A stretch of 64,000 nucleotides of DNA from Pseudomonadota bacterium (GTDB lineage: Bacteria > Desulfobacterota > Binatia > Binatales > Binataceae): NCBI GenBank assembly GCA_021324455.1, contig JAJPJA010000119.1:1-64000 (forward strand), in the 5' to 3' direction. The notes below the pieces were generated by a model. It was not told the DNA's origin. It made no database searches and saw only the letters and a list, made by a program, of their open reading frames with translations. This document shows, piece after piece, positions 1 through 64,000 of the stretch. Made by a program: the position numbers and the translations under genes. Every line of letters begins with the position of its first letter. Position 1 is the first letter of the stretch.

Positions 1-969
1 GGCTTCAAGGCCGGGGCCGGCGATCGAGGCCAAAAAGCGGACGTTGACCGGATATTCGCGGTGCGGGCCGGCGGGCCGCACGGTCTTTTCGCGGATAACG
101 CGCAGCAGTTCAGCTTGCAATGGCGGCTCCAGCGCGGCGGCCTCCTGGATGAAAACGCTCCCGTCCTCGGCGGCGCGAAGCAGACCGAGGTAATCGGCCG
201 CGGCACCGTTTTGAGCGCCGCGCGTGAAACCGAACAGTTCGCCTGCAATCAGATCGGGCGGTACGGCGGCGCAGTTGATGGCGGCAAATGGGCCAGCCCG
301 GGCCGCGCTGATTTCGTGAATCGCACGGGCGACCTGCTCTCTGCCGGTGCCAGGCTCGCCGACGATCAGAACCGGGTCGTGCCGCGCGCCAGCGGCCTGG
401 ATTTGCGCGTAAACCCGCCGCATCGCCCGGCTGGCGCCCACCAGACCGTGGAAGCGGCTGCGGCTATCGTTGCCGAGCCGGGCCGCTTCGCGTTCGAGGG
501 CCGCGATGCGTTCGCCGGCCGCGGCGGAATGCGATCGGAAATAGGCGCTGACCAGCAGTATGATGCGCACGTGGCTGAGCTTGTCGAAGCTGGTGTAGAT
601 GCGCGTGGGTGCGCCGGATGGGAACACGGTGTAGACGCTTTCCTCGAACAGATGAAGCGATGCGATGATTTCCTCCAGCGGCACCCGCCGTTGCGCCAGC
701 AGTTCGCCCATGCGCATCACCTGGGCGGCGTAGGCGTCCAGGTCGCCTTGGAGCAGGGCGCGCTTGTTGCGGCGCAGGGCGGGCTCGAAAATGCGTATGA
801 ATTCGGACTCGGACAGGCTGCGCGCGTCGCCGAAATGGAGCACGTAGAGCCGGTACCAATGCCGAACTATTTCTTCGCTGCGTTCAAAGATGAGCTTGAA
901 GATCCCGCGCAGCTGGTCGATATCTTCATCCCAAAGCAGATGAAAGTGCCGCGGAGTTGCCGTTTGCAT
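1..969 (-). CDS. Degenerate sigma-54-activator-like regulator, partial (C-terminus beyond window)
   Basis: The first 323 residues are visible; the gene runs off the left edge. Residues 1-145 form an all-helical region resembling RsbRD-type or histidine-kinase N-terminal sensor domains. Residues about 175-323 are the start of a sigma-54 AAA+ domain of the NtrC type. The AAA+ motifs are eroded. Walker A reads GEPGTGRE (204-211, Arg for the catalytic Lys). The sigma-54-contact loop GAFTGA is GAQNGA (251-256). Walker B is VFIQE (272-276, Gln for Asp). Such a protein is unlikely to hydrolyse ATP or remodel sigma-54 holoenzyme normally, so it may be a dominant-negative or purely sensory derivative. 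The start is the ATG at 969, the first in frame. AT-rich direct repeats lie about 80-110 bp upstream. The family is clear; the function is inference. Confidence 0.8.
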   Translation of the reverse strand, partial: MQTATPRHFHLLWDEDIDQLRGIFKLIFERSEEIVRHWYRLYVLHFGDARSLSESEFIRIFEPALRRNKRALLQGDLDAYAAQVMRMGELLAQRRVPLEEIIASLHLFEESVYTVFPSGAPTRIYTSFDKLSHVRIILLVSAYFRSHSAAAGERIAALEREAARLGNDSRSRFHGLVGASRAMRRVYAQIQAAGARHDPVLIVGEPGTGREQVARAIHEISAARAGPFAAINCAAVPPDLIAGELFGFTRGAQNGAAADYLGLLRAAEDGSVFIQEAAALEPPLQAELLRVIREKTVRPAGPHREYPVNVRFLASIAGPGLEA

Positions 970-1051
970 GGACCTGACGTTACCGCCGCCTGGAAGCTGT
1001 TTTGTCACCTATCGCGCGATTTGCGGTCAAGCGCAAGTGCGGCCGCCCTCC

Positions 1052-1080
1052 AAAACATTCTGAATGAAACTAAAACATTC
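1052..1080. repeat. Direct repeat AAAACATTC x2, 20 bp apart, upstream of the regulator gene
   Basis: AAAACATTC occurs at 1052-1060 and 1072-1080, a phase of two helical turns. The first copy continues into the palindrome CATTCTGAATG (1056-1066). The block is AT-rich within GC-rich surroundings and lies in the only spacer upstream of the reverse-strand gene that starts at 969. It is a plausible promoter or operator, possibly autoregulatory. No cognate regulator is identified. Confidence 0.4.
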
Positions 1081-1130
1081 AGTAGCTGAGGTCGATGCCC
1101 CCGCGCGCGACGGCGCGGCGCTCTGGGCCC

Positions 1131-1916
1131 TCAGCCGCGGAAGCGCGGAGCGCGTTTTTCCACGAATGCGGCGATACCTTCGCGCGCCTCGGCGCCGCCC
1201 GCGCGCGCCGCAATCGTGCGCGCCTCGGCCTGCAGGTGGGTTTCGAGCGTATCGTTGAAGCTGTCGCGCAGCAGGCGCTTGGCGGCGCCCAGGGCCGAGG
1301 TCGCGCCGTCGGCCATCTCACGGGCCAGCGCCTGCGCGGCGGATTGAAGGTCATCGTCGGGCACCACGCGGTTTACGATGCCCCATTCCTGGGCCTCGGC
1401 CGCGGACAGCACCCGGTTGGCAAGAGTGAGTTCCAGCGCGCGGCGCAATCCCACCAGCCGGGGCAGAAAAAAACTGGTCGAGGCGTCGGGCGAGAGCGCG
1501 GCGCGCGTATAGGCCATGGTCAGGCGGGCGGATTGAGCGGCGATAACCAGGTCGGCGCCGAAGACCAGGCCCAATCCGCCGCCGGCGGCGGTGCCGTTAA
1601 CCGCGGTGATCACCGGCGGATCCATCCTGGCCATCAGCGAGACCGCGCCATGGATGTAGTGGGTCAGGAGTTTCAGATGCGCGGACAGGTCGTCTTTGTG
1701 CGCGGCGAAGGTCTTGAGATCGCCGCCGGCACAAAACATCTTGCCGTTGGCGGTTACCAATACGGCGCGGGCCGCGGGGTCCTCGTCGCATCGCAGCATC
1801 GCGTCGTAGAGTTCCTGCGCCAATTCCAGATTGATGGCGTTGGCGGCGTCGGGCCGGTTCAGCGTCAGATGCGCGACGCCCTCGCGCAATTCGAACAGGA
1901 TCGTCTTATACTCCAT
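1131..1916 (-). CDS. Enoyl-CoA hydratase/isomerase family protein
   Basis: A crotonase-fold protein of 261 residues, the usual family length. It should act on acyl-CoA thioesters in the cytoplasm. Visible signatures are FCAGGDL (61-67) and the oxyanion-hole region NGTAAGGGLGL (107-117). At the second acid position it has SPDAS (Asp144) rather than the Glu of classical hydratases. Asp here is typical of PaaG-like isomerases, so isomerisation or ring-epoxide chemistry is as likely as hydration. I chose the ATG at 1916 because GGAGGA lies just upstream and the crotonase domain begins there; an earlier in-frame start adds 15 poorly conserved residues. The gene is co-directional with the downstream degenerate regulator but separated by a 161-bp promoter-like spacer. 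Confidence 0.88.
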   Translation of the reverse strand: MEYKTILFELREGVAHLTLNRPDAANAINLELAQELYDAMLRCDEDPAARAVLVTANGKMFCAGGDLKTFAAHKDDLSAHLKLLTHYIHGAVSLMARMDPPVITAVNGTAAGGGLGLVFGADLVIAAQSARLTMAYTRAALSPDASTSFFLPRLVGLRRALELTLANRVLSAAEAQEWGIVNRVVPDDDLQSAAQALAREMADGATSALGAAKRLLRDSFNDTLETHLQAEARTIAARAGGAEAREGIAAFVEKRAPRFRG

Positions 1917-2020
1917 ACATCCTCCGCAGTCGGTGGTCGTCCGAACTTTAGCGCCCCGCACCGGCGGCGGCTATAAAGCCCGATCGGCTTCCGGAAAGGC
2001 CGGGAGCATCCGCCCTCGAT

Positions 2021-2557
2021 TCAGCGCACACGCATGCGCCCGGACGCATTTATGGATGAGAGCAGCAGGGCAAGATTGCTTGGGCCGCCGAGCGGAGCGA
2101 TGTTTCGCACCGAGGCGCACAGGGCGGCCAATTCTTGCGAATCGGGTTCAGTGCCGAAGATCCGATCCCACAAATCGCTGACCACGCCCAGACACATCGT
2201 GGAACGGCGCAGATGATGCACCAGGTGGCGTTCGCGCAGGCGCCGTTCGAATCGAAGCAAACGATGTGCGAAGTGCAGGCGGTAATGCTCGATTTCGTAG
2301 GCGAAAAATCCGCACAGCAGGCCGAGGTAGAAGAGCACCTCGGCGGCCAAACCGAAAACCGCAAGCAGAAGAGCCATCACTGCGAGCGACGGGATCCACG
2401 CGCCGATGGCGAAAACCGCGCGCGGGTCGCGATGGTGAACGGCATGAAGCGGGGTGACGAAAGTATTGTAGAGATGCCCCAGCACGCCATGGATCAGGTA
2501 CTCGAGCAGCGTCCAGCTCAGCAGTCCGGCCGTGAAAGCGGTTGCGCTCATCACCAT
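2021..2557 (-). CDS. Fatty acid hydroxylase/sterol desaturase superfamily membrane protein
   Basis: A 178-residue integral membrane protein with the histidine clusters of the fatty-acid-hydroxylase superfamily, in order: EYLIHGVLGH, HAVHH, HYRLHFAH and HLVHH. These normally bind a non-haem diiron centre that hydroxylates or desaturates lipids using O2. Three to four hydrophobic segments separate the clusters. It is shorter than most family members (200-300 residues) but all clusters are present, so it looks intact. Start 2557 was kept; a second ATG at 2551 is equally possible and neither has a strong ribosome site. It lies 61 bp downstream of the hybrid kinase on the same strand, so co-transcription is possible. 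The lipid substrate is unknown. Confidence 0.8.
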   Translation of the reverse strand: MVMSATAFTAGLLSWTLLEYLIHGVLGHLYNTFVTPLHAVHHRDPRAVFAIGAWIPSLAVMALLLAVFGLAAEVLFYLGLLCGFFAYEIEHYRLHFAHRLLRFERRLRERHLVHHLRRSTMCLGVVSDLWDRIFGTEPDSQELAALCASVRNIAPLGGPSNLALLLSSINASGRMRVR

Positions 2558-2618
2558 GACCAGATCTTAATTGGCGGCCTGGGCGACGGCAAATCCCGCA
2601 TGCCGGCGCCAACGGATA

Positions 2619-4385
2619 TCAGCCCACGGCGAAGTTCAACTGCTGCGCGCCGCCCGCGCTCCCCGCGGCAATCCGCCGCAGCTCATTGATATCCAACGGT
2701 TTGGACAGCACGCCCGCGATGTCCACCGCGGCCGGAATCCGGTCCTCGGCCTCGCTGCCCCATCCGGTCAGGATGTAGAAGGCGGCGGCGGGCGCGAAAT
2801 GGCGGGCGGCAGCCGCCACTTCCCATCCATTCATCCCGGGCATTCCCAGGTCGCACAGGATGATGTCGTAGGGTGGTCCGGATTTCATTCTACCCACCGC
2901 TTCCTGTCCCGAATGAACGCTGTCGACCTGATGGCCATCGCGGACCAGCACTTCCGCCAGCGATTCGAGGCTCTCCGCGTTGTCGTCGATGATCAGGAAA
3001 CGGCGGCCCGGGCGCGCGGTGAAGGGCGTATGCGCGTGGCCGCTATGACGGGCCGGATCGGCAAGCGGGAAGCGGAGAACGAATACCGCCCCGCCTTCGG
3101 CGCGGTTGGCGGCGCTGATATTGCCGCCGAAGCTTTCCATTACTTCACGCGCGGTCGAAAGTCCCAGCCCGCTGCCGTGCGGTCCCTTGGTGGTATAGAA
3201 CGGCTCGAAAATCCGTGCGATGTGTTCCTGGGGGATGCCGCTGCCGTTGTCGGACACGCGGATGATGACGGCGCTGTCTTCCACCGTGGAATCGATCCGG
3301 ATTTCACCCTGTTGACCGAGCGCGTCGGCGGCGTTGAGCAACAGATTGAGCAAGACCTGGCGCAGGTCGGCGGCTGTGCCGGTAATCGGCGGCAAACGCA
3401 TCGGGAGTTCGGACGTGATTCTGATGTCGGCGCCCATCAGAGCGGGTCTTCCCTCGATACTGCTGCGGGCAAGCTCGATGGCCTGGGCCACGACCTCATG
3501 CAGCTGGACCGGTTCCTCGCCGCGGAGGTTGCGGGTTTGCCCCAGTTCGCGCACCCGCGCCACGGTGCGGGCGGCGTCTTCCAGCGCGCGCTCCACCGCC
3601 TGCAGGCGCGCGTGATGACGGCTGTCGACCATCTCGTCTTCGAAAAGCGCGCTCAGACGGAGTCTGAGAATGTTGAGGGTATTGTTGAGGTCATGCGCCA
3701 TCCCGGAGGCGAGCTGACCGGCGAGGCGCAGCCGCTCCTGCAACAACAGTTGCTCGCGTCCCTTGAGAACTTCGGCCTCCGCATGACGACGGGCGCGCCG
3801 CAGCCGCCGCTCCAAGGCGGTGGTGAGCAGGCCGATTGCGGCGGCGATCAGCAAGCCGAGCACGTCGTAAGGATCGAAAGCGCTATGCGGCAGCAGGGAA
3901 AGCGCGACGCCGAAGGCGGCCGCGGCAATCACACAGAGCAACGTTTGGATTTTCTCGCCCCACGACAGGAATGGCCCGGTGCCGGCCAGAAACAGCATCA
4001 GGGCAATAAAAAACGGCTGTGTCTGTCCGGTCATCACGGCGATCGCGGTGCAGGTGGCGATCATCACGGCGCTGAAGGCGAACGCCACCGCTTTCCAGTG
4101 CAGCTTCATCCAGGGACCGACTTTCACGGTCATCAGGACCGCGGCGCCGAACAGGCCGATATTGATCGAATGGAGGATCAGAACCCAGGGATAATGCAGC
4201 GACAGAAACGGTCTATCGAGTACCAGGTATGCAACCTGGTAAAGCAATGTGAGGAGGGAACCGGCGCCGACCAGCCGCGCGGCCCATTTCGCCTCCGCCG
4301 AAGCGGCGAACTCGGCCTCGACGCCGATCTCCCCGCGGTTCGCCGTGCGCAGTTCCTGATTGGTTTTTTTAAAGCCGAATCGCAA
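2619..4385 (-). CDS. Membrane hybrid histidine kinase with C-terminal receiver domain
   Basis: A 588-residue sensor kinase. Residues about 38-190 hold six hydrophobic membrane segments with only short loops, suggesting a membrane-embedded sensor. A coiled linker leads to the dimerisation box AHDLNN (His231). The ATPase domain follows with the N-box NLLLNAADA, the G1 box DNGSGIP, the F-box FEPFYTTK and the G2 box GSGLGLS. A fused receiver (about 462-575) has the acidic pair in LIIDDN, phospho-acceptor Asp512 in CDLGMPG and the Lys of SKPLD. No HPt or DNA-binding output domain is fused, and no partner response regulator is adjacent. The start is uncertain: the TTG at 4385 is the upstream limit, and no good ribosome site was found. 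The signal is unknown. Confidence 0.88.
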   Translation of the reverse strand: MRFGFKKTNQELRTANRGEIGVEAEFAASAEAKWAARLVGAGSLLTLLYQVAYLVLDRPFLSLHYPWVLILHSINIGLFGAAVLMTVKVGPWMKLHWKAVAFAFSAVMIATCTAIAVMTGQTQPFFIALMLFLAGTGPFLSWGEKIQTLLCVIAAAAFGVALSLLPHSAFDPYDVLGLLIAAAIGLLTTALERRLRRARRHAEAEVLKGREQLLLQERLRLAGQLASGMAHDLNNTLNILRLRLSALFEDEMVDSRHHARLQAVERALEDAARTVARVRELGQTRNLRGEEPVQLHEVVAQAIELARSSIEGRPALMGADIRITSELPMRLPPITGTAADLRQVLLNLLLNAADALGQQGEIRIDSTVEDSAVIIRVSDNGSGIPQEHIARIFEPFYTTKGPHGSGLGLSTAREVMESFGGNISAANRAEGGAVFVLRFPLADPARHSGHAHTPFTARPGRRFLIIDDNAESLESLAEVLVRDGHQVDSVHSGQEAVGRMKSGPPYDIILCDLGMPGMNGWEVAAAARHFAPAAAFYILTGWGSEAEDRIPAAVDIAGVLSKPLDINELRRIAAGSAGGAQQLNFAVG

Positions 4386-4696
4386 AGCTTTCAGCCCGGT
4401 GTCCGCGCAGTCAGGTTTGCTTCGCGCGGTTTCAACCCTTGGATAACTGTTACCGGCCAGAGCAAGTTCAAGGCCAATATAGCCCTAACTGCATCCCTGC
4501 TGGAATTCAAGAGGCGAAAAACAAAAGAAAAGCCCGCTGCACTATGAAGTTAACAAGAATTAACCTGAGATAGCCCGTTTGGTAATTGCCCCATGGATCG
4601 GGTCTGTTTCGTTTGCTTTGCGCGATCCGATCGCGAATGCTTGGGCCATCCTGCCGCGCCTGCGGGGCGGCTTATTCTTGAACAGCGGAGTCGAGC
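4386..4696. other. 311-bp divergent intergenic region
   Basis: It separates the reverse-strand hybrid kinase from the forward LLM oxidoreductase and must hold promoters for both. No convincing gene is present. The notable element is an AT-rich palindrome at 4549-4564, listed separately. No terminator or clear -35/-10 pair was recognised. Confidence 0.5.
4549..4564. promoter_or_regulatory. Candidate operator, GTTAA-type palindrome (copy 1)
   Basis: GTTAACAAGAATTAAC is an inverted repeat of GTTAA/TTAAC, 133 bp upstream of the LLM oxidoreductase at 4697. Two related 16-mers lie at 49708 and 62181. Each lies in a region between genes of the same catabolic families. A shared regulator is inferred from similarity only. 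Confidence 0.4.
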
Positions 4697-5581
4697 ATGA
4701 AAGTCGGCCTAATCTCAATCGGAATTGGAGCAGGAACCAGCGCCGAATCGATCAAAACTATCGCCGCCAACGCCGAACGGCTGGGTTTCGCCACCTTATG
4801 GGCGCCCGAGCACGTCGTGCTTATTGAAGGTTATAAGTCGCGCTATCCCTATGCTCCCAGCGGCGAAGTGATGGGCCGGCTGGATTCGCCCCTGCTCGAT
4901 CCGTGGGTCGGGCTGGGCTATGCCGCCGCCTTCACCAGCAAAGTGCGGCTGGCGACCGGCGTATGCCTGGTGCCCGAGCATAATCCGCTGGCCCTGGCCA
5001 AGGCCATTGCCACGGTGGACCATCTCAGCGGCGGACGCGTGGTGGTGGGGATCGGGATCGGATGGCTGGAGGAGGAATTCCGGGCGATGGGTATTGCGTG
5101 GGAGCGGCGCGCGGATCGCACCCGCGATTACGTTGCCGCGATGAGACGGCTGTGGGGCGAGGAGGTGAGCGCCTTCAGCGGCGAGTTTGTCAATTTCAGC
5201 AATGTCCGCAGCTTTCCCAAGCCGCTCGCCGGCGCGCGGCTGCCGGTGGTCGTGGGCGGAAACACCATGCCCGCCCTGCGCCGCGTGGCGCAATACGGCG
5301 ATGGATGGTTCGGGCTTAATCTTACGCCGCAGCAGACGGCGGAGAAGCTTCAAAAGCTGGGCGCCCTGATGGCGCAGCAACAGCGCAAGCTCGAAGATTT
5401 GGAGATCATCATCGGTCCCGCCACTCATAAACCGACCGCGGACGACTTCAAGCGCTATCGCGAACTGGGCGTCAGTGAGCTGGTGCTGCCGCCGTTCGGA
5501 CCGCGCAGCGCCGCCGATAGCGTCAAACGGCTGGAAGAAATCGCGCGCCGATGGGTCGAACCGGCGGCGTCCGCGGGCTGA
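4697..5581 (+). CDS. LLM-class flavin/F420-dependent oxidoreductase
   Basis: A 294-residue luciferase-like TIM-barrel oxidoreductase of the F420-dependent subfamily (TIGR03619-like). Diagnostic stretches are LWAPEHVV near residue 35, the LATGVCLVPEHNPL segment, DHLSGGRVVVGIGIGWLEEEF and the later VVVGGNTMPALRRVAQYGDGW. These form the cofactor phosphate and substrate pocket in the family. It probably transfers hydride or oxygenates an organic substrate using F420 or FMN; the cofactor cannot be decided from sequence. The ATG at 4697 follows GGAGTCGAGC. It is separated by 68 bp from the downstream amidohydrolase, which is probably in the same transcript. An operator-like palindrome sits upstream. 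Confidence 0.85.
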   Translation: MKVGLISIGIGAGTSAESIKTIAANAERLGFATLWAPEHVVLIEGYKSRYPYAPSGEVMGRLDSPLLDPWVGLGYAAAFTSKVRLATGVCLVPEHNPLALAKAIATVDHLSGGRVVVGIGIGWLEEEFRAMGIAWERRADRTRDYVAAMRRLWGEEVSAFSGEFVNFSNVRSFPKPLAGARLPVVVGGNTMPALRRVAQYGDGWFGLNLTPQQTAEKLQKLGALMAQQQRKLEDLEIIIGPATHKPTADDFKRYRELGVSELVLPPFGPRSAADSVKRLEEIARRWVEPAASAG

Positions 5582-5649
5582 AACGTGCGTTGACATTTGG
5601 CCTGTGGCGGGCGATACAGGAAGCGGGGAAGCAATCAGGAGGGCTTATC

Positions 5650-6909
5650 ATGGAGCGCACTTTTTTTACCGCCGCCAATCTGATCGACGGCATCAATCCT
5701 CCTCAACCCAACAGCACCGTGGTGGTTGAAGGCGACCGCATCGCGGCGGCCGGCCGCGACGGCAGTGTGCCCAAGCCGACTCCCCGCGACACCGTGTTCG
5801 ATCTGGGCGGCAGGAGCCTGATGCCGGGGATGAATCAGTGCCATTTCCACGCCGGCTACATCAACATCAACAGCATCATGGACATCGAACTGAAGTATCC
5901 GCCGACGTATCTGGCGCTGGCGGCGGCGAAAAACGCGGAACTGCTGCTGCGATCCGGCTTCACCGGCGCGGTCGGCGCCGGCTCGCCGCACAATGTCGAT
6001 GTGGCGCTGCGCGACGCTATCGGCGAAGGTCTGATCCAAGGGCCGCGGCTGATCGCGTGCGGCCACGATATCGTCACCAGCGGCGGCCCGATTGACGTCA
6101 ATCCGGATTACTGGAAGCTCGGTATCGAAGGTCTGTGCCGCGTGTGCGACGGCCCCGACGAGTTTCGCAAGGCCATCCGCCAGGAGATCAAGCAGGGCGC
6201 CGACATCATCAAGATGTACGTCACCGGCGGCCACGGCTTCGAGTTCAAGGCCGATGAAGTGCCGATGACCTTCGAGGAAATCCAGGCGGCGACGCAGGCC
6301 GCGCATGAACGCAACCGGTTGGTGCGCGGGCACGTGGTGTCCAGACCGGCCATCCTCGACTGTCTGCGCGCGCGGATGGATCTGATCGATCATGCCGACG
6401 CGATGGACGACGAATGCATCGACCTGATGGTCAAGCAGGGTACTTATGTCACTCCCAGCCTCTACTTCAGCTGGAAAACGATGGACTTCATGCGCAAGCG
6501 GATGTCGGCCGAGCGCCTGGCACAGGAGGAGCGTTGGCTGGAGCAGGGCTACAGGTCAGTCGAGAAGGCGAACAAGGCCGGCGTCAAACTGATCATCGGC
6601 GACGATTTCGGCACGTCATGGATGCCGCATGGCGACTACGCCGTCGAACTGGAGTTCTACGTCAAATATGCCGGCACTTCGCCGCTTGACGTGATCCGCT
6701 GGGCGACGCACAACAGCGCCGGGCTGTTCGGCGATCAGGGCGGCAGTATCGCCGCCGGTAAACTGGCCGACCTGTTGGTCATCGACGGCGATCCAGTGCG
6801 CGATATATCGGTGCTGCGCGACAGATCCCGGCTGGACGTGATCATGAAGGGCGGTCAATTCGTCGAATCGCGGCTGACGCCGACGCAGGCTTCCGCGCAG
6901 GCCGCGTAA
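5650..6909 (+). CDS. Amidohydrolase family protein (imidazolonepropionase/prolidase-like)
   Basis: A 419-residue composite-domain amidohydrolase. The beta-sandwich halves (about 1-60 and 370-410) flank a metal-dependent barrel. Metal-site residues visible are HFH after GMNQC, Lys in IIKMYVTGG (a candidate carboxylated Lys), HVVS, DHAD and GDDFG. The C-terminal GGSIAAGKLADLLVIDGDP is the typical return strand of Xaa-Pro dipeptidase/imidazolonepropionase-like members. It likely hydrolyses a cyclic or peptide amide; the substrate is unknown. I chose ATG 5650 because AGGAGGG lies 7-8 bp upstream and homologous sequence begins at MERTFF; an open frame extends 99 bp further up into the preceding gene. 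It follows the LLM gene on the same strand. Confidence 0.85.
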   Translation: MERTFFTAANLIDGINPPQPNSTVVVEGDRIAAAGRDGSVPKPTPRDTVFDLGGRSLMPGMNQCHFHAGYININSIMDIELKYPPTYLALAAAKNAELLLRSGFTGAVGAGSPHNVDVALRDAIGEGLIQGPRLIACGHDIVTSGGPIDVNPDYWKLGIEGLCRVCDGPDEFRKAIRQEIKQGADIIKMYVTGGHGFEFKADEVPMTFEEIQAATQAAHERNRLVRGHVVSRPAILDCLRARMDLIDHADAMDDECIDLMVKQGTYVTPSLYFSWKTMDFMRKRMSAERLAQEERWLEQGYRSVEKANKAGVKLIIGDDFGTSWMPHGDYAVELEFYVKYAGTSPLDVIRWATHNSAGLFGDQGGSIAAGKLADLLVIDGDPVRDISVLRDRSRLDVIMKGGQFVESRLTPTQASAQAA

Positions 6910-6942
6910 ACTCGGGTCCCCGCGCCGGTTGCAACGGCCGTT

Positions 6943-7260
6943 TTAGTTCGGAGAAGCCTCTGCGCCAGGGGGCTCCTGGTTCTGCGGAGGGGAACCGCTG
7001 CCGCCAACCGGCGGCGCGTTGGCGGCGGGGGAGCGAAGCGGAGCCGGAATCTCGCGCCCCGGATGCAGTTCCAACGGCTTGGCGCTGCGCATCCGCTCCG
7101 CAGTCCAGTACTTTTCCACCGCCGATCCGTTGTCACCGCGGTTGAAGCTGGAACCGGCGGTGGAGGGCTGCGCGCGGCAGAGGATGGGGCCGGCCGCGGA
7201 TGCCATCGCGACCAGCGCGGCGAGTGCGGCGGGGCGGCGAATCAGGTTTCTCCAGCGCAT
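6943..7260 (-). CDS. Small secreted protein sharing the protease propeptide motif
   Basis: A 105-residue protein. It has an N-terminal signal peptide (Arg-rich start, hydrophobic 10-24, likely cleavage near CRAQ) and a Pro/Gly-rich low-complexity tail. Residues 51-67 read YWTAERMRSAKPLELHP. The neighbouring trypsin-like protease carries YWTPQRLLSAKPMDLHP at the equivalent place in its pro-region. The motif resembles the YWTPERMR segment of bacterial S1 protease propeptides. There is no catalytic domain here. It could be a trans-acting chaperone or inhibitor of the protease, or a remnant after loss of a protease domain; the sequence cannot tell. ATG 7260 is preceded by GAGGAG at a spacing of 9, better than the upstream TTG at 7281. 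It converges with the amidohydrolase at 5650-6909. Confidence 0.65.
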   Translation of the reverse strand: MRWRNLIRRPAALAALVAMASAAGPILCRAQPSTAGSSFNRGDNGSAVEKYWTAERMRSAKPLELHPGREIPAPLRSPAANAPPVGGSGSPPQNQEPPGAEASPN

Positions 7261-7481
7261 ATCTTGTCGCTCCTCAATCAACCTTCATGGCCGCCAGACG
7301 GTCGATTATCGTTCGTCATGGTTCGGGCGTCACGGCGCGCCGGGTAAACGCCGGACTGGAGAAATTGCGGGCGGTGACAGCCGCCCAATGAGACAGGCTT
7401 TTTCCAGTTCGACAGGCCGCGCAATTGAATTCCAATGTTCTGATACCAACTGTTGCCGCCAGGCAGATGAAAGCACAAGAA

Positions 7482-7507
7482 CCGGCCGGCGGAGCTCCGC
7501 CGGCCGG
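7482..7507 (-). terminator. Rho-independent terminator-like 26-bp perfect palindrome
   Basis: A perfect 26-bp palindrome (CCGGCCGGCGGAG and its exact complement) lies 24 bp beyond the protease stop. In the reverse-strand transcript it would form an 11-bp stem with an AGCT loop, followed by TTCTTGTGCTTTC. It separates the protease from the small secreted gene, implying independent transcription of the latter. Confidence 0.6.
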
Positions 7508-7531
7508 AATCTTTGCCTGCAGGGTTTGGCT

Positions 7532-8728
7532 TCAGCAGTTGCCGCTGCTTGGAGGGCCGCACGCGGCGTTCAGCAGGCTCACGAAGCGCGAGTCCAGATT
7601 GGACGCGCCCAGGTACTCAGGCGTGGTCGAAATCGGTCCGTAGGAGGTGACTCCGACCAGGATGTTGCCGCCGAAGGCCACCGGAGGAGCGCCCGCCGGC
7701 TGTATGCCATAGTCCTGGATCCAGGGACCGCCGCTGGCGCCGCCGCGCATCGCGGAACCGTAGATCGTGGTGTTGTTGCCGCCCGACTCGAACGCCTGCG
7801 CCCCGGTCTCTTCCATCTTGAGGCAGCTATCCAGATTGCACGGATAACCCAGCATCGTGACGTTGTCGTTGCTCAATACGTTGATCTCCCATCCGAGCCA
7901 TCCGGTGACGTTGCCGATTTTGATCGGCGTGCCGCCGGCGGGATTGCGATGGTCGCCGATTATCAGCATCCCGACATCCTGGGCGTTGGGCACCGAACCG
8001 TCGGAAAAATACCAGGTGTTGGTGACCCATTCGCCGGTCGGCGTCCAGGTGCCGTAGGGCGCGGCGCCGTTGTTATAGGCCGGGATGAACAGCCAGTTGG
8101 TGTAAAAATGGCGCAGCGCCGGATTGGTGCTGGGATGCGCCACGCAATGGCCCGCCGTGACCACGATTCGGGGCCGCAGCACCGACGCCGAACAGACGAA
8201 ATTACCTACTCCCTGTTCGGTAAAGAACAGCTTGCCGGCGGTGCGCGCCGGGTAAACCGTGGTGGTGGAATCGGGAAAAACGCGGCTGGTGGTGAAATAG
8301 GCGCCGAAACTGCTGGTGGCCTCGGGCGAGCTCTCCAAATCGCCCGCCTGTGCCCGCGCCTGCGCCAGCATCTGCGCCGGGATCAGAATTTTGCTCTCCG
8401 AAGCGGGCAGCGCGACCGACGGCCGTCCGCCCGCGCCTCCCATGGGCGGCGAATTGTCCTGCGGAACTTCGGGCGCGACCGGCAAGCCGTTGCGGCCGGT
8501 CACCGGATGCAGGTCCATGGGTTTGGCCGAAAGCAGCCGCTGCGGCGTCCAGTATTGCTCAACCATCATTTCCTGGGCCTGCGCGTCGGCCGCCGTGTCG
8601 GCCGAGTAGCCGGAGAAGGAAGCGCTTTGGAGGTCCTCGGCCGGAGCCGGCCGCGGCGCGATCGCGGATACTACAAAAAGTAGTGCCGCGCTCCAGCGGG
8701 CGCCTCGTTTGAGCAGCGAGAGTTTCAT
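7532..8728 (-). CDS. Secreted trypsin-like serine protease (S1/glutamyl endopeptidase-like)
   Basis: A 398-residue preproprotein. A signal peptide covers residues 1-30 (cleavage near APAED). A pro-region to about 150 carries the YWTPQRLLSAKP motif (59-70) and Pro-rich stretches. The catalytic domain holds the S1 triad: His194 in TAGHC, Asp251 in AQDVGMLII and Ser332 in GGASGGPW. Cysteines Cys179 and Cys195 fit the conserved histidine-loop disulfide, and further cysteines sit at 297, 302 and the C-terminus. The protein should be exported and processed. ATG 8728 was chosen because the signal peptide begins there and AAAGGTGA lies upstream; the open frame extends 63 bp more. It is followed by a strong hairpin and then the small propeptide-like gene. 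Confidence 0.88.
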   Translation of the reverse strand: MKLSLLKRGARWSAALLFVVSAIAPRPAPAEDLQSASFSGYSADTAADAQAQEMMVEQYWTPQRLLSAKPMDLHPVTGRNGLPVAPEVPQDNSPPMGGAGGRPSVALPASESKILIPAQMLAQARAQAGDLESSPEATSSFGAYFTTSRVFPDSTTTVYPARTAGKLFFTEQGVGNFVCSASVLRPRIVVTAGHCVAHPSTNPALRHFYTNWLFIPAYNNGAAPYGTWTPTGEWVTNTWYFSDGSVPNAQDVGMLIIGDHRNPAGGTPIKIGNVTGWLGWEINVLSNDNVTMLGYPCNLDSCLKMEETGAQAFESGGNNTTIYGSAMRGGASGGPWIQDYGIQPAGAPPVAFGGNILVGVTSYGPISTTPEYLGASNLDSRFVSLLNAACGPPSSGNC

Positions 8729-8956
8729 CTTGTTCACCTTTCCTTTGTGGATTGCGGCTTGATGCCGCTTGCGAAAAGAAAGGCGTAACAACCAATGCCA
8801 CAGGATGGTGAAACCTGATGGAACGCAGGCCGCGGCCGGAAAGCGCGATCGCGCGCCGCGGCATACCGGCGCCCCGGACCGCGCTAACTGACCGGATCAA
8901 CCAAACCCCGGTCCCGGCGCGAGCGCGGGGCGGCCCGGGGCGGGAAATTCTAAAAA

Positions 8957-10636
8957 CTACCGGGCCTGGCCCGAGCGCAGGACCTGGCCCGGCAGGCTTC
9001 CCTGATGCTGTCCGTGCTCGTAAAGGACCTCGCCGTTGACGACGGTGTATTCGACGCCGCGCGAGGTGGTTACCAGACGCAAGCCGCCGCCGGGCAGGTC
9101 ATGGCGCGACTCGGGCCGTTGCGCGCATCCGATGTTGTCGAGATCGAAAATGGCGAAATCCGCGGCGGCGCCCGGCGCAATCCGGCCGCGCTGCGGGAAC
9201 CCGAACAGGTCGGCCGGCTGCGAGGTGAGGCGGCGCACGCCTTCCTCCAGCGGCATCAACTGCTTTTCACGCACCCAGGTGCCGATCAGGTGCGTGGGAT
9301 ATCCCGCCATACAAATCATATCCACGTGCGCGCCGCCGTCGGCCTGTCCGACCAGCGTGCGCGGGTCCTTGATCAGGCCGGCGAGGCGGTCTTCGCCGCG
9401 ATTGCTGACCGCGTAGCGGATGCGCAAATCGTCTTCCACCGCAAGGTCGAGGAAGGTGTCGAGCGGGTCGGCGCCGCGTTGGTGCGCGACCTCCGCCACC
9501 ATCCTGCCTTCATACCGCTTCAGGGCGGGGTCGGCGGCCTCGTCGATGCGCACGCGGTCCCATCGGCCGGCGAAAATCTGCGGCGTCTGCAGAGCGTGGC
9601 GAAACGCGTCCCTGAATTTCGGGTCGCGATAGATCTGCTTCTGCGCCTCGGGCGGCTGGTTGAACACCCGCTGCCAGCATTCGATACTCGCCAGCAGGAA
9701 CGGATTGCGCATGCTGAACTGCGGCTCTGAAGGATAAGCGATCACCTGCGGGATGCCGCCGCGGGCCATCAGCGGCGCCATCTTCTCGAGCGTCTGCACG
9801 TGCGCGTCGCCTCTGCCCGCGGTCGGCGCCAGCCCGAGCCAGGTCACCGGACGCGCGCTTTCGGTCAGCATGAAGTCGAGCAATTCTGCCTCTTCGTCGG
9901 TGACCAGCGCGAGGTCCTGATTAAGCGCGATTTCGATCGTGCCTTTGCCCAACTCGCGCAAGGCGTTGGCGTATGCGCGCAGCTCCTCGCGATCGGCCAG
10001 GCGGCAGGCGAGCGGACGACCCTGGTAGCCGATATGCTGGCGCACCCGGGTCAGGGAAAAACCGACCGCGCCGGCGGCGACGGCTTCTTTGAGCAAGGCC
10101 TTGATCCGGGCCCGTTCATCGGGGCGCGCGGCGCGCTCCATCGACTCCTCGCCCATGACCATGTGCCGAAAGGGGGTAAGCGGCGCCAGAAACCCGAGGT
10201 TAAGCGCGCTGCCGCGGCGCTGCGCGGCGTCCATAAACTGGGGAAAGCTTTCCCATTCCCAGGTGATGCCGCGATTGAGCACGTCGAATGGGATACCTTC
10301 GACGTTGACCAAATCCCAGGTGGCGATTTCGCGATCCTGGGGGCGGCAGGGGGCGATGCCCACGCCGCAGTTGCCCATCACGATACTGGTTACGCCATGC
10401 CACGAGGAGCAGGTGATGAGAGGGTCCCAGCACATCTGCGCGTCGTAATGGGTATGCGGATCGAAAAAGCCCGGGGCCACGATCAGGTCCGAGGCGTCGA
10501 TGGTGCGCCGTGCGCTGCCGCCGATTTTGCCGATTTCCGCGATTGCGCCCGCCGCCACCGCGATATCGGCCCGATAACGCGCGGCGCCGGTACCGTCGAC
10601 TACCGTTCCGTTTTTGATCAACAGATCGTAAGCCAT
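8957..10636 (-). CDS. N-acyl-D-amino-acid deacylase-like amidohydrolase (paralogue 1)
   Basis: A 559-residue member of the D-aminoacylase/amidohydrolase_3 group. After the N-terminal sandwich strand (IKNGTVVDGTGAARY) come the metal motif PHTHYDAQ (HxH), the Cys segment GNCGVGIAPC, and later QADGGAHVD with the metal/catalytic Asp. The C-terminal GRIAPGAAADFAIFDLD closes the sandwich. Characterised relatives hydrolyse N-acyl-D-amino acids or related amides with zinc. The position occupied by the family histidine after the sixth strand reads IEIALNQDLAL, whereas the paralogue at 35590 has VEIALTRTRGH, so metal ligation may differ. It is transcribed divergently from zwf over 194 bp. The substrate is unproven. 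Confidence 0.82.
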   Translation of the reverse strand: MAYDLLIKNGTVVDGTGAARYRADIAVAAGAIAEIGKIGGSARRTIDASDLIVAPGFFDPHTHYDAQMCWDPLITCSSWHGVTSIVMGNCGVGIAPCRPQDREIATWDLVNVEGIPFDVLNRGITWEWESFPQFMDAAQRRGSALNLGFLAPLTPFRHMVMGEESMERAARPDERARIKALLKEAVAAGAVGFSLTRVRQHIGYQGRPLACRLADREELRAYANALRELGKGTIEIALNQDLALVTDEEAELLDFMLTESARPVTWLGLAPTAGRGDAHVQTLEKMAPLMARGGIPQVIAYPSEPQFSMRNPFLLASIECWQRVFNQPPEAQKQIYRDPKFRDAFRHALQTPQIFAGRWDRVRIDEAADPALKRYEGRMVAEVAHQRGADPLDTFLDLAVEDDLRIRYAVSNRGEDRLAGLIKDPRTLVGQADGGAHVDMICMAGYPTHLIGTWVREKQLMPLEEGVRRLTSQPADLFGFPQRGRIAPGAAADFAIFDLDNIGCAQRPESRHDLPGGGLRLVTTSRGVEYTVVNGEVLYEHGQHQGSLPGQVLRSGQAR

Positions 10637-10830
10637 CGCCAGGGCTCCTTCTCGCGCCGGTTAACTCATTTCATGCTTCCACTTGTGGCTGCATCTTAGT
10701 CCATAAGTTCGCGCCCGCTCAAACGAATCCGCAGTGCCCGTCAGCGCCACGGCGCGACGCATTGGGTGCGAATTTTAAGGCGTGCGCGCGGCTACACGGA
10801 AGGTTAATCTGTTGAGAAGGAGTTATTGCC

Positions 10831-12348
10831 ATGGACCAGATTGTACGGCTGGCCGGCGCTGAGAAGGTTCCACCCTGCACCGTGGTCATCTTCGGTGCGT
10901 CGGGCGATCTTGCGATGCGCAAGCTGATTCCGGCGCTCTACAGCCTGGATTCATGCGGCGAACGGATGCTGGCGGATGAAACCATGATTGTGGGCTGTGC
11001 CCGCCGCGCCATCCCGGTCGATCAATTCCGCCAGCATGCGCGCAGCGCCGTCGAGCGCCTGGCCAATGCTCCGCTGCAGGAGGGCTGCTGGGACCGCTTC
11101 GCGTCGCGGCTGGATTATCTCTCCGGCATCGACCATCCCGAAGGATTCGCGCGGCTCAAGGCACGTTTGGAGCAAATCGAGCTTTCGGGCGGACTGCCGC
11201 CCAATCGGATTTTTTATCTGGCCATCCCGCCCGACGCGATTCTGGACTGGGTCCAGCGCCTGCACGACAGCGGTCTGATCGGGCTGCCCGAGGGGCGCGG
11301 CTTCAGCCGGGTGGTGGTGGAAAAACCGATCGGAGTGGATTTGCGCAGCGCCAGGGCGATCAACGCGGGACTGCATCGCTATCTGGACGAATCGCAGATC
11401 TTCCGCATCGACCATTACCTGGGCAAGGAGACGGTGCGCAACTTCATGGTGCTGCGCTTCGGCAACAGCATCTTCGAGCAGATCTGGAACAGCCATCATA
11501 TCGATCACGTGCAGATCACGGTGTCCGAGGAGGAAGGAGTGGGCGCGCGCGCGGGCTACTACGACCATGCGGGCGCCCTGCGCGACATGGTGCAGAATCA
11601 CATGTTCCAACTGCTCAGCCTGATTGCGATGGAACCGCCGGTCAGTCTGGCCGCCGAGGATGTCAGACAGGCCAAGCTCAACGTCCTGCGCGCGATCAAA
11701 CCGCTGACGCCCGAGGAGGTTCACCATCAGGTCATCCGCGCGCAATACGCGGCCGGCCATCTGGACGGTAAGGTGGTGCCCGATTACTCGCACGAACCAG
11801 GGGTGGCGCCGGATTCGGCGACCGAAACGTACGTGGCGCTCAAACTCTTTGTGAACAACTGGCGATGGTCGGGAGTGCCCTTTTATCTGCGCACCGGCAA
11901 GGCGCTGCCGCGCCGCGCCAGCTCGGTGGCGATCCATTTCAAACATCTGCCGGCCATTCTTTTCGCCGAACATCATCGCCTGCCGGCCAACGTCCTGACC
12001 TTGCGCATCCAACCCGATGAGGGCTTCTCGCTGTCGGTCACGGCCAAGCAGCCGGGGCTGGACCTGTCGATCCGGCCGGTGAACATGGATCTGCACTATG
12101 AGCGGGAGTTCCAGGCGCGCTCGCCGGAGGCGTACGAGATGCTGCTGTACGAGGTGATGATTGGCGACCAGACTCTGTTCGTCGACGCGGAGACGGTGGA
12201 GCGCTCATGGCTTTTCATCCAGAGCATCCTGGACGTGTGGGAGCGGGAGGGCAGACAGGGTCTGCTGTCGTATGCGGCCGGGAGCTGGGGCCCCGCCGCC
12301 GCGCATCAAATGCTGAGGCAGCATCAATGCGGATGGTACGAGCCATAA
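10831..12348 (+). CDS. zwf: Glucose-6-phosphate 1-dehydrogenase
   Basis: A 505-residue protein, the normal length for the family. It oxidises glucose 6-phosphate to 6-phosphogluconolactone with NAD(P)+, feeding the oxidative pentose phosphate or Entner-Doudoroff route in the cytoplasm. The Rossmann motif GASGDLA is at 22-28, with VVVEKPIG near 161-168. The family signature RIDHYLGKE is at 192-200 and holds the catalytic His/Asp and substrate Lys region. Start ATG 10831 follows AGAAGGAG with good spacing. No pgl, gnd, edd or tal gene is adjacent, so it stands alone between divergent and unrelated genes. Cofactor preference cannot be read with confidence. Confidence 0.93.
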   Translation: MDQIVRLAGAEKVPPCTVVIFGASGDLAMRKLIPALYSLDSCGERMLADETMIVGCARRAIPVDQFRQHARSAVERLANAPLQEGCWDRFASRLDYLSGIDHPEGFARLKARLEQIELSGGLPPNRIFYLAIPPDAILDWVQRLHDSGLIGLPEGRGFSRVVVEKPIGVDLRSARAINAGLHRYLDESQIFRIDHYLGKETVRNFMVLRFGNSIFEQIWNSHHIDHVQITVSEEEGVGARAGYYDHAGALRDMVQNHMFQLLSLIAMEPPVSLAAEDVRQAKLNVLRAIKPLTPEEVHHQVIRAQYAAGHLDGKVVPDYSHEPGVAPDSATETYVALKLFVNNWRWSGVPFYLRTGKALPRRASSVAIHFKHLPAILFAEHHRLPANVLTLRIQPDEGFSLSVTAKQPGLDLSIRPVNMDLHYEREFQARSPEAYEMLLYEVMIGDQTLFVDAETVERSWLFIQSILDVWEREGRQGLLSYAAGSWGPAAAHQMLRQHQCGWYEP

Positions 12349-12473
12349 TTCAGGCTTTTTGCTTACCTGGGCGAAACTACCTGCGTTACAATCCGCTTTG
12401 AGCACTGGCAAATGATTCGGATCAACGCTAATCTGAGCTTCCCGCAGACCGCAGGGGCTGACGGGAAAAGTAG

Positions 12474-13820
12474 TTGAAGAATGAAGAGAGTACGGCTAAC
12501 CCGCCGCGGGGAGGCTTTCTGAGTACACCCGAGCGTCCGGCTACCGGCAGCGAACGGGTCGTAATCCTGGGTGCCAATGGTGTGATGGGCACCGGCGCCG
12601 CCGAACTATTTGCCGCCGGCGGCTTCCACGTCGTCATGCTGGCCCGCGACCGCGACAAGGCGGCGCATGCGCTGGCCGAGGTCCAGAGCCTGGCGCGCTC
12701 CGAAGCTATCGCCGAACAGATCGAACTGGGCAGTTACGAACAGGATTTGCCGCGCTCGGTGGCCGCCGCCGCCATTGTGTTCGAGGCTCTGGCCGAGGAC
12801 CCTGAACTCAAACGCGCCTTTTTCGCCCAGGTTGACCGCTATCGCGCCCCCGACAGTATCGTCGCGACGGTTTCCTCCGGATTGTCGATAGCCGAGATGG
12901 CGCAGGGGCGCAGCGAGTCCTTCCGCCGCCATTTTCTCGGCGTCCATTTGTTCAATCCGCCCCATGTCATCGCCGGGACCGAGGTCATTCCGCATGCCGG
13001 GACCGATCCGGCGGTGACTGCGAAGATGGCGGCGCTGCTGGGCAAACGGCTGGGACGGCGCCTGATCGTGGCTGCCGATTGCCCCGCGTTTGCCGGCAAC
13101 CGCATCGCGTTCAAGACGCTTAACGAGGTGGCCCAGCTCGTCCCTGAACATGGAGTAGAGTTTCTGGACTATCTGATCGGACCGCAGACCGGCCGCGCGA
13201 TGGCGCCGCTGGCCACGGTTGACCTGGTCGGATGGGACGTGCATCAGGCTATCGTGGACAACGTTTACACCCGCACGCGCGACGAGGCCCATCCGCTGTT
13301 CCGCCTGCCCGATTACATGAAGGAGGGAATCAGGGAGGGGCGCCTGGGCGACAAAACACCGCCAGCGGGCGGATTTTACCGCCGCGGCAAGCAGGGCGTC
13401 GAGGTGCTGGACGCCGCCAGCGGCAGATATCGTCCGGCTCAGGTACCCGGGCCGATCGCTTTCGTTGAACGCATGAAAGCGCTGCATCGGGTGGGGCGCT
13501 ACCGCGAGTCGATGGAGGTGCTGAAGACGGCGCCGGGCGCCCAGGCCGATTTGGCTCGCCGCGTGGTGCTGGGATACGTCAGCTACGCGCTGAACCGGGT
13601 GGGGGAAGCGGCGCAAAGCAGCACCGACATCGACACGATAATGAGTTACGGCTTTAACTGGGCGCCGCCGGGCGTGCTGGTCGATCTGATGGGCGCCGGC
13701 GACACGGTCGAAATGCTTAAGCGGTACGGGCTGCAAGTTCCGGCAATCCTGGAACGCAGCGGGGGGCGCAAGCTTTACGCGGGCAGCGTGCTGGATTTCG
13801 GCCGCACCTTTGTCGGATGA
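12474..13820 (+). CDS. 3-hydroxyacyl-CoA dehydrogenase family protein
   Basis: A 448-residue protein with an N-terminal NAD-binding Rossmann domain (VVILGANGVMGTG near 31-43) and the 3HCDH signature region with HLFNPPHVI and DCPAFAGNRIAFKTLNEV. Two C-terminal 3HCDH helical domains include GGFYRRGK. It lacks the crotonase half of FadB and resembles stand-alone FadN/PaaH-type enzymes that oxidise 3-hydroxyacyl-CoA with NAD+. Start assignment is weak: the TTG at 12474 is the upstream limit, and a GGGGAGG lies before the in-frame CTG near 12521. The stop lies 10 bp before the thiolase start, so the two are co-translated neighbours carrying out consecutive beta-oxidation steps, with a sigma-54 activator following. 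Confidence 0.87.
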   Translation: MKNEESTANPPRGGFLSTPERPATGSERVVILGANGVMGTGAAELFAAGGFHVVMLARDRDKAAHALAEVQSLARSEAIAEQIELGSYEQDLPRSVAAAAIVFEALAEDPELKRAFFAQVDRYRAPDSIVATVSSGLSIAEMAQGRSESFRRHFLGVHLFNPPHVIAGTEVIPHAGTDPAVTAKMAALLGKRLGRRLIVAADCPAFAGNRIAFKTLNEVAQLVPEHGVEFLDYLIGPQTGRAMAPLATVDLVGWDVHQAIVDNVYTRTRDEAHPLFRLPDYMKEGIREGRLGDKTPPAGGFYRRGKQGVEVLDAASGRYRPAQVPGPIAFVERMKALHRVGRYRESMEVLKTAPGAQADLARRVVLGYVSYALNRVGEAAQSSTDIDTIMSYGFNWAPPGVLVDLMGAGDTVEMLKRYGLQVPAILERSGGRKLYAGSVLDFGRTFVG

Positions 13821-13830
13821 GGAGATATCG

Positions 13831-15060
13831 ATGAGTCAGCCGGCGGTATTCATCCTGGGCGGAGCGCAGACCGACTTCGCCCGCAACTGGTCCAAGGAGA
13901 ACAAGCACATCGCGGCGTTGATGCGCGAGGCGGTGCTGGGCGGGCTGGAAGCGGCGGCGATCGAGGCGGGCGAAGTGCAGACCGCGCACGTGGGCAACTT
14001 CGCCGCCGAACTTTACGCCCATCAGGGCCATCTGGGCGCTTTCGTGCTGGAGGCTGACCCCGCTCTGTCGGGTATTCCCACCAGCCGGCATGAAGCGGCG
14101 TGCGCATCGGGCTCGATTGCGATTCTGGCGGCGTCGGCCGAGATTGAGGCCGGCCGCTATGACCTGGCCATGGTGGTCGGGGTCGAGCAGATGAAGACGG
14201 TGGACGCCGCTGTGGGGGGCGACTATCTCGGCACCGCGGCCTGGTATGAGCGCGAAGCCCGGGGAATCGAGTTTCCGTTCCCCAAGCTGTTCGGGCGTCT
14301 GGGCGACGAGTACGACAAGCGCTACGGCCTCAAGGATGAGCATCTGGCGCATATTGCAGCAGTCAATTACTCCAACGCGCGGCGTAATCCGCTGGCGCAG
14401 ACCCGCAACTGGTACATGAGCGAGAGCCATGCGTCGCGCCAAAGCCGCTACAACGCAATTATCGGCGGACGCATCAAGGCGTCGGATTGCTCGCAGGTGA
14501 CCGACGGCGCGGTGGCGATTTTTTTGGCGTCGCAGAATTATGCGCGCGAATATGCGCGCCGCCGCAACATCGATCTGGACCGGCTCCCGCGCATCCTCGG
14601 ATGGGGTCATCGGACGGCCCCGGTTGAGTTCGAGGCCAAGGTCGCCGAGAGCCGCGACAATCCCTACGTCCTGCCGCATACGCGCCAGGCGATCCTCGAC
14701 GCGTTCAAACGCGCGAACGTTTCTTTGCAGCAGATTTCAGCCATCGAAACTCACGACTGTTTCACCACCTCGGAGTACATGGCGATCGATCATTTCGGGA
14801 TTACCCGGCCCGGCGAATCGTGGAAGGCGGTCGAGGAGGGGGTGATTGAACTGGGCGGTGCGATGCCGATTAATCCCAGCGGGGGATTGATCGGTGCGGG
14901 GCATCCGGTGGGAGCCACCGGCGTGCGCCAGGTGCTGGACGCCTTCCGCCAGGTCACCGCAACCGCCGGCGACTACCAGGTCGAGGAGGCCGCCAAAGTC
15001 GCGACGCTTAATATCGGAGGCAGCGGCACGACGAGCTGCGCCTTCGTAATCGGTCGTTAG
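13831..15060 (+). CDS. Thiolase family protein (SCP-x type acetyl-CoA acyltransferase)
   Basis: A 409-residue thiolase of the sterol-carrier-protein-x/lipid-transfer type. The nucleophilic Cys91 is in AACASGS. The HDCF motif (family position for the catalytic His) follows ISAIET, and GHPVGATG with the second His lies near the C-terminus. The usual second cysteine region ends as NIGGSGTTSCAFVIG, with Ser/Thr around Cys. It should cleave 3-ketoacyl-CoA with CoA, or condense acyl-CoAs. ATG 13831 has GAGGAGAT at good spacing. It lies 10 bp after the 3-hydroxyacyl-CoA dehydrogenase and 33 bp before the activator gene, a tight operon. SCP-x types often handle branched or side-chain acyl groups; the substrate here is unknown. 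Confidence 0.88.
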   Translation: MSQPAVFILGGAQTDFARNWSKENKHIAALMREAVLGGLEAAAIEAGEVQTAHVGNFAAELYAHQGHLGAFVLEADPALSGIPTSRHEAACASGSIAILAASAEIEAGRYDLAMVVGVEQMKTVDAAVGGDYLGTAAWYEREARGIEFPFPKLFGRLGDEYDKRYGLKDEHLAHIAAVNYSNARRNPLAQTRNWYMSESHASRQSRYNAIIGGRIKASDCSQVTDGAVAIFLASQNYAREYARRRNIDLDRLPRILGWGHRTAPVEFEAKVAESRDNPYVLPHTRQAILDAFKRANVSLQQISAIETHDCFTTSEYMAIDHFGITRPGESWKAVEEGVIELGGAMPINPSGGLIGAGHPVGATGVRQVLDAFRQVTATAGDYQVEEAAKVATLNIGGSGTTSCAFVIGR

Positions 15061-15093
15061 AAGCGGCAGGAAAGGGGGCGCCAGCGAATCGCT

Positions 15094-16770
15094 TTGAACG
15101 ATAAAGCATCCAGGTCGCAGACGTTGATCGCGGAGGAAGATCCGGATCCGCAACGCGGCTCGATTGAGGCCGGCGCGGCCAACCGCCCCGACCGCTTCGA
15201 ATTGCTTTACGAGCTGGGCTGTGCGTTCGCGGCGCGGATAGAGTTGGGCGAACTGCTTCCGTTGATCGCCGCCAAATGCCGCGAGGTCCTCAACGCCGAC
15301 GGCATTTCCATTCTGTTGCTCGACCCCGAACATAACGAACTCTATTTTCCCTACGTCGCCCAGGCCGATCCGGCGGTGATCGAGCGGCTGCGCCAATTGC
15401 GTTTTGCCGCCAATCTGGGAATTGCCGGCGCGGCGCTGAAGGAGGGCAGGGCGATTCGGGTGGTCGACGCCCAACGCGACACGCGCCATTACCACGGTGT
15501 CGACCTGGTCACCGGACTGACCACCCGCGACCTGCTGGCGGTGCCGCTGATCACCCATCAGGGCAAGGTCGGTGTAATCGAGGCGGTCAACAGCCGCGGC
15601 CCGGCGCCCTTTACCGAAGAGGATTTGGCCTTCTTCGAAGCGCTGGCGGGCAGTATCGCGGTGGCGATCGAAAACGCGCGCCTGTACGCGCAGGTACGCG
15701 AATCGGAGGCCAGCCTGCGTACGCGCATCGGAGTGCTGCGGCGCGATTTGGCCCGCACCGACGTGTTCAGCAAAATCATCGGCTCAACCTCCGCGATGAT
15801 GGAGGTGTTTCGCCTGATGGAGAGCGCCGCCGCCTCTTCGATTCCGGTCCTGGTGGAAGGCGAGACCGGAACCGGCAAGGAACTGGTCGCCCGCGCGATA
15901 CATCTGGCCAGCAACCGCAGCGACGGTCCGTTCGTCGCCATCAACTGCGCCTCGCTGCCCGAAACCCTGCTGGAGAGCGAGCTGTTCGGGCATCGCCGCG
16001 GCGCGTTCACTGGTGCGGTACGGGACAACCCGGGATTGTTCAGGGCGGCCAACGGCGGGGTCATTTTTCTGGACGAAATCTCAGACATGCCGATGAGCAT
16101 GCAGGCCAAATTGCTGCGGGTTCTGGAGGAGGAAGAGGTTGTGGCGGTCGGCGATACCTTTCCCCGCAAGGTGGACGTGCGGGTGCTGTCGGCGACCAAT
16201 CGCGACCTGAAGGCGGAGGTGGAACGCGGCAATTTTCGTCAGGACCTTTATTATCGCGTGGCAGTTTTCCCCATCAAACTGCCGCCCCTGCGCGAACGGC
16301 GCGAGGATATCGCCCTTTTGGCCACACATTTCCTCGATCTCGCCGCACAACGCCATCGCAAACGAATTCAGGGCTTTATGCCCCACACGATCGAAGCTCT
16401 CACCCGCTACGACTGGCCCGGCAACGTCCGTGAACTGCGCAACGAAATCGATCGCGCGGTCGCTTTGGCGCGTGACGGCGAGTCGATCGCACCCGGCCAT
16501 CTTACGGCCGCGGTGGCGGTTGGCCGGCGCGAACCAAGCGGCACGCTTCAGGCTTCTCCCGTCAACGCGAGCCGGATTGCTCGACCGGCGGGGGATAAAG
16601 GCGGGGACGGCGCCGCGGAGCCGCTGCGTAAGGCGCGGGCGGCGTTCGAGGCGCGACACATCCTGGAGGCGTTGCGCCAGCATGACAGCAACGTATCGCG
16701 TACCGCGCAGGCGCTGGGACTTTCGCGGGCCGCGCTCCAGAAGAAGATGAAGGTTTACGGGTTGCGCTAA
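15094..16770 (+). CDS. GAF-domain sigma-54-dependent transcriptional activator, Fis type
   Basis: A 558-residue enhancer-binding protein with intact machinery. A GAF sensor covers about 35-195. The AAA+ domain covers about 227-460: Walker A GETGTGKE (255-262), GAFTGA (303-308) and Walker B IFLDE (324-328). WPGNVREL precedes a C-terminal Fis-type helix-turn-helix (about 520-556) ending in [16 protein letters not shown]. It is closest in layout to FhlA/NorR/acetoin-regulator architecture. It should sense a small molecule through GAF and open sigma-54 promoters. Located directly downstream of beta-oxidation genes, it probably controls them or a related pathway. Start: TTG 15094 is the best in-frame candidate, but the AGGAAAGGGGG ahead is distant. 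No sigma-54 promoter was found nearby. Confidence 0.9.
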
Positions 16771-17024
16771 CTTTTGTATGCACCGCACAGAATGGTGGCG
16801 TACAACGGCCGTTCAAACTCTGCGGAAGAACGGCCACAAGCTGCGAAATTGAAGCAAATCTCCGAACAGGTGAACGACCAGATCACGGCATCTGTTTTGC
16901 AGTTGATGGCTTTCGACGAATGGAGTCACAACGAACCGTGGGAAGAAAAACTGGAAACGCGTGTCTTCGTGGTTCAGGCCGCTTCGCGGTGAGTGATTGC
17001 CGCCGGGGGCTGATCGAAGAACGG

Positions 17025-17360
17025 ATGGCGATCGCGACGCTGGAGGTGTTCAGGATGCGTTACCGCGCATTCTGCGACCGCTACGGCCGCGACCCCGAGC
17101 CTGACGAGCCGTTATTCTTCGATCCCGGATCCGATATACCCGTGCCGCCGGATGCCGCCGTGATCCGCGCTCAGGTCATGAGCGCCGCTTGCGCCGCCGG
17201 TGTCGATGGCCGGGTGGTATTGCGTTTCATGCGCCTGGACCGGCATACCCGGCCTCTTGAACCCCCGCCTGTCGCGCTGCCCTGGCGCCATCGTGCGATT
17301 CCCGACCGGGACCGAATCGGCTGTCTGACCGTGGTTCCCGAAGAGCCGTCATCAAAATAG
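17025..17360 (+). CDS. Hypothetical protein
   Basis: A 111-residue open frame from ATG 17025 (MAIATLEVFRMRYRAFCDRY) with normal amino-acid composition up to about residue 80 and a Pro/Arg-rich tail. There is no recognised domain, signal peptide or membrane segment. An upstream extension to 16920 is possible but has a weaker, shadow-like composition. It lies on the same strand as the sigma-54 activator, 254 bp downstream. A GC-rich hairpin (CCCGCG-TTG-CGCGGG) follows the stop. It may be real but could be chance coding in GC-rich DNA. Confidence 0.35.
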   Translation: MAIATLEVFRMRYRAFCDRYGRDPEPDEPLFFDPGSDIPVPPDAAVIRAQVMSAACAAGVDGRVVLRFMRLDRHTRPLEPPPVALPWRHRAIPDRDRIGCLTVVPEEPSSK

Positions 17361-17596
17361 GCCCGCGTTGCGCGGGACGATCCCGCCGGTTGCGGGTCGG
17401 CCGCCAACCCAATCGGCGGCCAGCGAGCTTTCACATCTATACCCGGCGCGCCGCCAGTTGACGGATGCGCCCTTATCAGGCGCCCCCGGCGGTTGCTGAT
17501 CTGCATCGCTGCGCGACGCTGGGTGATGTGCGCTGTTTGTGGGAGGACGCGGTGATAATAAAATAAGGAACAGAGAGTTCTTTCGGGAGCATTCAG

Positions 17597-18622
17597 ATGG
17601 CGCTGGTTATTCCGCCTGACGGCTTCAGGCCGCCTCCACCGATCGAAAAGCCGAACATCTATCCCATGGAATGGCGCGTAGGCAACGCGTCAAAGCTGGC
17701 CGAGATCTACGAACGGGCCAAAATCGAAGGCTTCAATCCCTCCGACCTGCCGTGGGATGCGCTGCAGCCGGCGGCGTGGAATGCGGAACAGAGAATCGCG
17801 CTGATGTACTGGTGGGCGCTGCTGGCCAACTTCGACTCCTCGGGGCCGCCGGTATTCGCGCGCGCGATGATCCAGGCGTTTGAAGCGCATGAAGAAGATC
17901 CGGTGCGCAAATGCTTCTTTTCCATCACCCGCGACGAAGTCAATCATGAAGAATGCTGTCAGCGGGCGATCCAGGGGCTGGTGCCGGGCGGGCCGTTGAA
18001 CTTCGAGCCGCGCACCGCGCTGGAGCGCGCCGCGCACAACAATATCGCCTGGTTGTATCACAACGGCGCCCGTTACTGGCGCGGTTTCTGTCAGGCGGTC
18101 AATCGCTATCCGCTGGCGGTGCTGTTTACCTCCTTCATGATGGGTGAAGTAGCCTCCTCCAGCCTGTTTCACGGGATGGCTTCCAAAGCGGCGCATCCGC
18201 TGTTTCGCGAAGCTTTCCGCCGCGTCGGCCGCGACGAAGCGCGCCATCTGCAGATCTGCATGGCGCTGCTGGAAAAGGATTGGCCCGGACTGCGCGACGA
18301 CTTGAAGCCGCTGGTCACAAGGCAGTTGCGCGCGGGCTTTATTTTTCTCTCGATGGTGCTGTGGGAGCCGCAGCCCGGACAGTTCTGGGAACTGCCCGAA
18401 TACTTTCTCGACAATCATCGGGTGCTGATCGATATCGCGCGCGGCGCCGGTTTGGGCCTGCTCTCCTATGACGAACAGGCGGCCAACTGGCGGCTGGCGA
18501 TGGCCCGCGTGGCCAGGCTGGTCGGACGGTGGGGAATCGAATTTCCCTCAATTCCGGAACTCGATATCAAGGGCGTCGACGTGGGGGACATCAGCGCCGC
18601 GGATATCGTTCCGGTTTTCTGA
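17597..18622 (+). CDS. Ferritin-like diiron protein (AurF/RNR-R2-like oxygenase candidate)
   Basis: A 341-residue, mostly helical protein with a full diiron carboxylate ligand set. These are a Glu in the first helix pair (AFEAHEED, about 95-100), E114xxH117 (DEVNHEE), E184 in MMGEVASS and E214xxH217 (DEARH). This arrangement is that of ferritin-like oxygenases and R2-like proteins that activate O2. No iron-storage features are seen, and the length exceeds ferritins. It may be an N-oxygenase, hydroxylase or aldehyde-deformylating enzyme; the sequence does not decide. ATG 17597 follows CGGGAGCATT. It is monocistronic in appearance, convergent with the RMD1-type gene. Compare AurF-like and DUF455-like families by profile search. 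Confidence 0.7.
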   Translation: MALVIPPDGFRPPPPIEKPNIYPMEWRVGNASKLAEIYERAKIEGFNPSDLPWDALQPAAWNAEQRIALMYWWALLANFDSSGPPVFARAMIQAFEAHEEDPVRKCFFSITRDEVNHEECCQRAIQGLVPGGPLNFEPRTALERAAHNNIAWLYHNGARYWRGFCQAVNRYPLAVLFTSFMMGEVASSSLFHGMASKAAHPLFREAFRRVGRDEARHLQICMALLEKDWPGLRDDLKPLVTRQLRAGFIFLSMVLWEPQPGQFWELPEYFLDNHRVLIDIARGAGLGLLSYDEQAANWRLAMARVARLVGRWGIEFPSIPELDIKGVDVGDISAADIVPVF

Positions 18623-18647
18623 ACCGCGCGCAGCTCCCCGGCGGCCG

Positions 18648-19430
18648 TCATTTCATCCGCATCAGGCTCAGCAGCAATTCCACCACGATCAGTACCACGA
18701 TCGCCGCTTCGAGCAGGACCAGACGGCGGTCGCGGGCCACGTCGAGCAGCAGTTCCAGGGATTCCTGCACACTGCGCAGCTTCAGCTCCAGCGCCTGGAA
18801 CCGATCGCCGAGGTCGAACTCGGCGCGCAGGTCGTCATAGATGCGGTCCATCGCCGGGTCTTCCCAGGTCTCGTCCGGCTTGTCCAGCAGATGGAGCACG
18901 GACAGGACTTCGGTGCGGGTTGAAATGGCCTCGCCGATGAAGCGATGCAGGGGACGGGTCTGAAGCTGCACGGTGCCGCGCTTTTCCAGCCGCTCGACCA
19001 GCCTGCCGGCGCGGTCGAAGAGCTGATCGACGATCCGCTCGTAGTATTCCATCGCCGCGCTCTGTGCGACGGTGAGCGCGACCACGCCCGCGCGCGGCGG
19101 CGTCAACCGGTCAACCTGGAGCAGGCCGTCGCGGATTCCCGTCTGACAGCTGGGGTCTTCCAACACCGAGTAATCTTCGCGTACCACCTGGGTGGTCAAT
19201 CCCGGCCGCACCTGATGCAGCCGCGCCAGCTCCGATTCGCGCCGCTCGGAAGTTACGTCGTAGGTGACCACCGCGCCGAACGGATAGATGTAGATTCCGC
19301 CGCCGGACTCGATGGTCTGATACAGGTAATGGGGCGTGACCCGGGCGCGCGGAAAACTGGGGGCAAGCTGCCTCAGCTGCAGGCTCTCGACGAATGCGAT
19401 TGCGGAAAACTGATGGATGCGGCCGGCCAC
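18648..19430 (-). CDS. RMD1/YagE (DUF155) family protein with C-terminal membrane anchor
   Basis: A 260-residue protein with the RMD1/DUF155 hallmarks. The segment GGGIYIYPFGAVVTYDV lies near residue 44, and a long helical C-terminal half holds coiled-coil character (EYYERIVDQLFDRAGRLVERLEKRG and beyond). A single hydrophobic anchor near the C-terminus (VLLEAAIVVLIVVELLLSL) is followed by a basic tip. Family members in yeast and mammalian mitochondria (RMD1, RMND1) support membrane-linked translation or complex assembly; bacterial roles are undefined. The gene is convergent with the diiron gene and divergent from the radical SAM gene over 138 bp. It appears full length. Confidence 0.78.
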   Translation of the reverse strand: MAGRIHQFSAIAFVESLQLRQLAPSFPRARVTPHYLYQTIESGGGIYIYPFGAVVTYDVTSERRESELARLHQVRPGLTTQVVREDYSVLEDPSCQTGIRDGLLQVDRLTPPRAGVVALTVAQSAAMEYYERIVDQLFDRAGRLVERLEKRGTVQLQTRPLHRFIGEAISTRTEVLSVLHLLDKPDETWEDPAMDRIYDDLRAEFDLGDRFQALELKLRSVQESLELLLDVARDRRLVLLEAAIVVLIVVELLLSLMRMK

Positions 19431-19568
19431 GGTGCTGCGATGCTACTGTAAGCCGCCTCTCCCGCGCCAGATGCCCCCCAAACCGCGCCCATTGTGGCGC
19501 TGGGAACATTCCTATAGCCTGCCGGGGATGTTGGCTTCGCCCATGCGCCAATCGACGCGCTTTCGGTC

Positions 19569-21383
19569 ATGAACGGCGCCGGCAGTTGCGCCGCTGAGAT
19601 CGCTCGCCCCGGGGTTCGGGAGAAATTCCTGGTCGAGTTGATCAAGCCTTCGCATTACGACGACGACGGCTATGTCATCCAATGGCGGCGCGGCTGGATT
19701 CCGTCCAATTCGTTGTCGTGTCTGTACGGGCTCGCTATCGACGCCAGGTCGCGCCGGGTGCTGGGCGACAATGTCGATATCGAAATAAACGCCCGGGATG
19801 AAACCAACTCCGTCCTGTCCCTGCGGCGAATCATCCGGCGCTTTCGCCGCAACCGCCTGCGCGGCGTGGTGTGCCTGGTCGGCGTGCAGAGCAACCAGTT
19901 TCCGCGCGCGATGGACATCGCCCGCGTCCTGCGCAAGCGCGGAATTGCGGTGATGGTGGGCGGATTCCATGTCAGCGGATGCCTGGCGATGCTGCCGCAA
20001 TTGCCGCCCGAGCTCAAAGAGGCGATCGACCTCGGTGTAACCCTGTTTGCCGGGGAAGCGGAAGGGCGCTTTGAAGAGCTGCTGCGGGCGGCGTACCAAG
20101 GGCGGCTTAAGCCAGTTTACAACTACGTCGCGGACCTGCCCGGCCTGGAAGGGCAGCCGCCGATCTACCTTCCCCAGGATCTGATCCGGCGCAATCTGGG
20201 CAATATCAGCTCCTTCGACGCCGGACGCGGATGCCCGTTCAGCTGCAGCTTCTGCACCATCATTAATGTCCAGGGGCGTAAGTCGCGCTATCGCACGGCT
20301 GACGACGTCGAGCAGGTGATTCGCGCCAACCAGGGCGCGGGCGCAACCACCTATTTCATCACCGACGACAATTTCGCCCGCAATCGCAATTGGGAAGCGA
20401 TCCTCGACCGCATCATCGAATTGCGCGAGCGGCATCGCTTCCGGATTCATCTTACGATCCAGGTCGACACCATGTGCCACAAGATCCCGCGCTTTGTGGA
20501 GAAGGCGGCGCGGGCCGGATGCAAACGGGTGTTTATCGGCCTGGAAAACATCAATCCGGACAGCCTCAAAGGCGCCTCAAAGGGACAGAACCGGATTACG
20601 GAATATCGCGCGATGCTGCAGGCGTGGCGCCGGGCCGGCGTGCTGACCTATGCCGGCTACATTCTGGGATTCCCCACCGATACGCCGCAGAGTATCGCGC
20701 GCGACATCGCCATCATTCAGCGCGAGTTGCCGGTCGACATGCTGGAATTTTTCGTGCTCACGCCCCTGCCCGGATGCAAGGACCATCAGCAGATGGTGGC
20801 GCGCGGCGAACGCCTGGACCCCGATCTCAACCGCTACGACGCCGAACACGTCACCGCGGACCATCCGCTGATGAGCGCCGCACAATGGCAATCGATCTAT
20901 GACCAGGCGTGGCGGCTGTACTATTCGCCCGCCCACATCGAGACCTTGATTAAGCGCGCCATCGGCGACGGTCTCAACCCCGCCCGTCTGACTTCGATGA
21001 TCTTCACCTTCCACTCCAGCCACGAATTCGAGCGGGTACATCCGCTGCAGAGCGGGCTGCTGAGGCGCAAGCGGCGCAGGGACCGGCGAACCGGGATGCC
21101 GCTGGAGAGCGCGCTGGTTTTTTATCCGCGCCGTGTGTGGGAAGTGCTGAGCACCTACCTGCCGGCGTTGATGTTTCTATGGCGTCTGACCCGCCTGCGG
21201 CATCGCCTGGAAAAAGATCCGGCGGCGCGAACCTACAAGGATATCGCGACCACGCCGCTCGACGACGAACTGGCCAGTCCGCATCCGCTCGACCTCTACG
21301 AGGCCACTGCGGCGGCGCGCAACGCCGCCGTTCAGGCGCGGCTGCGCGGACGGCGGGTTCGCGCAGCCGCGACCTCTTCCTGA
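19569..21383 (+). CDS. B12-binding-domain radical SAM protein
   Basis: A 604-residue enzyme. Residues about 60-175 form a Rossmann-like cobalamin-binding region. It has GVVCLVGVQSNQ, VMVGGFHVSG and LFAGEAEGR but no classic DxHxxG. The radical SAM barrel follows, with the 4Fe-4S ligands Cys222, Cys226 and Cys229 in CPFSCSFC. Further motifs are FITDDNFARN, VFIGLENINPDSL and GYILGFPTDTPQSI. The C-terminal 200 residues include a basic stretch (RRKRRRDRRTG) and a hydrophobic segment near residue 535. Relatives carry out methylations, methylthiolations or lipid modifications. The hydrophobic tail may point to a lipid substrate, but this is inference. ATG 19569 lacks a strong ribosome site. It is divergent from RMD1 and convergent with the LLM gene. 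Confidence 0.85.
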   Translation: MNGAGSCAAEIARPGVREKFLVELIKPSHYDDDGYVIQWRRGWIPSNSLSCLYGLAIDARSRRVLGDNVDIEINARDETNSVLSLRRIIRRFRRNRLRGVVCLVGVQSNQFPRAMDIARVLRKRGIAVMVGGFHVSGCLAMLPQLPPELKEAIDLGVTLFAGEAEGRFEELLRAAYQGRLKPVYNYVADLPGLEGQPPIYLPQDLIRRNLGNISSFDAGRGCPFSCSFCTIINVQGRKSRYRTADDVEQVIRANQGAGATTYFITDDNFARNRNWEAILDRIIELRERHRFRIHLTIQVDTMCHKIPRFVEKAARAGCKRVFIGLENINPDSLKGASKGQNRITEYRAMLQAWRRAGVLTYAGYILGFPTDTPQSIARDIAIIQRELPVDMLEFFVLTPLPGCKDHQQMVARGERLDPDLNRYDAEHVTADHPLMSAAQWQSIYDQAWRLYYSPAHIETLIKRAIGDGLNPARLTSMIFTFHSSHEFERVHPLQSGLLRRKRRRDRRTGMPLESALVFYPRRVWEVLSTYLPALMFLWRLTRLRHRLEKDPAARTYKDIATTPLDDELASPHPLDLYEATAAARNAAVQARLRGRRVRAAATSS

Positions 21384-21468
21384 CCCGCGTCGGTGGAGGC
21401 GCCCGCCCCGGTTGACGCGCTTTACGCTCCTGAGCTCGGCGTGGGCGCAGGACCGATGCCGGGTTAGG

Positions 21469-22719
21469 TCACTTGGCCGGCGGCTGAGCGGGTTGGGCGG
21501 GCGGCGTTTCGGTCTGCGCTTTGAGGCCGAAATGGGTGACCATCGCCCCGTCGGACCTGATCTCGTAATCCTCGCGATACCACGGGGTTTGCGGTTCGAC
21601 GCGGCGTTTCATCGCGGCTTCGATTACCGGTTGGAGCGTCGCGGCCTTTTTCTTTGCGCGTTTCTCCTCGCGTTCCATGAACTCGGGCAGCACTTCCTTG
21701 CCGAACAGTTCGAGCGAATCGCAGATATCCTCGTGCTTCATCTTGCCGAACTGGGCAATCAGAATCATCTGATCGCAATCGGCCTCCTCGTACTGGAGCA
21801 GCACCTTGCGGACCTCGGCCGGCGTGCCGAAGGCCAGTGCGGACGGAGTCGGAACCGCGTCTTTGGGCAGCGCCTGCTGCTGCGCCCATAGATCGGTCTT
21901 ACCCGGGCGATGAACGCCGTCGTAGTAGTAATGCTTGATCGACAGCGAGAAATCGTTGGCGCGTGCGATGCGGCGGGCGCGCTCGCCGTCGCGATCGCAC
22001 ATGAACTGCATCAGAAAGCCGACGTTGGGTGTGACGCGGTAGGTAAGCGGCACCGCCTGCTTCAGCATCTCGTAGTAATCCGCGGTCCACTTGCGCGCCT
22101 CTTCCACCGACACGAAGCCGAAGGTCAGAGCGCCGATACCGAACCGCGCCGCGGTGACGATCGATTCCTGCCGCGAGCACGCCATCCATACCGGTGGATG
22201 CGGCTTTTGCAGCGGTTTGGGAATGACGTTGCGCGGCGGCATGTTGACGTACTTGCCCTGCGCACCGCGAAACGGCTCTTCCACCATCATGCGCGTGGCT
22301 GCAATCAGCGCCTCGCGCCACATCGCCCGCTTTTCCGCGCGCGAGACGTGGAAAGCGTCCAGTTCGGTGAAGCTGGTGCCCTCGCCGGTGCCGAATTCGG
22401 CGCGCCCGTCGCTCAGCAGGTCCAGCGCCGCGACCCGTTCCGCCACGCGCGCCGGATGATTGTACGCCGGCGGCATCAGGCAGATACCCGAGCCCAGCCG
22501 GATGCGTTTGGTATGCTGGCTGGCGGCGACCAGAAAGCTCTCGCCGGCCGAGGAATGCGAATATTCCTCCAGAAAATGATGTTCGATCTGCCACAGATGG
22601 TCGATTCCGATTCGATCGGCCAGAGCCACCTGCTCGATTCCCTGTTTCCAGATTTTGTGATCCGAATCCGGTCCCCAGGGTTTCGGGTTCTGCAACCATC
22701 CCATGAAGCCGAACTTCAT
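21469..22719 (-). CDS. LLM-class flavin-dependent oxidoreductase (luciferase/alkanesulfonate-monooxygenase-like)
   Basis: A 416-residue luciferase-family monooxygenase. The N-terminus MKFGFMGWLQ leads into IDHLWQIEHHFLEEYSHSS with the conserved Glu-His-His, then the RIRLGSGICLMPPAYNHPARVAERVAALD and GRAEFGTGEGTSF stretches typical of the bacterial luciferase-like fold. A C-terminal extension after 360 is charged, then Pro-rich, and lacks homology I recognise. It probably oxidises a hydrophobic carbonyl or steroid-like substrate with reduced flavin supplied by a separate reductase. The start at 22719 follows GGAGTCTCCGCT. A near-perfect palindrome (22732-22747) immediately precedes the ribosome site, suggesting repressor control. 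It is convergent with the radical SAM gene. Confidence 0.85.
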   Translation of the reverse strand: MKFGFMGWLQNPKPWGPDSDHKIWKQGIEQVALADRIGIDHLWQIEHHFLEEYSHSSAGESFLVAASQHTKRIRLGSGICLMPPAYNHPARVAERVAALDLLSDGRAEFGTGEGTSFTELDAFHVSRAEKRAMWREALIAATRMMVEEPFRGAQGKYVNMPPRNVIPKPLQKPHPPVWMACSRQESIVTAARFGIGALTFGFVSVEEARKWTADYYEMLKQAVPLTYRVTPNVGFLMQFMCDRDGERARRIARANDFSLSIKHYYYDGVHRPGKTDLWAQQQALPKDAVPTPSALAFGTPAEVRKVLLQYEEADCDQMILIAQFGKMKHEDICDSLELFGKEVLPEFMEREEKRAKKKAATLQPVIEAAMKRRVEPQTPWYREDYEIRSDGAMVTHFGLKAQTETPPAQPAQPPAK

Positions 22720-22731
22720 AGCGGAGACTCC

Positions 22732-22747
22732 TTATAACATGTTCTAA
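22732..22747. promoter_or_regulatory. Candidate TetR-type operator TTATAACATGTTCTAA
   Basis: A 16-bp palindrome with one mismatched pair lies 12 bp before the start codon of the LLM oxidoreductase. It satisfies TNNAACNNGTTNNA, the known form of the KstR operator. No KstR-like regulator or recognisable steroid-ring gene is present in the window. It is also the only AT-rich stretch in the spacer and could include the -10 element. Confidence 0.45.
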
Positions 22748-22778
22748 ATACGCATTATCGGCCGCCAGCGCCGGCGTG

Positions 22779-25700
22779 TCAAACCTCCCGCCGCCCGGCT
22801 CCGTGCGCCGCAGTGCCGCCATTATTGCTGTACACCAGATAATAAATGAGCGGCACCACGATCAGGGTGAAGGCGGTCGAAGCGAAGATCCCGAATATGA
22901 ACGACCAGGCCAGCCCCGAGAAAATCGGATCCAGGGTAATCACCGCCGACCCCAGCATCGCAGCCCCCGCGGTCAGCGCGATGGGCCGCAGGCGGATTGC
23001 GCCGGCTTCGAGGATCGCATCTTCCAAACTCAGCCCGCGCGCCAGACTGTGATGGATAAAGTCGATCAGGATGATCGAGTTGCGCACCACGATTCCCGCC
23101 AGCGCGATCATGCCGATCATGGCGGTGGCGGTGAAAAAGGTCGGATCGGAAAAGCCCGCCACCGGCCGATTCGTCAGCAGGTCGAGCAGGAAAAATCCAG
23201 GCATGATTCCGACCAGGGTAAGGGGAATCGCGGCCATGATAATCAGCGGCATCGCCAGCGACTCGGTCTGTCCAACCAGCAGGACATAGATGAAAAGCAG
23301 CGCGGCGCCGAAGGCCAGCCCGAGGTCGCGGAACACGGTAACCGTGATGTTCCATTCCCCCTCGCCGCTCCAGTCGATTTCGTAGCCGGGCGGAAGCAGC
23401 CGGGCGCTGTGCTTCTGCAGCCACAAAACCTCGTTGACCGGACTGATACCGGCGGTGTCGCCCAACACCATCGCAACCTGGCGCAAATCCTTGCGAAAGA
23501 TCGGCTGGTCTTCCACCGAGCGGCGGATTTCGCCCAACTCGCCCAACGGCACCATCGCGCCGCCGGGCGTGCGAATCCTGATCGCCGCGATCGAGCGCGG
23601 ATCGGATCGCGCCGCTTTGGGCATCCGCAACTCGATGAGCAGCGGGTCGCGCTCGGTGTCGGTATGAACGCTGGCGGCGGCGCCGCCCCCGATCATCATC
23701 GACAGCGTTCGCGCCGCCTCCTCGGTGGTGATTCCATGCAGCGCCGCCTTGTCGCGATTGAGCACAAAATGCAGCCGCGGCTGCGGGGCGACGCCGAAAT
23801 CGTCGGTATCGACCACTCCGGCGGTGCGATCGAAAATCGCCCGCAGCTCGCGTCCATAGGCGATCAACTGGCCGTATTCGGCCTGGGGAGGACCGTAGAT
23901 CTCGGCCACGATGGTTTCGAGCACCGGCGGTCCGGGCGGCACTTCGACGATTTTTACCCGGGCGCGGTGCCTGCGCGCGATGGCCTCGACCAGCGGCCGG
24001 ATGCGCAGAGCGATCTCGTGGGAGGATTGGATGCGCGCGTTCTTGGGCGCGAGATTGATGCGGATATCGGCCTGCCACGGCGCGCTGCGCATGTAGTAAT
24101 GCCGCACCATCCCGTTGAAGTCGAACGGAGAGCCGGCGCCGCTGTAGGATTCGAACGCCGTGACCTCGGGGATTCGCGCCAGCAGCCGATCGAAATCGCG
24201 GATCACGGCGTCGGTCGCTTCCAGCGCCGTGCCTTCGGGCATGTCGATCACCAGCTGCAATTCGTTCTTGTTGTCGAACGGCAGCATCTTGACCGGCACC
24301 AGTCCGGACACCACCAGCAGAATCGATCCGATCAGCGCGGCAACCATGCCGGCAAGGAACAGCCGGGCGCGCGTGCGGCTTTCCAGCAGCGGGCGCAGGA
24401 TCCGGGCGTACCAGCGCCGAATCGCCGCGCCCTCGTCGCGCGCTTCGTCCTCGGTCTGCGCGCTCCTGACTTCATGCCGCAGCAGATGATAAGCGGCCCA
24501 CGGAGTGATGGAAAAGGCGACCACCAGCGACATCAGCATCGCCAGCGGCACATTGAATGGCATCGGCCGCATATACGGCCCCATCATCCCGGTCACAAAC
24601 AGCATCGGGACGAACGACGCGATAACCGTAAACGTGGCCAGGATGGTGGGCGGCCGCACCTCGTCGACCGCGATCAGCGTGGCCTCGCGCGGCGGATGGC
24701 CGCCGAGGCGGAAATGGCGATGGATGTTCTCCACGTCGACGATCGGGTCATCGACCAGAAGCCCCAGCGACAGGATCAGCGCGAACAGCGTGACGCGATT
24801 GATGCTGTAGCCCGCAATCAGATTTCCCACCAGCGTGATGGCCAGCGTGATCGGCACCGCTATCGCCACGATGAAGGCCTCGCGCACTCCGAGCGAAAAT
24901 GCGAGCAGCACCACGATAATACCGACCGCGATGAGCAGTTCGCGCACCAGTTCGTTGACCTTTTCGTTGGCCGTCTCGCCGTAGTTGCGCGTGACCAGGA
25001 CCTCGACGTCGGAGGGGATGGCGACGTTCTTGAGCGCTTCGATTTTGGCGATCAGTCCTTCGGCGACCGCGACCGCGTTGGTCCCCTTGCGCTTGGCAAA
25101 GGCGATCGTGACCGCGGGATAAAGACGGCCCGGTTCGCCGGTCGAACGCATCTTCAACTGACCCGGTTCCGAGAGCAGGCGATCGCGCGCCGGCCCGAAT
25201 CCGATCGTGGTGTAGGAATCGGGCTCAGCGGGGCCGTCGATCACCTGCGCCACGTCGCGCAGATAGACTGGCTTGCCGCCGCGCACCGCCACCACCAGGC
25301 TGGCGACTTCGGCGGCGCCGGTCAGAAACGGCCCGCTATCCACCACATACTGATAATTGTTGCGCGCGAAGCTCCCGGCGCGCAGGTTGCTGTCCGCGCC
25401 GCGCAGCGCCGCTGCCACTTCCAGCGGTGCAAGACCATGCCCGGCCAGCCGGTCGGCGTCGAGCAGGACGCGGATTTGACGCGCCCGGCCGCCGACGACG
25501 AATGATCGCCCCGTATCCGGAACCGCCTGCATCCGATGCAGAATCTCGTCGCCGACCCGGCGCAGCGCGGCATCGTCCAGGGTCTTGCTCCACAGCGTGA
25601 AGGTGAGGATGGGAACGTCGTCGATCCCGAGCGGCTTTACGATCCATCCGGTGACGCCGGGCGGCGCCGCGTCGCGATTGGACTCCAGCTTGTTGTAAAT

Positions 25701-26054
25701 TTGAACCAGCGCCTTGATTGCGTCATAGCCGACCCGAAACCGCACCGTCACCATCGCCATCCCGGGCCGCGAGGATGAATACAGATGCCTGACTCCCTCC
25801 ATCTCCCACAGCCGCTTCTCCAGATTGATGGTGACCAGGTTTTCGACTTCGGCCGCGCTTGCCCCTGGCATCTGGACGATGATGTCCGCCATCGGGACCG
25901 AGATCTGCGGGTCTTCCTCGCGCGGCGTGACCAGCAGCGCCACCACGCCGGCGGCCAGCGAGGCGATTATCAGCAGGACGGACAGATTCGATCCGAGGAA
26001 CAGATCGACGATGCGCGCCGTCAGGCCCAGTTTTTCCGCGCCGTTGTGATTCAC
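22779..26054 (-). CDS. RND-family efflux permease (AcrB/MdtB-like)
   Basis: A 1091-residue inner-membrane RND pump with 12 predicted membrane helices and two large periplasmic loops. Helix 4 carries the proton-relay acidic pair in GLLVDDPIVDVENIHRH. The additional Asp (VDDPIVDVEN) separates it from heavy-metal CzcA types (VDGAVVMVEN) and from classical AcrB (VDDAIVVVEN). The C-terminal half shows PLTLVGIMPGF and the GIVVRNSIILIDF helix 10-11 segment. It should form a trimer with the adaptor and TolC protein encoded upstream. The GTG start at 26054 overlaps the adaptor stop by 4 bp (GTGA), indicating translational coupling. Cargo is unknown; the ArsR-rhodanese and DUF2892 neighbours suggest a link to reactive sulfur stress. 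Confidence 0.92.
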   Translation of the reverse strand: MNHNGAEKLGLTARIVDLFLGSNLSVLLIIASLAAGVVALLVTPREEDPQISVPMADIIVQMPGASAAEVENLVTINLEKRLWEMEGVRHLYSSSRPGMAMVTVRFRVGYDAIKALVQIYNKLESNRDAAPPGVTGWIVKPLGIDDVPILTFTLWSKTLDDAALRRVGDEILHRMQAVPDTGRSFVVGGRARQIRVLLDADRLAGHGLAPLEVAAALRGADSNLRAGSFARNNYQYVVDSGPFLTGAAEVASLVVAVRGGKPVYLRDVAQVIDGPAEPDSYTTIGFGPARDRLLSEPGQLKMRSTGEPGRLYPAVTIAFAKRKGTNAVAVAEGLIAKIEALKNVAIPSDVEVLVTRNYGETANEKVNELVRELLIAVGIIVVLLAFSLGVREAFIVAIAVPITLAITLVGNLIAGYSINRVTLFALILSLGLLVDDPIVDVENIHRHFRLGGHPPREATLIAVDEVRPPTILATFTVIASFVPMLFVTGMMGPYMRPMPFNVPLAMLMSLVVAFSITPWAAYHLLRHEVRSAQTEDEARDEGAAIRRWYARILRPLLESRTRARLFLAGMVAALIGSILLVVSGLVPVKMLPFDNKNELQLVIDMPEGTALEATDAVIRDFDRLLARIPEVTAFESYSGAGSPFDFNGMVRHYYMRSAPWQADIRINLAPKNARIQSSHEIALRIRPLVEAIARRHRARVKIVEVPPGPPVLETIVAEIYGPPQAEYGQLIAYGRELRAIFDRTAGVVDTDDFGVAPQPRLHFVLNRDKAALHGITTEEAARTLSMMIGGGAAASVHTDTERDPLLIELRMPKAARSDPRSIAAIRIRTPGGAMVPLGELGEIRRSVEDQPIFRKDLRQVAMVLGDTAGISPVNEVLWLQKHSARLLPPGYEIDWSGEGEWNITVTVFRDLGLAFGAALLFIYVLLVGQTESLAMPLIIMAAIPLTLVGIMPGFFLLDLLTNRPVAGFSDPTFFTATAMIGMIALAGIVVRNSIILIDFIHHSLARGLSLEDAILEAGAIRLRPIALTAGAAMLGSAVITLDPIFSGLAWSFIFGIFASTAFTLIVVPLIYYLVYSNNGGTAAHGAGRREV

Positions 26055-27148
26055 GGGCTTTCGTGGCTGTCGAGCACTACTCTTTCTCCCGCCCGCACGC
26101 CCGCGAGCACCTCGACGCGATCGCCGAAGCTGCGTCCCACCGACACCATCCGGATCTGAACCGCGCCGTCCGCAATCACCCGCACGGTCTGCAGCTGCCC
26201 GATCTGGGTCAGCGCCAGCCGCGGCACGGTCAGCGTGGGTTGGCTGCCGGTGGTGAACGCCGCGCGCGCGAACATCCCCGGCTGCAAGCCCTGCCCGCCG
26301 GGCAGCGGCGCGCGCACGATAAAACTGCGGCTGGCCGGATCGGCTGCGGGAACAATCTCGTTAACCGCGGTGCGATAGATCGTGCCGGCCGCTTCGACCC
26401 GAACCTCGAGCGGCGCGGCGATCGCAATCCTGCCTGCAAGTTCCTCCGGTGCGTCCAGCTCAACGCGCAGTGCGCCCTGGTCATACAGACGCACCAGCGG
26501 TTTGCCGGGCATCGCCATATCGCCGGGTTCGACCATGCGCTCGACCACCACTCCGTCCACGGGCGAGCGCACGACTGTATACTGCGATGCGGCGCGCGCC
26601 GCCGCGATCGCCGCGCGCGCTTGCGCAACCCTGCCCGCCGCGAAGCGGTAGGCAGCCTCGGCCGCGTCGCGCTCGCTTGCGGTCACCGAACCGCGCTTGA
26701 ACAGGGAGGAAAAGCGGTTGTGGTCGGCGCTGGCGCGCGTCAACTCCGCCTGCGCCGCGGCCAGCTCGGCCCGGGCCTGGGCGATTTGCGCGTCGAAATC
26801 CGCCGCGTCGAGCCGGACCAAAAGCTCGCCCCTGCCCACGCGATCGCCGGCGTGAACCTTTACTTCCAGCACGCGCGAGGCCACGCGGCTGGCGGCGATT
26901 ACCGGTACGCGCGACTGGATCGATCCGATCAATTGGTAAGCGATCGGAATCTCCTGCATCAGCACCTCGCCCACGGGCCGGTCAGGCCATCGATCCGCTT
27001 TGGGCCGCAGCAGGCCGGGTGCGATGGCGCCGCCGCGCATGACGCGGATCGCAATCCAGAGCACACCCAGTGCCAGAATTGCCCCCGCGAAAAGCCATTT
27101 GCGGCCCGCACTGCGCTGATGCGTTGCCTGCGGCTGTGTCGCAGTCAT
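26051..27148 (-). CDS. RND periplasmic adaptor subunit (membrane fusion protein)
   Basis: A 365-residue adaptor. One N-terminal membrane anchor covers about 19-38. A lipoyl/HlyD barrel half follows (VLEVKVHAGDRVGRGELLVRLD), then an alpha-helical hairpin rich in Ala/Gln/Arg (about 110-180). The second lipoyl half is SPVDGVVVERMVEPGDMAMPG, and beta-barrel and membrane-proximal domains complete the protein to the end. It bridges the RND permease and the TolC channel across the periplasm. The gene overlaps tolC upstream (ATGA, 27145-27148) and the permease downstream (GTGA), so the three are translationally coupled. It has no lipobox Cys, so it is anchored by the helix and not by lipidation. Confidence 0.92.
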   Translation of the reverse strand: MTATQPQATHQRSAGRKWLFAGAILALGVLWIAIRVMRGGAIAPGLLRPKADRWPDRPVGEVLMQEIPIAYQLIGSIQSRVPVIAASRVASRVLEVKVHAGDRVGRGELLVRLDAADFDAQIAQARAELAAAQAELTRASADHNRFSSLFKRGSVTASERDAAEAAYRFAAGRVAQARAAIAAARAASQYTVVRSPVDGVVVERMVEPGDMAMPGKPLVRLYDQGALRVELDAPEELAGRIAIAAPLEVRVEAAGTIYRTAVNEIVPAADPASRSFIVRAPLPGGQGLQPGMFARAAFTTGSQPTLTVPRLALTQIGQLQTVRVIADGAVQIRMVSVGRSFGDRVEVLAGVRAGERVVLDSHESP

Positions 27149-28527
27149 CGTCCCAGGGAGTCCTGTGGATCGACGCCGACCGCCAGCGCAAGCGCGGCGG
27201 TATCGACGGCGACCTCGATTCCGGCCGCGGCCAGGCGCATGTCGGTCTCCGCGCGGCTGGTCTGGGCGTCGAGCACGGCCACGTTGGTGGCCAGGCCCGA
27301 ACCGTAGCGGTCCTCGAGGATCGCGGCCGCGCGCTGGGCGTAAGCGGTGTCGCGCCGGGCAACTTCGAGTCCGCGCCGCGCGGCGCCGAGGCGGCGAAAG
27401 GCGGTTTCCACTTCCAACGCGATCGAACGGCGCAGATCCTGCGCGAGTATCTGGGCGCGCGACAGTTGCGCCTGGGCCGCGTTGACCCTGGAGCGGGTGG
27501 CGAAACCGTTGAACAGATTCATCCGCCCGCTCAGCAGCAGGGCGCCGTTGTTGCCGGCCCGCGACAGGCGTTCAGAATCGTTCTCGTATACACCCGCGAT
27601 TTGGATCGTCGGCAGGTAGTCGGCGCGCGCGATACTGACCGCTTCACGCGCCTGCTTGATGCGCGCATCGGCCAGCCGTACCTCGGGCCGATGCTCGATT
27701 GCCTGCTTTACCAGCGGCTGAAAGGAATCCGGGGCGGCGCTTTCCCGCGGCGAAACATCCTTCAGCGGCGCCACCCGCCGGTCTTCATCGCCCAGCGAAT
27801 GCGCCAGCGCCGCGCGCGCAATTTCGACGCCGCTTGCGGCCTGAAAATGCTGTTGCTCAAAGCTGCCGACGAGCACCTGGGTGCGCAAAACGTCCGAATT
27901 CACCACCATCCCGCGGTCGAAGAGATCGCGCGTGCGGCGCAGATGGGCACGCGCCGCGGCCAGCGCCCGATCGACCACTTCCAGACGTTGTTCAGCCAGC
28001 ATCGCATTGTAATAGGACTGAATGACGGTAAACTCCACCCGCTGACGAGTCTGGATCTCGCGCCATCGCGCGCCGTCCGCGGCAAAGCCGGCGGCGCGGT
28101 AGGCGGCGATCAGCTTTCCGCCGGCAAACAGCGGATAGGAAAGCTGCGCCTGAGTCTGGAAGTTGGAGAGAAATCCAGGATGGTTGAGCGCGTTGAGTCC
28201 GAAATCGCTCTGGCTGAAATCCTGCTGCAACAGCAGGTCCGAAAACACCATTACCGGATTGTCGGTGTAGGAGAAATTCTCCGCGGCATCAAGCTGCGGC
28301 AGCAGGGCGCCGCGCGCAACGCCGGCCTCGTCCTGCGCGGCCTGGGTTTCGTATCCCGCAGCCCTCAGCGCGCGATTGTCGCGCAGCGCGATTGCGATCG
28401 CCTGGTCCAGCGAAATCCGGTTCGGCGGGGAGACCTCGGCCGCGCCGGCGCCTGCGGACCATAACGCCGCAAGCATCAGCGCCAGCGCGGGCCGCATCCG
28501 CGGCCCGGTCCTCAGGAGCATCCGCAT
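27145..28527 (-). CDS. TolC-family outer-membrane efflux channel
   Basis: About 460 residues of TolC/OEP family. A signal peptide (MRPALALMLAALWSAGAGAAE) leads into RISLDQAIAIALRDN. Two repeated OEP halves with long heptad-rich helices follow, including the VEFTVIQSYYNAMLAEQRLEV and IKQAREAVSIARADYLPTI stretches characteristic of the family. It forms the trimeric outer-membrane duct of the RND pump. The start is uncertain: ATGs at 28527, 28521 and 28497 are all in frame, and each gives a signal peptide. The 28527 start overlaps the DUF2892 stop at 28512, while 28497 gives the cleanest signal sequence. An open frame continues upstream through the DUF2892 gene but is not coding. Confidence 0.88.
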   Translation of the reverse strand: MRMLLRTGPRMRPALALMLAALWSAGAGAAEVSPPNRISLDQAIAIALRDNRALRAAGYETQAAQDEAGVARGALLPQLDAAENFSYTDNPVMVFSDLLLQQDFSQSDFGLNALNHPGFLSNFQTQAQLSYPLFAGGKLIAAYRAAGFAADGARWREIQTRQRVEFTVIQSYYNAMLAEQRLEVVDRALAAARAHLRRTRDLFDRGMVVNSDVLRTQVLVGSFEQQHFQAASGVEIARAALAHSLGDEDRRVAPLKDVSPRESAAPDSFQPLVKQAIEHRPEVRLADARIKQAREAVSIARADYLPTIQIAGVYENDSERLSRAGNNGALLLSGRMNLFNGFATRSRVNAAQAQLSRAQILAQDLRRSIALEVETAFRRLGAARRGLEVARRDTAYAQRAAAILEDRYGSGLATNVAVLDAQTSRAETDMRLAAAGIEVAVDTAALALAVGVDPQDSLGR

Positions 28528-28748
28528 GCCGGACCCGAGGCGGGCGATATCCTGGAGAGTTTCCGGCCCACGCCCAGTTTGCGCAGGATATCTTCCATCG
28601 GGCACCAGCCGGTAAACGCGGATTGCGCCAGGTTGACGCCGACGAACAACGTAAACCATAGCCACAGGCGGCTGTGAAAATAGCTGAGGGCGACGCTGAG
28701 AATGATAAAAGTGCCCGCGATCAAACGAATCCAGCGTTCCAGTGACAT
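28512..28748 (-). CDS. DUF2892/YgaP-type small inner-membrane protein
   Basis: A 78-residue protein with two hydrophobic helices (about 6-22 and 27-43). The signature GWCPMEDILRKLG belongs to DUF2892, the membrane domain of E. coli YgaP. It ends in a Cys-Gly-Cys motif (CGCS). In YgaP this domain is fused to rhodanese. Here the rhodanese lies in the divergent ArsR-type regulator instead, so the same two functional parts are split across divergent genes. It is first in the operon with TolC, adaptor and RND permease, overlapping the tolC start region. A role in passing sulfane or thiocyanate-like species to the membrane is inference from YgaP. Confidence 0.82.
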   Translation of the reverse strand: MSLERWIRLIAGTFIILSVALSYFHSRLWLWFTLFVGVNLAQSAFTGWCPMEDILRKLGVGRKLSRISPASGPACGCS

Positions 28749-28841
28749 CGTGGTATGCCTGTTTGCGGGGGCAAAGCGCCTTGACCTTTGCGGCCCGGTA
28801 TTCTAGAATTCAATTGATTACTTAAGCATCGCCCCCGCCCC
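28749..28841. promoter_or_regulatory. Divergent promoter/operator between efflux operon and ArsR-rhodanese gene
   Basis: A 93-bp spacer. The AT-rich core at about 28799-28826 carries overlapping palindromes TTCTAGAA (28801-28808), GAATTC and CAATTG, the kind of site bound by ArsR-type dimers. Both genes would read outward from it, giving a classical repressor-controlled divergent pair. No exact match to a known BigR or YgaV box is claimed. Confidence 0.5.
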
Positions 28842-29519
28842 ATGTCAAGTCAAATCAACCCCAGCCTCGCGATGTTCGAGCAGCTCGCCAAAGTCGCGCG
28901 CGCGCTCGGGCATCCTCACCGTCTGATGGTTCTGCAACTAGTAGGCCAGAGCGAAACCGCCGTGGAAGATATCGCCGCGCGTGCCGCTATCTCCATGGCC
29001 AACGCCTCCCAGCACCTTCAACGCCTGCGCCAGGCCGGCTTGGTGACTTCGCGCAAGCAGGGGCAGAAGGTGCTCTATCGCCTCGCCGACGACACGGTTT
29101 TGTCGCTGCTCGCGGCCCTGCGCGATATCGGCGAACGCAATCTGGCTGACGTGCAGCAGCTGATACAAAGCTATTTTCGCCAGCGCGACAGCCTTGAACC
29201 GGTGTCGCGCGCCGAGTTGGCGCGGCGCATCAGGCATCGGCAGGTGACGGTGCTTGACGTGCGGTCGGAGCAGGAGTTCGCCGCAGGTCATCTGCCAGGC
29301 GCGATCAACATTCCGGTGAACGAACTGCGCCGGCGGCTCAATGAACTGCCGCGCTCGCAGCAGGTGGTCGCCTATTGTCGCGGCGCCTATTGCGTTTTTT
29401 CCTATGAGGCGGTGGCGCAACTGCGCAGCCGCGGCTTCGAAGCCTACCGTCTTGAGGACGGATATCCGGAATGGAAGGCGGCCGGGATGGCGGTCGAGAG
29501 CGATGGCGGGCCGGTGTAA
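28842..29519 (+). CDS. ArsR-family regulator fused to a rhodanese domain
   Basis: A 225-residue fusion. Residues about 10-100 form a winged helix of the ArsR family (recognition helix region SMANASQHLQRLRQAGLV). Residues about 125-220 form a rhodanese domain with LDVRSEQEFAAGHLPGAINIP and the active loop CRGAYC (Cys179, Cys184). The ArsR half has no cysteine at all, so neither metal thiolate sensing nor the dithiol persulfide switch of SqrR/BigR can operate there; any sulfur sensing must use the rhodanese cysteines. It is divergent from the DUF2892-TolC-adaptor-RND operon and probably represses it. Start ATG 28842 lies just after the operator-like palindromes. It is followed by a 275-bp spacer before the proton ATPase. 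Confidence 0.88.
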   Translation: MSSQINPSLAMFEQLAKVARALGHPHRLMVLQLVGQSETAVEDIAARAAISMANASQHLQRLRQAGLVTSRKQGQKVLYRLADDTVLSLLAALRDIGERNLADVQQLIQSYFRQRDSLEPVSRAELARRIRHRQVTVLDVRSEQEFAAGHLPGAINIPVNELRRRLNELPRSQQVVAYCRGAYCVFSYEAVAQLRSRGFEAYRLEDGYPEWKAAGMAVESDGGPV

Positions 29520-29794
29520 GCGCGGTGGGATTCGATGATGTTGCGCCGCTGATGGTGTTGTGGAGATATTGAGATCGGATGCGGATGGCAGGTTGCCGCA
29601 AGATCTGAATAGCTACGCTTCGATTCACGTCTTAAAGTTAGAGTCCCCGCTTTTAAGCAGGCGCTGCATCCGTACGAAATGGAGCGGGCTGCGAGCTGCG
29701 CTCCGATGCGTCCTTTGGTAGCAATGTCTCCAGCCGGAGCACTCTCGTTGCCCCGACGGAAACATCGCAGGACGGGGTAGACGGGAGCGAATGC

Positions 29795-32149
29795 ATGGAG
29801 TTGGCGAATCCCAATCCTGAAAGCGGCGCGGGAGTCTGTCGCGGACTTACCAGCGCCGAAGCCCAGCGCCGTCTGGCCGCGGACGGTCCCAATCTGGTTG
29901 CCGAGGAACGGCCGCGGTTCATCGTCGAACTTCTGGCTAAGTTCTGGGCCCCGGTGCCGTGGATGCTTGAGGCGACGGTGGCGCTGGAGCTGGTTTTGGG
30001 CAAGAACTTCGAGGCTGCGGTTATCGCCGCGCTGCTGGTGTTCAATATCGCGCTGAGCTTTTTGCACGAGAACCGCGCGCGCAATGCCGTGGCGTTGCTC
30101 CGCTCCAAACTGGAAGTGCGGGCGCGGGCGATGCGCGATGGCATTTGGTCTCTCATCCGGGCCGAGGAGCTGGTCGCGGGCGATTTCGTCCATTTGAGAA
30201 TGGGTGACGTGGTGCCGGCCGATATCCGGCTCAGCGACGGCACTCTCTTGCTCGACCAGTCGGCGCTCACCGGTGAATCGCTGCCGGTGGAAGTCGGCCG
30301 CGATCAAACCGCGTATGCGGGCGCGTCGGTGAAGCGGGGCGAAGCCAGCGGCGAGGTGACGGCAACCGGCCGGCGAACCTACTTCGGCCGCACCGCCGAA
30401 CTGCTGCGCGCGGCCAAAACCGCCAGTCATCTGCAAAACATCATCTTCTCCATCGTAAAGTACCTGGTGGCGATGGACGCCGCGCTGGTGGCGGTCCTGC
30501 TGATCTACGCCGGTGTGATTCGCATGCCTTTGGCGGAGGTTCTGCCGTTTGCCCTGATCCTGATGGTGGCTTCGGTGCCGGTCGCGTTGCCGGCCACCTT
30601 TACGCTTGCGACCGGACTTGGAGCTTTGGAACTGGCGGGACGCGGCGTGCTGGTGACGGGCCTGTCGGCGATCGAAGAGGCGGCTGCGATGCAAGTACTG
30701 TGCAGCGACAAAACCGGCACCATCACGCAGAACCGCTTGACGCTCTCGGAGGTGTATGCGTGCGCGCCGTTTTCGGAGCGCGATCTGCTGCGGCTTGCGG
30801 CCTATGCGAGCGATGAAGCCACCCAGGATCCAATCGACATCGCGATCCTGTCGCGGGTCAAGGATGAACGCATCGTGCCGGTCCCCGCCCGCCGGCTGAC
30901 CCTGCTGCCGTTCGACCCGGCGGCAAAACTGGCGGAGGCGACCTATGAAGAGGATGGGCGGCGTTATCACGCGGTGAAGGGGGCGCCGCAGGCGGTTTTC
31001 GCCCGCGCCGCCGCCGCGCCCGGGCTGGACCGCGAAGTGGAGCGCCTTGCTTCACAAGGCGCCCGGGTCCTGGCGGTGGCGTCGGGGCCGGCCGGCTCGC
31101 TGCGAGTTGCGGGGCTGCTGGCGATGCAGGATCCGCCGCGTCCGGACTCCAAATCGGTGATCCAGGGCCTCAAGGATTTGGGAATTCGCGTCCTGATGAT
31201 CACCGGCGACGGGATCGCCACCGCGCGCAGCGTGGCCGCGCAGGTCGGGATCGAAGGGAAATCGTGCGCGCTGGCGGACTTGCGGCTGCAGAACTTCGCG
31301 GCGGCCCGCGAATGCGACGTGTTCGCCGGCGTGTTTCCCGAAGATAAATTCCGCCTGGTGCAGGCGCTGCAACGCGGCGGCCATATTGTCGGGATGACCG
31401 GCGACGGCGTCAATGACGCGCCCGCGTTGAAGCAGGCCGAAGTCGGAATCGCGGTCAGCAACGCCACCGACGTGGCCAAGGCGTCGGCCAGTCTGGTGCT
31501 GACCAATCCAGGGCTCAAGGATGTATTGGCGGCGGTCGAGACCAGCCGCCGGATTTACCAGCGGATGCTCACCTACACGCTGAACAAGATCATCAAGACG
31601 GTTGAAATCGCGCTGTTTCTGAGCCTGGGCGTGATACTGGCGCGCGCCTTCATCATCACGCCGCTGCTGATTGTGCTGCTGCTGTTCACCAACGACTTCG
31701 TGACCATGTCAATCGCGACCGATCGGGTCTCGTTTTCGCGCCGGCCCGACTCCTGGCAAATCAGGACCTTGATGGAGGCGGGTTTCGCGCTCGGAAGCAT
31801 GATTCTGATCCTGTCCTTCGGCCTGTTCTTTTACGGCCGCGCCTACCTGGGTTTGTCCCTGCCGCAGTTGCAGACGCTGGTGTTCATCACCCTGGTATTC
31901 ACCGGTCAGGGGACGGTGTACCTGGTCCGCGAGCGGCGCCATTTCTGGAGTTCGGCGCCCAGTGCGTGGATGCTGGTGAGTTCGTTTGCGGACATCGTCA
32001 TCGTGGCGATGCTGGCTGCGCGCGGGATATTGATGGCGCCGCTGGCGCCGGCGGTGGTGATGCTGGTGCTGGGGGCGTGCGTTGTTTACCTGACGATGGT
32101 GGATTTCATCAAGATCGCGATTTTGCGCCGCTTCAACTACGCCGGCTGA
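29795..32149 (+). CDS. P3A-type plasma-membrane proton-translocating ATPase
   Basis: A 784-residue P-type ATPase of the fungal/plant H+-ATPase class. Visible are the actuator LTGES (158-162), the phosphorylation motif CSDKTGTITQN (Asp305), the nucleotide domain KGAP (395-398), the hinge MTGDGVNDAPALK (534-546) and about ten membrane helices. The helix-4 motif ASVPVALPATFTLATGLGALEL and Asp634 in FTNDFVTMSIATDRV correspond to the proton-pathway Asp of plant AHA pumps. There is no long C-terminal autoinhibitory domain. It extrudes H+ at the expense of ATP and may serve acid tolerance or secondary transport. ATG 29795 follows CGGGAGCG. UspA lies 68 bp downstream on the same strand. Confidence 0.92.
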   Translation: MELANPNPESGAGVCRGLTSAEAQRRLAADGPNLVAEERPRFIVELLAKFWAPVPWMLEATVALELVLGKNFEAAVIAALLVFNIALSFLHENRARNAVALLRSKLEVRARAMRDGIWSLIRAEELVAGDFVHLRMGDVVPADIRLSDGTLLLDQSALTGESLPVEVGRDQTAYAGASVKRGEASGEVTATGRRTYFGRTAELLRAAKTASHLQNIIFSIVKYLVAMDAALVAVLLIYAGVIRMPLAEVLPFALILMVASVPVALPATFTLATGLGALELAGRGVLVTGLSAIEEAAAMQVLCSDKTGTITQNRLTLSEVYACAPFSERDLLRLAAYASDEATQDPIDIAILSRVKDERIVPVPARRLTLLPFDPAAKLAEATYEEDGRRYHAVKGAPQAVFARAAAAPGLDREVERLASQGARVLAVASGPAGSLRVAGLLAMQDPPRPDSKSVIQGLKDLGIRVLMITGDGIATARSVAAQVGIEGKSCALADLRLQNFAAARECDVFAGVFPEDKFRLVQALQRGGHIVGMTGDGVNDAPALKQAEVGIAVSNATDVAKASASLVLTNPGLKDVLAAVETSRRIYQRMLTYTLNKIIKTVEIALFLSLGVILARAFIITPLLIVLLLFTNDFVTMSIATDRVSFSRRPDSWQIRTLMEAGFALGSMILILSFGLFFYGRAYLGLSLPQLQTLVFITLVFTGQGTVYLVRERRHFWSSAPSAWMLVSSFADIVIVAMLAARGILMAPLAPAVVMLVLGACVVYLTMVDFIKIAILRRFNYAG

Positions 32150-32217
32150 ATGGTGGTACAAAAATCGCATCGATACATGTCAGCTCGCCGCAAATCGTAC
32201 GTCAGGAAGGAACTTTG

Positions 32218-32688
32218 GTGTCCAAATTTAAAAAAATAATCTGCCCGGTCGACTTCGATGCGAACTCGCCGTTGGCCCTGCGCGCCGCGCTGGATCTGGC
32301 CGGCGACCGCGGCGCGCTCATGGTCCTGATGCATGTGGTCCCGATTCCGCCCGGACCCGAAGTGGCGCTGCCGTTTGGAAAAATGGAGGAAGAGGCGCGG
32401 ACCAAACTGGAGAAGCTGGCGCGGGAAAAGATAGATGGCCGCGCGGTATATGAAGTCGAAGTGACGATGGGCGATCCTGGGGTCGAAATCCTGCGCGCCG
32501 CAAAACGTCATCGCGCCGACCTGATCGTGATGGCGACCCACGGCCGCAAGGGGCTGCGCCGCCTGGTTCTGGGCAGCGTGGCCGAAAAAGTGGTGCGCGA
32601 AGCTCCCTGCCCGGTGCTTACCGTGAAACCGGTCAGCCCGGCCGCTCCGCCATTGGCCGGGCGCCAGCGGGTCAAGGCGACGGCCTGA
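32218..32688 (+). CDS. Universal stress protein (UspA family)
   Basis: A 156-residue single-domain Usp with the ATP-binding type signature: GDPGVEILRAA, then VMATHGRKGLRRLVLGSVAEKVVREAPCPVLTVK (G-2x-G-9x-G-S). The first strand is KKIICPVDFD. It should bind ATP as a dimer in the cytoplasm. The GTG at 32218 with AGGAAGGAAC at good spacing is preferred; the open frame continues upstream inside the ATPase gene but has no homology there. It lies 68 bp after the proton ATPase, probably the same transcript, consistent with a stress unit. It is convergent with the cytochrome c gene. Confidence 0.88.
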   Translation: MSKFKKIICPVDFDANSPLALRAALDLAGDRGALMVLMHVVPIPPGPEVALPFGKMEEEARTKLEKLAREKIDGRAVYEVEVTMGDPGVEILRAAKRHRADLIVMATHGRKGLRRLVLGSVAEKVVREAPCPVLTVKPVSPAAPPLAGRQRVKATA

Positions 32689-32762
32689 TCTTTTCCGACA
32701 TCATCGAAAGGATCGGGCGTATCCAGGAGATACAGCCGCTTGTTGCTAACGGCTACATCGGT

Positions 32763-33131
32763 TCACGGTTGGCCCTCATCCGGGTTCTGCGGACAGCGGC
32801 TTCTCAAATACCAAATCAGATTGGCAACTTCCTGATCGCTCAGACGTTTGCCGAACGGCGGCATCCGCGGCAGCAGACCAAGCGCCGCTCCCCCCTTGGT
32901 TATCAGCAGAAATATAGTCGCGTTGGAGCTCATCGCCATCCAATTGCAGTCCACCGGATGCCCACCGCGATCCGGCCCGCTGGCCTTGCCCGCCATGCCA
33001 TGGCAGGTTGCGCAATGCTCAACGTAGAGATCCTCGCCGATCGGATTACCCGGGGAACCCGCGGGTCCGGCCGCTGAACTGACTATAGCGGCGGTCAGGA
33101 ACAATACCATCAAAGCCGGGTAAACCAGCAT
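32763..33131 (-). CDS. Secreted mono-haem cytochrome c
   Basis: A 122-residue class I cytochrome c. An N-terminal signal or anchor covers residues 1-21 (MLVYPALMVLFLTAAIVSSA). The haem site C40-A-T-C43-H44 and distal ligand Met90 in LPRMPPFG are present, and the final helix is VANLIWYLRS. Two extra cysteines (62 and 113) may form a disulfide. It should be a periplasmic electron carrier. ATG 33131 gives the signal peptide; the frame continues upstream into the divergent gene's leader but codes nothing recognisable. It is divergent by 98 bp from the sulfide:quinone-oxidoreductase-like gene, which suggests it takes part in the same electron chain. Confidence 0.85.
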   Translation of the reverse strand: MLVYPALMVLFLTAAIVSSAAGPAGSPGNPIGEDLYVEHCATCHGMAGKASGPDRGGHPVDCNWMAMSSNATIFLLITKGGAALGLLPRMPPFGKRLSDQEVANLIWYLRSRCPQNPDEGQP

Positions 33132-33229
33132 GCGGAGCCCGGCGGGTTCGATTCGCGGTTTCAACAGGTATTCGTGTGGCGCGCTTGTTGCGTTGCACTT
33201 ATGGCAGCCAGCCGACAGGAGCGTCGAGT

Positions 33230-34489
33230 ATGAGTGCAAGGGCCACAGTTGTGGTTCTGGGCGGAGGTTTTGGCGGACTCGAAGCCGCGTTCTACCTGCG
33301 TTACAAGGCTCAGTCCGCAATCGACCTTACGCTGATTTCCGAGCAGGACCATTTCCTGTTCAAACCCAATACAATTTACATCCCATTTGGTGAACACCCC
33401 GACAAGCTCAAAGTTCCGTTGAGCGGTGCCGCCCGGCGCAAGAATATTGAACTGATCGTGTCGCGCGCGATCGAAATCGAACCGGCGGCGCGCAAAGTAC
33501 ATCTGGCCGATACAACGCTTGACTTTGACTACCTGGTTGTCGCCACCGGCGCCCAGATGCGTCCGGGGGAGGTTCCCGGCCTGGCCGAAAATGCCGTCAC
33601 CGTGTGGACGCCGGCGGAAATGCTGCGTCTGCGGCAGGAACTCGGCCGCTTGACCGAACAGGCGGCGGGCGGGATGGATCGGCGCCTGCTGTTTGTGGTC
33701 CCGCCCAACAATCGCTGCTCCGGACCGCTGTATGAACTGGCGCTGATGACCGATACGTGGCTGCGGCGCCGCGGCGTGCGCGAGCGTATCGACATCACCT
33801 GGACCACTTACGAAACCGGATACATCCAGGCGTTCGGGCCGCGGCTTAACACCGTGGTGACCCGGGAATTCGAAGAGCGCGGCATTCACGGATTCAAAGA
33901 CCTTGCCGTCAGCCACGTCGAGCCCGGGGCGGCGTATTATCGCGGCGGCCAAATGCGTCCCTTCGACGTTCTGGTTGCCTTCCCGCCCTATATCGCAAAG
34001 GAGAATTACGGCGGCTTGCCCGGCGACGACCGGGGGTTCATTCAGGTCGAGGCGGAAAGCCGCCGCGTAAAAGGGCAGGAGCGCATCTTCGCGGTGGGCG
34101 ACGCGGCCGATTTCCCAATCAAACAGGCCTTCCTGGCGCTGCTCCAGGCCGACGCCGCGGCCGACCATATCGCGGCCGAGGTGATGGGCGGCGCGCCCGC
34201 GCTTGACTACGAGCCGATGAGCATGTGCGTGATGGAGGAACTCAACCGCGCCACTTTCGCCCAGGTTCCGCTCAAATACACCGGCGATCCGCTGAAGCCG
34301 GTCGGGGTGGCGACCGACGATCCCGAGCATTACAAGGTCGGCGTTTCGCCCCTGTGGCGTGTGGGAAAAAAGGTGCTCGGGCTGTACGCGCCGTGGCGTT
34401 TCGGCCGCGGCGAACCCTTCCACGCCGGATTCGCATGGGAGGCGATGGATCTCGGGCTTAGAGTGATGTCGCGGCTGATGGCGGACTAG
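33230..34489 (+). CDS. Sulfide:quinone oxidoreductase-like FAD protein
   Basis: A 419-residue FAD/NAD(P)-fold flavoprotein. The FAD dinucleotide motif is VLGGGFGGLEAA (9-20). Further signatures are LVVATGAQMRPGEVPG (102-117), the FAD-ribityl segment IFAVGDAADFP (286-296), and a C-terminal amphipathic region with WRVGKK and FHAGFAWEAMDLGLR that may bind membrane. Two cysteines, Cys163 (NNRCSGPLYE) and Cys333 (MSMCVMEEL), occupy the positions of the redox pair in SQR. A third SQR cysteine near residue 128 is absent. SQR oxidises H2S to sulfane sulfur and reduces quinone. ATG 33230 has AGGAG upstream. The divergent cytochrome c and the nearby rhodanese regulator support sulfur metabolism; another flavoprotein role is possible. 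Confidence 0.75.
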   Translation: MSARATVVVLGGGFGGLEAAFYLRYKAQSAIDLTLISEQDHFLFKPNTIYIPFGEHPDKLKVPLSGAARRKNIELIVSRAIEIEPAARKVHLADTTLDFDYLVVATGAQMRPGEVPGLAENAVTVWTPAEMLRLRQELGRLTEQAAGGMDRRLLFVVPPNNRCSGPLYELALMTDTWLRRRGVRERIDITWTTYETGYIQAFGPRLNTVVTREFEERGIHGFKDLAVSHVEPGAAYYRGGQMRPFDVLVAFPPYIAKENYGGLPGDDRGFIQVEAESRRVKGQERIFAVGDAADFPIKQAFLALLQADAAADHIAAEVMGGAPALDYEPMSMCVMEELNRATFAQVPLKYTGDPLKPVGVATDDPEHYKVGVSPLWRVGKKVLGLYAPWRFGRGEPFHAGFAWEAMDLGLRVMSRLMAD

Positions 34490-34664
34490 GGCGTCCGCTC
34501 ATGCGCAACCAAGGGTTGCATAATCCGCTCGGACCGCCGGCCGGTTTCGGCCCGCGGACAGCGCCGCTCCTTCAATGCGTTCGGCCGCGCGCCGGAATTT
34601 TCAATCCAACGCAGGCGCCGCGCTGAGAGGTTTTGCCGCCGGCGAACGGCGACAGCCGCGCCGC

Positions 34665-34724
34665 TTGACATCGGTCATTGAAGGAGACTACAAGGTCTGT
34701 AAAATTATCTCCATTTGGAAATAT
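34665..34724 (+). promoter_or_regulatory. Promoter with MarR-type operator A (34707-34724)
   Basis: A TTGACA box (34665-34670) is followed at 18 bp by TACAAG, a fair -10. About 14 bp beyond lies ATCTCCATTTGGAAAT (34707-34722), a copy of the local 16-bp palindrome, positioned to block early elongation or open complex formation. The ATG of the shortened amidohydrolase is 43 bp further on. Confidence 0.55.
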
Positions 34725-34766
34725 CCCGACACCCTTGCGCTCCAGGTCTGAAGGAGAGGCCGTTGG

Positions 34767-35507
34767 ATGAGCAGACCCTCAATCGGCTACAAGTTTGTTT
34801 CCGGCGACGGACATGTTACCGAGCCCGGCAATTTATGGGTCGAACGGATGGACCGGCGCTTCCGCGAACGCGCGCCGCGCGTGATTTCCGGCGCCGAACT
34901 GCCCTCGCGGTACCTGTTGCCGGCCGACGCCCCCGACCGTCCGTGGGGCGACGCTTACTACAATCCTTTATGGGACGCCCTGTCGGAGCTGGAGATGCCG
35001 GTGGGGTTTCACAACTCCGCCACCGAGCAGTTTCTGCGTCCCGCCTTGAGCAACGCGCCCAGTCTCGGCTCCTACCAGATCGTCGATATCAAGATTGGCG
35101 GACAGATGCGCAGTCTCACCGCATTGATCGGTTCGGCCGTTCCGGCCAGATATCCCCGGCTGCGCTTCGAGATCGCGGAGGGCGGTATCGGATGGGTCGC
35201 GGCGGTATTGCGGCTGATGGATCACTGGTGGGAAGACCATCGCCGCTGGCTTGAACCGAAGCTGGAGCAGCCGCCGAGCTTTTATCACCGCCGCCAGTTC
35301 TACAACAGCTTCGAAGACGACCGGGCGGGACTGCTGACGCGGGACCTGCTCAACGTCGATCATCTGATGTGGGGTTCCGACTATCCGCATACGGAAGGAA
35401 CCTTTCCGAATTCGGTCGAGCGCGTAACCCGCGATTTCGCGGACATCCCGGAGGAGATGGCGCGCAAGATTCTGGCGCACAACGCCGCCCGATTGTACGG
35501 CATCTGA
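34767..35507 (+). CDS. Internally shortened amidohydrolase_2 family protein
   Basis: A 246-residue relative of the amidohydrolase_2 proteins in this cluster, which have 373-470 residues. It keeps the N-terminal motif SGDGHVTEP (His16), the strand PVGFH (His82) and the C-terminal MWGSDYPHTEGTFPNS. It lacks about 133 residues that lie between the first two motifs in the 37287-38408 homologue. The frame stays open across the junction (around SRYLLPADAPDRPWGDAYYNPLWDAL). Half of the TIM barrel, including strands that shape the pocket, is therefore absent. It is either a real in-frame deletion variant or an assembly artefact. ATG 34767 follows GGAGAGGCCGTTGG. It sits behind promoter/operator A and 82 bp before the deacylase-like gene. 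Confidence 0.7.
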   Translation: MSRPSIGYKFVSGDGHVTEPGNLWVERMDRRFRERAPRVISGAELPSRYLLPADAPDRPWGDAYYNPLWDALSELEMPVGFHNSATEQFLRPALSNAPSLGSYQIVDIKIGGQMRSLTALIGSAVPARYPRLRFEIAEGGIGWVAAVLRLMDHWWEDHRRWLEPKLEQPPSFYHRRQFYNSFEDDRAGLLTRDLLNVDHLMWGSDYPHTEGTFPNSVERVTRDFADIPEEMARKILAHNAARLYGI

Positions 35508-35560
35508 GGCTTCACGCGCGGGCGGCAGCAGTCCGCGGCGGTCCATCCAATGCGCCGCGG

Positions 35561-35583
35561 TTGACAATTCTCCAAATGGAGGA
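35561..35583 (+). promoter_or_regulatory. MarR-type operator B over a TTGACA box and the ribosome site
   Basis: TTGACA (35561-35566) is followed by TTCTCCAAATGGAGGA (35568-35583). The right half of the palindrome doubles as the GGAGGA ribosome site of the gene starting at 35590. No good -10 exists downstream before the start codon, so the site may act as a roadblock or a translational overlap rather than a core promoter. Confidence 0.6.
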
Positions 35584-35589
35584 ACTGCG

Positions 35590-37245
35590 ATGGCTTACGA
35601 TGTGGCGATCAAAAACGGCACGGTTGTGGACGGCACCGGCGCGGCGAGCTTTCACGCCGATGTGGCGATCGAGAACGGAAAGATAGTTGAAATCGGCAAG
35701 CTCGACGCGCCGGCCAAAACAACCATCGACGCGTCCGACCTGATTGTGGCGCCCGGCTTCATCGACCCTCATACCCATTACGACGCGCAGATTTGCTGGG
35801 ATCCGATGCTGACCTGCTCGTCCTGGCATGGCGTGACCACGGTCATCACCGGCAATTGCGGAGTGGGTATCGCGCCCTGCCGTCCCGAGAGCCGCGAGGT
35901 GGTGGCCTGGGATTTGGTGAACGTCGAAGGGATTCCGTTCGAGGTTTTGAACCGCGGGGTGACCTGGGATTGGGTCAGCTTTCCGGATTTCATGAACGCG
36001 GCCGCCGCCCGCGGCAGCGTGATTAACGTGGGATGCTTCGCGCCGCTCACCCCGTTCCGCCATTTCGTGATGGGCGAGGAGTCGATGGAGCGCGCCGCCA
36101 GCCCGCAGGAAACCGCCCGGATTCGTGCGCTGCTGCGCGAAGCGATCGCCGCCGGCGCATACGGCTTTTCCACCACCAACACGCTGCAGCATGCCGGCTA
36201 CAAGGGGCGTCCGCTGGCTTGCCGCCTGGCCAGCGAAAGCGAACTGCGTTCCTACGCCGGGGTGCTCAGAGAACTGGGCCGGGGAGTGGTCGAGATCGCG
36301 CTGACGCGAACGCGCGGCCATATTTCCCAGGAGGAATGGGCGCTGCTGGAACTGCTGCTGGATGAGAGCGGTCAGCGCGTGACCTGGATTTCGATCGACG
36401 GCGAGGAGATGCTGCGCAAAGTGCAGCCGTTGGTGGCCCGCGGCGCGATGCCGCAGATTCGATGCACACCGACGCTGTTCGAGTTCACGCTGCGCAGCCC
36501 GGGCCTGGTATTCGCCAGTATCGCGCCGTCATGGACCAAAGTGTTCAATCAACCGCCCGAGGTGCAGAAGCGGATCTATGCCGACGCGGCGTTTCGCGGC
36601 GAATTCCGCGACAAACTCGCCGGCCCGCGCGGCAGCCTGATCAACTGGGATCGCTTTGAATTCGGACACGCGAAAAAACCCGAATTCAAGCCGCTGGAGG
36701 GCAGGACCATCGCGCAAATCGCGGCACAGCGCGGCGCCGACCCGGTCGACGCTTTCCTCGACCTTGGTATCGAAGACGACCTCCAGAGTTGGTTCACCAT
36801 GATCCAGGACGCGCAGCGGATGGCGCCGTTTATCGCCGACCCGCGCGTGCTGATCGCGCTGAGCGACGGCGGCGCCCATGTCGATTCTCACTGCGACGCC
36901 GGTTATCCAACCTATCTGCTGGGTACCTGGTCGCGCGAAAAACAGGTCATCGGGCTCGAAGCCGCCGTCAAACGGCTGACCTCGGAGCCCGCCGCCTTCC
37001 TCGGCATCAGGGACCGCGGCCGCCTCGCGCCGGGACTCGCCGCCGACATCGCCATCTTCGATTATCAGAAGGTCGGCTCCGCCGCGCGCCAGGAAATGCG
37101 CAAGGATCTGCCCGGCGGCGCGCTGCGCTTCGTGATGGGCGCAACGGGCGTCGAATACACGATTGTAAACGGCGAAGTGGTTTACCAGCATGGCCAGCCC
37201 GCCGGCAAACTGCCGGGCCGCGTGCTGCGCTCGGGAATAAATTAG
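35590..37245 (+). CDS. N-acyl-D-amino-acid deacylase-like amidohydrolase (paralogue 2)
   Basis: A 551-residue homologue of the 8957-10636 product, with long shared stretches from KNGTVVDGTGAA to the C-terminal GVEYTIVNGEVVYQHGQ. Metal motif PHTHYDAQ, Cys motif GNCGVGIAPC, TRTRGH (a family-like ligand that paralogue 1 lacks) and LSDGGAHVD are all present, so the catalytic site appears complete. It probably hydrolyses an amide or cyclic imide; the substrate is not predictable. ATG 35590 follows GGAGGA, which is itself part of operator B. It lies second in the amidohydrolase cluster and converges with the 37287 gene. Confidence 0.83.
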   Translation: MAYDVAIKNGTVVDGTGAASFHADVAIENGKIVEIGKLDAPAKTTIDASDLIVAPGFIDPHTHYDAQICWDPMLTCSSWHGVTTVITGNCGVGIAPCRPESREVVAWDLVNVEGIPFEVLNRGVTWDWVSFPDFMNAAAARGSVINVGCFAPLTPFRHFVMGEESMERAASPQETARIRALLREAIAAGAYGFSTTNTLQHAGYKGRPLACRLASESELRSYAGVLRELGRGVVEIALTRTRGHISQEEWALLELLLDESGQRVTWISIDGEEMLRKVQPLVARGAMPQIRCTPTLFEFTLRSPGLVFASIAPSWTKVFNQPPEVQKRIYADAAFRGEFRDKLAGPRGSLINWDRFEFGHAKKPEFKPLEGRTIAQIAAQRGADPVDAFLDLGIEDDLQSWFTMIQDAQRMAPFIADPRVLIALSDGGAHVDSHCDAGYPTYLLGTWSREKQVIGLEAAVKRLTSEPAAFLGIRDRGRLAPGLAADIAIFDYQKVGSAARQEMRKDLPGGALRFVMGATGVEYTIVNGEVVYQHGQPAGKLPGRVLRSGIN

Positions 37246-37286
37246 ACCCGGGGCCGCTGCCAGCGCCGCGCGCGCCGCCGCCGCGG

Positions 37287-38408
37287 TTAATTCAACTTGT
37301 ACAGGCGCACGGCGTTGCCGCACACCATCTTGTAGCGGTCTTCAGCCGGGACTCCCGCGAATTGTTCATCCAGCGACTGCAGCGAGTTGGGCCAGGTGCT
37401 GTCGCTATGCGGATAATCGGAGCTCCACATCTGGGTATCGACGCCGATATACTCGCGCATCAGGATGCCGACGCGATCCTCGATGAAAGTCGAATATAGA
37501 TTGCGCTTGACGCATTCGCTGGGCAGCCGGTTAAGCTTGATTCTGGCCCATGGACCGTGGCGGCGGATACTCTCGTCGGCGCGTTGCACGAAATGCACCA
37601 GCCATCCAGTGCGCCCTTCGCCGGAAACCACTTTCAGATTGGTAAAGCGATCGAAGACGCCGCCAAAGATCAGGTCCGCGAACGGCATGCAATAGGAGAA
37701 ATCCCGCATCACCTGGTTGGCCATGAAGGGCCCGCCCTGACTGGGGTTGCCGAAGGAGAAGGGCCGGTTGAGGCCGCGATGGAACGCCAGCGGCAGATCC
37801 ATCTCCTGCGCCGCCGCCCAAAGGGGATCGTAAAACCGGTCGTAGTAGCGCTTCCACGGAAAGATCGGGATCTGCGCGGTCCGGATGTTCCACTGCCTGA
37901 CGTTGCGATGCAGCTCCTCGATCGCATCGTCGATGCTCTCCTCCTCGACCGGCAGCAGCGGCGGACCGATCAGACGCGCTGGGTCATAGGAGCAGAACTC
38001 GCCCAGCCAGTCGTTGAAGGCGCGAAAGCAGGCCAGGCGCAGATCGCGATCCTTGATGTTGTAAACGCTGGCGGCCACGCCGATGTACAGCACCGACGCG
38101 TCGCATCCGTCCTTCTTCATGTCCTCGATATGCTGCTTCGGATCCCATGAGCCTTTGGCGATCTCGTCGAATTTAAGTCCGTTGGCGATATATTGGTCCG
38201 GGCCTCTGACCATTCCTCGGGCCAGCGTGGCGGAGGCGAGGCCGAAGCTGGCGACGCCTTTTTCGTCGGGAAATTTCCAGCCTTCGCCGCCGTCGGGAGT
38301 GGCAACGACGCGCGGCGCCTGATCCTTGAACCGCGCGGGGACGCGATCGATCCAGGTGCCGGGCGGTTCATTGACGTGCGAGTCCGCGGAAATGATGTTG
38401 TATTTCAT
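37287..38408 (-). CDS. Amidohydrolase_2 family metal-dependent hydrolase
   Basis: A 373-residue protein of the ACMSD/isoorotate-decarboxylase-related amidohydrolase_2 family, here taken as the full-length reference of the cluster. The first motif is ADSHVNEP (His11). LPLAFH (His210) supplies the second ligand, an NLKVVSGEGRTGW strand follows, and SSDYPHSDSTWP carries the catalytic Asp. Family members hydrolyse or decarboxylate aromatic and acyclic acids using zinc. ATG 38408 follows AGAGGAGG. It is transcribed divergently from the MarR gene, with operator C 84 bp upstream, so it is probably directly repressed. Confidence 0.85.
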   Translation of the reverse strand: MKYNIISADSHVNEPPGTWIDRVPARFKDQAPRVVATPDGGEGWKFPDEKGVASFGLASATLARGMVRGPDQYIANGLKFDEIAKGSWDPKQHIEDMKKDGCDASVLYIGVAASVYNIKDRDLRLACFRAFNDWLGEFCSYDPARLIGPPLLPVEEESIDDAIEELHRNVRQWNIRTAQIPIFPWKRYYDRFYDPLWAAAQEMDLPLAFHRGLNRPFSFGNPSQGGPFMANQVMRDFSYCMPFADLIFGGVFDRFTNLKVVSGEGRTGWLVHFVQRADESIRRHGPWARIKLNRLPSECVKRNLYSTFIEDRVGILMREYIGVDTQMWSSDYPHSDSTWPNSLQSLDEQFAGVPAEDRYKMVCGNAVRLYKLN

Positions 38409-38716
38409 CGAAAGCCTCCTCTGTTCCTGGCGCCGAGCTGTTCGCGATTGTGATGCGCTTTTGCGGCAAAGTCGAGAGGCGCGGCGGCACTATCTCCGAA
38501 CGAAGATAAGCCCTGGCGCGCCTGTCCGGCTCGGTCAAACACGTCAGGCGCCGGCGTTTTCGGCCGCTGCCGGAAAATTTAAATTACACTGGGCGGCGCC
38601 CCCGCGCGGATTCGCGCTCGAAGCCGCATCAGCGCAGCCAGCCGCCATTGTAACGTGTTCCAGGCCGCTATATCCTCCTGTGCAGGTTTCTCCTTACGGA
38701 GCGACAGGGAAATCAG
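38409..38716. other. 308-bp divergent intergenic region with operator C
   Basis: It separates the reverse-strand amidohydrolase from the MarR gene. It holds one clear palindrome (38492-38507, listed separately), lying closer to the amidohydrolase start (84 bp) than to the MarR start (210 bp). No gene or terminator is seen in the rest. Confidence 0.5.
38492..38507. promoter_or_regulatory. MarR-type operator C, ATCTCCGAACGAAGAT
   Basis: An almost perfect 16-bp palindrome, the most symmetric outer half-sites of the set. Its place between the MarR gene and a divergent target is the standard position for a MarR autoregulatory operator. Confidence 0.65.
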
Positions 38717-39295
38717 ATGGCGCGAAGCCGCACCGAGGGACGGGATTTCGTAGATCGGATGCTGGATGAAATTCATGCGGAAACGCCGCAGGTGGACACG
38801 CGTCCGATGGCGGCGATTTCCCGCATTCTGCGCGCGGCTTCTTTCTTCCAGGCGGCGATGAACCGGATCGCTGCCAGGGCCGGAGTCACCTACCGGGAAT
38901 TGCTCCTGCTGGCGGCCTTGAGGCGGGCGGCGCCGGCCTTCTCTCTGAGCCCCGGCCAGTTGTTGAAGGAATGCTTCGCTCCATCGTCAACCATGACCAG
39001 ACAGCTCGACCGCCTCGCGTCGCTGGGGTTGGTTGAGCGCAAGCCCGATCCCAACGACAGACGCGGAGTTCTGGTCAAACTGACCGCCCGCGGCAAGCGG
39101 CTGATCGATTCCACTTTGACGCTCGGCGTACTGGGCGACGAGCGGGAACTGCAGACGATCCACATACTCAGAACGGAGGAAATCGAAGCGCTGAACCGGA
39201 TTCTGCACGAGCTTCTGGTCGTTCTTGAGTCGGAAGAAAACGGCCAGTTTGTCGGGATGCTGTTTGTGAAAGGCAACTCCGCGGCGGCCAGGTAG
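38717..39295 (+). CDS. MarR-family transcriptional regulator
   Basis: A 192-residue regulator. A dimerisation helix (about 28-50) precedes a winged helix-turn-helix. SPGQLLKECFAPSSTMTRQLDRLASLGLVERKP is the recognition region, and the wing is DPNDRRGVLVKLT with the DxR signature of MarR. A long C-terminal helix pair follows. An N-terminal extension of about 30 residues is unusual. MarR proteins bind short palindromes and release DNA on binding aromatic or acyl ligands. Six similar 16-mers surround the gene and are its probable targets. It stands alone, 407 bp from the Baeyer-Villiger monooxygenase gene. Confidence 0.88.
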   Translation: MARSRTEGRDFVDRMLDEIHAETPQVDTRPMAAISRILRAASFFQAAMNRIAARAGVTYRELLLLAALRRAAPAFSLSPGQLLKECFAPSSTMTRQLDRLASLGLVERKPDPNDRRGVLVKLTARGKRLIDSTLTLGVLGDERELQTIHILRTEEIEALNRILHELLVVLESEENGQFVGMLFVKGNSAAAR

Positions 39296-39436
39296 CGGGT
39301 ACGGCCGGCCGCCTGGTCCTGACCTTCTGATCAAAGGGGGATTTTGAACTGGATTGCGGGATGGCTGCCGCTCGCTCCGCCATGCGCGCGCGGCCCGGCC
39401 GTTATGAGGGCGGGCGGCGGAACGCGTCGCGATGAC

Positions 39437-39452
39437 ATCTCCATTCGGAGCT
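39437..39452. promoter_or_regulatory. MarR-type operator D, ATCTCCATTCGGAGCT
   Basis: The core TCTCCATTCGGAG is shared with operators A and F. It lies 266 bp before the monooxygenase start and may pair with operator E. Confidence 0.6.
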
Positions 39453-39576
39453 ATCCGCATCCCCGGCCTGTCGCGGTCCGTCAGCCGGATTACGCCTGTG
39501 GCCGAACCGTCGGCAGGAGATAAACCCAACACCGGAGCGTCGCTTGCCGCGTGAGGCGTCACCAGGGCTCCGAAAC

Positions 39577-39592
39577 AATTCCGAACGGAGGT
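39577..39592. promoter_or_regulatory. MarR-type operator E, AATTCCGAACGGAGGT
   Basis: The core TCCGAACGGA is a perfect 10-bp palindrome. It lies 111 bp before the monooxygenase start codon, so it is the copy most likely to overlap the promoter. Confidence 0.6.
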
Positions 39593-39702
39593 ATTTCAGC
39601 CCGGCGATTTCTTTGGATGGAAGCAAAGAGGGGGACGGAGATTCAACCGCAGCGCGCGTTTTTGTATCATCACGAGCAACTTGAGCCCTGACGGAGATTA
39701 TC

Positions 39703-41625
39703 ATGTCTGAGCAAAACGGCGCCGGCACCGAGCGGGAGGAACAGCGGTTTGCTGAAGCGATCGCGATTGCGAACATCCCCACCCTGCTGATGGTGTTGGT
39801 GCAGCTGACTGGAGAACTGCGCTGGCTGGAAGAGCCTTACCGGCCCCATCGCGGGCGCGGTGTGAATGACAACGATACCGGCGGACTGCCGCAGCCGATA
39901 CAGGCGGAGATCCGGGCGGCGGCGCTCGACGCGATCCTGGCCTGGCGGGCGGGGCGCCCGGCCGCGATTCCCGCGCCGTCCACGCAATTGCGGCGCACCA
40001 TGCTGAGCAGGGCGATGGCGGAGGAAGTTCCGCCTGAATACGATCCGATCATCGCGGCCGAACTTTTTCCCGATCTGAACGGCGTGCCGGAAAAACTGCC
40101 GGTACCCGAAGGCTTCGAGGCGGTTATCATCGGCGCGGGCGTTTCCGGCTTGTGCGCCGCGATCAATCTCAAACGCGCCGGCATTCCCTTCACCGTCTTC
40201 GAAAAGAGCGAAACGGTGGGCGGGACGTGGTGGGACAACCGCTATCCCGGCGCCGGCGTCGATACGCCCAACCATCTATATTCCTATTCCTTCGCGCCCT
40301 ATGACTGGTCGATGTACTTCGCGCTGCGCGATGAACTGCATGCATATCTGGAATACGTCGCGGATCAATTCGAACTTCGTCCGAACATCCGCTTCGGCGC
40401 CGAAGTAAAGTCGGCGGCCTATGACAAGCAGGCCCAGCGCTGGTCCGTAGCCGTGCGCCAGCCCGACGGGTCGGAGCGGATACTCAAGGCGAACGTCGTT
40501 ATCAGCGCGGTCGGAATTTTCAACCCGATCAAATTCCCCGACATCAAGGGGCTCGACCGCTTCGCCGGGCCATGCTTCCACACCGCGCGCTGGCCCTCCG
40601 ATCTGGATCTGAGCGGCAAGCGCGTGGCGATGATTGGCAACGGCGCCAGCGCGATGCAGGTCGGACCGGAGATTCAGAACACGGTAGCCTCGCTCACCAT
40701 TTTCCAGCGCTCGGCGCATTGGGTCTCGCCCAATCCGCAATTTCGGATGCAGATTCCGCAGCCGCTGCGTTTCCTGATGCGCGAGGTGCCGCTGTATCGG
40801 CTGTGGTACCGGCTGCGCCTGGGATGGACTTTCGGCGACCGCCTGCATTCGGCCCTGCAGAAGGATCCGAACTGGCCCGAGGCGGCGCGCTCGTTGAACC
40901 GGATCAACGATTCGCATCGCGCCTATTTCACACGCTACATCGTCAATGAACTGGGTGACAGGACCGATCTTCTGGACCAGGTCGTGCCCGATTATCCGCC
41001 GTTCGGCAAGCGGATGCTGCTGGACAACGGATGGTACCGGATGCTGCGCAACGAGCGCGTCAAGCTGGTTTCGGATCCGGTGGCCGAGATTCTTGCGGAC
41101 CGGATCGTGACCAGAAGCGGTGCGCAGTATCCCGCCGACGTGCTGGTGATTGCCACCGGTTTCGACGTGCTGCGTTTCCTTACCAGCTTCGAGGCGCGGG
41201 GCCGCTCCGGACGCAGCCTGCGCGAAGTCTGGGAGGACGACAATGCGCGCGCCTACCTCGGAACCGTGATTCCGGATTTCCCGAACTTTTTCTGTCTTTA
41301 CGGACCCAATCTGCAGCCCGGCCACGGCGGCAGCATCATGTTCGTAATCGAGATGCAGATGCGCTACATCATGGATCTGCTCAAGCAGATGCTGATTAAC
41401 GGGATCGGCGCGGTCGAATGCCGCCAGGACGTGCATGACGCCTACAACGAGCGCGTCGATGAGGCGCACGCCAATATGGTCTGGACGCATCCGGGAGTGG
41501 AAACCTACTACCGCAACGAGCGCGGCAGGGTCGTGGTCAATTCGCCCTATCGCAATGCGGTCTTTTACGAGATGACGCGCGCGGCCAAACTGGACGACTT
41601 CATCGTCGAGCGGCGGCATTCCTGA
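39703..41625 (+). CDS. Flavin-containing Baeyer-Villiger monooxygenase
   Basis: A 640-residue class B flavoprotein monooxygenase. An N-terminal extension of about 135 residues precedes the FAD motif GAGVSG (144-149), GGTWWDNRYPG follows, and the Baeyer-Villiger fingerprint FAGPCFHTARWP (287-298) matches FxGxxxHxxxWP. The NADPH motif GNGASAMQ comes next. It should insert oxygen into a ketone to give an ester or lactone. The helical N-terminal extension matches the longer steroid/cyclic-ketone type of these enzymes. ATG 39703 follows CGGAGATT. Operators D and E lie upstream and operator F just downstream, so it is central to the proposed MarR regulon. Esters formed could be substrates for the neighbouring hydrolases (inference). 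Confidence 0.9.
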   Translation: MSEQNGAGTEREEQRFAEAIAIANIPTLLMVLVQLTGELRWLEEPYRPHRGRGVNDNDTGGLPQPIQAEIRAAALDAILAWRAGRPAAIPAPSTQLRRTMLSRAMAEEVPPEYDPIIAAELFPDLNGVPEKLPVPEGFEAVIIGAGVSGLCAAINLKRAGIPFTVFEKSETVGGTWWDNRYPGAGVDTPNHLYSYSFAPYDWSMYFALRDELHAYLEYVADQFELRPNIRFGAEVKSAAYDKQAQRWSVAVRQPDGSERILKANVVISAVGIFNPIKFPDIKGLDRFAGPCFHTARWPSDLDLSGKRVAMIGNGASAMQVGPEIQNTVASLTIFQRSAHWVSPNPQFRMQIPQPLRFLMREVPLYRLWYRLRLGWTFGDRLHSALQKDPNWPEAARSLNRINDSHRAYFTRYIVNELGDRTDLLDQVVPDYPPFGKRMLLDNGWYRMLRNERVKLVSDPVAEILADRIVTRSGAQYPADVLVIATGFDVLRFLTSFEARGRSGRSLREVWEDDNARAYLGTVIPDFPNFFCLYGPNLQPGHGGSIMFVIEMQMRYIMDLLKQMLINGIGAVECRQDVHDAYNERVDEAHANMVWTHPGVETYYRNERGRVVVNSPYRNAVFYEMTRAAKLDDFIVERRHS

Positions 41626-41677
41626 CGCCGGAGTTGGCCGGCGCCTTTAGCCGACAGCTGAGGAAAACGGCTTCGGT

Positions 41678-41706
41678 TTGACAATCTCCGTTCGGAGAGA
41701 TTAACT
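41678..41706 (+). promoter_or_regulatory. Promoter with embedded MarR-type operator F
   Basis: TTGACA (41678-41683), then 17 bp, then TTAACT (41701-41706), a good sigma-70 layout. The 17-bp spacer is almost exactly the operator ATCTCCGTTCGGAGAG (41684-41699). A bound repressor would therefore occlude RNA polymerase. It drives the two-gene amidohydrolase unit at 41748 and 42986. Confidence 0.7.
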
Positions 41707-41747
41707 TCCCGGCTCGGCCGAACACCAAACGGAGAAGCGCGACAGCA

Positions 41748-42926
41748 ATGGCTTCACAAAAAACGGACCGGCTCGTTATCGACTGCAACAGCCACGTGTA
41801 CGAGCCGCAGACCATCTGGGATGAGTACGTGCCGCCCGAATATCGGGTGGCGGTGCGCACGGCGTTCTGGCATTGTGTCGATGCGGAATCGGGCCTGATT
41901 ACCGCGGTCGTCAATGGCCGCAGCGCCAAACCGATGACCCAGAGCCGGATCATCCGGCAGGCGATCTGGCGGCCGGGAATGTCGCTGGACGATATCGGTG
42001 CCCTCGACCCGGATCAACCGCATCCGATAAATCCCGGCGCGCAGGACCCCGACGCGCGCGTCAAGGATATGGATGCTCTCGGGATCGGCCACGCGGTGGT
42101 GTTTCCGACTTTGTTCCTCGAGTATCTGCCGGTGGTGGAAAATCCCGATCTGGCGCGCGTGCTGGCCTCGGCCTATAACGACTGGATCGCCGACTTCTGC
42201 GGCGTGCATCCCGACCGCCTGATCGCGGCCGCGATTTTGCCGATGCAGGACGCGGCGCTGGCGCTTAAGGAAGTCAGACGCGCGGCGGCCAGGAAATTCC
42301 GCGCCGTGGTCATCCGCCCCAGCTTTTTCGAGGGACGTTTCCTCAACCATCCCTGTTACAATGAACTGTGGAAGGAGATCGACCGCCTGAATTTGGCCGT
42401 CTTTGTTCATCCTTCAAGCGGCAGCGCCAATCCGGAATGGACCTCGGAAGGCTCATACGTGGACCGGATCGCGGCCAACCTGAAAATCGGGCACTACATC
42501 GGCGAGTCGATCGCTCCGATGATGGACAACTCGCTGCTGATGGTCGCCTTCTGTTTTTACGGCCATCTGGAGGAATATCCAAACCTGCGCATCGCCTTTA
42601 CCAACAGCGGAGCGTCGTGGGTGCCGCTGGCTCTGGAAAAAGCCGAAACGCGCCTGGCGCTCAACCGGATTCCCGACGTAAGCCTGGAGCCCGAACATGT
42701 ATGGGAGGAACGGGGCACGTCGATGGCCGTATTCGACGCCTGGGAAAGTTCCGTGATGCGCCAGTATGAGGAGTTTTCGAAATACGCGGCGTTCGGCTCG
42801 GGCTACCCGTCCCATGACACCGGCACGCCGGCCGAAGCGCGCGCCAACATGGAGAAGTATGGCGTGCCGGCGCAGGCGGCGCGCAGACTGATGAGCGCGA
42901 ACGCCGCCCGCTTTCTCAGGCTCTGA
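41748..42926 (+). CDS. Amidohydrolase_2 family protein with altered catalytic motif
   Basis: A 392-residue amidohydrolase_2. The first motif is IDCNSHVYEP (His16). A VFVHPSSGS strand supplies the next His, and a NLRIAFTNSGASWVP strand follows. The C-terminal catalytic motif, normally G/S-S-D-Y-P-H, reads FGSGYPSHDTGTP, so the Asp in register is Gly and only a shifted His-Asp follows. The protein may use the displaced Asp, have different chemistry, or be non-catalytic. ATG 41748 is preceded by ACGGAGAAGCG. It is first in a unit with the 42986 gene, under promoter/operator F. Confidence 0.8.
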   Translation: MASQKTDRLVIDCNSHVYEPQTIWDEYVPPEYRVAVRTAFWHCVDAESGLITAVVNGRSAKPMTQSRIIRQAIWRPGMSLDDIGALDPDQPHPINPGAQDPDARVKDMDALGIGHAVVFPTLFLEYLPVVENPDLARVLASAYNDWIADFCGVHPDRLIAAAILPMQDAALALKEVRRAAARKFRAVVIRPSFFEGRFLNHPCYNELWKEIDRLNLAVFVHPSSGSANPEWTSEGSYVDRIAANLKIGHYIGESIAPMMDNSLLMVAFCFYGHLEEYPNLRIAFTNSGASWVPLALEKAETRLALNRIPDVSLEPEHVWEERGTSMAVFDAWESSVMRQYEEFSKYAAFGSGYPSHDTGTPAEARANMEKYGVPAQAARRLMSANAARFLRL

Positions 42927-42985
42927 GAGCGGCCGCCGCTTTGGACAGAATATCTGCAGACGGAAGGAATTTGGAGGACGCGCAA

Positions 42986-44398
42986 ATGGACGCCCAAGAA
43001 CCCCGCCTCAAAAAAGATTTCCCGGTGTTCGACTGCGACGGCCACATCAACGATCCCGATGTGATCTGGACCCGCTACGTCGAGCCGGATTGGCGCGAGC
43101 GGGTCAGGGCCGCCTACTGGAAAGATTCCGACCACGCGATTTTGAACGGCCGCACTGAAGTTGTCGGCGGCGGAAAAAACGAATGGGCCAGCCGCCCCAC
43201 CTACAGCGGTATCACTTCCGCCGGCCCGGGAATCAACAAAAAGATTCTCAAACGCCTGCAGGCGATGCACTTGAACGAAGAGCAGAAGGACTATCTGGAC
43301 CATAAAGGCAGCTACGAGCCGATGGCGCGCATCAGGGAGATGGACCTGATGGGGATCGACCAGGTCATGATCATCCCCACCATGATCGTGAACCATCTGC
43401 TGTATTGCGAGGATATGGCAGCCGCGGCGGCGGTGACCCGGGCCTACAACGACTGGGCCTATGATTACAGCCGCGAGGCGCCCAACCGGATCTTCGCGGC
43501 CGGGATGCTGCCGTTTCAGGATCCCGTACTTGGAATCGAAGAGGTGAAGCGCCTGGCCAAACGCGGCTTCCGCGTGGGGCTGATCCGGCCCATGGACGCC
43601 AAGGGCCGCTACCCCAACAAGCTGTTTGCCGACTTCACACGCGGCTCGGTCAGCGACATCGGGATGCATCATCTGTTCAAGACCGTGGAAGACAGCGGGA
43701 TGGTTCTCGGGATGCATACGTTTCCCGCGCTCCCGGTCGAGGATCAGGCCACCGTGGCCGCACCCGGCGATCTGATCCTGCAGATGTGCAAGGGCACCGA
43801 CCGCATCGTGGACAGCGGCTCGCTCGGCTTCATCTTCGAGGGCGTAACCTGGCTGGCCCAGGTGCTGCTCTCCGGTTTCCTCGACCTGTATCCGAAAATG
43901 AAGATGGCGATTTTCGAATCCAACGGCACCTGGCTGGTGCCGACGCTGGAGCGTTGCGACCGCCTGTTCAAGCTCTACAGGAACGAGCGCAAGCTGGCGG
44001 CGAAGCGGCTGCCCAGCGAAGCCTTCTACGAGCAGTGCTATATCGCGTTCGAGGGCGATGAGATGCCGGTGTTCAGGCAATGGGATCGGTACGAGAACGT
44101 CGCCGTGTGGTCGTCCGACGCGTACCATCACGACGGTTCGGACGCCTGGAGCGCCATCCGCGCGATGGACCAGGTTAAGGTTCCCAGGGATGTGCAGGCC
44201 AGATTCCTGGGCGCAAACGCCCGCCAGATGTACGGCATCGAAGGCAAGATCTATGTGACCGAGGAAGCGGAGATCGTGCGGCCGGATTGGTTTCCCAAGC
44301 CTGAAGAGGTCGAGGCGCACTGGAAGCGAATGGCATACCCGCGCAAAGCCGGCGGCGCGGCATCGAAGAAGCCGCCGGCGGCGCAAAGCGGCTATTGA
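42986..44398 (+). CDS. Amidohydrolase_2 family protein, long form
   Basis: A 470-residue amidohydrolase_2. The first motif FDCDGHINDP places His near residue 20. LGMHTFP supplies the second His, an MKMAIFESNGTWLVP strand follows, and the C-terminal motif is SSDAYHHDG, retaining Asp but with a changed Pro-His. A C-terminal tail of about 50 residues beyond the barrel (VTEEAEIVRPDWFPKPEEVEAHW) is absent from the other cluster members. It probably forms a mixed oligomer or acts on a related substrate. ATG 42986 with GGAGGACGCG is preferred over the upstream in-frame start at 42941. The 59-bp spacer to the preceding gene holds only a weak operator-like match (10 of 16). Confidence 0.83.
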   Translation: MDAQEPRLKKDFPVFDCDGHINDPDVIWTRYVEPDWRERVRAAYWKDSDHAILNGRTEVVGGGKNEWASRPTYSGITSAGPGINKKILKRLQAMHLNEEQKDYLDHKGSYEPMARIREMDLMGIDQVMIIPTMIVNHLLYCEDMAAAAAVTRAYNDWAYDYSREAPNRIFAAGMLPFQDPVLGIEEVKRLAKRGFRVGLIRPMDAKGRYPNKLFADFTRGSVSDIGMHHLFKTVEDSGMVLGMHTFPALPVEDQATVAAPGDLILQMCKGTDRIVDSGSLGFIFEGVTWLAQVLLSGFLDLYPKMKMAIFESNGTWLVPTLERCDRLFKLYRNERKLAAKRLPSEAFYEQCYIAFEGDEMPVFRQWDRYENVAVWSSDAYHHDGSDAWSAIRAMDQVKVPRDVQARFLGANARQMYGIEGKIYVTEEAEIVRPDWFPKPEEVEAHWKRMAYPRKAGGAASKKPPAAQSGY

Positions 44399-44546
44399 CG
44401 TCGAGCGTTGAATCAGGGCTTCGCAACGCGTTCAGACGCGGCGAGGCGGGCGGAGTCCCGGCAGGGTGCGGAAAAAGACGAGTTGCGCCTTCATATCAGA
44501 TGCTGCGTTACGCACCCTGGATAAAAGATGGATGCTTTCCTTTGCT

Positions 44547-44565
44547 TCTCTCCCTGCGGGAGAGA
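44547..44565. repeat. REP-like palindrome (CTCTCCC-TGC-GGGAGAG)
   Basis: Perfect 8-bp arms with a 3-bp loop in non-coding DNA between the amidohydrolase unit and the small Cys protein gene. Short palindromes of this form are common dispersed intergenic elements in many bacterial genomes. Only one copy is seen in this window. Confidence 0.4.
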
Positions 44566-44579
44566 CTAGAGTGAGCGGA

Positions 44580-44613
44580 GCAGGCTGCGGAAAATCCTTT
44601 TTCCGCAGCCTGC
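44580..44613. terminator. Strong hairpin, bidirectional terminator candidate
   Basis: A perfect inverted repeat with 15-bp arms (GCAGGCTGCGGAAAA, 44580-44594, and its complement, 44599-44613) and a TCCT loop. It ends 2 bp before the stop of the reverse-strand small gene at 44616 and follows the forward amidohydrolase unit, so it can serve both converging transcripts. The A/T base of the stem gives U-rich stretches in either direction. Confidence 0.65.
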
Positions 44614-44615
44614 TG

Positions 44616-44816
44616 CTAGGCTCTGGGCCAGCGCCAGAAGCGTTTCATCAAGTCTTCGAAGGCGGCGCCCGGGCCGCCGGCGGCGCGCTTTTGCTCGCAA
44701 GTCGCGTGCGCCAGAACGTCGGGATAACGAGCCGTCGCCTTTTCGATCAGAACATAATCGTCCGTAGCTTTGTTGATGGGCTGTTTGCAATGGCAACACA
44801 GAACGACTTCGGGCAT
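44616..44816 (-). CDS. Small cysteine-motif (zinc-ribbon-like) hypothetical protein
   Basis: A 66-residue protein beginning MPEVVLCCHCKQPI. Cys8-x-x-Cys10/11-type spacing and a later HATCE give a CxxC...H/C set that could bind one zinc. A basic-aromatic C-terminus (LMKRFWRWPRA) follows. ATG 44816 has a perfect GGAGGACGCC ribosome site, and the composition is unlike a shadow frame. A longer start at 44846 lacks such a site. It stands alone between converging units and ends at a strong hairpin. No family is recognised. Confidence 0.6.
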   Translation of the reverse strand: MPEVVLCCHCKQPINKATDDYVLIEKATARYPDVLAHATCEQKRAAGGPGAAFEDLMKRFWRWPRA

Positions 44817-44951
44817 TGGGCGTCCTCCATTACTGCATCGATCCATTGTGCAAGACCTTTGACGCCAGCTCCATGATTAAGGCATTGCGGCCGTCAATGG
44901 AGAGATTGCGCGCGGACGGCTATGCTCCTATCCGGGTTTTAGGCAAGCTGC

Positions 44952-46142
44952 ATGGACCTGAACGACAACCTCGATGAGCGCGCGTTCCGGCTCGCGGTGC
45001 GCGAGTTTCTCGACCGCAATCTGCCTGCCGGTTGGGGCAATCCCGGTTACGCACTGCCGGGCGGCGATGCTTACGCGGCGGTGGCCGCCGACTTCCAGCG
45101 CCGGCTGAGCGCGGCCGGCCTGCTGTGTCTTTCCTGGCCGCAAAAATACGGCGGTGCGGGCGCGTCCACGGCCCAGGTTGCGATTTTCAACGAGGAGCTG
45201 AGCCGGCGCCAGGCGCCGCAGCTGCCCAACGTCGCCGGCGTGATGCTGGCCGGTCCGGTGATTTACACCTTTGGCAGCGATGAACAGAAGCGGCGCTATC
45301 TCGCGCCGATTCGCGCCTGCCAGGAAGCGTGGTGCCAGGGCTTTTCAGAGCCGGGCGCGGGCTCCGATCTGGCCGCGCTGCGCACGCGCGCGGAGCTGCG
45401 CGGCGAGCGCTTTATCGTCAACGGACAGAAGGTCTGGACCTCGTTCGCGCATCGTGCGGACTGGTGCATGCTGCTGGCGCGCACCGATCCGTCGGCGCCC
45501 AGACATCGCGGCCTCAGCCTGCTGCTGGTGGATATGAAAAGCCCCGGCGTCGAGTTCAGGCCGCTGCGGCACATCACCGGAGCGGTCGAGTTCAACGAGT
45601 TGTTCTTCAATGATGTCGAAGTCCCGCGCCGCAATCTGGTGGGAACAATAAACAGCGGATGGCGGATCGCGATGACCACGCTGATGAACGAGCGCGGCGG
45701 CACCGGGATGGCGGCGGCCGCCCGCCTGCAGTCGGTCTATGCCATTCTGACCGGGCTCTTCCGTGCGATCGCAGAACAGAATCCGAACCCGGCGGCCGGC
45801 CGCATCAGGCGCGATCAGATGGCGAAGTTCTACATCGAGATCCAGTCGCTGCGGTATACCGCGCGCCGCAAACTGATGGAGACTCAGGACGACGCGGCGG
45901 CGGCCGCGGCCTCGATGATCAAAGTCATCTGGTCGGAACTCAGTCAGCGGATGCATGACTTCGCGCTGGAGCTCCAGGGACCGGCCAGTCAACTGATCGA
46001 AGGCTCAGCCGCAACGATCCAAAACGGCCGCTGGCAGTTCGACTTTCTGCGCTCGCGCGGCAACACCATCGAGATGGGAACTTCGGAGATTCATCGCAAT
46101 ACGATCGCGCAGCGCGGCCTGGGTTTGCCGCGCTCGCGATGA
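44952..46142 (+). CDS. Acyl-CoA dehydrogenase
   Basis: A 396-residue FAD-dependent acyl-CoA dehydrogenase. The N-terminal helical domain includes LCLSWPQKYGGAGAS. The middle beta domain holds WCQGFSEPGAGSDLAALRTRA, the conserved FAD/substrate signature. The C-terminal four-helix domain ends with MGTSEIHRNTIAQRGLGLPR. It introduces the alpha-beta double bond of an acyl-CoA and passes electrons to ETF. A homologue lies at 52169. It is shorter at the N-terminus than some members but complete. The catalytic base could not be assigned with confidence. It is 144 bp upstream of the GMC-type dehydrogenase genes on the same strand. Confidence 0.9.
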   Translation: MDLNDNLDERAFRLAVREFLDRNLPAGWGNPGYALPGGDAYAAVAADFQRRLSAAGLLCLSWPQKYGGAGASTAQVAIFNEELSRRQAPQLPNVAGVMLAGPVIYTFGSDEQKRRYLAPIRACQEAWCQGFSEPGAGSDLAALRTRAELRGERFIVNGQKVWTSFAHRADWCMLLARTDPSAPRHRGLSLLLVDMKSPGVEFRPLRHITGAVEFNELFFNDVEVPRRNLVGTINSGWRIAMTTLMNERGGTGMAAAARLQSVYAILTGLFRAIAEQNPNPAAGRIRRDQMAKFYIEIQSLRYTARRKLMETQDDAAAAAASMIKVIWSELSQRMHDFALELQGPASQLIEGSAATIQNGRWQFDFLRSRGNTIEMGTSEIHRNTIAQRGLGLPRSR

Positions 46143-46286
46143 ATCAGGCCAGGCGGACTGCGGCGGTCGGGTCCGGCTCTGGAAATCGCCGGGCAAATGC
46201 CTCAGAGTTGACCCACTGAAATCGCAGGGAAAACGCCGCGCTGATGCGGCCGCTCCCGCGCATAGTTCGACAGCGAGGTGCTGTGC

Positions 46287-46817
46287 ATGAAGCGGCGCGA
46301 GTTTCTGCAAAAAAGTGCGATTGTCATCGTGGGCACCGCTGTAGTCAAAGCGGCCCCGGCGGTGGGCGCAAACGGCCAGTGGTCCGGGCTCAGAAAGCTT
46401 TCGCCCGCGCAGGCGCAAACTCTGCTGGTGATGGCGCGCCAGATCTACCCGCATCCGAAACTCGACGACGCCTGCTATGTCTCAACGATTGAGGAGCTCG
46501 ACGCGCAGGCGGCGGTTTCGCCGCAAACCGCCAGACTTATTATTGACGGCGTCGCGCAGCTTCAGAATTCGACCGGCGGGAAGTTCGACCGCCTTAGCCC
46601 CGAACAACAGACCGCCGCGCTGGAAGCTATCCAATCCACCGCGTTTTTCCAGAAAGTTCGCAGCACCGAGGTGGTGTCGCTGTACAACAACCATCAGGTG
46701 TGGAAGCAGTTCGACTACCGCGGCGCGTCTTATCCTTTCGGCGGATATCTGCATCATGGTTTCAACGATCTGAAATGGCTGCCCAATCCTCCCGACTCGG
46801 CGAGCCCCCGGGGATGA
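46287..46817 (+). CDS. Gluconate 2-dehydrogenase subunit 3 family protein, Tat-exported
   Basis: A 176-residue small subunit. A Tat signal at the N-terminus (KRREFLQKSAIVIVG) is followed by the subunit-3 domain (LSPAQAQTLLVMARQIYPHPKL and a C-terminal YPFGGYLHHGF). Such subunits carry the cofactor-bearing GMC partner through the Tat system and support its assembly, so the pair works in the periplasm. ATG 46287 is preferred over the GTG nine bases upstream because the Tat motif starts directly after it. The stop is 12 bp before the GMC gene, an evident two-gene operon. Confidence 0.85.
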   Translation: MKRREFLQKSAIVIVGTAVVKAAPAVGANGQWSGLRKLSPAQAQTLLVMARQIYPHPKLDDACYVSTIEELDAQAAVSPQTARLIIDGVAQLQNSTGGKFDRLSPEQQTAALEAIQSTAFFQKVRSTEVVSLYNNHQVWKQFDYRGASYPFGGYLHHGFNDLKWLPNPPDSASPRG

Positions 46818-46829
46818 CGGTAGGAGCGC

Positions 46830-48398
46830 ATGGCACAATACGATCACAGCGATGATTCGGTGATAGTAATTGTCGGTTCCGGAGCCGGCGGGGGTACGCT
46901 GGCCAACTCCCTGTGCCGGCATGGCCTCAAAGTAGTCCTGTTGGAAGCGGGCAGCCGGTATTCGCCCGCCACGTTCCGCAACGATGAATGGTTTGCGTTC
47001 AATCAACTGGCCTGGCTCGACAAGCGTACGGCGTCGGGAAGCTGGCGCGTGGCCAGGGATTTTCCCAACCTGCCGGCATGGATATGCAAAACGGTGGGCG
47101 GGACAACCGTGCATTGGGCGGGCGCGTCGCTGCGGTTGGAGGATTACGAATTCAAAACCAAAACCCATTACTCAGGCGTCGGCGGCGCGAACTTGCTGGA
47201 CTGGCCGCTGACGCTGCAGGAACTGCAGCCGTATTACTCAATGGCGGAAGACCGGATGGGTGTGACGCGCACCAATGATATTCCGGGCCTGCCGGGAAAT
47301 AATAATTTCAAAGTGATGTACAATGGCGCGACTCGCGTCGGCTACCAGACCGTTCACACCGGCCGGATGGCGATCAACCCGCAGCCGCGCAGCGGGCGCG
47401 CCGGATGTATGCAGCTCGGCTTCTGCTTTCAGGGATGCAAGTCCGGAGCGAAATGGTCAACCCTGTACACGGAGATTCCACAAGCCGAAGCGACGGGGCG
47501 GCTGGATCTGCGCCCGCAATCGATGGCGCTGCAGGTGCGGCACGACAGAAACGGCAAGGCGACGGGAGTGCTTTATGTCGAGCAATCGGGGCAACAGATT
47601 TTTCAGAAGGCGCGTATCGTCTGTCTGGCGGGCAACTCGATCGAAACGCCGCGTCTGCTGCTGAATTCCGCCTCCTCGATGTTTCCGCATGGACTGGCCA
47701 ATTCCTCGGGCCAGGTCGGCAGGAATTATATGCGCCACACGACCGGATCCGTCTATGCGATTTTCAAACAGCCGGTCCACATGTATCGCGGCACCGTGAT
47801 GGCCGGCATCATCCTCGATGAGGCGCGGTTGGACCCCGGGCGCGGCTTCGTCGGCGGCTTCGAGATGGAGACGATCTCGCTCGGCCTGCCGTTTATGGCG
47901 TCATTTTTGAACCCCGGCGCGTGGGGACGCGATTACACCCGCCAGCTCGAGCAGTACTCGAACATGGCCGGGATGTGGATCGTCGGCGAAGACATGCCGC
48001 AGGAAAGCAACCGCGTCACACTCAATCATGCGGTCAAGGACCAGTGGGGTTTACCCGTCGCCAATGTGCATTACGATGACCATCCGAACGATATCGCAAT
48101 GCGCAACTATGCCTACAAGCGCGGTGCGGCGGTCTATGAAGCGGCCGGCGCGGTGAAAACGATCGAAGTGCCGCCCTATCCTTCGACCCATAACCTGGGC
48201 ACGTGCCGGATGAGCGCAAAGCCGGGCGACGGCGTCTGCAATAAATGGGGCCAGACCCACGACGTCAGGAATCTCTTTATTTCCGACGGCAGCCAGTTCA
48301 CGACCAGCGGCGGCGAAAATCCGACACTGACTATCGTGACATTGGCGCTGCGCCAGGCAGATCGTATCGCGTCGGAATGCGCAAAGCGAAACCTGTAG
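46830..48398 (+). CDS. GMC-family FAD oxidoreductase (dehydrogenase large subunit)
   Basis: A 522-residue GMC oxidoreductase. The FAD motif is IVGSGAGGG near residues 14-22. VGGTTVHWAGASLRL follows, and the C-terminal domain has the STHNLGTCRM and SDGSQFTTSGGENPTLTIVTLALR stretches that hold the catalytic His and Asn. It lacks its own signal peptide and is probably exported with the Tat-bearing subunit 3. It oxidises an alcohol or sugar hydroxyl and passes electrons to a membrane acceptor or cytochrome. No cytochrome subunit gene is adjacent. A periplasmic role fits the SMP-30-type lactonase encoded next, which could open a lactone product. Confidence 0.88.
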   Translation: MAQYDHSDDSVIVIVGSGAGGGTLANSLCRHGLKVVLLEAGSRYSPATFRNDEWFAFNQLAWLDKRTASGSWRVARDFPNLPAWICKTVGGTTVHWAGASLRLEDYEFKTKTHYSGVGGANLLDWPLTLQELQPYYSMAEDRMGVTRTNDIPGLPGNNNFKVMYNGATRVGYQTVHTGRMAINPQPRSGRAGCMQLGFCFQGCKSGAKWSTLYTEIPQAEATGRLDLRPQSMALQVRHDRNGKATGVLYVEQSGQQIFQKARIVCLAGNSIETPRLLLNSASSMFPHGLANSSGQVGRNYMRHTTGSVYAIFKQPVHMYRGTVMAGIILDEARLDPGRGFVGGFEMETISLGLPFMASFLNPGAWGRDYTRQLEQYSNMAGMWIVGEDMPQESNRVTLNHAVKDQWGLPVANVHYDDHPNDIAMRNYAYKRGAAVYEAAGAVKTIEVPPYPSTHNLGTCRMSAKPGDGVCNKWGQTHDVRNLFISDGSQFTTSGGENPTLTIVTLALRQADRIASECAKRNL

Positions 48399-48697
48399 CG
48401 GGCGGTTGCAAAGCGGCTTTCGCGGCTTGCTCCATTGCGTCGCAAAGGGCGAGATTGGGAAAGCGGGTGCTGGATTATCCGGGTAAGCGGGCGGGAGAAT
48501 CGGGTCGAGTGGTGCATTTTAATGGGCGCTGGACGGCGCTTTCTCTCGCCGGCGATGTGACCTGCGTGGGTGCGGATGGCGGGCAAAACGGCGCAGGACC
48601 GCAATGCAATCCTGCATATGGAAGTGGAAATGCGAAATCAAAACAATATAGCGATCGGCGAAGGAGCGGCTGAAGTTCGCTGGCCGCGGGCCAGACA

Positions 48698-49543
48698 ATG
48701 ATTCAGTTCGATACCATTGCGCAGGGATACGGATTGGTCGAAGCGCCGCGCGTCGACGCGCAAAACCGCCTGCTCTTCAGCGATCACCTTAATGGCGGCG
48801 TGTTCCGGCGTGAAGCCGACGGCTCGATCCGGACATTAATCCCGGATCGAAAGGGTGTCGGCGGGATGGCGTTCAATCACGACGGCGGATTGATCATGAG
48901 CGGCGAGCAGGTCGCGATTTGGAATGAATCCACCGGCGCCATGCGCGAGTTGTTCAGAGGACATCCCAAGCGCAAGGCAACATACTTCAACGATCTTACG
49001 ATCGATGACAACGGCAGCATTTACGTCGGCACCGTGAACGGCGACTCGTCCACGGCCGGAAAAGAGAAGGTTCCGCCCGGCGACCTCTACCGCATAAACC
49101 CCGACGGCACTTCGGAACTGCTGTGGGAAGGTATACCGGCCAGCAACGGTCTTGGCTTCAGTCCCGATCGCCGCCTGCTGTACCATGCCAACTCGATGCC
49201 CGGTCAGATCTGGGTCTATGAGGTGGGCGAGGATCGCAGCATCCGCGGCCGGCGGCTTTTCGCGAGGATCGATGAAGGATGGCCCGACGGCTTGGCGGTG
49301 GACGCCGAGGGCGGAGTATGGGCCGCGGTGGTGTTCTCGAGTTGCGTGATGCGGTTTCGTCCCGACGGCACGCTGGATCGCAAGGTGGAGCTTCCGGTGA
49401 AAAAGGTGGTGAGCCTGGTTTTCGGCGGCCCTGACCTGCGCGACTTGTACGTGGTGACCGCGCAAAGCCGGCGCTATCAGGGCTCGATTTATCGCGGCCG
49501 CAGCGATATCCCCGGTCAGCCGCTCCCGCCGGCGCGTTTCTGA
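48698..49543 (+). CDS. SMP-30/gluconolactonase family protein (paralogue 1)
   Basis: A 281-residue six-bladed beta-propeller of the SMP-30/LRE group. The metal-site signature runs from VEAPRVDAQNRLLFSDH (Glu at the start) through NDLTIDDNGSIYVG and NGLGFSPDRRLLYH to the DGLAVDAEGGVWAAV segment with catalytic Asp. It hydrolyses lactones with a divalent cation. Homologous to the 61247 protein. Start ATG 48698 has no strong ribosome site. It follows the GMC gene by 299 bp and may act on its lactone product. Confidence 0.85.
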   Translation: MIQFDTIAQGYGLVEAPRVDAQNRLLFSDHLNGGVFRREADGSIRTLIPDRKGVGGMAFNHDGGLIMSGEQVAIWNESTGAMRELFRGHPKRKATYFNDLTIDDNGSIYVGTVNGDSSTAGKEKVPPGDLYRINPDGTSELLWEGIPASNGLGFSPDRRLLYHANSMPGQIWVYEVGEDRSIRGRRLFARIDEGWPDGLAVDAEGGVWAAVVFSSCVMRFRPDGTLDRKVELPVKKVVSLVFGGPDLRDLYVVTAQSRRYQGSIYRGRSDIPGQPLPPARF

Positions 49544-49707
49544 CCGGGCGGCAGCTCAATGGCCGCGCGGCAAGCCCGGGATTCGCTCGGCCGGGATGCC
49601 GCGCTGGACCTTTTTACCGGCGCCGTGGGGAATACCACGACTGGTATAACAACCGGCGCCAGCTAAGCGGCCAGGCGGCATCCCGCGAACAATTAATATT
49701 TCGAACA

Positions 49708-49723
49708 GTTGATCGAAATGAAC
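49708..49723. promoter_or_regulatory. Candidate operator, GTTAA-type palindrome (copy 2)
   Basis: GTTGATCGAAATGAAC is flanked by CA and TG so that outer arms CAGTT/AACTG pair. It shares GATCGAAAT-like core bases with the 62181 copy. It lies in the spacer before the LLM remnant. No intact downstream gene is apparent on either strand within 300 bp except SMP-30 (convergent) and the hydratase at 50353. Confidence 0.4.
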
Positions 49724-49815
49724 TGCATCAAGCGGCCAGTAGAGCCAGTCGCGATAGATCGCGATCGTTTCGCGGTTCCCAGCATAAGGGAACTATCGAT
49801 GTTGGAGGAATTGTA

Positions 49816-50196
49816 TCAGGCGGAAAACGCCGGCAGCACCTCGCGAGCGAACAATTCGACGCCGCCGGGCGAGCCGAAGTACAGGGGAAAATGAGTGATG
49901 TTGAAGCGATCGACTCGCTCCCCAATCTCCGTTCTGAGTTGGTCAGGAGTTCCCCACATCACACCCGGAGCCTGGCGCGCCGCTTCTTTGGTGGGAATGC
50001 CCATGGCTTTGGCGGTTTTGAGCGCCGCGTCTTCGGCCTCCCCCGGTTTTTCGGAGATAAAGATGGAAGAACTGGCGCTGATTTCGATTGCGCCGGCGGG
50101 GCGGCCGGCTTCGGTTGTCAGCCGCCGCAGTTTCTCGACCTTGGCCCTGAGCGAGTCCTTGCTGAAGCGGGCCCATAATGAACGGTTGTTCAGGTT
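49816..50196 (-). pseudogene. C-terminal remnant of an LLM-class oxidoreductase
   Basis: Translation of the reverse strand gives 126 residues without a start at the proper place. It begins after a TGA at 50197-50199 with NLNNRSLWARFSKDSL and ends with FPLYFGSPGGVELFAREVLPAFSA. The stretches GTPDQLRTEIGERVDRFNITHFPLYFGSPGG and the arm IFISEKPGEAEDAAL match the C-terminal third of F420/flavin LLM oxidoreductases. The N-terminal two-thirds, including the cofactor pocket, are absent, and no remnant is seen upstream in other frames. The only ATG (50004) would start in the last third. It is best read as a decayed gene, 5'-truncated by deletion or rearrangement near 50200. Confidence 0.7.
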
Positions 50197-50352
50197 TCAA
50201 GCAGCGGGCGTCATGAGCCATACGTACCTCCGCGTCCGTCACACCGCGGAGCCGCGGATAAATGGAAATCCATCGCGGGAATATTCGCCAGAAAAGGCCG
50301 GTTGCGCATCGGCGCGAATGCTCCGATAATCCCGCCATTGCGGGGTGACGCC

Positions 50353-51120
50353 ATGAACCCTATCGAACAGGCGACAGAATCGATCTGGCAGGCGATGAGC
50401 AAGGGACTGCCCGCGCCGGAAGCGATGCGCAAAACGCTGACGCTGGCCGACGCTTATCATGTGCAAGTCAACCTGCTGCGGCGATGGCAGTCGGAGGGCA
50501 AGAAGCTGGCCGGATGGAAGATCGGAATGTCAGGCGCCGCCATCCGCGCCCGGATGGGCCTGGCGGAGCCGTTCGCCGGCTATCTGCTCGACAGTGGACA
50601 CTTCGACTCGGGGCATTCGTTCGCCTTCGACTCGCTGCCGCGAGCGATCATTGAATCCGAGCTCTGCCTTACTATCGGAAAACGGCTGGTTGGTCCGGGG
50701 GTAAACCGGCAGCAGGTGCTGGCGGCGCTGGGTGCGGTCGCGCCGGCCTTTGAGATTGCCTACACCGGCTCCATTATGGCCGACTTTGCGCTGGGTATCG
50801 CCGACGGCGCCGGCCAGCTCGCCTTTGTAACCGGCGCGGCGCTGTCGCCATTCCCGCGCGGCCTTGACCTGGGCGGCGTTGCCGTGGAGCTGCGCCGCAA
50901 CGGCGTGGCAGTCGAGCGCGCCGTTAACCGCGACGTCAATGACGATCCGCTCGAATGCATAGCGTGGCTGGCCAATCACCTGGCGAAATTCAATCTTGCG
51001 CTGGAAGAGGAAGAACGCGTCATCACCGGAAGCATCACCAGGCCCGGCCCGGTCGCCAGAGGCGATCGCTTTGAAGCCAGCTTCGAAGGTATCGGCCGGG
51101 TTTCGGTTTCATTCGTGTAA
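50353..51120 (+). CDS. 2-keto-4-pentenoate hydratase/fumarylacetoacetase-related protein (MhpD-like)
   Basis: A 255-residue protein of the MhpD/4-oxalocrotonate decarboxylase group. The pocket stretches visible are GWKIGMSG, AIIESELCLTIGKRLVGPG (Glu for the metal site) and APAFEIAYT, with a C-terminal GSITRPGPVARGDRFEASFEGIGRVSVSF strand region. Characterised members hydrate dienol acids in meta-cleavage pathways using Mg2+ or Mn2+. Here no ring-cleavage dioxygenase is adjacent, so the pathway is open. ATG 50353 follows GGGGTGACGCC; the earlier frame opening at 50302 is unsupported. It is convergent with the DUF6282 gene. Confidence 0.83.
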   Translation: MNPIEQATESIWQAMSKGLPAPEAMRKTLTLADAYHVQVNLLRRWQSEGKKLAGWKIGMSGAAIRARMGLAEPFAGYLLDSGHFDSGHSFAFDSLPRAIIESELCLTIGKRLVGPGVNRQQVLAALGAVAPAFEIAYTGSIMADFALGIADGAGQLAFVTGAALSPFPRGLDLGGVAVELRRNGVAVERAVNRDVNDDPLECIAWLANHLAKFNLALEEEERVITGSITRPGPVARGDRFEASFEGIGRVSVSFV

Positions 51121-51193
51121 AGATGAACCGGGCGACGGGCTGTCCGGCCCGCGGCGACGTCGGTTGCTGGTTGAACGTAAGGCGCGGCAACTT

Positions 51194-52069
51194 TCAGCCT
51201 TTCAGTCCGAGCAGGCGCGCCGAGTTATCCGCCGCCATCAGTTTGAGTTTGGCCTCGGACACGCCAATCTCCCACAGCCCGTCGAGATAATCGCGCATCC
51301 CCTGCGCCGGACGCGGCACCTCGGTCGAATAGCCGTAATCGGTCGAGAGCACGACTTGTTGCGGCCCGATCGCGTCGATGCGCCGGGCTACTTCCTTGAT
51401 CGGGCAGGGCGGATAGCCCAGATGCGGCACGCATTCCTGCGCGGTGAGTTCGATAAACGCTCCCAGACCGGCCAGCTCGGCGCATTGAGCCTGGCTCAGA
51501 TGCGGCCCCGCGGCGGGCTCGCCGGCGTGCGTCACGATGACCCGTCCGCGGCGCGCGAACGCGCGCGCAACCTTGTAGTTCTCATCCGCGGTGATATGGC
51601 CGGTTGCGATTATAGCGTCATGCTGCGCGACCAAATCCAGGATCGTATGCATCACGGGCAGCAGGTGGCCGTCGTCGCCGGTGGTGCGGATGCCGGTGCC
51701 GGGATATCCCAGACGGGGACCGAGCCCGTTGAGATAATCCTGATGGCTGGCGACGGTCGGCAGCCACACCACCCTGGCGCCCAGGCGCAGCGCGTGCTCC
51801 ACCGCCCATGGATTGAGTCCGCCAACCTGATGGTCGAGTACAATCGCGCCGATGGTGCGTACGCCGGGAACGATCTGATTGAGAGTGTAGGCAAGCGCGG
51901 CGGTGGGAAAATCGTGCGACTTGAGTACAATGGCGGCGAAGCCGGCGTTCGCCGCCTCTTGCGCCGCCTGGATCGCGGTTACGGAGAATTGCATCTGGTG
52001 GGCCGGATTGATGAAGTCGGGCCCGTAATGGCAGTGAAGATCGACCGCTGCTTCGATTTTAACGCCCAT
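51194..52069 (-). CDS. DUF6282 family metal-dependent hydrolase
   Basis: A 291-residue protein with the DUF6282 layout, an amidohydrolase-like barrel. VDLHCHYGPD has the His-x-His pair (His12, His14), KSHDFPT and TGHIT provide later histidines, VIVTHAGEP follows, and LSTDYGYS carries a candidate catalytic Asp. Family members are uncharacterised but have a complete binuclear-type metal set. Divergent from the acyl-CoA dehydrogenase at 52169 over a 99-bp spacer, and convergent with the hydratase gene. The substrate is unknown; the neighbourhood suggests catabolic amide or lactone cleavage. Confidence 0.78.
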   Translation of the reverse strand: MGVKIEAAVDLHCHYGPDFINPAHQMQFSVTAIQAAQEAANAGFAAIVLKSHDFPTAALAYTLNQIVPGVRTIGAIVLDHQVGGLNPWAVEHALRLGARVVWLPTVASHQDYLNGLGPRLGYPGTGIRTTGDDGHLLPVMHTILDLVAQHDAIIATGHITADENYKVARAFARRGRVIVTHAGEPAAGPHLSQAQCAELAGLGAFIELTAQECVPHLGYPPCPIKEVARRIDAIGPQQVVLSTDYGYSTEVPRPAQGMRDYLDGLWEIGVSEAKLKLMAADNSARLLGLKG

Positions 52070-52168
52070 GGCGCAAGGTCTTCCTGGTTGAAACTGAGTC
52101 TTCGGCTAACAAACCCATCCGCCGGCGTCAAACTGGCGCGCACGAATGCAAAATGAAGGAGGTGAGCG

Positions 52169-53368
52169 GTGGACCTGAATCTTTCTCCCGCCGAAGAGGC
52201 GTTTGCGCAGGAACTGCGTTCGTGGCTGCAACGGAATCTGCCGCCGCAATGGCGCGAGTCGCGCCTGCGCGCGCTGTCCGAAGATGAGGCGGCCGCCATC
52301 TGCATGCAATGGCAGAAAAAGCTGGGTGACGGCGGATGGCTCGGACTGGCCTGGCCGCGCGAATACGGCGGACGCGGCGCCACCATGATGGAACAGGTCA
52401 TCTTCATGTTGGAGACGCATCGCGCCGACGCGCCGCCCACGGTCGATCGCGCCGGCTTGCGCCTGCTCGGCCCCACGCTGATGGAATTGGGCACGCCGGA
52501 TCAGAAGCAGCGCTTTTTGGGACCGCTGATAAGAGGCGAGGTGGTATGGTGCCAGGGTTTCTCGGAAACCGACGCCGGGTCCGACTTGGCCAACCTGCGC
52601 ACGCGCGCGGTACTGCAGGGCGATCATTACATCGTCAACGGCCACAAGATCTGGAGCTCCAACGCCCATTACGCGAGCTGGTGCATGCTGCTGGCGCGGA
52701 CCAATCCCGACGTCCCCAAGCATAAGGGCATCACGATGCTCGCGGTGGAAATGAATTCGCCCGGAGTCACCCGCCGCCCGATCAGGCAGATCAGCGGAAT
52801 TACCGGCGGTCCCCACGGTTTCAACGAGATTTTCTTCGACAATGTTTCGGTTCCGCGCGAAAACGTAATCGGCGGAGTGGACAACGGATGGCAGGTCGGG
52901 ATGAAGGCCATCACCTACGAGCGCGGTCTGTTCACCATGCTGGTCCAGATCCAGTTCGAAACCGTGTGGCAGGAGCTGCGCGACTTCGCCCGCACGACGC
53001 GGCGCGGCGGCCGCGCGTTGATTGACAGCGCCGTGGTCCGCGAGCGGCTCGCGCAGTCGTATTCGGATATCCGGCTGATGCGGCTGAGCAATCTGCGCTA
53101 CATCACCAGGTATATGCGCGGGATGCGTCCGGGGGAGGAGTCGTCGCTGATGAAGCTGCATTGGACGGCGACCGATCAGCGCCTTTACGATCTGGCGATG
53201 GCATTGGGCGGTCCGGCGTCGCTGGTGATGCCGAAAGGGGCGCGCGCGCTGTATGAAGGCACTTGGATCTCGGATTACTTCCATTCCCGCGCGTCGAGCA
53301 TTTACGGCGGCACCCAGGACATTCAACGCAATCTGATCGCGGAGCGGATGTACGGACTGCCGCGTTAG
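52169..53368 (+). CDS. Acyl-CoA dehydrogenase
   Basis: A 399-residue homologue of the 44952 product. The N-terminal helical domain includes GLAWPREYGGRGAT, the FAD/substrate signature WCQGFSETDAGSDLANLRTRA is in the middle domain, and the C-terminal domain ends SIYGGTQDIQRNLIAERMYGLPR. It oxidises an acyl-CoA to the enoyl-CoA and donates electrons to ETF. GTG 52169 has a strong AAGGAGG site. It lies 57 bp upstream of a short-chain dehydrogenase on the same strand, probably one operon, and is divergent from the DUF6282 gene. Acyl specificity cannot be read. Confidence 0.9.
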   Translation: MDLNLSPAEEAFAQELRSWLQRNLPPQWRESRLRALSEDEAAAICMQWQKKLGDGGWLGLAWPREYGGRGATMMEQVIFMLETHRADAPPTVDRAGLRLLGPTLMELGTPDQKQRFLGPLIRGEVVWCQGFSETDAGSDLANLRTRAVLQGDHYIVNGHKIWSSNAHYASWCMLLARTNPDVPKHKGITMLAVEMNSPGVTRRPIRQISGITGGPHGFNEIFFDNVSVPRENVIGGVDNGWQVGMKAITYERGLFTMLVQIQFETVWQELRDFARTTRRGGRALIDSAVVRERLAQSYSDIRLMRLSNLRYITRYMRGMRPGEESSLMKLHWTATDQRLYDLAMALGGPASLVMPKGARALYEGTWISDYFHSRASSIYGGTQDIQRNLIAERMYGLPR

Positions 53369-53425
53369 ATTCGCGCTGTTTCCCTCGCAAACGGATATTT
53401 GGGGGTTTTTTACGGAGACAAAGCC

Positions 53426-54184
53426 ATGAATCTCAAAGACAAGATTGTTCTGGTAACCGGCGGAGCCTCGGGAATCGGGCGCGCGACTGCCGTCGCCTTC
53501 GCCGGCAATGGCGCCAAAGTCGCCATTGCCGATATCGACGGGCGCGCAGGAGAAGAGACGCTGGGGATGATCCAGCAGATGGGCGCAGAGGGCTTTTTCG
53601 CCGGATGCGACGTGGCCTCGGTTGCGGACGTGAAATCCGTGATCGATCGTATCGTTTCGAAGTACGGCCGCCTGGACTGCGCCGCCAACATCGCCGCGAT
53701 CGAAGGTACTCCGCGCCGGATCGACCAGGTGCCGGAGGACGAATTCGATCGCATCATCCAAATCAATCTGCGCGGCGTCTGGCTATGCCTGAAGTATGAA
53801 GTCGTGCAGATGCTCAAGCAGGACAGCGGCGGGGCGATCGTCAACCTGTCCTCCGCCGCCGGCCTGGTCGGCAGTATCCGATCGCCCGCCTATGGCGCCT
53901 CCAAGCATGGCGTCGTCGGGCTGACCAAATCCGTCGCCCTGCAATTGGCGAAGAACAGGATCAGGGTCAACGCCGTCTGCCCGGGCGGAATCATGACGCC
54001 GATGACCGAGCGCATCGCCGCCGCCAGCGGCGGTACGCAGGCGCAACTGGGCGCGGCGCATCCGCTGGGCCGGATGGGCCAGCCGGAGGAAATCGCGTCG
54101 GCGGTGTTGTGGCTGTGCTCCGATCAGGCGTCGTATGTAACCGGTTTCGCCGCGGCGGTGGATGGCGGCCTGACCGCGATGTAG
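53426..54184 (+). CDS. Short-chain dehydrogenase/reductase, classical type
   Basis: A 252-residue SDR with cofactor motif TGGASGIG (11-18). The NNAG-equivalent is CAANIAA, the catalytic Ser lies in NLSSAAG, and YGASK carries Tyr and Lys near 156-160. The C-terminal motif AVDGGLTAM closes the fold. It oxidises or reduces a secondary alcohol/ketone with NAD(P)(H). ATG 53426 follows CGGAGACAAAG. It follows the acyl-CoA dehydrogenase by 57 bp and may act on a later 3-hydroxyacyl intermediate. Converges with the alpha/beta-hydrolase gene. Confidence 0.9.
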   Translation: MNLKDKIVLVTGGASGIGRATAVAFAGNGAKVAIADIDGRAGEETLGMIQQMGAEGFFAGCDVASVADVKSVIDRIVSKYGRLDCAANIAAIEGTPRRIDQVPEDEFDRIIQINLRGVWLCLKYEVVQMLKQDSGGAIVNLSSAAGLVGSIRSPAYGASKHGVVGLTKSVALQLAKNRIRVNAVCPGGIMTPMTERIAAASGGTQAQLGAAHPLGRMGQPEEIASAVLWLCSDQASYVTGFAAAVDGGLTAM

Positions 54185-54200
54185 AAACGTCAGCGGAGCC

Positions 54201-54851
54201 TCAGACCTTCTCGCTCAGCCATTGGCTGACCAGCTGGTAAACTTCCTCTCCCGCCTGGCTCAGGCCGTGGTCGGCGCCGGGATATAGTTTGAGCGTTTTG
54301 GGTTCGCGGGCGCGCTCGAATATCAGCTTGGAGCTTTCGTCGGGCAGCACGATGTCGGCCGTTCCGTGGATCAGCAGCAGCGGACGCGGTGCAAGTTGGG
54401 CGACGTTCTGTGCGCCGTCGAGTTGGCTTGAGATAGCGATCACCGCGACCGCCATCGGATTGAAGGTCGCCGCGGAAATTGCCACGCCGCCGCCAAAGGA
54501 ATGCCCAATCAGCGCCGCGCGGGCGTAGCCGATACCTTTGAGAAAGGACAACCCGGCCATCGCGTCGAGCACGCATTCGGCCATTTCACCGGGCCTCCGG
54601 TAACCCAGGCGCAGGATCGAAATACCCGACGCGCGCGCCGCCAGCCCCAGCCGCGCATAGAGCATCGCGGGCCCGTCCATCCCACCCGCGGCTCCGCCCA
54701 AACAGATAACCGCGCGCTGAGCTTTTTGCGCCGCGGCATGAAGGATCAAGCGGATCGTGCCGCGCGTCGTCTGCAGCAGCATCCGCCGGGCGCCGGCGAT
54801 ATCCACCTGCGGCTCGACGCCGGTGATGCTTAGATTGAGCTCGTCGCTCAT
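54201..54851 (-). CDS. Alpha/beta hydrolase (dienelactone-hydrolase-like)
   Basis: A 216-residue small alpha/beta hydrolase with an intact triad: Ser118 in GHSFGG, Asp166 in HGTADIVLP and His195 in GADHGLSQ. The compact size and lack of a lid resemble dienelactone hydrolase or small esterase types. It could cleave an ester or lactone; the exact substrate is unknown. It lies 55 bp upstream of nothing else on its strand and downstream of the flavoenzyme gene (54906-56864), with which it may be co-transcribed. Confidence 0.82.
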   Translation of the reverse strand: MSDELNLSITGVEPQVDIAGARRMLLQTTRGTIRLILHAAAQKAQRAVICLGGAAGGMDGPAMLYARLGLAARASGISILRLGYRRPGEMAECVLDAMAGLSFLKGIGYARAALIGHSFGGGVAISAATFNPMAVAVIAISSQLDGAQNVAQLAPRPLLLIHGTADIVLPDESSKLIFERAREPKTLKLYPGADHGLSQAGEEVYQLVSQWLSEKV

Positions 54852-54905
54852 TGGATATTTCCCATCATCCTCGCCGCAGCAAAACCGGCAGAAGTGACAA
54901 GCAGG

Positions 54906-56864
54906 CTACTCCAGGTTGTAGGCGGCGGCGAACGCTTCCTGGGTGGCACGGAAAGCGTCGCGCGGACTGGACGCGTCGCCGATCACGATCGCGCGCTGGC
55001 CCATCGCCGTCAGTTGCTGCGCCAAATCCGGATTGGGCCGGCGATCGCCCGGCACAACGATCGCGTCGATACCGTTTAAGGTATCGCGCACGCCGTCGCG
55101 CTCGATCACGACTTTGCCCCGCGACGCCCAGACCAGCCGCGCCCGCAAATAGATTTCGATCTCGCTGTCGTGGATCTGTTCGGTCAGCACGCGCCGGATG
55201 TACATTCCGGCGTCGCGCAGCAGCTTCGCGTCTTCCGCGATCAGGGTGACGCGCTTGCCCTTGGCGGCGAGCCATTGGGCGGTCTCGCAGCATACGCGCA
55301 ATCCGCCGATCACCGCCGGATGCGCCGCCGGCACCTCGCTGTGGTAAAGATCGCCATAGATATTCAGCACCGGGATTGAACCGTCGCCCGCAACTGCCGG
55401 CGTGCTTACGAGCGCGCCCGCGGCGACGATCACCACATCGGGCTTTGCCGCGGCGACGCTGTGCGGGTCGGCGGCCTTGCCGAGGCTTACGGCGACTTCA
55501 CTGCGCTGCAGCTGCCGAATCATGAAATCGACATAGTTGTTGAAGTCGCCCTTTCCGGGAGGGCTCGACGCCGCAATCCAGGCTCCTCCCAGCCGCGCGC
55601 TCTTTTCCCATAGCGCAACCCGATGCCCGCGGCGGGCGGCCGTCAGCGCCGCTTCCATTCCTGCCGGACCTCCGCCGATCACCAGCACGCTGCGCGCATG
55701 AGTCGCCGGCGTCCACGGATAGTCCGCCTCGTTGGCCGCGCGCGGATTGGTCAGGCAGCTTATCGGCAAATCAACGATGAGCCGATCGAAGCATCCCTGA
55801 AGGCATCCGATACACGGGCAAATGTCGGCTGCGCGGCCGTGCGCGGCCTTCAGCGCCCATTCATGGTCGGCGATGAGCCCGCGTCCGATAACGACGAAAT
55901 CCGCCTTGCCCGCGGCGAGGATCTCCTCGGCCAATTCCGGCGTGGTGATGCGGCCGCGCGCGCCCACCGGTATCCTCACCGTGGCTTTGACGGCCTCGGC
56001 CAGCGCCACGTCGGAGCCGGGCGCGAAGTACATCGGCGGCACTTCTTTGGTGAACTCCGCCCCCTGTCCCTGCGCCTCGCTTACCGACGTACTGATGGCA
56101 TCGGCGCCGGCCTGCTCGAGCATGCGGGCGATCTCCGCGCCTTCGCTGCTGTCGTAGCCGCCAAAAACGCCTTCATTGACGGCGAGCTTGCAAATGATCG
56201 GAAACTCAGCGCCGACCGCATCGCGCACCGCGGCCAGCACCTCGAGCGCGAAGCGGGCGCGGCCGCGCACGTCGCCGCCATACTCGTCGGTGCGCTGATT
56301 GGTAATCTTGGAGAGGAATTCGTTGATCAGATAGCCGTGCGCCATATGCAATTCGACGGCGTCAAAGCCGGCCTGCCGCGCCCTGCGGGCGGCGTTGGCG
56401 AAGCTCTCAACTATCGCCGGAATCTCCTCGCGGCGCAGCGCGCGCGGCGTTTCCGACATCGCAAACGCAACCGGCGACGGCGCCACCGGCGTACGCTGGC
56501 TGAAGCTTGAGGCGACCATGCGTCCCTGATGGGAAATCTGCGCCGCGATCCGTCCGCCCGCTTCATGCACCGCGCCGGTCAGGCGCCGCAGCGCAACGAC
56601 GTAGCGGTCGTGATCCAGCCGCAGCATGAAGCGGTTGGTGAAGCCGTAGGGATCGACGCCGATCAATTCGGTTGCAATCAAAGCCACGCCGGCCGCCGCG
56701 CGCGCGCGGTAATAGTTGATCTGCCGCTGGGTAACCATGCCGTTGGCCGAGCCCGACGCGGTGTACATCGCGGCCATCGTGATCCGGTTGGGCAGTTGCA
56801 GCGATCCAATTTTGATCGGGGAAAAAAGCCGCGGGTAGAATTCCCGCCCTTGCGCGGTGGTCAT
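54906..56864 (-). CDS. 2,4-dienoyl-CoA reductase-like FMN/FeS/FAD oxidoreductase
   Basis: A 652-residue three-domain enzyme of the FadH/trimethylamine-dehydrogenase group. The N-terminal old-yellow-enzyme barrel (1-340) holds ELHMAHGYLINEFLS with active-site histidines. The 4Fe-4S ligands are Cys351, Cys354, Cys358 and Cys370, and an FAD/NAD domain follows from GGGPAGMEAALTAA (near 400). Electrons flow from NAD(P)H through FAD and the cluster to FMN. The substrate may be an unsaturated acyl-CoA or another enone; FadH itself is one possibility. ATG 56864 begins the conserved N-terminus. The alpha/beta-hydrolase gene follows by 54 bp on the same strand. Confidence 0.88.
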   Translation of the reverse strand: MTTAQGREFYPRLFSPIKIGSLQLPNRITMAAMYTASGSANGMVTQRQINYYRARAAAGVALIATELIGVDPYGFTNRFMLRLDHDRYVVALRRLTGAVHEAGGRIAAQISHQGRMVASSFSQRTPVAPSPVAFAMSETPRALRREEIPAIVESFANAARRARQAGFDAVELHMAHGYLINEFLSKITNQRTDEYGGDVRGRARFALEVLAAVRDAVGAEFPIICKLAVNEGVFGGYDSSEGAEIARMLEQAGADAISTSVSEAQGQGAEFTKEVPPMYFAPGSDVALAEAVKATVRIPVGARGRITTPELAEEILAAGKADFVVIGRGLIADHEWALKAAHGRAADICPCIGCLQGCFDRLIVDLPISCLTNPRAANEADYPWTPATHARSVLVIGGGPAGMEAALTAARRGHRVALWEKSARLGGAWIAASSPPGKGDFNNYVDFMIRQLQRSEVAVSLGKAADPHSVAAAKPDVVIVAAGALVSTPAVAGDGSIPVLNIYGDLYHSEVPAAHPAVIGGLRVCCETAQWLAAKGKRVTLIAEDAKLLRDAGMYIRRVLTEQIHDSEIEIYLRARLVWASRGKVVIERDGVRDTLNGIDAIVVPGDRRPNPDLAQQLTAMGQRAIVIGDASSPRDAFRATQEAFAAAYNLE

Positions 56865-56939
56865 GGTTCTCCTCGCTTGCGCGCCGCCGCTCGGCGAACG
56901 CGGGATGCGAGGCGAAAATGCGCGCGGCCCGCCCCAATG

Positions 56940-58397
56940 TCAACGCCGCGCGCCCGGTGGCGGCAGGTTCAACACCAGCATTTTCGGATCGGTCATCGAT
57001 TCCATCGCATAGCGCACGCCTTCGCGTCCCATTCCGGAGTCCTTCATCCCGCCGAATGGGTAGCTGTCCACGCGGAACACCCCGGTCTCGCCCACGATTA
57101 CCGCGCCCGCTTCGATTTCGCGAAACGCCAGCATCGCATGCTCCAGATTGTTGGTGAGCACGCCCGCCTGCAGCCCGTATGGAGAATCGTTGACCTCGCG
57201 CACCGCATCTTCGAACGAATGCACCGGCTCCACAGTGGCGACGGGGCCGAACACCTCCTCGCACCACACGCGCAGGCGATGGAGTTTTGGATCGCGCATT
57301 TCGATAAGAGTCGGCGCGACAACTGCGCCGTCGCGGCGGTTGCCGGTCAGGATTGGCGCACCGGCAGCCTTGGCTTCGGCGATCCAGGCCATCACGCGGC
57401 CGGCGGCGTCCTTGTCGATCATCGGTCCGGCCAGGGTCTTGTCGTCCATCGGGTCGCCGGTCGGAAAGCGCTCGGTTTCATCGACCAGGTATTTGACGAA
57501 TCGATCGTAAATCTTGTGATGGGCGAAGATGCGCTGCACCGAGAGGCAGACCTGTCCGGCGTGAACGAAGGCGCCGCGCGCGGCCTGCCGGGCGGCCACT
57601 TCGAGGTCGACGTCCTCATCCACAATCAGGCCGCCGTTGCCGCCCAGCTCCAGCGTGACCCGTTTGCGCGCCGCCTTGCCCTGCAGCGCCCATCCGACTT
57701 TGGTGCTGCCGGTAAACAGCAGCATCCGCACGCGGTCGTCGGTTACCAGACGCTCTGCCACAGGCGGGTCGGCCGAGATCACGTTGACGGCTCCGGCGGG
57801 CATGCCGGCCGCCGTCGCGATTTCAGCCAGCAGCAGGGCGGGACCTGGGCATTGCGGCGGCGGTTTGACGATCACCGTGTTGCCGGTGGCGATCGCCGGC
57901 GCGACCTTGTGGCTGACCAGGTTGAGCGGAAAGTTGAACGGCGCGATAGCGGTGATCGGACCGATCGGGAAGCGCTCCACCATCCCGACCGCGCCGGGCC
58001 GCGCGGGGTCGAAATCGAGCGGCTCGTAGGTGCCGCCGAAGCGTTTGGTCTCCTCCGCCGCCAGAGTAAAGACGCCGACGCTGCGCGAGACTTCGGCCCG
58101 CGCATAGCTGATCGGCTTGCCCGTGCAGTAGACGATACTGCGTTCGAATTCTTCGCGGCGATCGGCAATTCCGCGTGCGATTGCGGCAAGCATTTCCGCG
58201 CGGCGGGCGCGCGTATAGCGGCGGGTCTCGGCGTAGGCGCGCGCGGCAGCCGCAATCGCCGCGTCGGCCTGAGCCATGTCGGCGCGTGCGATCCGTCCGA
58301 CGACCTCTCCGGTATAGGGGTAGGTGCGTTCGTAGCGGTCGCCGCTGCCGCAGTATCTGCCGTCGATAAAAAGGTTGTACTCGCTGACTCCTGCCAT
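56940..58397 (-). CDS. NAD(P)-dependent aldehyde dehydrogenase
   Basis: A 485-residue ALDH with all catalytic residues: Asn155 in PFNFPLN, Glu250 in LELGGNGG and nucleophile Cys284 in HAGQVCLSVQ. The cofactor stretch FTGSTKVGWALQG and the C-terminal PFGGMKDSGMGREG are present. It oxidises an aldehyde to the acid. ATG 58397 is chosen because homology begins at EYNLFIDGRY; the open frame continues upstream through the tRNA gene, which cannot be coding. It lies 75 bp upstream of the dienoyl-CoA-reductase-like gene on the same strand. Confidence 0.9.
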   Translation of the reverse strand: MAGVSEYNLFIDGRYCGSGDRYERTYPYTGEVVGRIARADMAQADAAIAAAARAYAETRRYTRARRAEMLAAIARGIADRREEFERSIVYCTGKPISYARAEVSRSVGVFTLAAEETKRFGGTYEPLDFDPARPGAVGMVERFPIGPITAIAPFNFPLNLVSHKVAPAIATGNTVIVKPPPQCPGPALLLAEIATAAGMPAGAVNVISADPPVAERLVTDDRVRMLLFTGSTKVGWALQGKAARKRVTLELGGNGGLIVDEDVDLEVAARQAARGAFVHAGQVCLSVQRIFAHHKIYDRFVKYLVDETERFPTGDPMDDKTLAGPMIDKDAAGRVMAWIAEAKAAGAPILTGNRRDGAVVAPTLIEMRDPKLHRLRVWCEEVFGPVATVEPVHSFEDAVREVNDSPYGLQAGVLTNNLEHAMLAFREIEAGAVIVGETGVFRVDSYPFGGMKDSGMGREGVRYAMESMTDPKMLVLNLPPPGARR

Positions 58398-58529
58398 AGA
58401 ACCATCATGCCACGTCCGCCGCCCCGCCACATCCTGGAAGCTTCGGTTCCGGCGGCTATCACAACCCTTGCCATCGGCACCCAATTGCCAGCGAAATGCG
58501 CTCATGATACGGATTAAGGTCCCGATTGG

Positions 58530-58605
58530 GGCGGCGTACCCAAGTGGCCAAGGGAGAGGTCTGCAAAACCTCCATTCAGCGGTTCGAATCCGCTCGCCGC
58601 CTCCA
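58530..58605 (+). tRNA. tRNA-Cys (anticodon GCA)
   Basis: A complete cloverleaf. The acceptor GGCGGCG pairs with CGCCGCC, the D stem is CCC/GGG, the anticodon stem GAGGT/ACCTC holds loop CTGCAAA (GCA), and the T stem AGCGG/CCGCT carries TTCGAAT. The CCA end is encoded at 58603-58605. A small TTGGTT/AACCAA hairpin follows at about 58611-58625. Confidence 0.96.
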
Positions 58606-58889
58606 TTTCGTTTGGTTGCCAACCAACGTCGAACCACTCTTGATCAGTCTGGCGTCTGGCAGAAGGCCGCGCGGCGCCCTCCGCTGAGGCTGGCACGCGG
58701 CGTTGCGGGCAACGGTTGACTGCCCTGCTCTCATTCCGGAGACTGGCGTATGCGCGCACGGACGCTGTTGGAAGGCAATGGGACCTCCGTTCGCGTCCGG
58801 TCCTGCCGCGCATCGTCAATCCCTTCCGAACCGGAATTCAATCATGGCGCAAGCCATGGTTCATCCTCACCCGATCGGTCCGCTTTTAG

Positions 58890-60203
58890 GTGATCGCGTT
58901 GGCAACCAGTGATCCAGCTCCGGCTTATACTGAAGATCGCGAACCAAGCGTTCTCCATTACCGCGACTACCGTCTGTTTCTGGCGACTTCTTTTTTCTCC
59001 GCGCTGGCGGCGCAGGCGCAGACGGTAGCCGTCGGATGGCAGATTTATGCGATAACCCACAGCCCGTTCGCGCTCGGGCTGGCCGGGCTGATGCCGTTCG
59101 TGCCCATCGCGTGTTTTCTGTTGCCGGCGGGAACGCTGGCCGATCACATGGACCGGCGGCTGCTGTCGGCGTTGGCCTACGCGCTCAATTCGGCAGTCAG
59201 CGCGGTGTTTTTGATGCTGACGCTGGGGGGCGCGAGCAGCGCGGCTCCGTTTTACGGCGCGCTGCTGATGCTGGGGCTGGCACGCGCCCTGGGATGGCCC
59301 GCGCGGCAATCTTTTTTGCCGCTGCTGGTGCCGCAGGGACAGTTCGCGCAGGCGATCAGCTGGAGTTCGGCTTGCTTTCAGACCGCGACCATTGTGGGAC
59401 CTGCGCTGGGCGGTCTCCTCTATCTTTTGGGACCGGCTGTGGTCTATGGGCTGTGCAGCTTTACGATGGTTGCCGTGGCGGCGGCGACGCTGGCGATTCG
59501 CACCAGCGGCAGACCGCAGCCTTCCGCTGGCGGGCCGGCCGGCTTCAGACGGCTGGTTGCCGGTGTTGAGTACGTATGGAGCAATCCGCTGCTGCTGGGC
59601 GGGATGGCGCTGGACTTCTTCGCCGTGCTGCTGGGCGGTGCGACCGCGCTGCTGCCGGTCTACGCACGCGATATCCTGCGGATCGGTCCGGGCGGGCTCG
59701 GGCTGCTGCGCGCGGCGCCGGCGCTGGGCGCGGCCTGTGTCGGCGTGACGCTGGGGCATGCGCCGATTCGCGAAAAATCAGGCCGCAAGATGTTCGCGTG
59801 CGTGGCCCTGTTCGGCGCCGCTACCGTCGTGTTCGGCCTGTCGCGCAACTTCCTGTTGTCGCTCGGCGCGCTGATCGTACTCGGCGCGTCGGATATGGTC
59901 AGCGTTTACGTACGCGGCACTATCGCGCAGCTGGCCACGCCCGACGACATGCGCGGGCGGGTCAGCGCGGTGAACGGAATTTTCATCAGCGGATCCAATG
60001 AACTGGGCGAGTTCGAATCGGGCGTTACCGCCGCATGGTTAGGCACGGTTGCGGCGGTGGTAATCGGCGGTATCGGGACCTTGATCGTGGTGGCCGCGGG
60101 ATGGTGGTTGTTCCCGGCCCTGCGCGACGTCGAGGATCCGGGTGAAGTGACCCCGGAGATCAGCGCACGCCGCCTGAAACAACCAGCACAGGCGCGTTCC
60201 TGA
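58890..60203 (+). CDS. MFS transporter, DHA3-like (multidrug/enterobactin exporter type)
   Basis: A 437-residue major facilitator with about 12 hydrophobic helices. The loop 2-3 motif is AGTLADHMDRRLL, with the G-x-x-x-D-x-x-R pattern, and helix 4 carries RALGWPARQSFLPLLVP as in the MFS_3 group. The loop 10-11 sequence TPDDMRGRVSAVNGIFISGSNELGEFESG is typical of the EntS/DHA3 type. It probably exports a drug or metabolite by proton antiport. Start: the GTG at 58890 is the upstream limit; the first conserved residues are about 20 codons in. It lies 284 bp after tRNA-Cys. Confidence 0.87.
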   Translation: MIALATSDPAPAYTEDREPSVLHYRDYRLFLATSFFSALAAQAQTVAVGWQIYAITHSPFALGLAGLMPFVPIACFLLPAGTLADHMDRRLLSALAYALNSAVSAVFLMLTLGGASSAAPFYGALLMLGLARALGWPARQSFLPLLVPQGQFAQAISWSSACFQTATIVGPALGGLLYLLGPAVVYGLCSFTMVAVAAATLAIRTSGRPQPSAGGPAGFRRLVAGVEYVWSNPLLLGGMALDFFAVLLGGATALLPVYARDILRIGPGGLGLLRAAPALGAACVGVTLGHAPIREKSGRKMFACVALFGAATVVFGLSRNFLLSLGALIVLGASDMVSVYVRGTIAQLATPDDMRGRVSAVNGIFISGSNELGEFESGVTAAWLGTVAAVVIGGIGTLIVVAAGWWLFPALRDVEDPGEVTPEISARRLKQPAQARS

Positions 60204-60329
60204 ACGCCTCTCGTACCCCGCACGCCGATCATGATACACAGCGGCGAGGCCGCCCGTGCCAGTGACGGGCCCGATTCTGGTCAACGGCGGTGGTTGCAAT
60301 GTTACAACCCAACGAGGGAGACAGTTACG

Positions 60330-61169
60330 ATGGCACGACTGGATGACAAAGTTGCCGTTATCACCGGCGCCGCGAGCGGTATCGGACGTGCGACCGCCGT
60401 TCGCTTCGCCAGCGAAGGCGCCGCCGTGGTGGTCGCCGACCTCAATGGCCAGGGCGGCGAGGAGACCGTCGCCGAATGCAAACGGGCAGGCGGACGCGCC
60501 GTTTTCCAGAAAGTCGACGTCTTGAGCGAGGCCGAGATCAAGGCCACGGTGGATCGTGCCGTCTCCGATTTCGGCAAGCTCAACGTGATCTTCAATAACG
60601 CCGGCCTGGCCGGAGCCGTCGGCCGTATTGAAGAGACCACGGCCGAGAACTGGGATCGGACGCTGGCGATTCTGCTGCGCGCGGTCTTTTTGGGCATGAA
60701 GTATGCCGTGCCCGCGATGCGCCAGGCGGGCGGCGGTTCGATCATCTCAACCGCGTCGATCGCGGGCTTGCGCGGCGGCGCCGGACCGCATGCCTACAGT
60801 GCGGCCAAAGCGGCGGTGATCAACCTGACCCGCTCGGTCGCGCTTGAGGTCGGCAAGGATCGCATCCGCGTCAACTGCATCTGCCCGGGTGGAATCAACA
60901 CGCCGCTGATTTACAACAACGTGCCGGGCGGGTTCGAGGTCGCCGACCAGTTCCTCAAATCGATTCAGGCCATACCGCGCGCGGGCGCTGCGGCGGATAT
61001 CGCCGCGATGGCGGCGTTTTTGGCCAGCGACGACGCCGAATGGATCACGGGTACCGCGATGGTGGTGGACGGCGGCTTTACCGCGGGTCCGGTGCTGTTC
61101 GGCGATCGCAACGCGATTGAGCCGCCCGCGGGCGGCTTCATGGGTCCCAGTTTCGAGCAGAAGAAGTAA
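60330..61169 (+). CDS. Short-chain dehydrogenase/reductase
   Basis: A 279-residue classical SDR. TGAASGIG (near 13-20) binds the cofactor, NNAGLAGA and STASIAGLRG hold the active-site Asn/Ser regions, and the Tyr-Lys pair is in YSAAK. A C-terminal extension of about 25 residues follows the usual VVDGGFTAGP end. ATG 60330 has GAGGGAGACAG upstream. It lies upstream of the SMP-30 and CoA-transferase genes on the same strand with spacers of 77 and 140 bp, perhaps a loose transcriptional unit. The substrate is unknown. Confidence 0.9.
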   Translation: MARLDDKVAVITGAASGIGRATAVRFASEGAAVVVADLNGQGGEETVAECKRAGGRAVFQKVDVLSEAEIKATVDRAVSDFGKLNVIFNNAGLAGAVGRIEETTAENWDRTLAILLRAVFLGMKYAVPAMRQAGGGSIISTASIAGLRGGAGPHAYSAAKAAVINLTRSVALEVGKDRIRVNCICPGGINTPLIYNNVPGGFEVADQFLKSIQAIPRAGAAADIAAMAAFLASDDAEWITGTAMVVDGGFTAGPVLFGDRNAIEPPAGGFMGPSFEQKK

Positions 61170-61246
61170 GTGCGCGGCGGCAGCGGGCGTCAGGCGCCCT
61201 CGCTCCGTGACCCAATGGCGGAAACAAACATCCCGGAGCTGAAGCG

Positions 61247-62077
61247 ATGGCGATAGAAATACTTTCCAGCGGTTATACTTTGGTCGAAGCGCCGCGGGTC
61301 GACGAACTGCAGCGGCTTTATTTCAGCGACGTGCGCGGCAACGGCGGCGTTTACCGGCGCAGCCCTGACGGGCAGGTCGAGATGCTGATTCCCAAGCGCA
61401 AGGGCGTGGGCGGATTGGCGCTCAACGAGGGCGGCGGTTTCGTCTGCGGCGGCCGCGGACTCATCTACTGGGACGAGAAAACCCGCACCAGCAAGGATAT
61501 CTTCACCCAGTTCGAAGGGCGCCCGCTCAAGGGGCTCAACGATCTGCAGCCCGACGATTACGGCGGCGTTTACGTCGGCTCACTGGAGTCCGACGAAAAC
61601 AATCAGGTTCCATGCAATCTGTTTCGCGTCGATCCGGACGGCACCGTGATCAAATTGTGGGAAGGCATCCAGGTCACCAACGGTCTCGGTTTCAGCCCCG
61701 ACCGCAAACTGCTGTACCATTGCGACACCGCGACCGAGGCGGTCTGGGTCTACGACGTGATGCCTGACCGCACGGTGAAGGACCGCCGCATCTTCGCCAG
61801 GGTCGAGGGATGGCCCGACGGGATGGCGGTGGACGCGGAAGGCGGCGTGTTCGTCGCGATGGCGCATGGGGGCGAAGTGGTGCGGATCAAGAGCAACGGC
61901 ACCATCGACCGGCGTATCAAAATCCCGCAGTCGTTCGTTACCAGCGTGACCTTCGGCGGCCCCGACCTTCAGGACTTGTACGTCGTCACCGCGAAGGACA
62001 AGGTGATGCCGGGCACCATCTTCCGGATGAAGTCGGATGTTCCGGGGCTGGCGGTGCCAAAGACGCGCTTTGCCTGA
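61247..62077 (+). CDS. SMP-30/gluconolactonase family protein (paralogue 2)
   Basis: A 276-residue beta-propeller clearly homologous to the 48698 product; it shares TLVEAPRVDE, KRKGVGGLALN, NGLGFSPDRKLLYH, DGMAVDAEGGVFVA and FGGPDLQDLYVVTA. The metal ligands (Glu near 14, Asn in NGLGF, Asp in DGMAVD) are in place. It probably hydrolyses a lactone. ATG 61247 has a moderate CGGAGCTGAAG ribosome site. It sits between the SDR and the CoA-transferase. Confidence 0.87.
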   Translation: MAIEILSSGYTLVEAPRVDELQRLYFSDVRGNGGVYRRSPDGQVEMLIPKRKGVGGLALNEGGGFVCGGRGLIYWDEKTRTSKDIFTQFEGRPLKGLNDLQPDDYGGVYVGSLESDENNQVPCNLFRVDPDGTVIKLWEGIQVTNGLGFSPDRKLLYHCDTATEAVWVYDVMPDRTVKDRRIFARVEGWPDGMAVDAEGGVFVAMAHGGEVVRIKSNGTIDRRIKIPQSFVTSVTFGGPDLQDLYVVTAKDKVMPGTIFRMKSDVPGLAVPKTRFA

Positions 62078-62180
62078 TGCGCGGCGCGGCGCGCCGGTTG
62101 CCCCGCAGGCAGCTCCAAAACGGCAGCGGAGCGGGGCGCATATGGGTGCTGCTTTGCCGTCTGCTTCAGCGCTTTTTATA

Positions 62181-62196
62181 GTTAATCGAAATTAAC
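62181..62196. promoter_or_regulatory. Candidate operator, GTTAA-type palindrome (copy 3)
   Basis: GTTAATCGAAATTAAC has perfect 6-bp arms around CGAA and is the most symmetric of the three copies. It lies 22 bp before the CoA-transferase start, well placed to control it. Confidence 0.5.
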
Positions 62197-62217
62197 GCAA
62201 TCCAATGTGAGGTGCGC

Positions 62218-63423
62218 ATGAGTGGTCCTCTGAGCGGCGTCAAGGTGGTCGAACTGGCGATCTGGCTGGCGGGTCCGGCGGCGGGTGCGATGCTCGCCGA
62301 CTGGGGCGCCGACGTGATCAAGATCGAACCGCCCGAAGGCGATCCTTTCCGCGCCCTGTCGATGGGCGCGCGCGAACTCGGCCGTCACGAAGTCAATCCC
62401 ATGTTCCATGTCGATAATCGCGGCAAACGCAGCGTGGCGCTGGATCTGAAAAAACCCAGGGGACTGGAAATCGCCTATGAGATGGTCGCCGGCGCGGACG
62501 TGTTCCTGACCAACATGCGCGTGCCGAGCCTGGCAAAAATGAAAATGGATTACGAATCGCTGAAGAAGGTTAACCCAAAGCTCGTTTACACGATTCTTAC
62601 CGGCTACGGGCTGGCCGGACCCGACCGCGACAAGGCCGGATACGACGTCGGTTCATACTGGGCGCGCGCTGGAGTCGCGGTCGAAACCATGGGCGCCGAG
62701 GCGGAGCCGCTGTTTCGGGCCGGCGGTATTGGCGACCACAACACCGCGGTTGCGGCCGTGGCCGGAACCTGCGCCGCCCTCAACGCCCGCCATACCACCG
62801 GCGAGGGGCAACTGGTGGCGACCTCGCTGATGCGGATGGGCGTGTATTATCTCAGCTCTCCGATGTTCACCGCGCTGCGCGGAATCCGTACGCCGCCGGT
62901 GACGCGCGAGAAGAGCTTCAACGTCGCGATAAACTGCTATCGCGACTCGGAACGCAAATGGTTCTGGCTGCTGGGTCTGCAGGGCGACCGCGCCTGGCCC
63001 GGACTGATGCGGGCGATTGGCCGCCCCGAACTCATCGGCGACGCGCGCTATGATTCGCACACCAAGCGCTATCAGCATGCGCGCGAACTGGTCGCGATGC
63101 TCGACGAGATCTTCGCCACCAAAACGATTGCCGAGTGGGCGCCGATTTTCGACCGCGAGGACGTCTGGTGGTGTCCGGTCCAGTCAGCCGCCGATCTGCT
63201 GGAGGATCCGCAGGCCGAAGGCGCGGGACTGTTCGTGGACGTGCCCAGGCCCGAGGGCGGGACGATGCGCCAGCCGGCCGGCCCGGTGGATTTCTACGGC
63301 ACGCCGTGGAATTCGCGCAGCGTCGCTCCCGAATTCGGTCAGGATACCGAAACGGTGTTGCTGGAGATGGGCCGCAGTTGGGAGGATATCGGCCAGCTCA
63401 AGAGCGAAGGTGTGATTCCTTAG
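62218..63423 (+). CDS. CaiB/BaiF (family III) CoA-transferase
   Basis: A 401-residue family III CoA-transferase with the conserved N-terminal VVELAIWLAGPAAGAMLADWGADVIKIEPPEGDP. Asp173 in GGIGDHNTA forms the aspartyl-CoA thioester anhydride in the family, and KSFNVAINCYRDSERKWF lies in the C-terminal half. It moves CoA between acids without hydrolysis, often activating a substrate for beta-oxidation. ATG 62218 (GAGGTGCGC upstream) is preferred to the GTG at 62212. The palindrome at 62181 suggests repressor control. It could activate acids for the acyl-CoA dehydrogenases of this window. Confidence 0.9.
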   Translation: MSGPLSGVKVVELAIWLAGPAAGAMLADWGADVIKIEPPEGDPFRALSMGARELGRHEVNPMFHVDNRGKRSVALDLKKPRGLEIAYEMVAGADVFLTNMRVPSLAKMKMDYESLKKVNPKLVYTILTGYGLAGPDRDKAGYDVGSYWARAGVAVETMGAEAEPLFRAGGIGDHNTAVAAVAGTCAALNARHTTGEGQLVATSLMRMGVYYLSSPMFTALRGIRTPPVTREKSFNVAINCYRDSERKWFWLLGLQGDRAWPGLMRAIGRPELIGDARYDSHTKRYQHARELVAMLDEIFATKTIAEWAPIFDREDVWWCPVQSAADLLEDPQAEGAGLFVDVPRPEGGTMRQPAGPVDFYGTPWNSRSVAPEFGQDTETVLLEMGRSWEDIGQLKSEGVIP

Positions 63424-63569
63424 CGGTAGCGTGCTTGCCGATGTTCAGTTGGATTTTTTTCGAGTCTGCGTGATCGTGAGATTGTATAAGATCGATTTTT
63501 CGGAACCGAAACATAAAGCACGAGAGCGGTACTCAATCGGAGCTTTCGAGCAGTAGAGTGTGTTTTGCC

Positions 63570-64000
63570 TCAGAGTTCGCGGTCGACCTGGTCGTTGATG
63601 ATGGCGGCCAAACAGTCGCGATAGATCGAGGGTTTGAGGCAGGTCAGCTCGTTGTGAGCGGCGGCGGCCTGTTCGGCGGCTTTCTGGCGGCCGGCGGCGA
63701 TTACGCCGGGCACCCGCACCAACTCCAATGCGCGCTCAAATCCGGCCCCGTCCACCGCGCCGCGATCCTCGAACAACTGCCGCAGTTCCCGCGACTGCGC
63801 GATACTCAGCACCACCGGCAGCGACGGAATCCCCGCGCGCAGGTCGGATCCGACCGGCTTGCCGATTTTGCTCTCCGGCCCGACGATGTCGAGCAGGTCG
63901 TCGACCATCTGAAAGGCCAGTCCGATAGCGGTGCCCAAACGGCCCATCCGCTTTACGATGCGATCCGGCGCCCCGGCCAGGTCGGCCGCTACGCGCCCGC
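63570..64000 (-). CDS. Polyprenyl (isoprenoid) diphosphate synthase, C-terminal part
   Basis: The reverse-strand frame is open to the window edge, so only about the last 143 residues are visible. It carries the second aspartate-rich motif FQMVDDLLDIVG and a GKPVGSDLRAGIPSLPV stretch, both diagnostic of trans-polyprenyl diphosphate synthases (octaprenyl/heptaprenyl type, for quinone side chains). The chain-length-determining region lies outside the window. An in-frame ATG at 63947 sits inside the domain and is not the start. It converges with the CoA-transferase across a 146-bp spacer containing AT-rich sequence but no clear terminator. Confidence 0.85.
   Translation of the reverse strand, partial: GRVAADLAGAPDRIVKRMGRLGTAIGLAFQMVDDLLDIVGPESKIGKPVGSDLRAGIPSLPVVLSIAQSRELRQLFEDRGAVDGAGFERALELVRVPGVIAAGRQKAAEQAAAAHNELTCLKPSIYRDCLAAIINDQVDREL

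Follow-up and report, generated by a model that had tools for sequence, protein, structure and literature searches.

The protein encoded at the left end of the analysed stretch is probably a sigma-54-independent, non-ATPase DNA-binding regulator that derives from a globin-sensor bEBP and uses its AAA+ domain as a scaffold. This stretch of 64,000 nucleotides (the window; G000:C97:1-64000) is the left end of contig C97, which has 67,341 bases in an assembly of 5.28 Mb and 161 contigs. It contains the 5' two thirds of the bEBP gene on the minus strand (1..1008), and the contig end cuts the gene at base 1. The gene starts at ATG 969 (323 codons) or GTG 1008 (336 codons), its frame has no stop between the start and base 1, and the coding composition is normal, with GC of 0.71, 0.47, and 0.76 by codon position. 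The degenerate AAA+ sigma-54 interaction domain lies at 25..444 on the minus strand and matches PF00158 with 130 bits over profile positions 1-140 of 168.

A sigma-54-dependent bEBP is expected to have a PF00158 AAA+ domain, a sigma-54-contacting GAFTGA loop, and an intact Walker A Lys, Walker B Asp, sensor I Asn, and arginine fingers. The window protein has the first (8.7e-38) and has lost all of the others. The Walker A remnant is GEPGTGRE (337..360), where Lys is replaced by Arg; the L1 loop remnant is GAQNGA (202..219) instead of GAFTGA or GAFSGA, and relative to GAFTGA it carries F to Q and T to N substitutions; the Walker B remnant is GSVFIQEA (139..162), where Asp is replaced by Gln and the Glu is kept (FIQEA); and the sensor I remnant is SIA (19..27) instead of STN. 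All four remnants are on the minus strand and were read from the sequence. The Walker A, Walker B, and GAFTGA changes given in the preliminary description are thus all real, and the losses of the sensor I Asn and of the arginine fingers are additional to them; the arginine-finger segment, which lies on contig C3, reads LNSALLKAL, compared to LRxDLYYRL in canonical bEBPs. The codons at the changed residues are AGA, CAA, AAC, CAG, ATC, and GCC, and at least three base changes are needed for F to Q, two for D to Q, and two for N to A. Because several codons are replaced at more than one base while the frame stays intact, sequencing error is ruled out as the source of the motif changes. A frameshift that masks canonical motifs is also ruled out, as none of these motifs is found in the other two frames of the minus strand.

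To find the missing C-terminus, we searched the genome with the C-terminal portion of L027, the nearest relative. The search returned one orphan fragment of 164 codons at the extreme end of contig C3, which is open in frame at the contig edge and breaks at the matching alignment position. A direct join of C97 and C3 gives 500 codons and is one residue shorter than the nearest relative at the junction, and the genome has only one orphan N-terminal fragment of the globin-bEBP family. The single orphan fragment on each side, the open C3 frame, and the size of the joined product therefore make the join very likely. Judging from the frame, the alignment position, and the absence of other orphan fragments, the C3 open reading frame is almost certainly the C-terminus of the window gene. 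It contains AAA_lid_14 (4.1e-22) and a Fis-type HTH_8 (1.4e-14), so the HTH that the preliminary description proposed to look for in the rest of the gene is found, through an inferred join. Given this join, the protein has the features of a GAFTGA-less bEBP, namely bEBP homology, loss of GAFTGA, and a retained HTH.

The N-terminal part of the protein is an all-helical globin-like sensor (466..954, minus strand), which matches Pfam Protoglobin at 7.2e-5 with 23.3 bits, under the cut-off of 25. The family profile of the sensor matches the stressosome protein RsbR (PDB 7o0i, E 0.00096). The top Foldseek matches are globin-coupled sensor folds, at E 0.07 or worse and from a low-confidence single-sequence model, the AAA+ part of which has a pLDDT mostly below 50 and is unusable. 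In the profile alignment to 7o0i, the His of RsbR GEIHARVG, which we take to be the haem ligand, faces Leu in the family consensus. Haem binding by the window-protein sensor is therefore doubtful, and haem sensing is unsupported, since the other His columns of the sensor family are common, not invariant. Haem-binding Vibrio RsbR keeps the proximal His, and Bacillus RsbR proteins are non-haem globins (PMC4976288). The N-terminal domains of the RsbR stressosome globin sensors (PDB 7o0i; PMC4976288) appear related to that of the window protein by profile and fold, whereas the output of RsbR is a STAS domain and that of the window protein is AAA+ plus HTH.

Of the 148 genomes that we searched in the class, 41 contain related sensors, and most of these belong to the window's own family. 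We read about 55 full-length members beyond the window protein, and the great majority of them are canonical, including L027 (59% identity); the loop in canonical relatives is GAFSGA, GAFTGA, GSFSGA, or GSFTGA. The window's genome encodes sigma-54 and two canonical globin-bEBP paralogues, L058 and L059. Canonical globin-sensor bEBPs from this bacterial family, such as L027, L058, and L059, have the same domain order as the window protein, 50-59% identity to it, and a near-identical recognition helix, but they keep GESGTGKE, GAFSGA, LDE, STN, and RxDLYYR, which the window protein does not. Nine proteins are degenerate, namely that of the window gene and L062, L050, L065, L072, L070, L077, L076, and L067. 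Every one of them is without GAFTGA and the sensor I Asn, but they differ in whether Walker A, Walker B, and the arginine fingers are lost. In L067, GAFTGA and the sensor I Asn are the only losses, and the Walker A, Walker B, and arginine-finger motifs are kept. This points to, without proving, an order in which sigma-54 contact is lost first and erosion of the ATPase follows. The L076 frame stops short of the HTH, no HTH is seen in the other two frames, and L076 may be a pseudogene.

We computed trees without the motif columns, and on these trees the nine degenerate members require four changes of state. In the 65-row tree, the neighbour with the best support for the window protein is canonical (97/86; 86/84 in a second analysis), and the branch of the window protein is about 1.5 times that of L027 (0.93 vs 0.65). 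In AU tests, which were run on a set other than the 65-row tree, a single dead clade of all nine is rejected (p 0.0005), but the test does not reject a smaller one made up of the window gene, L067, L070, L077, and L076 (p 0.315). These results support at least two independent losses, and a separate loss in the window gene is possible but not required.

Each of three other degenerate lineages occupies a shared locus in two or three species. L065 and L072, from two congeners, adjoin a ctaA/UbiA-type prenyltransferase/COX3/COX4 cluster (L110:5289-6743, minus strand; L111:5111-6739, plus strand), and these degenerate globin-bEBPs at the cytochrome oxidase cluster are 61% identical, compared to 78-91% for the flanking genes. 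The protein at this cluster could be a respiratory regulator. L062 and L050 adjoin DUF2267. L077, L076, and L067 adjoin a CheB-CheR-PAS kinase with a LuxR-type response regulator in a matching position in each of the three genomes (G001:C39, G002:C26, and G010:C84; L107, L108, and L109), across two genera; the bEBP at this locus in G002 is the one without an HTH. The pairwise dN/dS values of the degenerate pairs are 0.23, 0.25, and 0.39, compared to 0.05-0.18 for live pairs, and those of the HTH in the three degenerate pairs are 0.23, 0.08, and 0.18, indicating constraint. The shared loci, the dN/dS values of at most 0.39, and the constrained HTH indicate that these degenerate lineages are under purifying selection and are kept with relaxed AAA+ domains.

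No same-locus orthologue of the window bEBP is found in two congeners, so the evidence for the window copy is internal to the gene and comes from residue retention; compared to the nearest relative, its synonymous sites are near saturation (pS 0.64). The window protein keeps 24 of the 26 conserved residues in the sensor and 20 of the 22 in the HTH (together 44/48), the latter count depending on the inferred C3 join, compared to 94 of 138 in the AAA+ domain (Fisher p 0.001), whereas in live relatives the retained share of conserved AAA+ residues is 87% or more. The comparison for the HTH alone is weaker (p 0.04), and the p values are uncorrected across eight such tests. The loss in the window gene thus appears confined to the AAA+ domain, and the earlier view that an N-terminal sensor-like domain is kept is supported.

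It is unlikely that this single copy is a canonical activator that has recently become, or is now becoming, a pseudogene. The canonical nearest relatives and the long branch of the window protein would fit pseudogenisation, as would the private variants and the congeners with no bEBP at the locus. However, about 500 codons are open with a normal composition by codon position, the loss is concentrated in the AAA+ domain, a three-base change from F to Q occurred with no stop or frameshift elsewhere, and parallel degenerate lineages are kept. The preliminary description argued from the open frame that this is not random decay; the open frame and the confinement of the loss agree with that, although pseudogenisation of this copy is still conceivable. 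It also took canonical orthologues as a sign of sequencing error or recent pseudogenisation and proposed to look for conservation of the R/Q/GAQNGA variants. That conservation is not seen, as the exact set is absent from all relatives found and is private to the window protein. Canonical nearest relatives do not overturn the reading here, because degenerate members recur under purifying selection and the loss in the window gene is confined to the AAA+ domain. Of the non-ATPase DNA-binding or partner-binding regulators suggested in the preliminary description, the DNA-binding one is the best reading, since the motifs are lost, the sensor is kept, and an HTH lies on the almost certain continuation of the gene. 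The private variant set, the canonical best-supported neighbour, the lack of a same-locus orthologue in the congeners, and the split of the gene over two contigs count against it.

Several bEBPs without GAFTGA act at sigma-70 promoters, including TyrR, DhaR, and HupR (PMC3162934) and the NtrC proteins of Caulobacter and Rhodobacter capsulatus (PMC10274813), and the comparison group also counts VpsR (group sources PMC3162934 and PMC10274813). These proteins and the window protein alike have bEBP architecture, a Fis-type HTH, and a lost sigma-54-contact loop, but the window protein additionally lacks the Walker A Lys, the Walker B Asp, the sensor I Asn, and the arginine fingers. Its sensor is also globin-like, whereas that of the NtrC proteins is a receiver domain. 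Rhodobacter capsulatus NtrC is reported to need ATP binding but not hydrolysis, and Caulobacter NtrC, which has no GAFTGA, has the Walker Lys and Asp, which are required for growth on ammonium (PMC10274813). By analogy with Rhodobacter capsulatus NtrC, ATP or another nucleotide might still bind to the window protein as a structural switch without hydrolysis, and the retained P-loop glycines, Walker B Glu, and sensor II motif (WPGHVREL) would be consistent with this. We consider it very improbable, because the window protein has neither the Walker A Lys nor the Walker B Asp, both of which are present in Caulobacter NtrC. As a sigma-54-independent scaffold regulator, the window protein probably would not hydrolyse ATP and would bind it poorly if at all, and contact of its AAA+ domain with sigma-54 would be gone. 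The most likely remaining role of the AAA+ domain is that of a dimerisation or oligomerisation scaffold that links the globin-like sensor to the Fis-type HTH. A signal bound at the sensor would alter assembly or DNA binding, and the protein would repress or activate sigma-70-type promoters according to its position, with no ATP-driven remodelling.

The near-identical recognition helix makes competition with the live paralogues a serious rival to this scaffold reading, although a less probable one. The window protein would then bind the enhancer sites of the intact globin-bEBP paralogues, or join their hexamers, as an anti-activator at sigma-54 promoters. Its recognition-helix region, ISRKRLYARI, differs from the ISRKKLYAKI of most live paralogues by Lys/Arg swaps only, ISRKKLY is exact in the seven other degenerate members that have an HTH, and L058, L059, and sigma-54 are all available in the genome. 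However, the likeness of the HTH may reflect only common descent, and no live paralogue adjoins the window gene. The upstream neighbour on the same strand is an enoyl-CoA hydratase gene (1131..1961, minus strand; ECH_1 2e-59), the orthologues of which are about 80% identical in both congeners, with no bEBP beside either. A perfect inverted repeat, CTGAATG-N9-CATTCAG (1060..1082), lies between the two genes as a putative operator, but no second copy with up to one mismatch is found in the genome, so a shared operator is rejected and no shared site for a competitor is evident. By a rough estimate, a 7-base inverted repeat would arise there by chance with a probability of about 0.1, and the repeat is therefore not evidence of an operator.

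More broadly, and tentatively, the family may repeatedly give rise to ATPase-dead derivatives of globin-sensor sigma-54 activators, in which the sensor and the recognition helix are preserved and which are held at fixed loci, such as the cytochrome oxidase and CheB/CheR-kinase clusters, as signal-gated competitors or sigma-70 regulators. If so, the window gene would be the most eroded example, without the Walker A Lys, Walker B Asp, sensor I Asn, arginine fingers, and GAFTGA loop. GAFTGA-less bEBPs are known one by one, and here several independent losses could be compared within one protein family, in a depth series from L067, with GAFTGA and the sensor I Asn lost, to the window protein, with all key motifs lost. 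Such a series would let one ask what function an AAA+ domain retains after losing ATP hydrolysis and sigma-54 contact. Automatic annotation as a sigma-54-dependent regulator would mislabel about one in six or seven proteins in the group.

The same genome contains a second kind of degenerate bEBP of 357 aa (L098:3545-4615, plus strand; G000:C136, about 17.5-18.6 kb), in which no N-terminal sensor domain is seen, GAFTGA is absent, the Walker B region reads FFAHIE, and HTH_8 is present. The window also encodes a hybrid protein at 2619-4385 on the minus strand, with HisKA and HATPase_c followed by a response-regulator receiver domain.
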